Shown here in pieces: positions 1 through 38,717 of a stretch of 38,717 nt of DNA. A model generated the notes under the pieces. The model made no database searches, was not told the DNA's origin, and worked only from the letters and a program-made list of their open reading frames with translations. Source of the DNA: a virus; IMG/VR virus record IMGVR_UViG_3300027746_000002, positions 1 to 38,717 of that record. One strand, written 5' to 3'. Numbering within the stretch: the stretch's first letter is position 1; each line of letters starts with the position of its first letter. Position numbers and translations under genes: made by a program.

Positions 1-127
1 ACGTCAGGTTCTTGAGTTTAAGAAGAGGTTTAAGCCTGAACTTACCATCCATTTAGGGGATGCTATAGACTTAGCATGTCTTCGCGGAGGTGCTGCCGGA
101 TCATCTGATGAGGCTTGCGATCCTGAA
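1..127. repeat. Left copy of 127-bp terminal direct repeat
   Basis: Bases 1-127 are identical to 38591-38717. The repeat lies inside the phosphoesterase reading frame, which stays open across the join, so the molecule closes into a 38,590-bp circle. The exact length of 127 fits an assembler k-mer overlap as well as a real terminal redundancy; the sequence alone cannot tell them apart. Confidence 0.97.
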
Positions 128-667
128 GGTGATTTGAACGATGGCTTATCGTTTCTCTCACAGTTACAGCCTCAAGTTTATCTACTAGGCAACCATGAAG
201 CTAGGCTAGTGCATTTAATGAATTCGCCTAAAGCAATCGTGGCGGCACTGGCAGCACGGGTTTATCAGCAGATTCAAGATCGAGCTAAAGAGCTAAAATG
301 CAAAGTGATAGACTACAATTTCCAACACGGGTGGTATCCATTTGGAGATGCCCTCGCCGGACATGGGTACATGATCAACGAGGCCGCCGTGCGCGATCAC
401 GCCGAGGCGATTTGCACGGGAACCCACAACAAAGTGATCATCGCTCATCTGCATCGAGTCACGCAGGCTGAGGGACGCAACAGAGCGCACCCAACGGGCT
501 ATTGCGTGGGGTGGCTGGGGGATCCTAAGCTAACAACCTATGCGGCTAATCGCAGGGCAACCAGCTCTTGGTCAAGAGGCTTTGCTTGGGGAGAATATTG
601 TCAGGATGAAACACAAATATGGCTAGCAAAAGAGACACGATCACAGACGTTCCGGCTTCCGATGTAA
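1..667 (+). CDS. Calcineurin-like metallophosphoesterase, 3' part (begins at 38511)
   Basis: This is the main part of a 248-residue protein that starts at ATG 38511 and continues across the circular join; codon 27 spans 38589-38590 and base 1. Metal-binding motifs appear in the family order: GCSHGH near residue 15 (in the other end of the window), LGDAID near residue 45, GNHE near residue 91, and AHLHR near residue 178 in place of the usual GHTHR. The first motif normally supplies an Asp ligand (D-x-H); here that position is Cys. Phage members of this family are phosphodiesterases or phosphatases of unknown substrate. The gene sits between the lysis genes and the endolysin, and its last 49 bases overlap the next gene. 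The family assignment is firm; activity is uncertain because of the Asp-to-Cys change. Confidence 0.85.
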   Translation, partial: RQVLEFKKRFKPELTIHLGDAIDLACLRGGAAGSSDEACDPEGDLNDGLSFLSQLQPQVYLLGNHEARLVHLMNSPKAIVAALAARVYQQIQDRAKELKCKVIDYNFQHGWYPFGDALAGHGYMINEAAVRDHAEAICTGTHNKVIIAHLHRVTQAEGRNRAHPTGYCVGWLGDPKLTTYAANRRATSSWSRGFAWGEYCQDETQIWLAKETRSQTFRLPM

Positions 668-882
668 GCTGGTTATCCGAACTAGTAAATGAACTTGCCG
701 TTGGGTTTCCCCCGAAAGGCGAGGGCTGGGCTACAATGTCGCAAATTTGCGAACAAACAGGACGAGATCATCAGTGTATGCGCCGAATACTAAAGCAGCG
801 CAATGCTGAGGTTCGTAAGTTCAAATTTCTTGCATCTCATGGCAAGTGTATTATAACTCCACACTACAGGTTTTCTAAATGA
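619..882 (+). CDS. Small protein with HTH-like segment, unknown function
   Basis: The product is 87 residues. The middle (about residues 36-60, reading WATMSQICEQTGRDHQCMRR) looks like a helix-turn-helix: a hydrophobic helix, a short turn and a basic helix. The C-terminal part is Lys/Arg-rich. The start at 619 overlaps the phosphoesterase end by 49 bases; the next in-frame Met would remove the N-terminal third. The stop TGA overlaps the endolysin ATG (ATGA), which suggests translational coupling. It could be a DNA-binding protein or a small virion protein; I do not recognise the family. Confidence 0.6.
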   Translation: MASKRDTITDVPASDVSWLSELVNELAVGFPPKGEGWATMSQICEQTGRDHQCMRRILKQRNAEVRKFKFLASHGKCIITPHYRFSK

Positions 883-1424
883 GCAACCACTTTCAAAAAG
901 CTTTAGACTTTGTGCTTAAGCATGAAGTTGAGTTTGAAAAGGGCCATTATGGCGATATGAACTTTGTTCGTACTGAGCGTGATCTTAATGATCCAGGCGG
1001 CACTACCCGTTACGGGATCGACCAACGCTCTCACAACGTAGACATCGACAAACTCACACTAGAACAGGCAATCGAGATTTACCGCAAGGACTACTGGGAA
1101 AAAGGTAAATGCACAGAGTTGCCTTGGCCTATTTCGCTGGCGCACTTTGATGGTTGTGTTAATGTTGGCATCGGCAGGGCTACAAAGATTCTACAGGAAG
1201 CTGTAGGAGCCAATCCTGATGGCGCATTTGGCCCTGCTACTAAGCGAGCAATAGATGAGGCATGTAAGGTTAGCGGAGCAAAAGCAGTAGCAGAAAATAT
1301 CTGTAATATACGTAAAGCTTTTTATAATAGCTTGTGCCTTACCAAGCCAAACATGAAACGATACCAAAATGGCTGGCTTGCTAGATGTAGTGACTTAAAA
1401 GCAACTTTAGACAAAGTGAGTTAA
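879..1424 (+). CDS. Endolysin, GH108-type N-acetylmuramidase with C-terminal peptidoglycan-binding domain
   Basis: The 181-residue protein has the GH108 layout: an N-terminal His-Glu (residues 15-16, Glu16 the expected catalytic acid), then NDPGGTTRYGI (about residues 38-48), which matches the family's NDPGG-T-YGI block, and a C-terminal peptidoglycan-binding-type segment containing GANPDGAFGPATKRAI. This family cleaves the glycan backbone of peptidoglycan in the periplasm. There is no signal peptide or membrane segment, so export depends on a holin; a holin-like gene lies across the circular join at 37587. The start is the ATG overlapping the previous stop. Confidence 0.88.
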   Translation: MSNHFQKALDFVLKHEVEFEKGHYGDMNFVRTERDLNDPGGTTRYGIDQRSHNVDIDKLTLEQAIEIYRKDYWEKGKCTELPWPISLAHFDGCVNVGIGRATKILQEAVGANPDGAFGPATKRAIDEACKVSGAKAVAENICNIRKAFYNSLCLTKPNMKRYQNGWLARCSDLKATLDKVS

Positions 1425-1436
1425 CAACCCCAATTT

Positions 1437-1748
1437 ATGAGCAAACTAATGATCGCCTTAGGTGGCATGGGTATGATGCCCAAGATCAAATCCTGTCCTG
1501 ACTGCAACATGCCGCTAGAAAGCAATGGTTGTTGTTCCGAATGTGGTTACGGAGAAGAATCAGTGGACGAAGAAGATGAGAAGGTTGAAACTCAATCTTT
1601 GCTGGATGTTCGTGATGCACTTCAAAATGCGCTTAAACTGATTGACCGCATGATTGTAAATAACGCAGATTGTTCTAATGAGCATGAAGACATGTCTGCT
1701 CCTGTAAATACAGTCACTTGGGTGCGTCAAGGTTCAAGAAACGCTTAA
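1437..1748 (+). CDS. Small zinc-ribbon-like protein
   Basis: The product is 103 residues. Four-cysteine zinc-ribbon pairs are visible near the N-terminus: CPDC (residues 20-23) and, about ten residues later, CCSECGY. The middle is acidic, followed by a Leu-rich amphipathic helix (LLDVRDALQNALKLIDRMI) that could dimerise. It lies between endolysin and tail hub and shares a TAATG stop/start with the latter. Zinc binding is inferred from cysteine spacing only; the role is unknown. Confidence 0.65.
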   Translation: MSKLMIALGGMGMMPKIKSCPDCNMPLESNGCCSECGYGEESVDEEDEKVETQSLLDVRDALQNALKLIDRMIVNNADCSNEHEDMSAPVNTVTWVRQGSRNA

Positions 1749-3694
1749 TGCCAGCACAGATATTAACTGAGGTTGACAACAACTTCATTGGGTTTAACTC
1801 GCGGCTAGACCCAAGTAATCTTCAGCCTGGATTTGCTCAAGCCTCGTACAACATGAGGCTCCAGCGAGGAACGGCCCAACCACGCAAGGGGTGTTCTAGG
1901 CTCACAGATGCTACCTTAAATTCTAAGGTAATGGTTGGTGCTGGAAATTATGTAGATGCCAATGGCAAAGATAACATCGTGCTTGTATTTACTGACTCGA
2001 TGTATCTGTACAACACTGAGACAGCTACACTTTCCGGCGCAAAAACATTTCCAACACAAGGCGGCTATACTCGCGGAATAGTGTCTGGAGGTACAGTAGA
2101 TGTGGTTCAAGCTCTTGGTAAACTTTATATTTTCAGAGGCCAAGAAACTGAAACTCGATATGGTACTGGTGGTACATCTACTACCTGTGCATTAAACCTT
2201 ACGCACGCCTCTGTTGCGGCGGGTGCCACTACAACCGTTACTGCCACTTGGGTAAACTCATTCTCTACAACTTATGCAGTTGGAGATGAGGTAACAATTT
2301 TTAATATTACTGATGCGCAACATCCGTCATTTAACAATACATTTATTGTAACTCAAGTTACTGGAACTACATCGTTTCAGTTTTTATATACAAACAATAC
2401 TGGATCTACAGTAACAACATCAGGGCAACCATACTATGCTTGTGTTGTTAAAGTTAAACCTCCTCTTATTTGGGATGGTGTTTCTAACAACCTGATTGTT
2501 GCGCCACAGACATCTATTAATAACAACGTTCAGACTCAAACTGGATACACACCACAGTTTGGTTCTATACCGCCTGCTGACTTTGCGTTCTATTTTCAAA
2601 ACAGATTAATTTGCAACATATCAAAAACTGAAATTGTTGTTGGTGATATTTTAAGTGAAAACTTTGATTTTACGCTTAACAACTTTATCATCAATCAAGG
2701 TGGCAATGATTGGATTGTTGGGGTGTTGCCGTGGATTGAGAATCAGTTCTTGATATTTATGTCTAAGTCGATCTACATTGCTTACGTAGATCCAAGGTTT
2801 GACCCTGCCGCTCCTGATCAAAGCCAGATTACAGTGGTTACCACACAAGTAGGATGCCTGGCTCGCCGCAGCATTGTGTCTGCTGGTCAGTTTGTCTACT
2901 TCCTGTCAGGTAAGGGAGTTCACATGATCACTCCGGCCCTTGATTTGAAACTTATTGGCAACACGCTTCCGCTAAGTGAACCTATTGATGATTTTTTTGA
3001 TAGCGTTAATTTTAGTGCAATAAATAAATCTGTATCGTCGTATTATGACAACAGGTTTTATATTGCTATTCCAACTGGATCATCCACACGTCCAGATAAA
3101 ACATTAGTGTACAATACGCTTAATCAAGCATGGGAGACTATTGATACATATCCAACTGGACTGTATATTGACAACATTCAAGTGGCACAATATGGCCAAA
3201 AGCGCAGGATGTTTATCCTGACAAACTTTGCTGGTTCTGGACAATTTGGCGGGATTTTTCTTGCTGAAGAAAACGAAGGTGGCGATCAATTCTCTTCATT
3301 TGCTGGAAGCCCAATAATTCCATTCACATTGCCAGCAATTATTTCATCGGGGGCTCCAAGACTTGAACCAATAGACGCTCGTTTGAGATCAAGGCAATAC
3401 ACCTTTGATACAATGAACGAAAAGAGATTTTTGCGTTCTGAATATCAATTTAATAACGTGTCTGGTGATTTTATAAATCTTTACGCTAGAACACATGATC
3501 CGGATGTTGCTGAAACAATTCTTGCGTATCAATTTATTGGATCAAATACAACAGACTCAACCCTTCGTCCAAGAATAGCTCTAAGAGGTGCTTGCATGGA
3601 TATGGAAGTGCAGTTTATAACTGGAAGACCAGCATTGAAAAGTGCTGCGTTATATGCAATAACAGCTAATCGAAACATGATTTCTGAGGAATAA
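1748..3694 (+). CDS. Tail hub / stabilisation protein, beta-propeller-like
   Basis: The product is 648 residues, rich in Thr, Asn, Gly and aromatic residues with alternating hydrophobic strands, and no Cys/His catalytic pattern. The N-terminus (VDNNFIGFNSRLDPSNLQPG, then NMRLQRGTAQPRKG) is typical of podoviral tail nozzle or stabilisation proteins (gp10/TTPB-like) that describe a ring of residues near the propeller start. Residues about 250-480 carry repeated strand-turn units (FYFQNRLIC, LIFMSKSIY, FVYFLSGKGVHMI, NRFYIAIP) suggesting propeller blades. The ATG at 1748 is preferred over an upstream in-frame TTG at 1718 because it makes the TAATG junction with the previous gene. Structural role likely; the exact part of the tail is inferred. 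Confidence 0.72.
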   Translation: MPAQILTEVDNNFIGFNSRLDPSNLQPGFAQASYNMRLQRGTAQPRKGCSRLTDATLNSKVMVGAGNYVDANGKDNIVLVFTDSMYLYNTETATLSGAKTFPTQGGYTRGIVSGGTVDVVQALGKLYIFRGQETETRYGTGGTSTTCALNLTHASVAAGATTTVTATWVNSFSTTYAVGDEVTIFNITDAQHPSFNNTFIVTQVTGTTSFQFLYTNNTGSTVTTSGQPYYACVVKVKPPLIWDGVSNNLIVAPQTSINNNVQTQTGYTPQFGSIPPADFAFYFQNRLICNISKTEIVVGDILSENFDFTLNNFIINQGGNDWIVGVLPWIENQFLIFMSKSIYIAYVDPRFDPAAPDQSQITVVTTQVGCLARRSIVSAGQFVYFLSGKGVHMITPALDLKLIGNTLPLSEPIDDFFDSVNFSAINKSVSSYYDNRFYIAIPTGSSTRPDKTLVYNTLNQAWETIDTYPTGLYIDNIQVAQYGQKRRMFILTNFAGSGQFGGIFLAEENEGGDQFSSFAGSPIIPFTLPAIISSGAPRLEPIDARLRSRQYTFDTMNEKRFLRSEYQFNNVSGDFINLYARTHDPDVAETILAYQFIGSNTTDSTLRPRIALRGACMDMEVQFITGRPALKSAALYAITANRNMISEE

Positions 3695-3696
3695 GT

Positions 3697-5541
3697 ATGG
3701 CACAAATACAAAAAGGAACTACATTTTCAACGGGCGATCAAGTTAATGCCGCAAACCTTAATGCGCATGTTGATAGTGCCATACTATTGCCTGGAGCTAT
3801 TTCGGATCAAGCATCTGATGTTGCTGCACCAACGGATACAATTCTAATTAATAAAGCTGGTTCATTAAAGCAGGCAACACTTGCTAGTGTATTTGATTCT
3901 GCGGGTTTCTTAAAAGCTGATGGCACTATTCCCCTTACAACGGGAGCGCAGCTAGTGCTTGGTTCGACGCAGCAATTGAGTGCGTTGCAGGCTACTTCTA
4001 AGGGCTACGTTGATGCAACCTTTTTGCCTATCACAGGTGGCACATTGACGGGCAATTTAACATTAACAACTGCCGCTGTAGTTACCTTATCAAAAGATCC
4101 AGTAAGTGCGTTGCAAGCTACAACAAAGCAATACGTTGACTACAGATCTGCATCTTCAACAATAGTTGCTTTACCATCAAGAATTCGCGCAGATGGATAC
4201 AGCGCAATGATAGTACGAGGATCTAATTTTTTGTATTCTTGGGGATATTGTCGTGATGGTGGATTAGGTGCATGGCAGAATAATTCGGCTCAAACTGGAG
4301 TGTTTTCTGCATTTAATGTTTCAATTCCATCTGGAGTTACAATTGTTGATGTAATTAGATGTGTTGGTAATTCAATTTGTTTACTATCTAATGGATGGGT
4401 TTATACAACTGGAAATAATGTAAGTGGACAATTGGGCCATGGAGATACAACTAATAGATATCAATTTACTAGAATTGAATATTTTGTAACTAACAGTATT
4501 ACAATATCTAGTATATATTTATCTTCGGCTAGGACTAATGAAACATTCGGAGTTTGTGCTGCAATTGCATCTAACGGTGATTTATATACATGGGGATATG
4601 GGGCAGTAGGCCAACTTGGAAATAATAGTACTGCAAATAAATTAACTCCAACAAAAATTACTACAGTTTCTAATGTAGTAAATGTTGTTCTTACTGATGC
4701 ATTTACTGGAGCAGCATTTGCATTAACAAATACTGGAGTTTTGTATGCAACTGGCTATAATTATACGGGTCAACTTGGGCTTGGTAACACAACTCAAAGA
4801 AACTCATTTATTCAAACATTAACTGGAGTATCTAAAATTGACGCCACTTCATCTGGTTTATCCCCTAATTTTAATGGAACATCTATTGTGCTCAAGACTG
4901 ATGGAACTGTAGTTGCCGCCGGAACTGGAGCAGAAGGCGCTCTTGGAAATGGATCTACAGCTAACAGTTCAACATGGGTAACTGTTTCTTCATTATCATC
5001 TATTAAAGATATAGGAATAACAGGAGGACTTGCTGCAACCGCATATGCAGTCTCTAATAGCAATCAACTTTATACTTGGGGATACAATGCATATGGTACA
5101 GTTGGTGATGGAACAACAACAAATAGAACAACTCCATTTCAGGTAAATACATGGGTTGATAATGTATCGCAACCACCTCCTTTTATTGGTTCTAATTTTT
5201 CTGTATTTTTAAGTTCAGGATCTTATGGTTATGCTACAATTTGCGTTATTGATTCAAATGGATTAATTTATACAGTTGGCTATAATAGCTATTACACATT
5301 TGGATCAAATGTAAACAATGTAAGATTTACAAAAATTCCAATTACATTGCCTAATCCAAGTGAAAAACCATCTTCTCTTTGCATGTTTGGAATTGATGGT
5401 GCTCAGTTTATGACTATATTAACCAATATGGGATTTGTATATTGCCTTGGTGATAATACAACCTATGGCGCATGTCAACTTGGCTATAGTGCTGGGGCAC
5501 CTGCATATATTGGCACACCTAAATTTCAACCAATTGCATAA
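3697..5541 (+). CDS. Tail fibre with RCC1-like beta-propeller
   Basis: The 614-residue protein has a virion-attachment-like N-terminus (residues 1-60), then two fibre-shaft repeats, each ending in LSALQAT-K-YVD (about residues 75-150) and containing LPITGGTLTGNLTL. From about residue 165 to the end come at least six RCC1-type blades, marked by recurrent LYTWGYN, GQLGNNST and GQLGHGDTTNR-like motifs. RCC1 propellers are protein- or chromatin-interaction modules in eukaryotes and also occur in bacterial surface proteins; here a receptor-binding head is the natural inference. The propeller portion (about 4200-5500) is visibly more AT-rich, with more A/T-ending codons, than the genes around it, which suggests separate acquisition. 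A weak GAGGA precedes the start. Confidence 0.85.
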   Translation: MAQIQKGTTFSTGDQVNAANLNAHVDSAILLPGAISDQASDVAAPTDTILINKAGSLKQATLASVFDSAGFLKADGTIPLTTGAQLVLGSTQQLSALQATSKGYVDATFLPITGGTLTGNLTLTTAAVVTLSKDPVSALQATTKQYVDYRSASSTIVALPSRIRADGYSAMIVRGSNFLYSWGYCRDGGLGAWQNNSAQTGVFSAFNVSIPSGVTIVDVIRCVGNSICLLSNGWVYTTGNNVSGQLGHGDTTNRYQFTRIEYFVTNSITISSIYLSSARTNETFGVCAAIASNGDLYTWGYGAVGQLGNNSTANKLTPTKITTVSNVVNVVLTDAFTGAAFALTNTGVLYATGYNYTGQLGLGNTTQRNSFIQTLTGVSKIDATSSGLSPNFNGTSIVLKTDGTVVAAGTGAEGALGNGSTANSSTWVTVSSLSSIKDIGITGGLAATAYAVSNSNQLYTWGYNAYGTVGDGTTTNRTTPFQVNTWVDNVSQPPPFIGSNFSVFLSSGSYGYATICVIDSNGLIYTVGYNSYYTFGSNVNNVRFTKIPITLPNPSEKPSSLCMFGIDGAQFMTILTNMGFVYCLGDNTTYGACQLGYSAGAPAYIGTPKFQPIA

Positions 5542-5993
5542 TGAAGCGATTAACGCTTGATTTGCTTGAGCGTATTATTGATGCAGTTTATGAGAAATCT
5601 AAACACAACCCAGACATGGAAATTGGAGATGGCACAAGGTACAACTGTGCCGAGTACATCTGTTTCTATGCCTTCCATAAAGGGTTGTTTTGGAGTGAGC
5701 AAGATGGCAAAATTGTTGGTGTTTCAACTGCTCATCCTTCTCGTGCTGAATTTGGTTGGGAATGGCCTGAACCAGACAATGGTGTATGGACAGCACATCT
5801 TGTCTGGGCCGATAACATCCAGGCTCATGCTGAAATACTCAGAGACTTTTTGTCTGAACAACAACATCCAGTCACACAGTTGTGGACATGGAGAAACGAC
5901 ACGTTCGTAGAACTTACTGCGGCTAAACTTAAACGACTATTTTTATATGGGAAAAGGCGGATCATCATCATCAGCACCACCAGCAGCACCTAA
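5541..5993 (+). CDS. Conserved phage protein, possible GNAT-like fold
   Basis: The product is 150 residues. An acetyltransferase-like pattern is seen: an N-terminal helix, NCAEYICFYAFHKGLFW, then a strand with KIVGVSTAHP, and a middle strand WTAHLVWADN followed by a helix (HAEILRDFL), which resembles the beta4-alpha3 part of GNAT proteins. No clear acetyl-CoA P-loop (Q/RxxGxG/A) is visible, so activity is doubtful. The end overlaps the next gene by 47 bases; the overlap contains a TCA/CAC triplet run that is read as Ser/Pro/Ala in one frame and Ile/Thr/Ser in the other. Its place just before ejection protein genes suggests a virion-linked role. Confidence 0.55.
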   Translation: MKRLTLDLLERIIDAVYEKSKHNPDMEIGDGTRYNCAEYICFYAFHKGLFWSEQDGKIVGVSTAHPSRAEFGWEWPEPDNGVWTAHLVWADNIQAHAEILRDFLSEQQHPVTQLWTWRNDTFVELTAAKLKRLFLYGKRRIIIISTTSST

Positions 5994-6810
5994 TTACCAA
6001 GAGTCCATGCGGTCGATTCTGCAATCGCAGATAGATTTAGCACCTCAGGTATATGAACGGGAAGCTGAATATCAACCCAAATATCAACAGCTTGAAAGCC
6101 AAATTCAGTCTCAAGTTGCAAAAGATCAGCTTAAGCTTTATGGCAATTTACAACCTGACTATTCCAAGCTAGAAGACGCTTACACAACTTCGACGCAACA
6201 GAATCAACTTAGAGGTCTTCAAGAACGTGCGCCAGATTATGTTCAGGCTTTTAAACAAGCACAAGGAACTGCTGGAATAGACAGTGCCGTAAAAGGATAT
6301 GCTGAGACAACTTTAGCAGATCAAATGAAACAAGGGTTTAAGTTGAACCCGGAAGAACAACGGCAACTTGAACAATCAACTTTGTCTAGATATTCAGCTA
6401 GAGGTACTGCTCTTGGTAATCAAGCTGGATTAGCAAATGTCTTAAACCGATACCAGTACGTTCAGGGAAGGCAACAAAATGCCTTGTCTCAAGCAACAGG
6501 AATTGGTCAGTACCTTACTAATCAATCTGCCGCTCCGTTGACTTGGTTTTATCAACAGCCAATGTATGCTAATACTGCTGGTGGCAATACCATTCAAAAC
6601 TCTTTGGCTAGCCAACAGCAAGCTGGAGCACAGATCTTTAATCCTGAGTCTCAAGTTGGTATGGGCTCCATTTATGGAGCTTACAATGCTCAGACACAGT
6701 ACGCCGCTGGCATGGCTCAAGCTGATGCCGCTAGGTCTGCTGGTAAATCATCCATGTTTGGATCTATTGCGAGCGGGGCACTTATTGGTGGTGGTATAGC
6801 CATTTTCTAA
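5947..6810 (+). CDS. Internal virion (DNA ejection) protein
   Basis: The 287-residue product begins MGKGGSSSSAPPAAPNYQES, a form common to small podoviral ejection proteins. Gln- and Ala-rich amphipathic helices follow (residues 20-240), and the protein ends in a Gly-zipper-like hydrophobic segment (FGSIASGALIGGGIAIF). Such proteins are packaged in the head and enter the cell envelope with the DNA. It is the first of four ejection-type proteins in this block. The assignment rests on composition, terminal motif and position. Confidence 0.72.
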   Translation: MGKGGSSSSAPPAAPNYQESMRSILQSQIDLAPQVYEREAEYQPKYQQLESQIQSQVAKDQLKLYGNLQPDYSKLEDAYTTSTQQNQLRGLQERAPDYVQAFKQAQGTAGIDSAVKGYAETTLADQMKQGFKLNPEEQRQLEQSTLSRYSARGTALGNQAGLANVLNRYQYVQGRQQNALSQATGIGQYLTNQSAAPLTWFYQQPMYANTAGGNTIQNSLASQQQAGAQIFNPESQVGMGSIYGAYNAQTQYAAGMAQADAARSAGKSSMFGSIASGALIGGGIAIF

Positions 6811-7658
6811 TGAACTTATCAAAAACAATTTCTGTAATTAAAACAGCACTGAAACACGCGCAAAGACCAGCAATCTTGTGGTCTGGCGGCAAGGACAGTA
6901 CTGTGTTGTTAGATATTGTTTTAGGAATGCATCCAGAAACCGAAGTTATACACTGGAAGCTTCCATTTCTGTCTGAAAAGTATACCCATCATCATTTTGT
7001 GCAGGAAATTAGGAATATGACTGTACATGACTGGGTTCCAGCTACTGTTGCTTTAACTCATGGCAATGGCAGGATAGACGTTTGTGAGACATATACAGTG
7101 GGTGATGGATCTATTAAGGTCATGCGAGGCACTGAGCCATTTGAAAAATCTAAACCTTGGGTATGTGGCAAAGAATGGCTTAATCGCCCAAAAGCCATAA
7201 TCCACTCTGATTTTGATGTCTTACTGTGTGGGCACAAGTCATGTGATGAAGATCCAATTACTGGCAAGATACCGCTTGAGTTAGACATGAAATATGCTGG
7301 GCCAAACACTCAAGTGTGGTTTCCAATAAGGGATTGGTCGGATGAGGATGTTGCTTCTTATATTATTGATAATGAAGTTTCTTACGATACAAACAGATAT
7401 GACGGAAATATTGTTAGCAAAAAAGACAAGCAATATAACTCTGACTACGTTCATGCCTGCTTTAAATGCGTGAACAAGTTTGACCCTGCATTTGTGCATT
7501 GTCCAAAGCTGGATATTGATGTAGAAAATCTACACCAAAATGTCCTACACGAACAACCAGTCCTTCCCTACTGTAATGTCCGAAGTGGATTGCAAGACTT
7601 GCGGAGCTTGTTGCAATCACAAGTGGAGTTGGCCCATTCTGAAAAGGGATCGATCTGA
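6810..7658 (+). CDS. PAPS reductase-family PP-loop protein
   Basis: The 282-residue protein carries the PP-loop ATP-pyrophosphatase motif SGGKDST (residues 25-31) and the later FPIRDWSDEDVASYI block found in PAPS/APS reductases and sulfurtransferase relatives. Cysteines near the C-terminus (HACFKCVNKF, then HCPKL) could bind an iron-sulfur cluster. The family adenylates a substrate or reduces activated sulfate; relatives such as DndC insert sulfur in DNA. It sits between internal virion genes, an unexpected place for a metabolic enzyme. After HCPKL, where similar proteins usually end soon, about 45 more residues are encoded, most of them overlapping the next gene in another frame. Substrate unknown. 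Confidence 0.82.
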   Translation: MNLSKTISVIKTALKHAQRPAILWSGGKDSTVLLDIVLGMHPETEVIHWKLPFLSEKYTHHHFVQEIRNMTVHDWVPATVALTHGNGRIDVCETYTVGDGSIKVMRGTEPFEKSKPWVCGKEWLNRPKAIIHSDFDVLLCGHKSCDEDPITGKIPLELDMKYAGPNTQVWFPIRDWSDEDVASYIIDNEVSYDTNRYDGNIVSKKDKQYNSDYVHACFKCVNKFDPAFVHCPKLDIDVENLHQNVLHEQPVLPYCNVRSGLQDLRSLLQSQVELAHSEKGSI

Positions 7659-7875
7659 TGCGGTAAACATTCCACAGGAATATGTCAGACAAGATTACCC
7701 ACTTCTTAAGACAAAAAACAACAGATGCATTGCTCTTAGGGGCATTGTTGGCAAGTGCGTGTCTTGTTCTATTTACGAAAATCGCCCACAAGCGTGTGCA
7801 AACTTTCAAAAAGGCAGTCAACTTTGTTTAGAAGCTAGAGAGAAATTATATGGCAACACCACAACAACTTTATAG
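7576..7875 (+). CDS. YkgJ-family cysteine-cluster protein
   Basis: The family signature is complete: CKTCGACC at the N-terminus, then RCIALRG..GKCVSCSIYENRP, then CANFQKGSQLC. YkgJ proteins bind zinc or iron through these cysteines; their function is unknown. I prefer ATG 7576 (99 residues) because it starts just before the first Cys cluster, but an in-frame ATG at 7540 gives 111 residues. Either start lies inside the end of the PAPS-reductase gene (overlap 83 or 119 bases), so the first metal cluster is encoded by dual-coding DNA. The end overlaps the next gene by 26 bases. Pairing with a PP-loop protein suggests a shared redox or iron-sulfur process. Confidence 0.85.
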   Translation: MSEVDCKTCGACCNHKWSWPILKRDRSDAVNIPQEYVRQDYPLLKTKNNRCIALRGIVGKCVSCSIYENRPQACANFQKGSQLCLEAREKLYGNTTTTL

Positions 7876-8464
7876 GGGAACAGCACCTGCGGCGATGACG
7901 AAGATGGGTGACGGCATGGCAGACGCTTATGCTAGAGTTGGCGCAATTGAAGGGGCGGGTTATGCCAAATTAGGGGAAAGCATTGGGGGAGCACTTCAGA
8001 CTATTGGTGGTATGTATGGTGACTACAAAAAAGACAAAGCTATTGTCTCAGCGCAGTCAAAAGCATTGGAGACATTTAAGCCCTACCTTCCAAAAGATAT
8101 GGCGACAACTCTAACCAATCAATGGGATAGCATGAACAACTCAGACACAAGTTTGGCTGAGAAAAAAGAGTGGTTGCATAGCACAATGGGCATGGCTGGA
8201 AATGCAGTTGCTCAGCAGTTTAAAATGCAACAGATTGGTGCGGAGCAAGGAGGAGCAACTGGTCGTACAATTATCTCTGAAAATGCTGCTACTGGACGAA
8301 ATGCGGCATCTTTGGATAACGCTATGGAACGGGCTCGTATAGATGCACAGATCAACACTTACAATAATGCTGGTCTTATTAACCTTCAAAGAGGTTCGGC
8401 ATTTAGTAATCCTACTTTTGGAATTGGCACACAAGCAGGTGGCGGGCTTTATCGTTCACCTTAG
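7850..8464 (+). CDS. Internal virion protein
   Basis: The 204-residue product is rich in Ala, Gly, Gln and Met. It contains a Gly-rich hydrophobic stretch (about residues 25-57) followed by amphipathic helices and a low-complexity C-terminus (QAGGGLYRSP). There are no catalytic motifs. Size, composition and place between other ejection proteins match the second of the three or four core proteins found in podoviruses. The start ATG lies in the end of the YkgJ gene. Confidence 0.6.
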   Translation: MATPQQLYRGTAPAAMTKMGDGMADAYARVGAIEGAGYAKLGESIGGALQTIGGMYGDYKKDKAIVSAQSKALETFKPYLPKDMATTLTNQWDSMNNSDTSLAEKKEWLHSTMGMAGNAVAQQFKMQQIGAEQGGATGRTIISENAATGRNAASLDNAMERARIDAQINTYNNAGLINLQRGSAFSNPTFGIGTQAGGGLYRSP

Positions 8465-8473
8465 GTAAAACAT

Positions 8474-9580
8474 ATGGCAAACGAAACAAATGTCTTTGGC
8501 CTTAAAGACCCAAATAATATACAGTTAGCCAAGGATCTTGCTAGCTATAGAGAGGGAGTTGTTGGCTCGTATGCTGCGGCAAAAGCTAATCAAGCTGCAT
8601 CTGCTGCTGCACAAAGACAACAAGCAGAAGACGATTTACGGAAACAGTATGAGTCTATTCCAGATCAAAACAAAATACTTCCAGACAAAAGTGGGCTTTA
8701 TCCTGCTATAGACCACGATTTTAAAGCTGCTGCAAAACGAATTGAGTTTAATCATCAAAGGTCGATGATTGACCCTAATGACACTGCCGCTGACACTCGG
8801 TTAAAAATGCTCAACGAAGCAATTCCAGTAAGAGAACGTCAGGACTTTATTGATACCGATTTATATAAAAATGTTGTTCAAGAAAATACGTCTAATAAAG
8901 AACGTGTCACGATGGCAAACAACTTGCACGATCAGTTAATTAAAATGAAAGCTGCACTTGATAAAGGTGATATGCTTCTTGCGGCAAACATTGGTAAGAC
9001 AGGGGTAATGAAAAGCACCAATTCCATGCAAGGGAAAGATGCCGTTAGTCCAAGTGAGCAAAGCACTCGATACCAAGACTTGCTTAGTTTTCCAGACATT
9101 TTAATTCAAAATCAACAAGGGCAAAGCGTATCCAAGCAACTTTTGTCTAGGATGGCTATGGCGTTTGGAAAAGATCAAAAAGAGTTTAATAGCCTATCAG
9201 AAAAGTTTAATGGGTTAATAGCGGGCGCAATTGAAGCTGATCCTGCTAATTTTTATAAAACAGTTTATGAACTGCATAACGCCGCAGTAGATACGGCAAC
9301 TCGAAATGTAGAACGAGTTCGCGATATGAGTAGCCCGTATCATGCTAAATTACTTCAAGCTAATCCCCCGCTAAGGCTACCAGCAGAAGCTGCACTAGGA
9401 ACGCAAATGGTAAATACTGGCACTCAGTATGCCCAACAAGCACCGCTTAGTATTCCAGTTAGTACTGGTGCAGCAAGCACAACATCGGGCACAGTTACCA
9501 CTGGAACTTCTCAAGCAGCACCTTCTGGTGTAGATCCGGCTTTGCTTGATGTTATGAGGAAAAAAGGCTTAATTAAATAA
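8474..9580 (+). CDS. Internal virion protein
   Basis: The 368-residue product is almost entirely helical by appearance, with Ala/Gln/Asp-rich segments (AAAKANQAASAAAQRQQAED near residue 40) and long amphipathic helices; the C-terminus (about residues 320-355) is a Thr/Ser/Ala/Gly-rich linker ending DPALLDVMRKKGLIK. It starts after a short A-rich leader (AAAACAT-ATG) with no Shine-Dalgarno sequence. It is inferred to be a scaffold-like component of the head-internal ejection apparatus from its position before the largest such protein. Confidence 0.6.
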   Translation: MANETNVFGLKDPNNIQLAKDLASYREGVVGSYAAAKANQAASAAAQRQQAEDDLRKQYESIPDQNKILPDKSGLYPAIDHDFKAAAKRIEFNHQRSMIDPNDTAADTRLKMLNEAIPVRERQDFIDTDLYKNVVQENTSNKERVTMANNLHDQLIKMKAALDKGDMLLAANIGKTGVMKSTNSMQGKDAVSPSEQSTRYQDLLSFPDILIQNQQGQSVSKQLLSRMAMAFGKDQKEFNSLSEKFNGLIAGAIEADPANFYKTVYELHNAAVDTATRNVERVRDMSSPYHAKLLQANPPLRLPAEAALGTQMVNTGTQYAQQAPLSIPVSTGAASTTSGTVTTGTSQAAPSGVDPALLDVMRKKGLIK

Positions 9581-9581
9581 T

Positions 9582-12500
9582 ATGCCTGATTACTCTACTA
9601 TGTCTGATGCAGAGCTTCAAGCTTTGTACAACCAACAGACGGGTCAAGCTACTCCTGCGCCGGCTCCTGTTTCTGCCCAGCAGCCTCAAAGTCAGGATTA
9701 CAGCAAGATGTCTGACGCTCAGTTGCAAGAGCTATTCAGACAACAACAGGCTGCTCAACAAAGTGTTAAAGAAGATCCGCGCAATCTTCCTCAGCCAATT
9801 TCATCTGATGACAAAAAAAACGTAGCTGCAATTCTAAGCAACATAAAGCCAAGTAGCCCAGATGATGGCATGACTTTATCTATGCCTAAGATGAGTCAGG
9901 ATTTTGTTCGTGACTTTAGATCTATTACAGGAGTTCATCCCGAAACGCTTAGGATTGATAAAGATACAAGCGACGAAAGATTTGCTACTTCTGCTAAAGA
10001 AGCATTCAATGCTGCCGTTGCAGATGGGTTAATTAAACCTGATTTTTCACAGGGTGAACTTAAGGAAAAGTTTCAAAACTTTGAGACAAAGTGGAACGAA
10101 TATAAGACAGAAATGGAAAGCAGTATGCTTGGTGCTGCTGCGAGGGGAGCAAAAACTTCATTCCTCCCTACAGTTGCTGCTGTAGGTGGAGCTTTGCTAG
10201 GTTCTCCCTCTGTAGTTGGTTCTATAGGTTTAGGGGCCGCTGCTGGAATGGGTGCTGCCGTTGCTCAAGAACAACTTTTTCCATCAACCAGTGAGGAGAA
10301 AGCACAACGTGCTTTTGACCAAAGTAAAACTTCTACAAGAAATGCTCGGTTAGCTGGAGAAATTCTTCCCCAGTTTGCAACAGGAACTGTAAGACCAACG
10401 CTAAACGCAAAGTTGTTTAGCTTAGCTCCTGATGCGCTTAAACAATTTATTGGCACAACTGTCTTAACAGCGGGGCTTCCTGCTGCAATTGACTACGTAC
10501 AGGGCAATAAGTTTGATCCTGAGAGATTTGCTTGGGGCGTTGCAAATGCTGCGTTTGTTACTCCTACAAGATTTGGTCAAAAGTTATTTGATAAGTCTGC
10601 AAGAACAGAAATGCTTGCTACCGAAGCAAGGAACAAGATTTTTGCTGATGAACGCTTTCTTGGCATCAGTGGGCCAAACAGAGCAGATGCCATTGCTCGT
10701 CTCAGGAATTACGGGGAAGCTTCTATAAATGGCATTCAGCCCATGATGGGTGAGTACTTGGAAAACCAAGCCATTATCTCTTTTCAAAAAGCACTTCAGA
10801 ACTCTAAAGAAGGTGCGCGAATGAGACAAAGGCAATTTGATAATCAAGTTGCTGCTGCTGCGGCTAACGAAAGGTTAGCGGGTTATGAAACGCTTGTTGA
10901 TGATAGGGCTGCTAGAACTTTTTTTGAACAGCAACACGCTGAATTAAATGCTCAAGCTCAACACGCAAGACAACAGTTAATTGCTCAAGGGAATGCAGAT
11001 GCTGAAGTTATTATAGCACAAGCTCACGCTCAGTCAGAGGCTTTAAATTTAGCCCGTGAACAAGGAATTATTACTGCTGAAAATGCAGTAACATCTGCTA
11101 ATAGCGTTTTTTCTCAAGCTGTTGAGGATATTCATGCCTCAAGAGGAACTAGCACTACCGCATCTACAAGAGCAGTCAACTTGCTTGATGCGTTAAAAGA
11201 TGCTGCCTATGTACCTGTAAGACAAGCATATGCCGCAATACCTAAAAATGCTATAACGGATTACCAAAACACGTATAGAGCAGCAAAAAAAGCAGCATCT
11301 AAAACAAGCCTTGGGAGTTTAAAAAGTGTTCCTGCTGTAATTTCAGACATTCTTCAGCAGTATGCTCCTAGAATCGGCAGAGGTGGGAGATCCATCCTTC
11401 CAAGGGTGCGTATTTCGGTAATGATGAAAGACCTTGAAACAATTACTGAAGAAATTTCAAAAGCTGTTCTGGCAAAAGAAAATTCTACAGCAAGACTGCT
11501 TGGTCAAATCAAAACAGGAATTGAACGCGATCTATCTGTTGCTGAAGCTAGTTATGAAGGTATTAGAATAGCAAAAGATTTATACTACCAATACGCACAG
11601 AAGTACGTAAACGGCACAGTTGGTAATATGCTACACGCATCTCAGTCTCTTGATAAAGACTTGAGATTGTCTGAGATGCTTTATTCTAAAAGCTCTGAGC
11701 ATCAAACTCTGAATGGCCCGCAACAGTTACTTGCTGCTTTGAACGGATCTGGTGAAGACATGGTTCTTCAACAGTTGTTAAACGACATGGCGCAGCAAGG
11801 TGGAGGCACAAGTGCATCACTGGAAAAATGGATCAATAGTGACAAGATTTCTAGGGTGCTTGCCACGTTCCCAATGCGTAACCAACTTGAAGCTGTCATT
11901 AACAGGGTTCGTGATGCTGAGGTAATGGCGGGCAGGGCTAGGGCTGAACTTGATGCTAGACGAGCAGTTCCAATTGAACGTCCAAATAGGGCTGAACTTG
12001 ATCGGGCACAGCAAGTAAGACAACAAGCTAGAGATACCGCAGAGATTCAATACAGAGCAGAACGTGAGCGTTTACAGAATGAAGCATTCACGGCTTTTGT
12101 TGGCGCAGACTGTCGAACTGCAATTCGGGATATTATGTCCTCCAGAGATCCTGTTGGCGTTGCAACTCAAATGATGCAAGCTGCTGCTGGTGATGCTTCT
12201 GGGGAAGCTGTTGTAGGGCTTCAAAATGCCATGAGGCAGCATTACAAAGAGGCAGTTGCCAGCACTAAAGCACTCACTTCTGGGTTGAATATGGATGATC
12301 CTCTTCAACTGAGCCAGTTACAGGTTATTAGCGGAAAGATCAATGCGGCATTGGTGGATAATGGCCCACTCCGATCTGTAATGAATGTTGTCTTACCTCC
12401 TAGTGAACTTCAGACACTCGATGTCTTAAGACGACAGGTGCAGTACATTACCAATCCATTTCGTAACGTAAATGGCGATTCTGTCACTGCCTCAATGCGG

Positions 12501-13118
12501 GGTGCAATGGGTGCTATTGAAGATGCGCTCAATAACAACGCAATTGGAATTCTTGGAAAAATTGCACGAGGTGGCAACCTTAACAGGTACATCCAGAATG
12601 GCACGACTAGGTTCACCGATGCCATGCAGTGGCTTTACTATGGTCAACCAGATACCATTCGCCCAAATAATAAAGCTGTAAACGCCATCAAAGGATTTGC
12701 TGAAGAATGGTTTGGTTTGACAGGCAAAGGCATGGAACAACGTGCGGCAGAGTTGCTTGTCGATGCCATGCTAAATCCTAGCACTATTGGAATTGAGGCA
12801 ATTCAAGGTAACCCTGCATCTCCCAGAATGCGGGCATTTATCCGAGCTTACGTAATTCAAAAAGATCAGTTGGTGGAACAACCTACTGTGTTGCCGTTCA
12901 ACAGCTTAAACACCAAAGAGGTGCAACTTGAGAATGGCAAATTGCTCAAAGATGGAGTGACTGGGTACTCAATCCAAAACACCGCCAATAAGTTCAAGGT
13001 TTTTAACCAAAAAGGTGAACGAATCGGGATTTACAACGACCTTGAGGAAGCTAGGCAAAGCGCAGTAGTGTCTTATAATAAGCACATTATGAACGTGAAG
13101 TCGGGCAAGCAAAAATAA
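9582..13118 (+). CDS. Large internal virion / DNA ejection protein
   Basis: This is the longest gene, 1178 residues. The N-terminus has two copies of an YS-MSD-ELQ-L motif (residues about 4-15 and 40-51), a repeat often seen at the front of large podoviral internal proteins. A hydrophobic Gly/Ala segment (about residues 187-230) could cross a membrane during ejection. Residues 430-500 form a long Ala/Gln/Glu coiled coil. No lysozyme or transglycosylase catalytic motif is evident. In short-tailed phages the corresponding protein forms the channel through the envelope; here that role is inferred from size, position as last gene of the structural block, and architecture. Confidence 0.7.
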   Translation: MPDYSTMSDAELQALYNQQTGQATPAPAPVSAQQPQSQDYSKMSDAQLQELFRQQQAAQQSVKEDPRNLPQPISSDDKKNVAAILSNIKPSSPDDGMTLSMPKMSQDFVRDFRSITGVHPETLRIDKDTSDERFATSAKEAFNAAVADGLIKPDFSQGELKEKFQNFETKWNEYKTEMESSMLGAAARGAKTSFLPTVAAVGGALLGSPSVVGSIGLGAAAGMGAAVAQEQLFPSTSEEKAQRAFDQSKTSTRNARLAGEILPQFATGTVRPTLNAKLFSLAPDALKQFIGTTVLTAGLPAAIDYVQGNKFDPERFAWGVANAAFVTPTRFGQKLFDKSARTEMLATEARNKIFADERFLGISGPNRADAIARLRNYGEASINGIQPMMGEYLENQAIISFQKALQNSKEGARMRQRQFDNQVAAAAANERLAGYETLVDDRAARTFFEQQHAELNAQAQHARQQLIAQGNADAEVIIAQAHAQSEALNLAREQGIITAENAVTSANSVFSQAVEDIHASRGTSTTASTRAVNLLDALKDAAYVPVRQAYAAIPKNAITDYQNTYRAAKKAASKTSLGSLKSVPAVISDILQQYAPRIGRGGRSILPRVRISVMMKDLETITEEISKAVLAKENSTARLLGQIKTGIERDLSVAEASYEGIRIAKDLYYQYAQKYVNGTVGNMLHASQSLDKDLRLSEMLYSKSSEHQTLNGPQQLLAALNGSGEDMVLQQLLNDMAQQGGGTSASLEKWINSDKISRVLATFPMRNQLEAVINRVRDAEVMAGRARAELDARRAVPIERPNRAELDRAQQVRQQARDTAEIQYRAERERLQNEAFTAFVGADCRTAIRDIMSSRDPVGVATQMMQAAAGDASGEAVVGLQNAMRQHYKEAVASTKALTSGLNMDDPLQLSQLQVISGKINAALVDNGPLRSVMNVVLPPSELQTLDVLRRQVQYITNPFRNVNGDSVTASMRGAMGAIEDALNNNAIGILGKIARGGNLNRYIQNGTTRFTDAMQWLYYGQPDTIRPNNKAVNAIKGFAEEWFGLTGKGMEQRAAELLVDAMLNPSTIGIEAIQGNPASPRMRAFIRAYVIQKDQLVEQPTVLPFNSLNTKEVQLENGKLLKDGVTGYSIQNTANKFKVFNQKGERIGIYNDLEEARQSAVVSYNKHIMNVKSGKQK

Positions 13119-13228
13119 TTCTTAATTTTCTGGACGTTGGTCTAGATCGGAATAAGTTGAGTGCAGCTTTGGTGATTGGGAGTAGCACAAACGCTCCTCC
13201 CCCAAGCTAACGTAAAACTAAAAAAAAT
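13119..13228 (+). promoter_or_regulatory. Spacer between structural and replication blocks with imperfect hairpin
   Basis: This 110-base gap separates the last structural gene from the first replication gene. It holds an imperfect stem (GGGAG-T-AGC, loop ACAAAC, GCT-C-CTCCC) near 13176-13205 and the 9-mer CTAGATCGG at 13142-13150, which recurs after the capsid gene at 31923. I see no convincing sigma70 promoter and no T-run after the stem. It may mark transcript processing or termination. Confidence 0.35.
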
Positions 13229-13909
13229 ATGAAAGTAGCTAAAGTTCAAGACATTGCCAACCTCGCAGACGGGTCTGTGATTGGCGAAATGAAGGTGCAG
13301 ATTAAAGCTGCATTCCCTCCTAAAACGGGAGAAGGCAAGTATGGGCCGTGGAGAGTTCAAGCGTGCATCGTGAAAGATGGCACGGGAGAAATCCGAGCAT
13401 CATTCTGGACTCCAGAAGATATGCAACCGCTTGTTGGCAAGGTTGTGACTATCAAAGCACAGGCTGGAAGCAAAGGACTGCAAGGGCTATCCGTGCAGCA
13501 TAACAACCACAGTGGCGCGAATGAATTGAAGGTAACCGACAAGGCTGGCATCTACGAAGGAGACGCTCCTGCTGTAGGCGAGTATGTTGCTCAAGCCACT
13601 GCGAAAGTACAAACACCTCATGCTGCTGCTGCCACAAGTCCAACAACTGCACGCAAGCGTTTGTTCCAACACGCTCAGTTGTATTCTGAGTGCATCAAAG
13701 CTGCATTGTATATCCGCGAGCAGCACAAACTGTCTGACGACCACTTTCAGGCTGCTGTAGCTTCGATGTACATCAGCGCAGATCGTGCAGGACTCTTTGC
13801 CTGTTTCCCTGACGGGGCAAAGTCCGCTGAACCTGTTCCTGTACCTCCACCTGTTCGTGATGAGATTCCATTGTCTCACGATGAACTCAGCGATGACATT
13901 GGCTGGTAA
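13229..13909 (+). CDS. OB-fold single-stranded-DNA-binding-type protein
   Basis: The 226-residue protein has an N-terminal OB-fold-like domain (residues about 1-110): VQDIANLADGSVIGEMKVQI, then WRVQACIVKDGTGEIRASFW, then VGKVVTIKAQAG. This matches nucleic-acid-binding OB proteins of the RPA/tRNA-anti type. A middle Ala/Thr linker leads to a helical segment and an acidic tail ending DELSDDIGW, like the acidic tip by which SSB recruits partners. It is the first gene of the replication block. Specific SSB identity is inferred. Confidence 0.68.
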   Translation: MKVAKVQDIANLADGSVIGEMKVQIKAAFPPKTGEGKYGPWRVQACIVKDGTGEIRASFWTPEDMQPLVGKVVTIKAQAGSKGLQGLSVQHNNHSGANELKVTDKAGIYEGDAPAVGEYVAQATAKVQTPHAAAATSPTTARKRLFQHAQLYSECIKAALYIREQHKLSDDHFQAAVASMYISADRAGLFACFPDGAKSAEPVPVPPPVRDEIPLSHDELSDDIGW

Positions 13910-14238
13910 TGAATGCCCGCCAAAAGGGAGCAAGAGGTGAACGTCTCTGGCGTGACCAGCTTCGTGAAGCTGGGTTCACAGCCAGACGGGGGCAGCAATT
14001 TGCAGGTGGCACAGATAGTCCTGATGTCATCTGTGAAGAGCTAAAGAACCTTCACATGGAGGTGAAGTGTGTTCAAGCCTTGAACCTTGATGGTGCTTGC
14101 GATCAAGCCAAGCGAGATGCAGGTCAAAAGACTTGGATTGTTGCCCACAAAAAAGATCGCAAGGATTGGAAGGTTACAATGTCTGCTGAGACGTTCTTCC
14201 AGTTGCTCCGTGAAGGCATGGATTGTTTTACAAAATGA
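13909..14238 (+). CDS. PD-(D/E)XK endonuclease, Holliday-junction-resolvase-like
   Basis: The 109-residue protein has the core of this nuclease fold: an N-terminal helix with Glu (KGARGERLW, residues 6-14), a strand with SPDVI (Asp about residue 38), and MEVKC (Glu-x-Lys, about residues 50-54). Small resolvase-like nucleases of phages and archaea share this pattern and cut branched DNA during replication or packaging. It overlaps the preceding gene by one base (TAATG) and the next by ATGA. The fold is confident; the exact substrate is not. Confidence 0.75.
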   Translation: MNARQKGARGERLWRDQLREAGFTARRGQQFAGGTDSPDVICEELKNLHMEVKCVQALNLDGACDQAKRDAGQKTWIVAHKKDRKDWKVTMSAETFFQLLREGMDCFTK

Positions 14239-14603
14239 AACGCTATCTTTCAAAACAACAAAGATTAGAAGTTGAGTTCCGCTTGAAAGTTGCAGAAAAG
14301 TTTGGAATTAAACCTATTAGCATTAGGGCATCTAAATTACTCGACAAACATTTTGAGTCTGGCAATCAAGTTAGGCAATCGTTTGAAAAAAAACAGATTC
14401 TTAAAATTAGGCAAATGGGCAAGAAGACGTTGAGAGAGCTTCTTTGTGCATTTGGCTTTTGCCAAGAAGAAGGTTTGGCATGGTGGACATGGCATCACGA
14501 CTGTTGTTCATTCAGTGTGCGGCCTAAGACAAATTATAAAGAAGAGCTTGGGAGTTATGCTCAAATCTTTAGAAAGCACGTTAATGTGAGCCAGCTTACT
14601 TAA
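14235..14603 (+). CDS. Small basic protein with helix-hairpin-helix-like motif
   Basis: The product is 122 residues when started at the ATG that overlaps the previous stop (ATGA); an upstream TTG at 14223 is possible but less likely. Residues about 60-75 (IRQMGKKTLRELLCAF) resemble the helix-hairpin-helix of the RNA polymerase alpha C-terminal domain (GKKSL-EI), a DNA- and protein-contact motif. The C-terminal half is Trp/His/Cys-rich (WWTWHHDCCS). A DNA-contact role is inferred; the family is not recognised. Confidence 0.55.
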   Translation: MKRYLSKQQRLEVEFRLKVAEKFGIKPISIRASKLLDKHFESGNQVRQSFEKKQILKIRQMGKKTLRELLCAFGFCQEEGLAWWTWHHDCCSFSVRPKTNYKEELGSYAQIFRKHVNVSQLT

Positions 14604-14611
14604 ACATTTTC

Positions 14612-14653
14612 CCATTACGTAAACTATTCTTTGGCGAGACGAGGCCGTAATGG
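14612..14653 (+). repeat. 8-bp inverted repeat in intergenic spacer
   Basis: CCATTACG (14612-14619) and CGTAATGG (14646-14653) are perfect complements separated by 26 bases, in the 107-base gap between two replication genes. A further GCGCG/CGCGC pair follows at about 14667-14690. The RNA could fold as two stems before the next start codon. No T-run follows, so it is not a typical terminator. Confidence 0.5.
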
Positions 14654-14710
14654 ATAAACGATGGGGCGCGACACCGAGATCAACGCGCAAATTTAATTAT
14701 AAACAAAATT

Positions 14711-15046
14711 ATGAGCGATAGATACCGAGCAATAACAGAGTTAGCAAGAATGCGGAGGATAACCCCAGAGGAGTGGGTTATGATGATTAACGAACTTGAC
14801 GATAGCATCCGAGAACAGGTTGCTAACATCATTTGGTGGGACTTCTTTGGCACAAAGACCCTTGGGAATAAGTGGCATCATCTCGACCACATTATCCAAA
14901 AAAGAATGCCAGTTGTTGCTGATGCTCAAGACTTGTACGTTGCGCTGCTCAAGTGCAGCTATGACCCAAGAATTGCGTCAACAAGGTTGAATTTGAGGTC
15001 TAAGGGATGCAAACCCCGTCACGCTAAGAAGGGAGCTTCCAAATGA
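14711..15046 (+). CDS. Hypothetical replication-block protein
   Basis: The 111-residue product has an acidic, helical N-terminal half (TPEEWVMMINELDDSIREQVANIIWWDFF), a central WHHLDHII, and a basic Lys/Arg-rich tail (KGCKPRHAKKGASK) suited to nucleic-acid contact. It starts after the AT-rich leader ACAAAATT with no Shine-Dalgarno sequence and overlaps the next gene by four bases. No family recognised. Confidence 0.6.
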   Translation: MSDRYRAITELARMRRITPEEWVMMINELDDSIREQVANIIWWDFFGTKTLGNKWHHLDHIIQKRMPVVADAQDLYVALLKCSYDPRIASTRLNLRSKGCKPRHAKKGASK

Positions 15047-15693
15047 ACATTTCCATCAAAGTTACCTATGCCTCAGGCACTGTCACCGAAATACTCATTC
15101 CTTGGGAGGAAAAGGCATTGACTGCTGTCTCCTATCTAGGAGATGAGGACAAGGGGGTAGAAACCCCATCCAAGACGCAGGAAGAGCTAGATGCCGAGTA
15201 CTCGATGGACTACAAATTGCAGCAAGACGACTTGAGGCCAAGCGGCAATCGGTACAAGTCAGTTGCTGATCTTGCAGATAGTTTAAATATTGCTAGGGAA
15301 AAGGAGGAGGGGAAGGGGATTGGTAGGATAGGGGGTGTGGGGGAAAGGAAGGAAAGGGGTGGGGAGGAGGAAAAACCCGACCAAGAAACTGACTTGTCAC
15401 AAGTCACCTTCGATACCCAGACCACTTGTTATCAAGTGCCACTCAAGACCCTCAATGACTTCATCGCCGCTTACGGACTTGAAGCGGTGAAACGTGAGTT
15501 CCCGCTTGCCAAGGCTTGGTTGTCTGCAAATCCAAAGAAACGCAAGACGCATCAAGGGACAGGTAGGTTCCTGAATGCTTGGTTAAGCAGGGCACAACAA
15601 CCTGTGCATTTTATCGACTACAAAGCTGCCATGAAAAAACCAGAGACTGGCAGTCTGCTTAGTCCATCAACCGACAGTCAGGAGGGTTGGTAA
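15043..15693 (+). CDS. Replication initiator / helicase-loader-like protein (lambda O-like layout)
   Basis: The 216-residue product has an N-terminal domain (residues 1-85), a very unusual Gly/Glu/Lys/Arg linker (about 86-112) encoded by a G-rich tract, and a C-terminal domain with AKAWLSANPKKRKTHQGTGR and FLNAWLSRAQ. That last block is a hallmark of phage replication proteins placed next to DnaB or DnaC genes. It stands directly before the helicase gene, the usual place for an initiator/loader. In lambda the origin lies within gene O; here the linker DNA (15295-15438) has origin-like features. Translation may benefit from GGGAG upstream. Confidence 0.65.
   Translation: MNISIKVTYASGTVTEILIPWEEKALTAVSYLGDEDKGVETPSKTQEELDAEYSMDYKLQQDDLRPSGNRYKSVADLADSLNIAREKEEGKGIGRIGGVGERKERGGEEEKPDQETDLSQVTFDTQTTCYQVPLKTLNDFIAAYGLEAVKREFPLAKAWLSANPKKRKTHQGTGRFLNAWLSRAQQPVHFIDYKAAMKKPETGSLLSPSTDSQEGW
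15295..15438 (+). other. Candidate origin inside the O-like gene: G-rich tract plus two dyads
   Basis: From 15294 (a C) to 15376 there is no cytosine on this strand; the tract carries several runs of four or five G, spaced so that a G-quadruplex or triplex is possible. Directly after it come two dyads: TGACTTG-TCA-CAAGTCA (15390-15406) and CACTTG-TTAT-CAAGTG (15423-15438). Position within a replication-initiator gene is as in lambdoid phages. Origin function is an inference. Confidence 0.45.
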
Positions 15694-16343
15694 TGCAAAT
15701 CCCACTTGCGACTGAATCAGAACGTAGCATTGCTAGCGTTGCGCTTAATAATCCTACTACGTTTCTAAATATACTTGATGAAAAGCGTTTTAAGATATCA
15801 GACATATTTGATGCATTGAGCAGAGCAATCGTTGAGGTTGTCTTAGATTTAACCTCTCGATCTGTTGCTGTAGATGTTAGAATTGTATTTGAAAGTATAC
15901 GTGAACGTATACCGACAACTCAATTTTCTGAATTAACGCTTATTTATACCTTGATGCCAATTGAGGGGGCATTACCAAACCTGCTTGATATTGTTAAAGC
16001 TACTGCGAAGCGTAGAGCTTTGTTAATGGTCATGCAGGAGGGGCTGGCGAAGATTGATACGTATGACGTTAAGACACCTGACCTAGTGAACCAAGTGCAG
16101 ATGAAGGTTGATGCAATTCAGAACGAGTTGAATCCTCCTGCTATCATGGATACTAAGGCCATCATCATGGAACGTCTGCACATTTATGAAACAGGCGGCG
16201 ACCAGTCTCAGCGGATTCAGACAGGGTTTGATAAATTAGATAACCTTACCCCGATACGACTTGGTGATTTTGTAGTTATCGGCGGTGAAACAAAAAGCGG
16301 TAAAACAATGTTAGCGTTGAATATTATAGCACATCTATTATGA
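15693..16343 (+). CDS. dnaB (N-terminal fragment): Replicative helicase DnaB, N-terminal part (ends after Walker A helix)
   Basis: The 216-residue product contains the DnaB N-terminal helical domain (SERSIASVALNNPTTF near the start), the linker, and the beginning of the RecA-like motor, including Walker A GGETKSGKT (about residues 197-205) and the following helix MLALNIIAHLL, where a TGA stops it. The rest of the motor (Walker B, H3, H4) is encoded 2.15 kb downstream at 18497-19096. The stop overlaps the next gene's ATG (ATGA), so the end is integrated in the operon, not a random break. The start is ATG 15693, preceded by a GGAGG at 7 bases, one of the few good ribosome sites here; TTG 15687 is an alternative. 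The fragment alone cannot hydrolyse ATP. Confidence 0.88.
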   Translation: MQIPLATESERSIASVALNNPTTFLNILDEKRFKISDIFDALSRAIVEVVLDLTSRSVAVDVRIVFESIRERIPTTQFSELTLIYTLMPIEGALPNLLDIVKATAKRRALLMVMQEGLAKIDTYDVKTPDLVNQVQMKVDAIQNELNPPAIMDTKAIIMERLHIYETGGDQSQRIQTGFDKLDNLTPIRLGDFVVIGGETKSGKTMLALNIIAHLL

Positions 16344-16663
16344 CAAAAATTGTAAACTTAACCCCACACACTATAAATGTGGCGGGGCATACACCAATCA
16401 ATGCCTCTGGTGAAATTGCCAGAGTCAACTTTCAGATCATCCAGACAGGTGAGATTGAAGGGATACCAGTCATGGAAACCTTAGCTCACGGCATCAGTGG
16501 GCTTCCATCTGAAGCACAGGGTACAGTGTACATTGTACCAACAATGGTAAGACAATATTTCCCAAAGCGTCGTGACTTGTTGTCACCAGCAAAGCTACTG
16601 CGAAATAGTATTGGAGCAGTGGTTGGATGCGTTGGATTTGAGATTAACCCAGAACTAAAATAA
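16340..16663 (+). CDS. Conserved hypothetical protein in the helicase gap
   Basis: The 107-residue product begins MTKIVNLTPHTINVAGHTPI and continues with SGEIARV and VYIVPTMVRQYFPKRRDL. The NLTPH-N-start, SG-ARV and P-..V....P pattern recurs in small proteins of phages and bacteria whose function is unknown to me. It is predicted to be all-beta with a short helix. Its ATG overlaps the stop of the dnaB N-part, and its first codons contain ACAAAAA, which also precedes the dnaB C-part. Confidence 0.65.
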   Translation: MTKIVNLTPHTINVAGHTPINASGEIARVNFQIIQTGEIEGIPVMETLAHGISGLPSEAQGTVYIVPTMVRQYFPKRRDLLSPAKLLRNSIGAVVGCVGFEINPELK

Positions 16664-16665
16664 AT

Positions 16666-17001
16666 ATGAACGACGAAATAGAAGAACAAGAAGAACAAGA
16701 AGAACAAGAAGAACAAGAAGAAGAATTAACCATCGAGCAGAAATTACGCATCGAGTTAGCATGGCGAACATTGGAACGAGATCGAGCATTGGCTGCTATT
16801 AAATATCCACCACCATGTCTTCAATGTCAGGCTTATGAACGTGAGATTTCTGTCTTAAATAATCTTAATTTAAAATTAGCCGTAAGGAATGATAAGCTTG
16901 AAAGTATGCGTGAAGCATTAAGACAAGCAAGCCTTGGTGAGTTGTGTGGAATTGAATGCGCTGACCCTGTAGATTTGACGGGATTGGAGGAACGGGAATG
17001 A
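16666..17001 (+). CDS. Coiled-coil protein with N-terminal EEQ repeat
   Basis: The 111-residue product starts MNDEI followed by four EEQ triplets, then a charged alpha-helical region (LTIEQKLRIELAWRTLERDRALAAI), a CLQC pair, and a leucine-heptad coil (ISVLNNLNLKLAVRNDKLESMREAL). Function unknown. The start has an AT-only leader (AATAAAT-ATG); the end overlaps the next gene by four bases. The N-terminal acid stretch is encoded by a 9-bp tandem repeat whose copy number may vary. Confidence 0.6.
   Translation: MNDEIEEQEEQEEQEEQEEELTIEQKLRIELAWRTLERDRALAAIKYPPPCLQCQAYEREISVLNNLNLKLAVRNDKLESMREALRQASLGELCGIECADPVDLTGLEERE
16681..16725 (+). repeat. 9-bp in-frame tandem repeat
   Basis: GAAGAACAA occurs four times in tandem (16681-16716), followed by GAAGAAGAA. 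Each unit encodes Glu-Glu-Gln, so slippage would change length without breaking the frame. Confidence 0.95.
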
Positions 17002-17351
17002 CCACAAATGAATTTGCCCAGAGCTTACGAGTTAGACACGAGCGCGAAGCCGCCGACAGGCTGGAGGAGTTGCAGTTTCTTGTAAAGCGCAAAGAAATTC
17101 ATTCTAAAGATTGGGAGGATCAGGCTAGGCAGGCCAGAAAAGAACGCGACGAAGCCCGCGCTGAGGTGGAGCAGCTAAAGGCTGAACTACAGTGTAAGCA
17201 AACCCGTCCAGAACCCTCACGGCTGGAAATTGCTGCTTGGCTCAAAGCGGGGTGGTTCGCAAATCGCGATGCTGATTTCAACGCAGCAGATCATGGGTGG
17301 TGGATCGAACAGGCAGACAAACTCATTGCAGCAGCAAGGGAGGTAAAGTAA
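16998..17351 (+). CDS. Coiled-coil phage protein
   Basis: The 117-residue product is mostly a Glu/Arg/Lys/Ala coiled coil (residues about 10-75) followed by a C-terminal block SRLEIAAWLKAGWFANRDAD and ending WWIEQADKLIAAAREVK. The last block, a small helical unit with A-W/M-A and AD-LI-AA, is common at the end of short phage proteins of unknown role. It has a reasonable ribosome site (GGAGG eight bases before ATG). Confidence 0.6.
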   Translation: MTTNEFAQSLRVRHEREAADRLEELQFLVKRKEIHSKDWEDQARQARKERDEARAEVEQLKAELQCKQTRPEPSRLEIAAWLKAGWFANRDADFNAADHGWWIEQADKLIAAAREVK

Positions 17352-17357
17352 GTGAAC

Positions 17358-17501
17358 ATGAAAACTCTTAATGACGCTTGCATGGTTATTTTGTTGGCAG
17401 GATCAGCAATTATGGTTGTTGCTACGACAACATTTTCAGTGATATTTGTAATAGATTATTATTTCATAACAAAAAAGAATCATTGGTTTAAGAAAAAATA
17501 A
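17358..17501 (+). CDS. Small single-pass membrane protein
   Basis: A 47-codon frame fills the gap between two genes. After a short polar N-terminus there is a long hydrophobic segment (about residues 8-33, with MVILLAGSAIMVV and FSVIFVI) and then a basic tail (TKKNHWFKKK), a positive-inside arrangement. An in-frame GTG at 17352 directly after the previous stop would add two residues. Its neighbours are tightly packed and in the same direction, so it is probably real; role unknown. Confidence 0.55.
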   Translation: MKTLNDACMVILLAGSAIMVVATTTFSVIFVIDYYFITKKNHWFKKK

Positions 17502-17503
17502 AT

Positions 17504-18268
17504 ATGAAGCCGTACATGACACAAGACCTGCCAATGCAGGAATACCGAGCAGCCCAAGGACTTAGCAAGCATCAGTTCGACAATTTTCTTGTAGCTCCTG
17601 CTTTTTACAAGTTTAAGCAGACCAAAGAATGGAAGCCGTCCCGTGAGATGATCCTTGGAACCTGCATCCATTCCCTCGCCATTGAGGATAGGATTGATTA
17701 TGCGGTTGGGCCAAGCGTAGACAAGCGCACCAAAGCAGGGAAAGAAGAGTGGCAAATTTTCTGCGAAGAGAACATGGGTAAAGAGATTGTCACCGCCGAG
17801 GAAGAGGCAAGGATCACAAACAGTAGCTACAAAGCCAGACAGCTTTTGGGTAGTTGCAAGATTCAGCACATTGAAAGCTCTATGTACTGGGAACGGGGTG
17901 GCGTTCTCTGCAAGGGACGACCTGATATTATCGGCGAGTTCAACGGCAGACCTGCAATCGTTGACCTTAAGACAACGTCTGATTTCAACAAGTTTGATCA
18001 GAAGTTCTGGTCATTCAACTATGACCTGCAAGCGGCATGGTATCAACGTGGGTTGATGGAGATCATAGGCGCACAGTGCGACTTTTGGTTTCTGGTTGTT
18101 GATACTGAGGAACCGCATTTTGCCCAGTGGGTTCTTTTATCCAGCGAGGCTATCGAAAAAGCGAATGCCAGAATTGATGATGGCTTGGAGCAGTATCTTG
18201 ACTGTGTAGAAAACAATCATTGGCCTGAACCTCCACTCACCAGAGTCTTGATGAGCAAATACGCATGA
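17504..18268 (+). CDS. RecE-like PD-(D/E)XK exonuclease
   Basis: The 254-residue protein matches the exonuclease VIII/DUF3799-type core: GTCIHSLAIE (His about 56), KGRPDII (Asp about 141), and AIVDLKTTSDF (Asp154-x-Lys156), followed by a helix with YDLQAAWYQRG, the conserved Gln/Tyr motif of this nuclease superfamily. The family degrades double-stranded DNA 5' to 3' to give single strands for annealing. No RecT-like annealase was found; the OB-fold protein at 13229 could serve. The gene lies in the gap of the split helicase and ends with an ATGA overlap. Confidence 0.8.
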   Translation: MKPYMTQDLPMQEYRAAQGLSKHQFDNFLVAPAFYKFKQTKEWKPSREMILGTCIHSLAIEDRIDYAVGPSVDKRTKAGKEEWQIFCEENMGKEIVTAEEEARITNSSYKARQLLGSCKIQHIESSMYWERGGVLCKGRPDIIGEFNGRPAIVDLKTTSDFNKFDQKFWSFNYDLQAAWYQRGLMEIIGAQCDFWFLVVDTEEPHFAQWVLLSSEAIEKANARIDDGLEQYLDCVENNHWPEPPLTRVLMSKYA

Positions 18269-18600
18269 AGGTATTACTCAGAAAAACAGAGGTGATTGAT
18301 GATTCACTTCAGTTGCCTCGTCCAAAGGTAACTCAGGAGGTTCTCTACATTGGGAGTGAACAGGAGTGCAGGGAGGTGCTTGATAGCATTGCTCTACTCC
18401 CGCACAATCAGAGTTCAGAACAAATCGAAGTCACTCTGTACATAACCAAGTGGCAGGGACAGCAAACACATAACAGTCAAACATTTACAAAAAACAATGG
18501 AAAAAGGAATATTGATAGTGTCGTTGGAAATGCCAGCAAGCCAGATCATCGACAGGCTCGTCGCAAAGATAGGAAACGTCCCGCTAAGAAGTCTGTCTGA
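18265..18600 (+). CDS. Hypothetical protein running into the dnaB C-part
   Basis: The 111-residue product has an N-terminal alpha/beta part (residues 1-65: LLRKTEVIDD, VLYIGSEQECREVLDSIALL, IEVTLYITKW). From about residue 78 the DNA also encodes the start of the helicase C-part in another frame; the protein over this stretch is a disordered-looking basic tail (RRKDRKRPAKK). This suggests that an original stop was lost and the frame runs on into the helicase by chance. Family unknown. Confidence 0.5.
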   Translation: MKVLLRKTEVIDDSLQLPRPKVTQEVLYIGSEQECREVLDSIALLPHNQSSEQIEVTLYITKWQGQQTHNSQTFTKNNGKRNIDSVVGNASKPDHRQARRKDRKRPAKKSV

Positions 18601-19096
18601 AGGAGTTAAGACAGAAGCGGAGATGCGCGGAGTGCAGAAGGCACTCACTAAACTAAGTCAAAGCAAACTTGTAGTGCGTGATGATCTGTATGACATTTCA
18701 AGCATCTGTGCTACAGCCAGAGCAATGGCAAAGAGTCAGACGGGATTGTCCCTTTTGTTCGTGGATTACCTGCAATTGGTGAGGTGCGATCTTGGGCGCA
18801 ATTCAACTCGTGAACAAGAGGTAGCTGAGGTGAGCCGCACGCTTCGTTTACTGAGCCTTGAGCTAAACTGTCTGGTGATTTCGATCACTCAGCTAAATGA
18901 ACAGGGCAAGTCTCGTGAGAGTCGGTCAATTCAACAGGACGCAACGGCCATCATCACGATCAAGATGGAAGAGGGGAAAGAGAACTCCGAGAACAGAACT
19001 ATTGTGATACCTTACCAGCGAAATGGCCCTTGTGGAGTCCATACAACGCTAAGATTTAACGGACGCACGGCATCATTTTTAAACCACCATGAGTGA
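18497..19096 (+). CDS. dnaB (C-terminal fragment): Replicative helicase DnaB, C-terminal part (Walker B, H3, H4)
   Basis: The 199-residue product starts exactly where the 15693 fragment ends in the DnaB fold: GILIVSLEMPASQI (motif H1a), Walker B LLFVDYLQL (residues 86-94), the H3 helix-strand SRTLRLLSLELNCLVISITQLN (about 113-134), and H4 RSIQQDATAI (about 143-152), then the QRNGP-G block near the end. All motor motifs expected after Walker A are present and intact, so selection seems to maintain it. The ATG lies within the previous gene. In-frame codons just upstream (HLQKT) also look helicase-like, but a TAA upstream stops any link. It must pair with the N-part to work. Confidence 0.88.
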   Translation: MEKGILIVSLEMPASQIIDRLVAKIGNVPLRSLSEGVKTEAEMRGVQKALTKLSQSKLVVRDDLYDISSICATARAMAKSQTGLSLLFVDYLQLVRCDLGRNSTREQEVAEVSRTLRLLSLELNCLVISITQLNEQGKSRESRSIQQDATAIITIKMEEGKENSENRTIVIPYQRNGPCGVHTTLRFNGRTASFLNHHE

Positions 19097-19649
19097 AAAA
19101 CCCAAAAAACAAAAGCGGTACAAATCACCTGAGACAAAAGCAAGGCAACTTGCCGGCTTGTCTGGGGTCAGGATCGAGGATCACGTTGAAGGATGTGGGC
19201 ACATTGAAAAGATCAATGGCAAAGGTGATTGGGCTTCAGTGTCAGAAGAGCAACGAAAACAAATTTTAGATTTGTACTGTGCAGGGAACACGATCACGGC
19301 GATTGCCGAGAAACTCAACCTCAGTAAGACAGTGGTTGGTGATGTTAAACTTCGTGCGCTTGATACGGACACTCAGTTTGCGAATGCCATGTTCAAGGTA
19401 AACATTCGCAGGAAGCTTCAGAATGTCGCTGACTTATCTGCCGACAAAGTGGTGGAGTTAATTCCAGAGATGAACGCACGGGATGCAACGCTTGCTCTAT
19501 CCAAGAGCATCGAAGCGTTGAGCCAAATGGAAGCGGTAAAAATGCCAGAGGTACAGGTGAACCATTTGCACCTTCACGCTTCAGACATTCAAAGGCAATT
19601 CCTAGAATACATGGGAGAATCGGAAGAACAAAAAACAATAGACATATGA
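19089..19649 (+). CDS. HTH DNA-binding protein, candidate small terminase
   Basis: The 186-residue product has a basic N-terminus (KPKKQKRYKSPETKARQL), an HTH of the resolvase/TerS style (QILDLYCAGNTITAIAEKLN then LSKTVVGDVKL, about residues 58-90), and a helical second half (NIRRKLQNVADLSADKVVELI) that could oligomerise. This HTH-plus-helical-core layout resembles phage small terminases, and none was found next to terL. Its location in the replication block would also suit a regulator. The HTH is well supported; the terminase role is not. Confidence 0.55.
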   Translation: MSEKPKKQKRYKSPETKARQLAGLSGVRIEDHVEGCGHIEKINGKGDWASVSEEQRKQILDLYCAGNTITAIAEKLNLSKTVVGDVKLRALDTDTQFANAMFKVNIRRKLQNVADLSADKVVELIPEMNARDATLALSKSIEALSQMEAVKMPEVQVNHLHLHASDIQRQFLEYMGESEEQKTIDI

Positions 19650-19975
19650 CACAAGACGAATTCACATTCAATTCACGCAAAAAAAAGCTGACAATCATTG
19701 AACACTTTCAACTGTTCCATGAAAAGAACCCCCACGTTTACGAAGCTTTATTAGACATGGCTCGCAAAGCATCAAAACACGGAACAAAACAGTGTTCAAT
19801 TAAGATGCTGTTTGAGGTGCTGAGATGGCGGACAAATGTTGAGACAAATCGAGTGGATGAGTTCAAGATAAGCAACTCGCTTACAGCACCTTACGCGAGA
19901 CATATTATGGCAGAGAACCCAGAGCTTGCAGGAATCTTCAACCTTAAGACAAGCGAAACCGACGACCACTTTTAA
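19646..19975 (+). CDS. Conserved phage protein of unknown function
   Basis: The 109-residue product carries FHEKNPHVYEALLDMARKA, KMLFEVLRWRTNVET and SLTAPYARHIMAENPELAGI. This set of phrases (NPHVY, FE-LRW, APYAR, P-LAGIF) characterises a small helical family common in phage early or replication regions whose role I do not know. It overlaps the previous gene by ATGA and is followed closely by a small gene. Confidence 0.65.
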   Translation: MTQDEFTFNSRKKKLTIIEHFQLFHEKNPHVYEALLDMARKASKHGTKQCSIKMLFEVLRWRTNVETNRVDEFKISNSLTAPYARHIMAENPELAGIFNLKTSETDDHF

Positions 19976-19977
19976 AC

Positions 19978-20187
19978 ATGAAAGTCATCTACAAAAAACA
20001 CGGGTATGATGCGCGGGTTGATCGGATTGGTTGCGTGATTGTCTCGCGAGACAAGAGAGGCGCAGTCAATGCAACGCTGGTTGGTGAGAAGCATCCGTCC
20101 CAAGATTGGAGAGAAGTAAAGCTGTTTGGTTGTCCAGACAATATCAGACAGGAAATAATCGAAGCTCACGACGATTATTTAAGTTGA
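19978..20187 (+). CDS. Small hypothetical protein
   Basis: The 69-residue product is basic at the front (KKHGYDARVDRIG) with predicted beta-strands (CVIVSRDKRGAVNATLVG) and a C-terminal helix. It begins two bases after the preceding stop and is the last gene before the strong terminator. No family recognised. Confidence 0.5.
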   Translation: MKVIYKKHGYDARVDRIGCVIVSRDKRGAVNATLVGEKHPSQDWREVKLFGCPDNIRQEIIEAHDDYLS

Positions 20188-20200
20188 GATATTAGGACAC

Positions 20201-20236
20201 AAAAAAGCCCACCCTGACAAAACGGGGTGGGCTTTC
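20201..20236. terminator. Strong bidirectional rho-independent terminator
   Basis: A perfect 11-bp stem, AAAGCCCACCC (20204-20214) with GGGTGGGCTTT (20225-20235), encloses a 10-base loop. A-runs on the left and T on the right give a U-rich tail in both directions. It stands exactly where rightward replication genes meet the leftward operon. Confidence 0.93.
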
Positions 20237-20251
20237 TGTTGTCTGGTTGTC

Positions 20252-20548
20252 TTACTTTTTAAACAGGAGAGCATTAAGGAATGCTTGTGATGCGGCAATT
20301 GCTGTGGCAATCGTAGCACGTCCCTTAAAGATGGGTTCACTCACTTCAAACCCATCGCCTTTGCTTTCGCCAAATCGGTAAACCGAGTATCCTTTTTTGG
20401 GGCTGAAGTCATAGTGAAAGTTCCCCTTGTTTGGAGTTGCTTTACCCTCAGAGGTTGTCCAAGGGAGTTCAGGTGATCCAGTTGTCTTGTTAATTTCAGA
20501 CAATATTTTGTCGAGTTTGTTTTTGGTATTGTTGTCGAATTTATTCAT
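20252..20548 (-). CDS. Small hypothetical protein, last gene of leftward operon
   Basis: The 98-residue product has a Lys/Asn/Asp-rich N-terminal helix, a central Gly/aromatic beta-like stretch (NFHYDFSPKKGYSVYRFGES) and an Ala-rich C-terminal helix (ATAIAASQAFLNALLF). No motif of known function. It is preceded by two mutually exclusive RNA hairpins (20564-20612) and followed by the shared terminator. The start has no Shine-Dalgarno sequence (ACCAAACCG-ATG). Confidence 0.6.
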   Translation of the reverse strand: MNKFDNNTKNKLDKILSEINKTTGSPELPWTTSEGKATPNKGNFHYDFSPKKGYSVYRFGESKGDGFEVSEPIFKGRATIATAIAASQAFLNALLFKK

Positions 20549-20563
20549 CGGTTTGGTTTGGTT

Positions 20564-20612
20564 GGATGCGGTTTATTCCGCTTGCATCCCCCTGCGTTAA
20601 GACAAGGGGATG
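20564..20612 (-). promoter_or_regulatory. Competing hairpins upstream of the 20548 gene
   Basis: On the minus strand CATCCCC (20612-20606) can pair with GGGGATG (20591-20585), or the GGATGC part of that segment (20589-20584) can pair with GCATCC (20569-20564), with a GCGG/CCGC core. Both cannot form at once. The layout resembles an attenuator or translational switch just before a start codon. Confidence 0.45.
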
Positions 20613-20629
20613 ACAGCGAGGCAAGCCGT

Positions 20630-20977
20630 TTAATACTCCTCAGGAAGAAGGATTGTGGTAAGCTTCCTGTCCCGTTCGGTGATTACATAAAGCTTCTTTC
20701 TTTCCGTTGACTCGTACACCGAAAAGATTCTTTCTTCACCGATTAACGCAAGGTTGTTACTTTCCTTGTCCTCTTCATCCAAATCACCCCAGTCGCCTAG
20801 GGTGTGGCGAGTGATGCACAGGATCACGAAACCCTCTGTAAAGTTTTCGGTGATGCCCCGCGTAACGCATACATCACCCAATTCAAACTTCCCCTGCCCA
20901 CTTAAGATTGCCGCCAACGTCCGAACGTCTTTTTCATTCTTGGGTTCATTTAGTTCGATTGCGATTGTGATTTTCAT
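20630..20977 (-). CDS. Plasmid-related/phage family protein with GDWGDLDEED signature
   Basis: The 115-residue product contains RHTLGDWGDLDEEDKESNNLAL, EERIFSVYES and VITERDRKLTTILLPEEY. These blocks define a small family found on plasmids and phages, often labelled plasmid-related protein; it is predicted to be alpha/beta, with no known biochemical role. The start follows two AAGACAAA-like elements rather than a Shine-Dalgarno sequence. The final LPEEY is close to the stop, as in full-length members, so the gene is intact. Confidence 0.75.
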   Translation of the reverse strand: MKITIAIELNEPKNEKDVRTLAAILSGQGKFELGDVCVTRGITENFTEGFVILCITRHTLGDWGDLDEEDKESNNLALIGEERIFSVYESTERKKLYVITERDRKLTTILLPEEY

Positions 20978-20996
20978 TTTGTCTTATTTGTCTGAT

Positions 20997-21170
20997 TTAT
21001 TTTCGGTTAATGTAGATATCCATTGCTGTCGCCCATACCATTAAGGCTAGTATAGCACAACCAAGAATACTCATGCATTCTATAAAGGAAAGGTGAGCGA
21101 AACGCAACAACATTCCATCTAGCATGAACAAAGCCATGCAACATACTGCGATTATGATTAGTGTTTTCAT
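20997..21170 (-). CDS. Small two-pass membrane protein
   Basis: A 57-codon frame fills the gap between two leftward genes. It has two hydrophobic segments: residues about 3-22 (LIIIAVCCMALFMLDGML) and about 34-52 (SILGCAILALMVWATAM), separated by a short polar loop. The ATG follows AATAAGACA. No family is recognised; size and topology would suit a holin-like or host-envelope protein. Confidence 0.55.
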   Translation of the reverse strand: MKTLIIIAVCCMALFMLDGMLLRFAHLSFIECMSILGCAILALMVWATAMDIYINRK

Positions 21171-21187
21171 TGTCTTATTGTCTTAGG

Positions 21188-21355
21188 TTACCAATTCCCA
21201 ACGTGTTTTTCCATATGGCGTATTATGCGAAAGCGTTCATTGTTTTTCATAGTAGCAAGCTCTCTTGAAGAGACTACGCGATTCGTTCGCCACTGTTGGC
21301 AGATAATCGAAAACCAAGTGATGTTTCCATTTTTATGCAACGTTATTTTATTCAT
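21188..21355 (-). CDS. Small basic protein
   Basis: This 55-codon frame encodes a basic, soluble peptide with MNKITLHKNGNITWFS at the start (beta-like) and a helical Arg-rich end (NNERFRIIRHMEKHVG). It continues the close packing of the operon, with an AT-rich leader (AATAAAAAC-ATG). Similar small ORFs in phages are of unknown role. Confidence 0.5.
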   Translation of the reverse strand: MNKITLHKNGNITWFSIICQQWRTNRVVSSRELATMKNNERFRIIRHMEKHVGNW

Positions 21356-21374
21356 GTTTTTATTTAGTGTAAAC

Positions 21375-21421
21375 GGAGCGTGATTGCTCCCTACTGCTTC
21401 CCCTTTATAGGAGAAGCAGTA
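21375..21421 (-). promoter_or_regulatory. Two intergenic hairpins
   Basis: TACTGCTTC (21392-21400) pairs perfectly with GAAGCAGTA (21413-21421), and GGAGC (21375-21379) with GCTCC (21386-21390). They lie between genes 21432 and 21355 of the leftward operon with no T-run, so processing or stabilisation of the mRNA is more likely than termination. Confidence 0.5.
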
Positions 21422-21431
21422 TGGGAAGAAT

Positions 21432-21719
21432 CTATCGCTTACAGATTGCCAAGGCTAAGGCATCAAAGCAGGTGAAGGGGAACAATAACGCAACGTCATT
21501 CCCCTTAGCTAGGCACGTCCTTGCTAGTGGTATTGCGCCTGCTTTACTCAGATAATTAAAAGCCATCTCTTCGCACGAGTCGAATTCATGGTCGTAGGGA
21601 ATGAATCTGCTTTTCCCTTTGAGAGGAAACGTCAGCTTTACCCGTGATGCCTTGCCCGTTCTGTACGAAACGATTATACTGACTAGGTTCTGCGGTGCTT
21701 GTGGTGCTTGTGGTATCAT
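21432..21719 (-). CDS. Small hypothetical protein
   Basis: The 95-residue product starts MIPQAPQAPQ, from an imperfect 9-bp repeat, then has a beta-rich body (NLVSIIVSYRTGKASRVKLTF, SRFIPYDHEFDSCEEMAFNYL) and a hydrophobic C-terminus. The RTG-AS-V-L-FPL and YDHE-DS-EEMA phrases look conserved, but I cannot name the family. It is in line with the AAA+/partner genes upstream. Confidence 0.55.
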   Translation of the reverse strand: MIPQAPQAPQNLVSIIVSYRTGKASRVKLTFPLKGKSRFIPYDHEFDSCEEMAFNYLSKAGAIPLARTCLAKGNDVALLFPFTCFDALALAICKR

Positions 21720-21771
21720 ACTTTTGTTTGTCTTAGGTTTTGTTGTGCTGTCTTGTCTGATCAGCCCGCTA

Positions 21772-21795
21772 GCCTCTCCCCTTTCGGAGAAAGGC
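21772..21795 (-). promoter_or_regulatory. Hairpin downstream of the DUF7192-like gene
   Basis: GCC-TCTCC (21772-21779) pairs with GGAGA-AA-GGC (21786-21795), an 8-bp stem with a two-base bulge. It lacks a following T-run on either strand. It may slow 3' decay of the AAA+/partner message. Confidence 0.4.
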
Positions 21796-21811
21796 CAGAC
21801 AGCCAGTCAGT

Positions 21812-22588
21812 CTACTCGTTAAGCTTAGCAAGCTGCTTCTGAATCCATTTAACAGGCTGAGTGATTAGCTCATCCGTGTAGTGTGCTTCTCCTAAGACAA
21901 TATCTGAGGGGCTAGCGTTGACTAGTTTGCGAGCGTCTTGCTGAGAAGACCATCCCCCACAGAAGCCTGTCTTAGCGTAGCCAAAACTCATCGCTAAGGT
22001 TCGATCAAACGAGCACGCGCTTAAACAGTGTGCGATGCGTGCCATATCTACAGGAGCAGTGGGCATACGCACCATAAGACAGGTTGAACCATCATGCTTG
22101 GCATTCCCATCAAGCTTCGTATACGTCCAAAGCTCTATTGGCCTGCCTTGCTTCACAAGTTGCATCACTAAGGCCAATGCGACTATGCCACGCTTGAGAA
22201 GAATGTCCGCTGAGATTCCTGCACTAGACGTAGTACAGACAAAGACCCTGACAGGAGCCTTTTCGTTAGGTCGTACTATCCTCGCTCTCATACATTCAGG
22301 GTCACCAGACAGAAAGGCGGGAATGTCTGGGTATGAGCCTGCCACTTGATACGTCCAGTCGGGGAACTCGTTGTCTAGCTCAGCTTCTACTTGCGAAAGC
22401 AAAGCCTCAGCTTTTGGGATTAGGCTGAGATTGCCATACTTCGTACGCTCAAGCGTCTGAGCGTATGACTCCCCCACCCAACCCGCATCATGTCGCTTGG
22501 AAGGAGCAGAGACTGCTAAAACGTCAGCAAGGAAAGCGTCTGGGGAGTCCCAGACGTACCGAAAAGAATCACGCTTATAGTGTTCCAT
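21812..22588 (-). CDS. AAA+ partner protein, DUF7192-like
   Basis: The 258-residue product has DAGWVGESYAQTLERTKYGN near residue 35, then a central RVFVCTTSSAGISADILLKRG and LVMQLVKQGRPIELWTYTKL, and ends with GEAHYTDELITQPVKWIQKQL. The W-G-S/T-xx-A-xxxxG start and the SS-GIS...L.RG...AL...L...G core match a phage family I recall as DUF7192, usually beside a MoxR/CbbQ-like ATPase. The fold appears von Willebrand-like, but the DxSxS metal site is not intact. The natural inference is a partner of the upstream ATPase. The label DUF7192 is from memory. Confidence 0.62.
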   Translation of the reverse strand: MEHYKRDSFRYVWDSPDAFLADVLAVSAPSKRHDAGWVGESYAQTLERTKYGNLSLIPKAEALLSQVEAELDNEFPDWTYQVAGSYPDIPAFLSGDPECMRARIVRPNEKAPVRVFVCTTSSAGISADILLKRGIVALALVMQLVKQGRPIELWTYTKLDGNAKHDGSTCLMVRMPTAPVDMARIAHCLSACSFDRTLAMSFGYAKTGFCGGWSSQQDARKLVNASPSDIVLGEAHYTDELITQPVKWIQKQLAKLNE

Positions 22589-22617
22589 GATCTTTGTCTT
22601 AATGTCTGAATGTCTGA

Positions 22618-23808
22618 CTACTTGCTGACCCTATCCCAGACAGCTTGGTCTAAGCCTTTCCTGAGCCTGCTTTCAATCGCCTCTTCCCAAGTGAGGCCAG
22701 CATGAAGCAAGGCACATCCCCCGATTGAAGCGCGAGGCGACACTACGTGCTTCACGCTACCTTCTGAGGCGATGCGTGAACGCACCTTCTGCACTAGGTC
22801 CACCCATTGGTTGCCGAGCGTCTTATCCTCGATTCTACCTAGTGCTAAGGTGCGTTCCAGCAATTCATCTACGTCCCAACGTATCATGCAAAACCTATCG
22901 ACAAAGGCGGCGTCTGGCTTGTATCGCCCATTATACTCAGCGGTTGCGCCTTGCCCAATCGTGTTTGCGCCAGCGATACAAACGAAGTTTGGATGCTTAC
23001 GCACCGCCCCGTCTGGAAAGTCCACGATTCCATTGGCAAGCGCAGCATTGAAGGCTAGCAAAGCCTGAGGCAAAGAGGCGTCAACTTCGTCAAATAGATA
23101 TACTCCCCCTTCCGTCCATGCCTTGCGAAAAGGGCGTGAAACGATTCTCCCCTGAGCGTCGATGAATCCGAGTAGCTTGTGCTCAGAGTCTAGAGCACCA
23201 TTGAAGTGAAACTCAAGACCTAGGACAGTAGCAACCTGCTCCGCTGCAGTCGTCTTCCCAGTCCCTGCAGGGCCAACAAGCCAAACGTTGTCACCTGAGC
23301 TCACAGCTTTCAAAAGCTTCGCGAACGTCTTATGCGCCAATGCTTGTTTGTGCTCCCCTGAGTGCCGATCCTTGTACTCAACTCTGACAGGCTGAGCCTG
23401 CGAGTGCAGCTTGATTAGTTCGATCACTTTAGCCTCATCAAGCTCAGCTTTTCCCCCTTTGGCTTTGTTTAAGATGCTTAGAATCGTCATAGCATCATCT
23501 ACATCTACGCCTTCATTATTGTTGCTACGTTTAGCCTTAGGCTTTTCTTCAGCCTCTGCGCGCGCCTCTTGAGCTTGTACCGCTTGGGAGTTTGGCAGCT
23601 TCCCTGCAAGTATGTCTGAGAGAAGAGCATCCGATAGGTCTAGCCATATGGCATTCAGCTCAGACATTTGAAGAGAGTCTACTGTCACGCTTGCAACTCC
23701 CTTGAGCTTAAGCCATTGGCGACCAGCTTTGCGAGCGTCTAAGCCTCTAAGAGGCTCAAGACGAGTATAGGTGATATCGTTCTGCACGTGTACGTTGTTT
23801 GTGTTCAT
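22618..23808 (-). CDS. MoxR/CbbQ-like AAA+ ATPase
   Basis: The 396-residue protein has an N-terminal region of unknown fold (1-130) with a Lys/Glu/Ala-rich linker, then a AAA_5-type motor: Walker A GPAGTGKT (179-186), Walker B VYLFDE (236-241), sensor 1 in VCIAGANTIGQGATAEYNGR (Asn about 282), and an Arg-finger region AAFVDRF. MoxR/CbbQ ATPases remodel protein complexes together with a von Willebrand-type partner; the next gene is such a candidate. It is the first gene after a sigma70-type promoter. The ATPase is certain, its target unknown. Confidence 0.88.
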   Translation of the reverse strand: MNTNNVHVQNDITYTRLEPLRGLDARKAGRQWLKLKGVASVTVDSLQMSELNAIWLDLSDALLSDILAGKLPNSQAVQAQEARAEAEEKPKAKRSNNNEGVDVDDAMTILSILNKAKGGKAELDEAKVIELIKLHSQAQPVRVEYKDRHSGEHKQALAHKTFAKLLKAVSSGDNVWLVGPAGTGKTTAAEQVATVLGLEFHFNGALDSEHKLLGFIDAQGRIVSRPFRKAWTEGGVYLFDEVDASLPQALLAFNAALANGIVDFPDGAVRKHPNFVCIAGANTIGQGATAEYNGRYKPDAAFVDRFCMIRWDVDELLERTLALGRIEDKTLGNQWVDLVQKVRSRIASEGSVKHVVSPRASIGGCALLHAGLTWEEAIESRLRKGLDQAVWDRVSK

Positions 23809-23852
23809 GGCTTTATTGTTTGTTTTAGGATTTAATATGACACTGAGCCTTC

Positions 23853-23882
23853 AATATAGGGTAGCACACTAGCAATCGTCAA
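23853..23882 (-). promoter_or_regulatory. Sigma70-type promoter of the leftward operon
   Basis: On the minus strand TTGACG (23882-23877) and TATATT (23858-23853) are separated by 18 bases, each one mismatch from consensus. The start codon of the AAA+ gene is 45 bases downstream. This is the best promoter match in the window. Confidence 0.72.
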
Positions 23883-24040
23883 CGTCTCTCTTCATTATTT
23901 TCTCACTTTCTTTTTCCCCATCTAGAATGAGCATAAAGGATGCTTAATGGGAGTTTGATTGTCTCAGCTATAGCTTACAAGCGCATTTTCTTGAGAGTAT
24001 GAGAATTATGGCATGGAATGCATGAAAGCCAGGTGTGCAG

Positions 24041-24125
24041 GGGTCAGACATAGCATGACGTACAGGGTAGGACATGGCATGGCATAGGTAGGGTGGGACA
24101 CAGGCTGACTGAGAGGGTAGGACAT
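24041..24125 (+). repeat. Four-copy iteron array
   Basis: GGGTCAGACAT (24041), GGGTAGGACAT (24065), GGGTGGGACAC (24091) and GGGTAGGACAT (24115) repeat with start spacings of 24, 26 and 24 bases, a little over two helix turns. Consensus GGGTNRGACAY. Such phased arrays bind replication initiators or regulators. Confidence 0.7.
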
Positions 24126-24415
24126 TCAGTGTCTGGGGATGCGTCCACGGCCTCAGCGTCTAGCCTCATGCAAGCTGCTCCCAATCAGACACGCCCCCCT
24201 TGTCTTAGCCTCTCCCCTGCTTTGCTCCCCTGCTCCCCCTGCTCTCCATGCAAGCCATGCCATGCCAGCAATCCGGACAAGCTCAGACAAGCGAGGCTAA
24301 GACACTCAGACAAGTCAAGCCAGACAGAGAGCGGGGGAGGGGGTCGAAGGGCCGACCCTATATGAAAATTGCAATGCAACCACCCACCTGAAAAATTTTT
24401 GCACTACAAGACTTG

Positions 24416-24439
24416 CCTACCAGCAAAATTTGCCGTAGG
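24416..24439 (+). promoter_or_regulatory. Imperfect palindrome before the 24466 gene
   Basis: CCTAC-CA-GCAAA and TTTGC-C-GTAGG face each other around one central base, with one extra base on the left arm. It ends 26 bases before the start codon and may be an operator or a 5'-UTR hairpin. A nearby AAAAATTTTT (24391-24400) is also self-complementary. Confidence 0.45.
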
Positions 24440-24465
24440 AATGTGTATAGAAATTGAACACACCT

Positions 24466-24900
24466 ATGTCCATTAAATTTACAGTACCTGAAATTGACGT
24501 TAAGAATCGAGATGGAGACAAGTACAGCATCGACTTGTATCGTGAGGGAGAAGATTATGTGGAACGCAAGTGCTTCACATCTTTCAAGCGAGTGTTCCGA
24601 TCTGACATACTTGACACAAGTGTTGTTGAGGACTTGCAAGTGCCAAGTGACTTACAAGTGCCAAGTGTAGATGAGGAGTGTAAAGAAATTGAACACAATC
24701 CTCAGACTGGTGGACATGGAGTGAAGACTTGTAAGGTGAGGCGCATCCATGTAAACAATCGTTGGATTGAGACTGACATGGGTAAGATTTGGGCAGGGTC
24801 AAAGGGAAGTAGCCTAAAGGTGGGTCAGATTATTAGAGTGTTGAATGGAGAGTTATTTTTGAAGCGCACCGAACCTAACCCGAGTCTTGTAAGAATTTGA
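24466..24900 (+). CDS. Hypothetical protein with internal DLQVPS repeat
   Basis: The 144-residue product has an N-terminal beta-rich part (KFTVPEIDVKNRDGDKY), a middle with two tandem DLQVPS units, and a C-terminal basic beta domain (KVRRIHVNNRWIETDMGKIW, GQIIRVLNGELFLKR). The tandem units are encoded by two 18-bp copies that hold ACTTG/CAAGT dyads, so the DNA may itself be a binding site. Start at ATG 24466; a TTG at 24454 is possible. Function unknown. Confidence 0.55.
   Translation: MSIKFTVPEIDVKNRDGDKYSIDLYREGEDYVERKCFTSFKRVFRSDILDTSVVEDLQVPSDLQVPSVDEECKEIEHNPQTGGHGVKTCKVRRIHVNNRWIETDMGKIWAGSKGSSLKVGQIIRVLNGELFLKRTEPNPSLVRI
24609..24666 (+). repeat. Cluster of ACTTG/CAAGT dyads and an 18-bp tandem repeat
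   Basis: ACTTG-ACA-CAAGT (24609-24621) is followed by the tandem copies GACTTGCAAGTGCCAAGT (24631-24648) and GACTTACAAGTGCCAAGT (24649-24666), which differ at one base. The first copy has the perfect palindrome ACTTGCAAGT. Similar dyads occur at 15390, 15423, 25393 and 38522. Confidence 0.8.
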
Positions 24901-24901
24901 T

Positions 24902-25174
24902 ATGGCAAAGAAACAGGTAAACTTATCAGTAAAGAAAGGCGAGAAATTGCCTGTATCTCAAGGAGCAGGATTAACTGCTAAAGGTCGAGCAAAGTATAAT
25001 GCTGCAACTGGCAGTAATCTTAAAGCTCCTGCACCTCATCCTAAGACAGCTAAGGATGCAGCTAGAAAGAAGTCTTTCTGTGCTAGGATGAGTGGCATGG
25101 CTGGGCCGATGAAGGATGCTAAAGGTAACCCAACACGTAAGGCAGCTAGTTTAAAGAGATGGAATTGCAACTAA
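24902..25174 (+). CDS. Small basic phage protein (DUF6321-like)
   Basis: The 90-residue product has the pattern SQGAGLTAKGRAKYNAATGS, then KSFCARMSGMAGPMKDAKGN and PTRKAASLKRWNC at the end. This is a widespread small basic protein of tailed phages, which I recall as DUF6321, typically found near terminase genes. Two conserved cysteines (CARM, WNC) may bind metal. A role in packaging or DNA binding is plausible but unproven. It is complete. Confidence 0.78.
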   Translation: MAKKQVNLSVKKGEKLPVSQGAGLTAKGRAKYNAATGSNLKAPAPHPKTAKDAARKKSFCARMSGMAGPMKDAKGNPTRKAASLKRWNCN

Positions 25175-25552
25175 TAGTTAAGACTGCTAAGAAGAAGTAG
25201 TTACTCCAGTAATGAGGAGTTCCGAGTGAGCAGAGTACCCCCAAGACTCAGCATTACTGCTTATCTTGGGAGTGTACTTGCTCTGAGGGACTTACTCCAT
25301 ATAAAGTATCGTCGTCGTTTCGCATCCACAGTATTGACCCATAGCTACCCGTTCAGCCAAGTCTTAGTCTCTATCGTGGACAACTGTGTAGTACTTGCAA
25401 GTTCTTGAACACCTGCACTTTTTAATCCAACCCTAGAGGAATAGTTGGAACTATGTCTTCGGCAGTGAGTCCATCTTTCAGGTGCTATCTCAGTGCGTAC
25501 ACGGCAGATCATGTACTGACCTGCGTGTTTAAAGTAGATCACCCCTAAAATT
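25175..25552 (+). ncRNA. Structured non-coding region upstream of terL
   Basis: This 378-base gap has no convincing gene. It holds a large composite hairpin (25228-25283) and, downstream, TCCAAC/GTTGGA (about 25431-25454), CAGGT/ACCTG enclosing GTACA/TGTAC (about 25479-25526), and the palindrome ACTTGCAAGT (25393-25402). A TATAAA (25300-25305) with a weak TTGCTC 16 bases upstream could be a promoter for the structural genes. The density of stems suggests a structured RNA or a packaging-site element; it resembles no RNA family I can name. Confidence 0.45.
25228..25283 (+). repeat. Composite 20-bp hairpin upstream of terL
   Basis: Four helices stack in order: GAGCA (25228-25232) with TGCTC (25279-25283), GTAC (25235-25238) with GTAC (25274-25277), CCCAAGA (25240-25246) with TCTTGGG (25264-25270), and AGCA (25250-25253) with TGCT (25258-25261), closing on a TTAC loop. 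Small internal loops separate the helices. Confidence 0.75.
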
Positions 25553-27301
25553 ATGTCAACCACCTTGGAAGAAAAAAAATTATATCCCTCCGAGGAAGCT
25601 CGACTAGTTGCTAGGATTTTGAAGTTTCCGTTGCAGGAGCATCCTATCATGCCGATGCCCAATGAGGCACAACGGCAGAGGATGATTGCAAAGGTTGGGG
25701 TACAGGAGACTATGCGAATGTTCTTGATGCGAGAGCAACGCATTAGAGCAGAGCAGGAAGACCCCTACAGGTACGGGACAGAGCTTGAAGCTTGGCCTGA
25801 TGCAGACGGGTTGCTAAACAAGCACAACGAGCTTTTGATACTTGGAGGCAACCGAGCAGGAAAGACTGAGTATGCTGCTAAGAGGATAGCACAAGCTTTT
25901 GTAGGGCAAGACACCGATGGTTTGATGCCTGACTGGTTAAAAGAAAAGTCAAAAAAAAGAGGCTTAAACATTTGGTGTTTACATACGACACACATGACGA
26001 GTGTTAGTATGCAGCAGAATGTTTTCCATAAATACCTACCTACAGAACTTAAAGAAGCTAAACGCAGTCACCAGATTCAAGTGGCTTGGACTCAGAAGAA
26101 CGGATTTTCAGACAACACTGCTGTCTACAACAAGAATCAGATTTGGTTCTTGAACTATAGCCAAGACATTAAAGTGGTGGAAGGTGGTGAGGTAGATTTT
26201 GTCTGGTGCGATGAGTTGGTTCCTGCTGACTGGCTTGAGACGTTGCGGTATCGACTTATTACTCGAAACGGCAAGTTGCTGGTGACGTTTACCCCCATCC
26301 TTGGATATACCCAGACAGTTAAGGAATTTATTTCAACCAGCAAAATTACCAGTTGGAAAGAAGCTGAGTTGTTACCAAACAACAATGTCATTGGTGTTCC
26401 TAAAGGGAATATGCCTTATACATCTGAAAGCGTGTACGGCAAGCATGGGTGCATTTGGTTTCATTCAAAGTTGAATCCCTACAACAATTGGGAACGCATG
26501 AAGCAAACGCTTAAGACAAGAAGCACGCATGACATCAAGATTCGTGCTTATGGCTGGGCAGAGCAGACAGCAGGAAGTCAGTTCCCGATGTTTGGAGAGG
26601 TAAATATCTTTGAGCAACCAGTTACTGAGTTAGTTGCAGATGGCACTAACTACATGGTTGTTGATCCAGCGGGCGCACGAAATTGGTTTATGCTGTGGGC
26701 AAGAGTGGATGAACATGGTACTATTTGGGTGTACAGAGAGTTCCCCGATGCTAGTTATGGGGAATGGGCTATCCCTAGTGAGAAAGCGGATGGCAAAGCT
26801 GGGCCAGCACAACGTCAAGGGGCTGGTCGAGGTGTGAATGAATATACCGAGATGATCTGGCATCTTGAGACAGACAAAGACAAAAGGGAAGAAATTGCCG
26901 AGCGATACATTGATCCAAGGTCTGCTGGAACAGAAACTACAAGTAAAGAAGGTGGAATTACTCTGTTGGATTTACTTGCTGATGCTACAGATCCCCTGCA
27001 CTTTTTGCCTAGTGTTTCGGTTACAGTTGATGAACGAGTTTTAATTTTAAACGATTTGCTATGCTATGACAGAGAAAAACCACTTGATAGTCAGACAAAT
27101 CATCCTCGATTGATGGTTCATGCTGAGTGCCATAATTTAATTTACTCGCTTAGGGAATGGACAGGAGCAGACGGGCAAAAAGGTGCTAGTAAAGATCCTA
27201 TTGATGCTTTAGGATACCTTGTTGTGATGCAACCAAAGCACACAAACAGTGATAAATGGAAAAAGCAGTGGCAATCTATGGTAAAATGTGGCAGTTATTA
27301 A
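25553..27301 (+). CDS. terL: Terminase large subunit
   Basis: The 582-residue protein has the packaging ATPase Walker A GGNRAGKT (residues 98-105), Walker B VDFVWCDE (about 213-221) with the catalytic Glu, and a coupling region GKLLVTFTPI shortly after. The nuclease domain begins near residue 365 with YMVVDPAG and shows a later Asp in KDPIDALGYLV. The enzyme translocates DNA into the procapsid and cuts concatemers. No small terminase is adjacent; the HTH protein at 19089 is a candidate. The start follows the AT-rich CTAAAATT with no Shine-Dalgarno sequence. Confidence 0.95.
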   Translation: MSTTLEEKKLYPSEEARLVARILKFPLQEHPIMPMPNEAQRQRMIAKVGVQETMRMFLMREQRIRAEQEDPYRYGTELEAWPDADGLLNKHNELLILGGNRAGKTEYAAKRIAQAFVGQDTDGLMPDWLKEKSKKRGLNIWCLHTTHMTSVSMQQNVFHKYLPTELKEAKRSHQIQVAWTQKNGFSDNTAVYNKNQIWFLNYSQDIKVVEGGEVDFVWCDELVPADWLETLRYRLITRNGKLLVTFTPILGYTQTVKEFISTSKITSWKEAELLPNNNVIGVPKGNMPYTSESVYGKHGCIWFHSKLNPYNNWERMKQTLKTRSTHDIKIRAYGWAEQTAGSQFPMFGEVNIFEQPVTELVADGTNYMVVDPAGARNWFMLWARVDEHGTIWVYREFPDASYGEWAIPSEKADGKAGPAQRQGAGRGVNEYTEMIWHLETDKDKREEIAERYIDPRSAGTETTSKEGGITLLDLLADATDPLHFLPSVSVTVDERVLILNDLLCYDREKPLDSQTNHPRLMVHAECHNLIYSLREWTGADGQKGASKDPIDALGYLVVMQPKHTNSDKWKKQWQSMVKCGSY

Positions 27302-27310
27302 AAAATCTTT

Positions 27311-29422
27311 ATGCCCAATTCTAAGACAGATTCTTTAGCGATTGCGTCTTCAGTTCCAAACATTGGAGACTTGATGGGCGAATACAATCGCGCAATGGTA
27401 AACTCTTCTCAGGGGAATCTAGTTACCAAGTTTGATAACATTCGATTTGCTAGATGGTCAGGACAAACAGATGACGGCAAGAAACACAGTGAATCTCGAC
27501 CTGAAGGTAGTCCTGCTTGGCCTTTTGAAGGTGCTTCTGACGTTCGGAATCGTATTATTGATTCTACTTGCAATGAGCTTACATCGTTGCTTTGTGCTGC
27601 TTTTGAAAGGTGTGACATTAGGGCAAACCCAAATGAGTTAAGTGATTCCGCTATAAGCTCAATTGCGACTACATTGCTTCGTTGGGTGCGTGACTCTAAA
27701 ATGCCCCAACAATTGCGTAAAGAAGCTGAATTAGCGGCACAATATGCCCTCCAGTATGGATGGACTGCGTTCTTTATAGGCTGGCAACAGCACATTTCCA
27801 AACGCACTCAGTTTATTACAATGGATCAAGTGATACAGATTGCCCAGCAGTCTGGAGTTCCAGAACTAATGGATCTTCCAAACATGATTATGACAGCACC
27901 AGAACAGGCTGCTGGAATGATTCAAATGGCTGTGTCTGGGGTAGATGCTAAAGAGTCTTTGCGTATGGTTGCTGAGTTAGCAACAACTGGTCAGACAACC
28001 TATTCTGAAGAGTATGTAAGTAGGAATTTACCTGAAATTGTTGCTCTTAAACCTTGGGATGAAATTGTTTTTCCTCCTGAGGCGGCTGATCTTCAGCGTG
28101 CAAGGGTAATCTTTCGCAGGACTTGGATGTCTGAAGTTGAACTGCGCGAAAAGATTACTACCGAGAACTGGAATCCAGATTGGGTTGAGCGTGCGCTTCA
28201 ACAAATTGGCAAAAATAGTTCTCTGTACAATATTAACTTATTACCAACAACTAATATGTTGGTTTACAATGGGTTAAACTACAGCAATATGGTTGAAATA
28301 GTGTATTGCTACACTAAGAGCATGGATGGCGATGCTCCTGCCATTTTTTACACTGTAATTTGCCCTCAAGCAACTTCCAACAGGTTTGAAGACTCCTCTT
28401 CTTATGCAATTCACGAACGACTTGATTACGCACATGGCGAGTATCCGTTTGTAGAGTTTCGGCGTGAACAACTTCGTCGCGCTGTTGTGGATACTCGTGG
28501 TATTCCAGAGTTGGCATCCACAGATCAGGATGAAATCAAGGCGCAACATGATTCAATCCGTGATTACACTGCATTTTCTACGTTACCTCCAATTAAAGTT
28601 GTAAAGCGTATTGGTGCAATCAATAAGGTAGGGCCGGGTATTGCGTTGCCTGTTACTAATCAAAATGATTACACGTTCATGGAACCTCCTGCCCGTGAAC
28701 CAAGTACGGCATTTAATTTAATTGCCCGTGTTGAAGCAAGTCATGCAGCTTATTTTGGCACTGTAAACGCCTTAGTTCCACCAGCTAGAACTCAGATGGC
28801 GCAACAGACTTTAGTCAACTCATGGCTAATGACTTGGAGAACAGTTTTCAGACAAATGTTTTCTTTGTGTTGTCAGTATATGCCGGCACAGGAAATTCAA
28901 CGCATTACTGGCGGGACGCTTCCTCAAAACTTGTCTGAAATCCACAACGAATTTGATCTCAATGTTCGTTTTGATGTGATGAACATGGACAAAGAGTACG
29001 TGGCTCAAAAAATTGACTTCCTTACTAAAATTTCTCAGCTTGATAGTGGCGGTGTCTTAAATCGCAACAGGCTTACAGAGATGATGATCCAGGCAATTGC
29101 TCCCGAAATGGCTGGAGAGTTGATTATGAATCAAGCACAGGCATCTCAGAAGATGTTTAAGGATGTTCAAACAGACATTGGTATGATGCTGCTTGGTAAC
29201 GAAGCGTTGTATCAAGAGAATGATCCAACCGCTCAGACAAAACTTCAGTACGCCCAGCAAGTCATTCAATCAAATCCTAAAGCTCAAGGAGCACTACAGA
29301 ATGATGAAAACTTCCAAGCGTTATTTCAAAATTATGTTAAAAGCTTGCAGATGTCTGTAATGCAGCAACAAAATGCTCAAGTTGGTCGTATTGGAGTTAC
29401 TCCAGTTCAACAGCAAATGTAA
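27311..29422 (+). CDS. Portal protein
   Basis: The 703-residue product follows terL directly and has podoviral portal features: RPEGSPAWPFEGASDVRNRI near residue 65, a helical clip/stem region, the phrase HGEYPFVEFRRE, and a long Gln/Met-rich C-terminal helix (barrel-like). Twelve copies form the ring through which DNA is pumped and the tail attaches. Its length fits P22-like, not lambdoid, portals. The identity rests on motif, length and gene order. Confidence 0.9.
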   Translation: MPNSKTDSLAIASSVPNIGDLMGEYNRAMVNSSQGNLVTKFDNIRFARWSGQTDDGKKHSESRPEGSPAWPFEGASDVRNRIIDSTCNELTSLLCAAFERCDIRANPNELSDSAISSIATTLLRWVRDSKMPQQLRKEAELAAQYALQYGWTAFFIGWQQHISKRTQFITMDQVIQIAQQSGVPELMDLPNMIMTAPEQAAGMIQMAVSGVDAKESLRMVAELATTGQTTYSEEYVSRNLPEIVALKPWDEIVFPPEAADLQRARVIFRRTWMSEVELREKITTENWNPDWVERALQQIGKNSSLYNINLLPTTNMLVYNGLNYSNMVEIVYCYTKSMDGDAPAIFYTVICPQATSNRFEDSSSYAIHERLDYAHGEYPFVEFRREQLRRAVVDTRGIPELASTDQDEIKAQHDSIRDYTAFSTLPPIKVVKRIGAINKVGPGIALPVTNQNDYTFMEPPAREPSTAFNLIARVEASHAAYFGTVNALVPPARTQMAQQTLVNSWLMTWRTVFRQMFSLCCQYMPAQEIQRITGGTLPQNLSEIHNEFDLNVRFDVMNMDKEYVAQKIDFLTKISQLDSGGVLNRNRLTEMMIQAIAPEMAGELIMNQAQASQKMFKDVQTDIGMMLLGNEALYQENDPTAQTKLQYAQQVIQSNPKAQGALQNDENFQALFQNYVKSLQMSVMQQQNAQVGRIGVTPVQQQM

Positions 29423-29424
29423 AA

Positions 29425-29664
29425 ATGACACAAGATCAAAGAAATGCATTTGGATTTATTGGAACAAATCCTATTTGGGATGAAATACTTTCTGTTATCC
29501 AACAAACACAAGAAACTCTTTGGATGCAAGCTGTTAGCATAAACTCAAAGGGTGAAGATCGCATTCATGCTTGCGGCCAAGCTGATGGAGTAAACATGAT
29601 TTACTCATTGCTAATTTCATTAAGACAAGAAGCTAGAAAATTAAATGGCTTGACTGAAGAATAA
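29425..29664 (+). CDS. Small conserved protein between portal and scaffold
   Basis: The 79-residue product is helical, with the central DRIHACGQADGVNMIYSLL. The RIHA-GQADG phrase looks like a conserved feature of small proteins that accompany podoviral portals; the role is unknown. It starts two bases after the portal stop. Confidence 0.65.
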   Translation: MTQDQRNAFGFIGTNPIWDEILSVIQQTQETLWMQAVSINSKGEDRIHACGQADGVNMIYSLLISLRQEARKLNGLTEE

Positions 29665-29667
29665 AAT

Positions 29668-29745
29668 TTGGTAAAAAACCAACAACGGACTTTCCAGCGT
29701 TACTGGGATGAAATAAATAAGGATCTTGGAACCTTAAATCCATGA
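29668..29745 (+). CDS. Possible 25-residue gene upstream of scaffold
   Basis: A TTG-started 25-codon frame fills the gap between the preceding gene and the scaffold gene. It ends in TGA overlapping the scaffold ATG (ATGA), as at many other gene joins here. The peptide, with RTFQRYWDEINKDLGTLNP, has a plausible amphipathic helix. TTG is the only standard start. It may be a leader or a remnant. Confidence 0.3.
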   Translation: MVKNQQRTFQRYWDEINKDLGTLNP

Positions 29746-30716
29746 ATGAAGATAATGTACAGCCTGATTCTGCGGGTCAGGAGGCAGAAGTTAATCCCGT
29801 TGCAAAACTCGGCATTTTAGATCAAGACAGTCTGAAAGGACTACTTGGTAGCTTCCTTAACGAGGAGGAACAGTCTGCTCCCACTTTAGTGGAGCAAATG
29901 GAAGAATCTGAAGATCCCGCTTCTTCTTCAGAAGAAAGCGATCTGTCTGATGATGATTCCGATCAATCTGAGGTTGATGACAGTTCTTTGAGTAGGGGTG
30001 TCCAAAAACGCATTAACAAATTAGTTGCTGCGAAAAAGGCCGCTCAAGCTGAATTAGACTCGCAAAAATCAACTGTCTCCAAGTTGCAAAGAGAACTTGA
30101 GGAAGCAAAATCCTCTGTCCCTTCTGCAAATGTGACATTTGACGAATACGTTGAAACATTAGATACCACTAAAAAGGTTGAAGATGAATATAGGCGGGCG
30201 TTAAATGTTTTGATGTGGTGCGAAGACAATATCAATGGCGGTGTTCTCCCAGATGGGCAGACAGAGCTATCCGATACTGAAGTTCGCGCCATGAAAAGAG
30301 CGGCGATGATGCGAAAGGAGTTAGAGTTACCTGCTAGGATGCAGTTTTTGCAGCAAGAACAAGCGGCAGAAGCTGAGATTAGCACTAACTTTCCTTGGTG
30401 GAATAAACCAGAAACTGAAGAGTACCAAGTTGCTCAACAGGTTTTGCGTGAGTTCCCAGAGCTAAAAAAGCGTAGAGCAGACTGGAAACACGTTGCTGGA
30501 TTGGTTGTCTTAGGTGCTAAAGCGTATGCAGATATGCAGACTAAAAAGAAAGCACCCATTGCACCTATCAAACGTGCTCCCGTACAGCCATCTGTAAAGG
30601 CGGTTCCGACACAAGCATCTCAAAGTGATTTAGTCAAAGCTCGTCAGAAGTTTGCAAAAGATTCTTCTGATCCTAAGGGGTTGAGTGACCTAGTTAAAGC
30701 AATGGGGTTTGTATAA
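29742..30716 (+). CDS. Capsid scaffold protein
   Basis: The 324-residue product is very acidic in its first third (Ser/Asp/Glu-rich, residues about 45-85), then has a long Lys/Glu coiled coil (RINKLVAAKKAAQAELDSQK, to residue 125) and a basic C-terminus. This acid-coil-basic arrangement and the place directly before the major capsid gene are typical of scaffolds, which guide procapsid assembly and then leave. No protease motif seen. Confidence 0.82.
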   Translation: MNEDNVQPDSAGQEAEVNPVAKLGILDQDSLKGLLGSFLNEEEQSAPTLVEQMEESEDPASSSEESDLSDDDSDQSEVDDSSLSRGVQKRINKLVAAKKAAQAELDSQKSTVSKLQRELEEAKSSVPSANVTFDEYVETLDTTKKVEDEYRRALNVLMWCEDNINGGVLPDGQTELSDTEVRAMKRAAMMRKELELPARMQFLQQEQAAEAEISTNFPWWNKPETEEYQVAQQVLREFPELKKRRADWKHVAGLVVLGAKAYADMQTKKKAPIAPIKRAPVQPSVKAVPTQASQSDLVKARQKFAKDSSDPKGLSDLVKAMGFV

Positions 30717-30747
30717 CCCTTCAGTTCATCTCTCACTTATTTATTTT

Positions 30748-31833
30748 ATGGCTATTCTAACCGAACCTAATTTGTCTGGTCGTGGTAAACGCGAAGAACT
30801 CGCGGACATGATCGCTCTTGTTGATGCCCGCGATACGCCTTTTGTCTCAATGGCACGTAAAGGCTCAAAGCCGGGTAATATGTTGTTTCAGTGGCAGGCA
30901 GACACCAATCCCCAACCTCAAGTTGGCGGGACTGTTGACGGAACTGATGTTAATCTGGTGACTGGTATCAGCAACTATGTTGTTGAGTACCGCAAACAGC
31001 TTGGTAACTACGGACAAATCTTCCGTCGTGCCACTGGTGTTTCTAAGTTGTCTCAAGATTTGGCTGATGTTGCTGGTGTTCGTGATTCTCTTTCAGACAA
31101 CGTATCTAAGGCTATCATTGGCCTTAAGCGTGACATGGAAGTGACCATGACATCCATCCAGTCTGGTCAAGCAGACAACGGAACCATTCCTTACTTGACT
31201 TGCGGTATCCAGAAATGGACTAACGGCGATGCAAGCGTTGGAACTGGGCTTCCTAGCTTGGTTGATGGCACTCTTGATCTTACCACTCCTTCTACCTCGC
31301 GTCAGGGTAGTGGTAGTGCTGCTGCTAACCTTACAGATACGCTTGTACAGAGCTTGTTGAAGTCAATTTTTGACATCACTGGTCAGTACAAATCGTTTGA
31401 TTGTATCGTTGGCACAGACCTCAAGCGTGCGTTTACTGGGCTGCTTGGTACAACGTCTTTGACCACAACGTCCACTGTTGGCGTTACTGGTGTTGGTGCT
31501 ACTAAGGTTCAGACGTTTATGCGCGAAGCATCTGCCGACACTTACATCCAGTCTATGGATGTATTTCAGGGAGACTTTGGCACAGTGCGTTTGCATCCCA
31601 CCACGTTCCTTGGCGCAATCAATAGCCCTTCTACGGGGTTGTTTACAACGCAGGGATGGCTTGGTTTGGTTCTTGATATGAGCCAGATTGAAATCCGCTA
31701 CGGCGGCAACGTGGCTCAAGTCACTGCGCTTCCTGACGCTGGTGCTGGCCCCCGTCGGTTGGTTGAAGCTGTTGCAGGTTTGGTTGTCGGGAACCCTAAG
31801 GGTCTTGGCAAGTTTACCTTTACTGCTGCTTAA
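30748..31833 (+). CDS. Major capsid protein, SU10/DUF5309 family
   Basis: The 361-residue product starts MAILTEPNLSGRGKREELAD and continues with IALVDARDTPFVSMARKG and LFQWQADTNPQP, the opening pattern of the SU10-type (DUF5309) HK97-fold capsid proteins. Later blocks (FDCIVGTDLKRAFTGLLG, VFQGDFGTVRLHPTTFLG) are also as in the family. The ATG at 30748, after the leader TTATTTATTTT, is chosen over a longer in-frame start at 30709, which would add an unlikely N-terminus and overlap the scaffold. As the most abundant virion protein it shows that a leader without Shine-Dalgarno sequence can be very efficient here. Confidence 0.9.
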   Translation: MAILTEPNLSGRGKREELADMIALVDARDTPFVSMARKGSKPGNMLFQWQADTNPQPQVGGTVDGTDVNLVTGISNYVVEYRKQLGNYGQIFRRATGVSKLSQDLADVAGVRDSLSDNVSKAIIGLKRDMEVTMTSIQSGQADNGTIPYLTCGIQKWTNGDASVGTGLPSLVDGTLDLTTPSTSRQGSGSAAANLTDTLVQSLLKSIFDITGQYKSFDCIVGTDLKRAFTGLLGTTSLTTTSTVGVTGVGATKVQTFMREASADTYIQSMDVFQGDFGTVRLHPTTFLGAINSPSTGLFTTQGWLGLVLDMSQIEIRYGGNVAQVTALPDAGAGPRRLVEAVAGLVVGNPKGLGKFTFTAA

Positions 31834-31990
31834 GCCTTCTGAGCGACACCTGCCAGTGCGTGATTGCGGTTGCGCTTCTAAAAGTGGTGTGACAGCCGGA
31901 GAGACGGCATCATTCTAGGACGCTAGATCGGGAACGCCGCCAAGAGTCAATGGGCGTGACAAGCGTGGAGAGACACGCACACTTTTTAAT
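31834..31990 (+). other. Structured spacer between capsid gene and tRNA
   Basis: The 157-base gap has three consecutive hairpins: GCCG-GAGAGA-CGGC (31895-31908), TCTAG-GACG-CTAGA (31914-31927) and GCGTG-GAGAGA-CACGC (31963-31978). The outer two share the loop GAGAGA with different stems. A TTTTT (31983-31987) follows the last one, so it could partly terminate transcription after the capsid gene, or help expose the tRNA 5' end. Confidence 0.55.
31963..31987 (+). terminator. Possible partial terminator after the capsid gene
   Basis: A 5-bp GC-rich stem, GCGTG/CACGC, with six-base loop is followed after four bases by TTTTT. The spacing and short stem make it weak. It would lower transcription past the capsid gene, just before the tRNA. 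Confidence 0.35.
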
Positions 31991-32065
31991 CGCGGAGTAG
32001 CTCAGTGGTAGATCGCTTGGCTCATAATCAAGATGTCGCTGGTTCGATTCCAGCCTCCGCAACCA
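31991..32065 (+). tRNA. tRNA with CAU anticodon, initiator-like C1:A72
   Basis: The 75 bases fold as a full cloverleaf with encoded CCA. Acceptor: CGCGGAG with CTCCGCA, giving six pairs and a C1:A72 mismatch, the feature that lets transformylase recognise bacterial initiator tRNA. Anticodon arm CTTGG-CTCATAA-TCAAG (anticodon CAU); T arm GCTGG-TTCGATT-CCAGC. The D stem (GCTC/GATC) has a C:U mismatch at 11:24. The three consecutive G:C pairs of the usual initiator anticodon stem are absent, and the D arm otherwise resembles an elongator. It may be an initiator, elongator Met or an Ile-lysidine tRNA; C1:A72 favours the first. Confidence 0.92.
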
Positions 32066-32069
32066 TTTT

Positions 32070-32393
32070 ATGATTGAAATAGACGGAGAGTTGGCAAAAC
32101 AAGTTGAAACTGAACTACGCACAGGATGGTTAAAAAACCAAATTGATGCTCGTGTTGAAGCAAAAAAAATTGCTAAGACAAACACAATCAGACACAAATC
32201 TGTTGAAGGTCTTGGTCAATTAACCGCACGTATTCCTGTTACTGCATTCCACTTTTGGGGACAAAAACTGGGATATGCTTGTTGGAATGACCAACAATTT
32301 ATGGATGAGTTTCTTCGTGACAATCCAGAACTTCGTGTTAATAGTGGTGGCACTAAGGAAATCCATGTTGGCTGGACTCCTACAGGCAAGTAA
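32070..32393 (+). CDS. Conserved small virion or assembly protein
   Basis: The 107-residue product has a charged helical N-terminal half and a C-terminal part with LTARIPVTAFHFWGQKLGYA and CWNDQQFMDEFLRDNPELRV. Proteins with this WND-F...F-RDNPE pattern occur between capsid and neck genes of phages; function unknown. It begins five bases after the tRNA, with the leader TTTT, so the tRNA must be processed from, or separately transcribed with, this mRNA. Confidence 0.6.
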   Translation: MIEIDGELAKQVETELRTGWLKNQIDARVEAKKIAKTNTIRHKSVEGLGQLTARIPVTAFHFWGQKLGYACWNDQQFMDEFLRDNPELRVNSGGTKEIHVGWTPTGK

Positions 32394-32399
32394 TCACGC

Positions 32400-33554
32400 A
32401 TGAAAACAGTCCCATTTAGTGATATATTAGGTCAAGTATGCCAACTTGTTGGCCTTGATCGCAACACGCTAAATGACAAGTCGTTTGCGGCTGTACGAGA
32501 CATGTGTTCTCGTAGGCTTGGCGCAATATGGGATCGCGAGGAGTGGCCTGATACAGAGCGCAGGCTTTCAACATGGGTAGGAAATCCCGTTCAGTCTATT
32601 TCTCCAATTAGCGTTGGTGAAAAAAACTTGAGAGTTTATTTAGACGTAAACTTTCCTCGTGTATACATTGCCAATTTTGAAGGTGATGCTTACAAGAAAA
32701 ATACAATATCGCAAACAAACGTAAGCTTTATAAATCCATTTTATATATTAAAATCTGATGGAACTAGAGTTGCCGTATCAGAAAAGCAATACACTTTTAA
32801 TTACTCAACTTTAACTGATACATTTGGAGCGTATATTCAGTATATTGACGTTGCAATTACAGATGGCACAGCAGAATATCCAGCCACATATCCAGGGGTA
32901 AATGCGCCATTAACTACTACGGTGGTATTTGCATCTAATAGGAATTTACTTGTTCAAATTGGAGTAGATGCACTTCAAGTTCTTGAAGCTTCTAGCAGTA
33001 ATCCTGAATCTAGTACTCGCTTTGCTAATGAATCATTTTTAGTTGAAGACTTTTCTGATAGAAACGATGGGACTTATAATGAAATTTGGCAGCAAGAGTT
33101 TTCTTACTTAAGATTCCTTACTGATAAACAGAAGTTCATCAGGTATCGCCAAACGTGCCCCAGTTTGTTTGGGTCAAAGTTTTCTGAGTACTCAGATTAT
33201 ATTGCCGGATCTCAAGTCTACTATGACACTGCTCAGAATAGTGGAGCATATAATCCAACGGTGCTGACAAATGCGGTGCGTGGAAACTTCTGGATAGCCG
33301 TACAGAATGTGCCGCATACCTTGGGTGTTAGGCCAGCAGAAGTAAGCACTTATTGGAAGATGATATCACTTCCATATAGGTTTAAGGATTATTTAATCAA
33401 TGGCATATCCGCTGATTTCTTGCGTTCTGAAGGACGAGCAGAAGAGGCCGGAGTTCTGGATGGCACTGCTGAAATGGCATTGCAGCAACAAATTGATGTG
33501 CTTGTGCGTCAACAAGGCCAAGTACAAAAGATGAACATGGTGTACACTTACTAG
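32400..33554 (+). CDS. Neck/head-to-tail adaptor protein
   Basis: The 384-residue product has an N-terminal helical bundle (residues 1-55: QVCQLVGLDRNTLNDKSFAAV, REEWPDTER), a beta-rich middle, and a C-terminal helical block with YRFKDYLINGISADFLRSEG and QQIDVLVRQQGQ. This helix-beta-helix layout and the terminal phrase are typical of gp4/TTPA-like adaptors that join the portal to the tail hub. It lies at the expected place after the capsid gene. Confidence 0.65.
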   Translation: MKTVPFSDILGQVCQLVGLDRNTLNDKSFAAVRDMCSRRLGAIWDREEWPDTERRLSTWVGNPVQSISPISVGEKNLRVYLDVNFPRVYIANFEGDAYKKNTISQTNVSFINPFYILKSDGTRVAVSEKQYTFNYSTLTDTFGAYIQYIDVAITDGTAEYPATYPGVNAPLTTTVVFASNRNLLVQIGVDALQVLEASSSNPESSTRFANESFLVEDFSDRNDGTYNEIWQQEFSYLRFLTDKQKFIRYRQTCPSLFGSKFSEYSDYIAGSQVYYDTAQNSGAYNPTVLTNAVRGNFWIAVQNVPHTLGVRPAEVSTYWKMISLPYRFKDYLINGISADFLRSEGRAEEAGVLDGTAEMALQQQIDVLVRQQGQVQKMNMVYTY

Positions 33555-33555
33555 C

Positions 33556-33768
33556 ATGATCACGAAATTCTTGCGCAGACGTAATGTGAATAGCAATCCG
33601 GCGTACTTGAAAAGCTTTTCAAGAATACAGGTTCATGCAAATGGAGATCAGACATTTAAGTTTAGCAAAAAACCAAATGTAGCTCCAGTATCTGCAACGG
33701 CCATGTTATTAACTGAGGCATCTGCATATCTTAATACTGAACTTGGCCAGCGTATTGTTGTAGAATAA
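33556..33768 (+). CDS. Small hypothetical protein
   Basis: The 70-residue product has a basic N-terminus (KFLRRRNVNSNPAYLKSF), a beta-like centre and a helical end (ATAMLLTEASAYLNTELG). It starts one base after the adaptor gene's stop. Location suggests a small neck or fibre-attachment component; no family is recognised. Confidence 0.5.
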   Translation: MITKFLRRRNVNSNPAYLKSFSRIQVHANGDQTFKFSKKPNVAPVSATAMLLTEASAYLNTELGQRIVVE

Positions 33769-33808
33769 TGCTGCCATATTATCCATCTTGTAGTTAAAGT
33801 TTAATTTT

Positions 33809-36800
33809 ATGGCCGACATCAAAATCTCCGCACTGCCAACGGCAACAAGCGTAAATGACGCTGACATCTTTGTGATGGATCAGAGTCTTGTTACAAAGAC
33901 TGCCACTCGTGCTCAAATCCTTGCCAGCATCAAGGATGCTAACAACAACATCACGGCAAACGCTTTTTTTAATAACCTTGCAAGCATTACCGCTTCGGGA
34001 ACTCCGGTTGTTTTAACTGTTGCCTCTGCTCCTGTTAGTTTGGTGACTGGTTCCGGCGGTCAAGTCATCAAGCTTCCTGATGCTACTACGCTAACAAATG
34101 GCACTATTTTCTCGTTTAACAATAACCAGTCAAGTGGAGCAATTAGCGTAAACAACAACTCTAATACGTTGGTTGTCTCTGTTCCTTCAGGTGGATATAC
34201 AACTGTTGTGCTGCTATCAAATGCAACAGCAGCAGGATCTTGGGACAGGCACGACCAAACTCCAGCAAACGTATCTTGGAGCACTAATACTTTTGACTAT
34301 TCAGGCTCAATTACTAATGCAACATGGAATGGTGATGCAGTTGCCATAAATCGAGGTGGAACTGGGGCGACAAGTCAGGCAGCGGCTCTTATAGCACTGG
34401 CTGCTATGGCAACTAGTGAGAGGGCAAATTACATTCCTACTACTCAGCTTGGAAGTCTAGCTACGACAGCACAGCTAGCTGCTATTACTCCCGCTTCCAT
34501 TGGGGCAATGGCAACTAGCGAGCGTGGCAACTACGCAACCACAACGCAACTCAACGCCATTACAGCAGCTTCGCTTGGCGCATTATCTACCGCTCAAGCT
34601 GTAACAATAGCGCAAGGTGGAACTGGTCAAACAAGTCAGCAGGCGGCATTAAATGCCATTGCAGGAGCAGTAACGGCCAATCAGGTGCTCAAAGGCAATG
34701 GCGCAAATGTTGTTCTTGGAGCGTTGACTTCTGATGACATTCCCACATTACCAATTGCAAAACTAAGTGGAGTGGCAGCTTCTGGGGCTAACACGGATCT
34801 TACTTCTGTAACATTAACTATCGGAACTATATCAACTACGCCGTCAGGAGTTACTGACCTTGTAAATAAGGCGTATGCTGATTCCATTGGATCTGGCATT
34901 AACTTCCATGACGCTTGTGACTACGGCACATTAGCTGCATTATCGCCTACAGCAACATACAATCAGCCTGGCGGTGCTGGTGTTGGTGTTAATGCAACGC
35001 TAACTGGCCAAACTAATATTGCGCTTCAAGTTGATGGAGTTACCGTTGCTGTTGGAAAACGTGTCTTAGTAAAAAATCAGACAAGCGCATTTCAGAACGG
35101 AGTATACAACGTCACGCAGCAAGGTGATGGTTCTACTGTTCCGTACATCTTGACACGCGCAGCAGATTACGACACAAGCGGCTCTGGAACCAATGAAGTT
35201 CAAGCGGGTGACTTTATTTTAATTCTTAGCAGCACGTTGGCTAATACGGCTTGGGTACAACAGACCCCTGCCCCAATCTACTTTGGAGTTACTAACATTG
35301 CATTCACCCAATTTGCTGCTGCTGCGGCTGGTGTAAGTTCGTTTAACACGTCTCTTACAGGCTTAACGCCCAGCACCAATACAACTGGTGCAGTAACGCT
35401 TGCAGGTACTTTAGGAGTTGCTAGTGGCGGCACTGGAGCAACCTCGCAACAAGCTGCATTAAATGCAATTTCTGGCACTCAGACATCAGGGTATCATTTT
35501 CGTTCTGATGGTACAAATGTAAGCCTTCAGCCCATGAGTCTTGCGGATGTTACCGCAGGCACGCTAGGGGTTGTTTATGGTGGCACTGGATCGACATCCC
35601 AAGCTGCCGCATTAACCAATCTTGGAGCACAGGCAGTTTTAACGACTGCCGCCCCATTAGCGTTAACCGCCGGAGGCACGGGCACTACATCTGCGGTTGG
35701 TGCATTGACTAATCTTGGGGCGCAAGCAGCATTAACGACTGCTGCTCCTCTTGCGATAAGCCTTGGTGGAACTGGAGCAATTGACGCAGGCACTGCGTTG
35801 TTAAATCTTGGAGTGCCGCTGCACTATGTAACGGTTCGCTCTTTGCCTAACTTAACCCCAACGCTCCTGTCAGGGACTTACGCAGGAACATGGACAGGTA
35901 GCACATTGACACTCACCACTGGAACAACTAGCACAATGACTGTTGGCATGTGCTTTGGAACTACTGGGTTACTTGGTGTTTCAATAACTGCAATAGTAAA
36001 TTTTCAAACGGTTACTTTATCCAATTCCACAACCACCCAGGCAACTCCAACAAGCTTAATAGTTTACAACAACACGGCTACGCAGTTTACATATGCCACT
36101 ACTGGAGTCTTAGTGGTTGAGGGATATACCGTTTTGGCTGGAGATGTTGTTTTGCTGAACGCTCAAACCAGCACCATAATGAGTGGGCCGTGGACGTGTA
36201 CGGTTGCTGGCGCAGTTGGAGTTACCCCTGTTTTTCAGCGTCCATCATGGTTCACAGGAATTACCGCTCCAGTTTATGTTGGTATGTTGCGCGGAACTAC
36301 CTCTCAAGGAATTATTTCAGCAATTTATCCATTGTCTCCAGCAGCCACTGATATTGTTGTTGGGCAGACGCCTCTTTCGACTGCAACCATTTTTAACAGA
36401 TCCGCGACTGCTACAGTGTCTGCTAACACTTTTAGCGGGAAGCAAACGCTTTGGGCTGGGTCTGCTGGCGGGAACATCCCGCTTGCTTTTTCGGCAGGCG
36501 CAATAGCAACAAGTCCAGTTGCTCATTCTGTAGAGTGGGATAACACGCAGATGTACCTTACAAACAGTGCGGCTGAACGCTCGCCTGTGGCAACGGCTAA
36601 GGCGCAGATCAACGCACAGACTGGCACAACATACCAGCTTGCGCTTGCTGATGCTGGTTATTTAATAACGCTAAGTAATGCTGCTGCAATATCAGTAACT
36701 ATTCCAACGGACGCGTCTGTGGCGTTTCCTATTGGCACACAGATATTGCTAATGCAGCTTCAAACTGGTGCTGGGGTTGTTACTGTTTCCGCTTTTACGC

Positions 36801-36919
36801 CAGGAACCACTTCGGTAGTTGGCAAGAATGGACTTAAGACATCAGGTCAATGGGCGGTAATTTCTCTAATTAAAATTGCCGCAAACTCTTGGGTTGTCGC
36901 CGGAGACGCTACTATTTAA
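33809..36919 (+). CDS. Tail fibre with GGTG-repeat shaft
   Basis: The 1036-residue product has a conserved attachment-type N-terminus (MADIKISALPTATSVNDADI) followed by a fibre shaft in which GGTG(A/Q/S/T)TSQ-AAL-..L recurs at least six times (residues about 189, 272, 550, 595, 630, 655), a repeat well known from phage tail fibres. A domain with FHDACDYGTLAALSPTATY and VAVGKRVLVKNQTSAFQNGVYN (about 365-435) is a common fibre module. The C-terminus is beta-rich and ends in a QTGAGVVTVSAFTPGTTSVV-type tip. The highly expressed start has only TTTAATTTT before it. Confidence 0.85.
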   Translation: MADIKISALPTATSVNDADIFVMDQSLVTKTATRAQILASIKDANNNITANAFFNNLASITASGTPVVLTVASAPVSLVTGSGGQVIKLPDATTLTNGTIFSFNNNQSSGAISVNNNSNTLVVSVPSGGYTTVVLLSNATAAGSWDRHDQTPANVSWSTNTFDYSGSITNATWNGDAVAINRGGTGATSQAAALIALAAMATSERANYIPTTQLGSLATTAQLAAITPASIGAMATSERGNYATTTQLNAITAASLGALSTAQAVTIAQGGTGQTSQQAALNAIAGAVTANQVLKGNGANVVLGALTSDDIPTLPIAKLSGVAASGANTDLTSVTLTIGTISTTPSGVTDLVNKAYADSIGSGINFHDACDYGTLAALSPTATYNQPGGAGVGVNATLTGQTNIALQVDGVTVAVGKRVLVKNQTSAFQNGVYNVTQQGDGSTVPYILTRAADYDTSGSGTNEVQAGDFILILSSTLANTAWVQQTPAPIYFGVTNIAFTQFAAAAAGVSSFNTSLTGLTPSTNTTGAVTLAGTLGVASGGTGATSQQAALNAISGTQTSGYHFRSDGTNVSLQPMSLADVTAGTLGVVYGGTGSTSQAAALTNLGAQAVLTTAAPLALTAGGTGTTSAVGALTNLGAQAALTTAAPLAISLGGTGAIDAGTALLNLGVPLHYVTVRSLPNLTPTLLSGTYAGTWTGSTLTLTTGTTSTMTVGMCFGTTGLLGVSITAIVNFQTVTLSNSTTTQATPTSLIVYNNTATQFTYATTGVLVVEGYTVLAGDVVLLNAQTSTIMSGPWTCTVAGAVGVTPVFQRPSWFTGITAPVYVGMLRGTTSQGIISAIYPLSPAATDIVVGQTPLSTATIFNRSATATVSANTFSGKQTLWAGSAGGNIPLAFSAGAIATSPVAHSVEWDNTQMYLTNSAAERSPVATAKAQINAQTGTTYQLALADAGYLITLSNAAAISVTIPTDASVAFPIGTQILLMQLQTGAGVVTVSAFTPGTTSVVGKNGLKTSGQWAVISLIKIAANSWVVAGDATI

Positions 36920-36922
36920 TTT

Positions 36923-37582
36923 ATGCTGTCATTAATAGGTGGATTAAGAGGGCCATTTAAGGGCGTGTCTTTATTGATGCACTTTGACGGTTCATTTGCT
37001 GATAGTTCATTGTTAAATAATTCATTTACTTCAGTTGGAAGTCCAACAACTACAACGGTAAATCCAAAGTGGGGTAGTGCTTGTTATTTGGGAGTAGCTT
37101 TTACTGGCTTAAGAAAAACGTCTGAATTATCTGCGTTTGCTTTTAATTCAACGGAAGATTTTACCATTGAATGCTGGGCATATACTGCACCATCGATTCC
37201 AACAGGGATTTTAATTGCGGGAAGAATAGCAACTACACCTGCTACTTCTTACGTATTATATGTTGGTGGAGCAACAGTTAATTGGCTTCAAAATAATTCA
37301 GCAAATTTACTTACTGGAAGTGCCACAAATAATCAATGGAATCACATTGCAGTTTGTAGGGCATCAGGAACATTACGAATGTTTGTTGGAGGTGTGCTTC
37401 AGCAAAGCATACCTTGCACTAGAACGTACCTTTGTAATGAATTAAATATTGGAGTTGATGGATCTGGAACATCCAATCAATTTGGATTTACTGGAACAAT
37501 GGATGATTTAAGAGTCACAAAAGGAACTGCATTGTATACTGCTAACTTTACACCGCCATCAGCAGCATTTCCTAATCCTTAG
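36923..37582 (+). CDS. LamG/concanavalin-like receptor-binding protein
   Basis: The 219-residue product is a single concanavalin A-like (LamG) jelly roll. Characteristic strands: VSLLMHFDGSFADSS at the start, FTIECWAYTAP, then NNQWNHIAVCRASGTLRMFV, and GTMDDLRVTKGTALY near the end, all as in LamG domains of phage tail proteins. It likely binds a glycan at the fibre tip. It starts three bases after the long fibre gene, with TTTAATTT as leader. Confidence 0.83.
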   Translation: MLSLIGGLRGPFKGVSLLMHFDGSFADSSLLNNSFTSVGSPTTTTVNPKWGSACYLGVAFTGLRKTSELSAFAFNSTEDFTIECWAYTAPSIPTGILIAGRIATTPATSYVLYVGGATVNWLQNNSANLLTGSATNNQWNHIAVCRASGTLRMFVGGVLQQSIPCTRTYLCNELNIGVDGSGTSNQFGFTGTMDDLRVTKGTALYTANFTPPSAAFPNP

Positions 37583-37586
37583 TTTT

Positions 37587-37781
37587 ATGAAAACACTACT
37601 CGCACGACTTCAGGAGCCTTCAACTTACGCCGGACTATCTGCGCTACTAGCAATGGCTGGTGTTCAGATTCCTGACGCTAAATACCAAGCTATCATTCAT
37701 GCTGTTGCCGCCATTGCTGGGGCTGTAGCAATGTTTCTAGGAGAAAAACCAAGTGCTCCTACTCCTCCTTCAGGCTCTTAA
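37587..37781 (+). CDS. Holin-like small membrane protein
   Basis: The 64-residue product has two hydrophobic segments, about residues 12-27 (STYAGLSALLAMAGVQI) and 36-52 (IIHAVAAIAGAVAMFLG), a Lys/Arg N-terminus and a Pro/Ser tail (EKPSAPTPPSGS). The opening L-RLQEPSTYAGL and the two-helix layout fit small phage holins. It is the first of the lysis group; the endolysin is across the circular join. Confidence 0.72.
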   Translation: MKTLLARLQEPSTYAGLSALLAMAGVQIPDAKYQAIIHAVAAIAGAVAMFLGEKPSAPTPPSGS

Positions 37782-38010
37782 TTCGTGGTTGCAGTTGCGA
37801 GTTATTTCTGCACACTGGGAATTGACTCGTGAAATAGAAAAATACTGCGATGCCACAGAAAATGCCATATTGGAAGCTAGGAGCGTTGGGAATGATGCTC
37901 TTGCTGACAGGCTGCTCCAGCGTTTCACACGTGCCTCAAGCATCGTTGTGCCCGCCGCTGGGAGTGTTGCATCTACAGCAGGGGCAAACATACCAAGCGC
38001 AAAGCCCTGA
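37753..38010 (+). CDS. Overlapping small protein, candidate inner-membrane spanin
   Basis: A frame of up to 85 residues begins at GTG 37753 inside the holin-like gene; TTG 37789 or 37795 would be later starts. The N-terminal 20 residues are Leu-rich and hydrophobic, followed by a charged helix (TREIEKYCDATENAILEARS) and an Ala/Ser tail. It holds most of the lipoprotein gene in another frame, the nested arrangement typical of Rz/Rz1 spanins. The membrane anchor is short and the start uncertain. Confidence 0.4.
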   Translation: MLLLLLQALNSWLQLRVISAHWELTREIEKYCDATENAILEARSVGNDALADRLLQRFTRASSIVVPAAGSVASTAGANIPSAKP

Positions 38011-38098
38011 GACCTGGCACTCGGCAGCTCGGTATCAGGCACTTGAATTGCAGTTGATAGACGCGGTATCGGCCCTTAAACACGCTCAAAATAAATGA
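37850..38098 (+). CDS. Candidate outer-membrane spanin lipoprotein (Rz1-like)
   Basis: The 82-residue product has a lipoprotein signal: basic N-terminus, hydrophobic GALGMMLLL and lipobox LLTGC with Cys at residue 22. The mature part is about 61 residues, with Pro in VPQ and CPP. It overlaps the 37753 frame out of register. A lipoprotein nested in a second small gene after a holin is the standard mark of a spanin pair, which fuses the two membranes at lysis. It implies a Gram-negative host. Confidence 0.65.
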   Translation: MPQKMPYWKLGALGMMLLLTGCSSVSHVPQASLCPPLGVLHLQQGQTYQAQSPETWHSAARYQALELQLIDAVSALKHAQNK

Positions 38099-38256
38099 AC
38101 AATCATATTGACGACATTTTAAGCGTGGGATACGTAAATGGAATTGCAGTTGCTATTTCTATAAGTGAATTTGAAGCGGGAGTACGTGTTTTCTCGCTAC
38201 TTTTAGCAACTGCATACACAGCTTACAAATTTTATAAAGCCATCAAAACCAAATGA
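38095..38256 (+). CDS. Small single-pass membrane protein
   Basis: A 53-codon frame is joined at both ends by ATGA overlaps to the previous and next genes, strong evidence for a real gene. The C-terminal part has a hydrophobic helix (VRVFSLLLATAYTAYKFY) followed by KAIKTK, with the N-terminal half amphipathic. It may be a second holin, or antiholin, given its lysis neighbours. Confidence 0.65.
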   Translation: MNNHIDDILSVGYVNGIAVAISISEFEAGVRVFSLLLATAYTAYKFYKAIKTK

Positions 38257-38504
38257 TAGCACCACATCCAAGTGAATCTCCCGAGGACTTTTTGGAACGA
38301 GTTGTAATTGGACTTGGAGAACACTTTGATGTTATTCAGTTGTTTGCTCAAACGGAAAACTCTGAATTTACTGACACCTTTAATGCAGGAAAAGGTAACA
38401 TTTTAGCCCGTCAAAAACAAATTGAGAATTGGCTGGAAATGGGTGGTGGACAAGAAATTGAGGAGCAAGAAGAAGACGAGCAGCAAGACGAGGACGACGA
38501 ATAA
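38253..38504 (+). CDS. Small acidic protein
   Basis: The 83-residue product has a helical N-terminal half (SPEDFLERVVIGLGEHFDVIQL) and an extreme Glu/Asp/Gln tail (about residues 68-83). The tail is encoded by a purine-rich repeat similar to that of the 16666 gene. Function unknown; it is coupled to the upstream membrane protein by ATGA. Confidence 0.6.
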   Translation: MIAPHPSESPEDFLERVVIGLGEHFDVIQLFAQTENSEFTDTFNAGKGNILARQKQIENWLEMGGGQEIEEQEEDEQQDEDDE

Positions 38505-38510
38505 ATCGTT

Positions 38511-38717
38511 ATGGCGAATATCACTTGCAAGTGGAAACGATGGATGGCTGTAGGGTGCTCTCATGGGCATCTTGCAGATCAAGCGTTACTACGTCAGGTT
38601 CTTGAGTTTAAGAAGAGGTTTAAGCCTGAACTTACCATCCATTTAGGGGATGCTATAGACTTAGCATGTCTTCGCGGAGGTGCTGCCGGATCATCTGATG
38701 AGGCTTGCGATCCTGAA
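38511..38717 (+). CDS. Calcineurin-like metallophosphoesterase, 5' part (continues at base 1)
   Basis: This is the start of the 248-residue protein described at 1-667. ATG 38511 follows the acidic gene by six bases. The first 26 codons include the first motif, GCSHGH (residues 15-20), in which Cys replaces the usual Asp. Bases 38591-38717 repeat 1-127, so the gene should be read 38511-38590 joined to 1-667. The palindrome CACTTGCAAGTG (38522-38533) lies within its first codons. Confidence 0.85.
   Translation, partial: MANITCKWKRWMAVGCSHGHLADQALLRQVLEFKKRFKPELTIHLGDAIDLACLRGGAAGSSDEACDPE
38591..38717. repeat. Right copy of 127-bp terminal direct repeat
   Basis: Identical to bases 1-127; see that entry. 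Trimming this copy gives a 38,590-bp circle with an uninterrupted phosphoesterase gene. Confidence 0.97.

Follow-up and report, generated by a model that had tools for sequence, protein, structure and literature searches.

The window, which is the whole 38,717-nucleotide stretch of viral DNA analyzed here (IMG/VR record IMGVR_UViG_3300027746_000002), contains two separate genes on the plus strand that together correspond to a replicative DnaB helicase. The first, dnaB-N (15693 to 16343; 216 amino acids), encodes the DnaB N-terminal domain, the linker, the first strand of the motor, Walker A (GETKSGKT, within GGETKSGKT), and the next helix. The second, dnaB-C (18497 to 19096; 199 amino acids), encodes the remaining RecA-like motor, with the SLEM glutamate, the Walker B motif VDY, the H3 glutamine, and the H4 motif QRNGP. 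An earlier note, made by reading the sequence, had proposed a DnaB split just after Walker A, with the N domain and Walker A in one open reading frame (ORF) and Walker B, H3, and H4 intact in the other; both ORFs were found where it had placed them, and profile searches agreed with their assignment. dnaB-N matched PHROG 19 (DnaB-like replicative helicase; E value, 6e-19), the Pfam N-domain family DnaB (E value, 7e-4, below the Pfam cut-off), and, collinear with the N-domain match and likewise below the cut-off, positions 2 to 42 of Pfam DnaB_C. dnaB-C matched DnaB_C positions 49 to 254 with an E value of 1.6e-34.

Little is lost at the break. In 2vye, a solved DnaB of 454 residues, positions 11 to 225 were aligned by residues 4 to 213 of dnaB-N and positions 234 to 427 by residues 4 to 182 of dnaB-C, so that at most about 2 loop residues are unaccounted for. 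Alignment with 15 intact DnaB proteins placed the break in the loop that connects the post-Walker A helix to the strand terminating in the catalytic SLEM glutamate, with no conserved residue missing. The earlier reading of a break in a loop of the RecA fold thus stands, and its statement that nothing is missing holds within normal loop-length variation. The DnaB features are all present, in order, and shared out over two chains; both domains lay in separate ORFs, and not in a single polypeptide, in all members examined, which makes this a variant and not a standard member of the DnaB family.

The ORF directly upstream of dnaB-N (15043 to 15693, plus strand) keeps its position among relatives and had no match in Pfam or PHROG searches; its position makes it a candidate replication initiator or helicase loader. 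PHROG 23150, a profile of 217 positions that ends just after the DnaB Walker A, was matched by window positions 15969 to 16325 and perhaps represents another split DnaB lineage, but it was rejected as a further N-half family since the profile also matched 10 of 14 control bacterial genomes.

Genes within the gap and their expression

Six ORFs, all on the plus strand, lie between the two halves, among them a RecE-like nuclease gene as the earlier note had described; one of the six (17352 to 17501, short and hydrophobic) is an uncertain gene. Three of the ORFs had relatives in the 51 distinct gaps first compared: c0 (16340 to 16663), which encodes a protein beginning MTKIVNLTP and is always the first gap gene; the RecE/exonuclease VIII-like PD-(D/E)XK nuclease gene (17504 to 18268), which is always within the gap; and a small conserved gene with about 81 conserved residues (18265 to 18600), located between the nuclease gene and dnaB-C. 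The other three were accessory or uncertain in that comparison and comprised, besides the hydrophobic ORF, an ORF with an E/Q-rich start (16666 to 17001) common to the window and its close relative L001 and a coiled-coil-like ORF (16998 to 17351) with a relative in contig L041. In the gaps compared, the core order was c0, nuclease gene, small gene, and accessory genes were placed between these core genes or directly before dnaB-C. A short tandem GAAGAACAA-like repeat (16681 to 16725) codes for the acidic E/Q run of the first accessory gene, whose cluster consisted of the window and L001 only.

Across 76 distinct versions, the gap ranged in length from 1,308 to 3,785 bases (median, 2,073), and its accessory content was varied. 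L001, whose two halves are identical in protein to those of the window, has a gap of 3,785 bases, versus 2,153 in the window, with different contents. The gap of one contig (L017) contains an HNH_3 homing-type endonuclease gene beside a C5 cytosine DNA methyltransferase gene (8674 to 9093 and 9101 to 10321), and that of another (L035, 7920 to 8654) contains a gene for a Mom-family DNA modification protein (Pfam E value, 1e-34) directly before dnaB-C. Mom-cluster ORFs occupy the same spot in other gaps, indicating that the gap gathers DNA-modification cargo. A deoxynucleotide monophosphate kinase gene, absent from the window gap, is found in the gaps of L003 (6989 to 7480), L007 (6932 to 7438), and some other members, and a gap ORF of L040 (1779 to 2183) has a weak C-terminal match, just below the Pfam cut-off, to the Thoeris anti-defence protein Tad2.

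The junctions of the gap are tightly packed. The start of c0 overlaps the dnaB-N stop in 74 of the 76 versions, the overlap being 3 to 91 bases long (ATGA in the window), and dnaB-C starts with ATG in 74 versions, the other 2 having an ATG slightly upstream. In 37 of the 76, the stop of the preceding gene overlaps the dnaB-C start as ATGA, and in most of the remainder the preceding gene extends further into dnaB-C; the small gap gene ends exactly at the dnaB-C ATG in many relatives and overlaps the dnaB-C start by about 100 nucleotides in the window. An obvious Shine-Dalgarno sequence precedes dnaB-C in only 12 of the 76 versions, which points to translational coupling as the likely route of its expression. 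The two helicase genes probably share one operon transcript.

Conservation of the break among relatives

IMG/VR was scanned with each half and with profiles; a single scan gave as many as about 120 relatives, and the top 80 were retained. All loci that extended far enough to include both halves were split at the same place. The search for DnaB halves with the same gap that the earlier note had suggested recovered the 76 distinct gap versions described above, and the identical break was found in every relative examined, comprising well over 80 contigs of IMG/VR as well as one from a metagenome-assembled genome (MAG). The latter (L169) was the one match in the scan of bacterial genomes. The members of the clade are uncultured phages only, mostly sampled from lakes, and among them identity to the window fell to 37% for the N half and 63% for the C half. 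A scan with the gap nuclease, in which an unsplit sister was sought, reached deeper members (L247 to L249), which were split too; its other matches were only distant nuclease homologues, none accompanied by a closely related DnaB. No close relative with a joined gene appeared in the IMG/VR, INPHARED, and bacterial-genome scans, and no contig long enough for both halves was found with just one. In INPHARED, the N half of the window had no relative at an E value of 1e-3, and that of another member (L118) matched weak DnaB pieces only, at 23 to 45% identity; intact DnaB proteins were reached only at approximately 28 to 36% identity in the C half.

The earlier note had named frameshifts in either half, or another complete helicase gene in the genome, as grounds for abandoning its reading. 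Frameshifts were seen in neither half of the relatives. Each of 15 contigs of 38 to 44 kb had exactly two DnaB_C matches, covering positions 2 to about 45 to 60 and about 38 to 47 to 255, and no second DnaB was found in these near-genome-length contigs, which may be incomplete and in which a non-DnaB helicase may escape the profiles.

Strong purifying selection acts on both halves, as had been supposed from the window. Pairwise dN/dS, where changes occur, was about 0.03 to 0.11 for the N half and about 0.02 to 0.10 for the C half, and the two halves of the window and L001 together differed by 27 synonymous changes and no nonsynonymous change. The Walker A glycine, lysine, and threonine, the SLEM glutamate, the Walker B aspartate, the H3 glutamine, and the H4 arginine were invariant in 25 to 26 aligned members. 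The strand/P-loop/helix piece was among the most conserved parts of the N half, its mean majority-residue share being 0.91 versus 0.61 for the N domain, and it serves no obvious purpose in the absence of the C half. Distances for the N and C halves were correlated (Mantel r, 0.90; none of 9,999 permutations reached this value), an agreement to be expected of any two linked genes. Judging from these sequences, the halves are co-inherited. In the DnaB tree, the split sequences formed one side of a branch with an SH-aLRT value of 100 and a long stem; their exact sister is uncertain because the intact neighbors sit on long branches.

Predicted structures of the two chains

AlphaFold2 models of each half as a single chain matched DnaB chains in the PDB, with best E values of 1.3e-5 for dnaB-N and 7.3e-14 for dnaB-C, and the dnaB-N model had a target TM score of 0.80 against the N-domain of Mycobacterium tuberculosis DnaB (2r5u). 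In the lone dnaB-N model, the N domain was confident (pLDDT, approximately 84 to 95), the P-loop part had a pLDDT of 52 to 68, and the first strand was not formed, as would be expected if it needed the C half. In P-loop ATPases of the DnaB class, the first strand lies inside the sheet, which implies that the two chains would have to fold together and could not dock as separate domains.

Interpretation and comparison with known systems

The locus is best explained as a two-gene DnaB-family replicative helicase of a phage, and we consider it likely, from the sequences and models, that its chains cofold into each ring subunit; the motor is very probably made of two chains per subunit. dnaB-N would supply the N-terminal ring domain, the linker, the central first strand, the Walker A loop, and the next helix, and dnaB-C would supply the other strands, the catalytic glutamate, Walker B, the sensor glutamine, and the arginine region. 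By fragment complementation, the strand of the N chain would enter the sheet of the C chain, giving a ring of six subunits and twelve chains in which three chains would contribute to every ATP site: an N chain its Walker A, a C chain its glutamate and Walker B, and the C chain of the neighbor its arginine finger. The halves would be translated separately, probably coupled to their neighbors through overlapping stops and starts. The break presumably arose before the known members of the clade diverged, and the gap would later have gained and lost accessory genes. Complex formation, stoichiometry, and unwinding are inferred. Against a two-chain helicase, a host DnaB could replicate the phage, linkage of any gene pair would produce the agreement between N and C distances, and a further helicase may lie outside the contigs.

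As to origin, a homing endonuclease that split the gene and was later lost would be compatible with a two-chain helicase, and we regard it as unlikely. In other phages, homing endonuclease insertions account for the split state of nrdA (as in Aeh1) and gene 60 and perhaps also of gene 43 (PMC2988022), and the HNH_3 gene in the L017 gap is of the homing type. However, an HNH gene was found in only 1 of the 76 gaps, and there it was away from the junction; the core gap genes are the nuclease and two small genes and not a homing endonuclease, and the gap also gathers Mom, methyltransferase, and other cargo.

It is quite improbable that the halves act apart, the N half as a decoy or adaptor for host DnaB, primase, or loader and the C half as a separate ATPase or DNA-binding protein. 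DnaB N-domains do bind primase and loaders, and the isolated N domain has a good predicted fold, but the catalytic motifs are divided, with Walker A confined to the N half and the glutamate and Walker B to the C half, and none of them varies among the aligned members. It is hard to see what a strand lacking its sheet would do by itself, and sufficiently long contigs always carried both halves.

Joining of the halves as RNA or protein, through splicing of an intron in cis or in trans or through a split intein, would yield one ordinary DnaB chain and is very unlikely, even though nothing is lost when the parts are put together, split inteins are found in some fractured genes (Dassa 2009, as cited in PMC12350094), and phages can carry group II introns (PMC12350094). 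An Rfam search of positions 15600 to 19200 gave no RNA family match, introns included, at the gathering cut-off or at an E value of 1, consistent with the earlier view that group I and II intron features are lacking. Nor were there intein blocks, as the earlier note had also remarked: N-half tails extend 0 to 26 amino acids beyond the helix, the C half begins directly at the strand, and nearly all members lack any N-terminal addition to it, leaving no room for intein halves. Moreover, the sequence preceding the C half shows no conservation, the start ATG of the C halves stays in place and usually overlaps the preceding gene, and the same translated core genes are always in the gap. Recent disruption, a pseudogene, or an assembly error, suggested by the frequency with which insertions split phage genes, is refuted by the comparative data, since the split recurs across many samples, in well over 80 contigs, with strong purifying selection, and the same break in 76 distinct arrangements excludes chance and misassembly.

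The two-chain helicase shares domains, catalytic residues, and their order with the DnaB family (Pfam DnaB and DnaB_C, PHROG 19, Escherichia coli and Geobacillus DnaB, P1 Ban, and phage D3 orf74), and the models of its halves match DnaB structures; it differs in being two polypeptides, cut between Walker A and the catalytic glutamate. Replication enzymes encoded by genes in pieces are known to work in phages, Aeh1 NrdA and the phage 25 gene 43 product by experiment and T4 topoisomerase by subunit structure (PMC2988022). In Aeh1 NrdA, the gene 43 DNA polymerase of phages 25 and 44RR, and T4 topoisomerase, fragments of a replication enzyme reassemble and function (PMC2988022), and here, too, both fragments are conserved and under selection; the present case concerns another enzyme, with an old, clade-wide break that falls within the core of a P-loop NTPase and has a multigene block in it. 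Conserved split versions of a minimal DNA polymerase III alpha and of RNA polymerase beta/beta' have been proposed in jumbo phages, likewise as separate conserved proteins predicted to reconstitute one enzyme (PMC7824862); those are polymerases, whereas the present protein belongs to a hexameric-motor family. Fractured split-intein genes (Dassa 2009, as cited in PMC12350094) also consist of two parts with DNA between, but no intein parts or protein splicing are predicted here. Judged by its large terminase (30% identity over 93%), the annotated genome closest to the window is that of phage C75C1 (OQ984151; about 39 kb), which likewise carries genes for DnaB and an exonuclease; there, unlike in the window, DnaB is unbroken and lies away from the exonuclease, which suggests, weakly because C75C1 is distant, that DnaB was joined ancestrally. 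Neither a naturally split DnaB without an intein nor a DnaB cut between Walker A and the catalytic glutamate without an intein was found in the openly accessible literature that was searched. Papers on "split DnaB" were rejected as natural precedents, one for its use of an engineered DnaB intein and the others by title and abstract. A two-chain DnaB thus looks undescribed for the family.

Few motors are as constrained as ring helicases. We lean, by a small margin over even odds, toward the view that the whole clade depends on an obligate two-chain DnaB, with twelve chains per ring and the central strand and P-loop supplied in trans, that its assembly could be a control point, and that the gap is a long-lived accessory or counter-defence slot. 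If the two-chain helicase is real, a RecA-type motor tolerates a central strand from another chain, and a natural split system is available for studies of ring assembly and for switchable helicases. For annotation pipelines, phage DnaB genes called "partial" may be real.

Elsewhere in the window, a 614-amino-acid protein of the structural region (3697 to 5541) has repeats that, by eye, resemble RCC1 propeller blades; a MoxR-like AAA ATPase is paired with a DUF7192 protein on the minus strand (21812 to 23808); and a tRNA-Met gene (31991 to 32065) lies downstream of an SU10-type major capsid gene.
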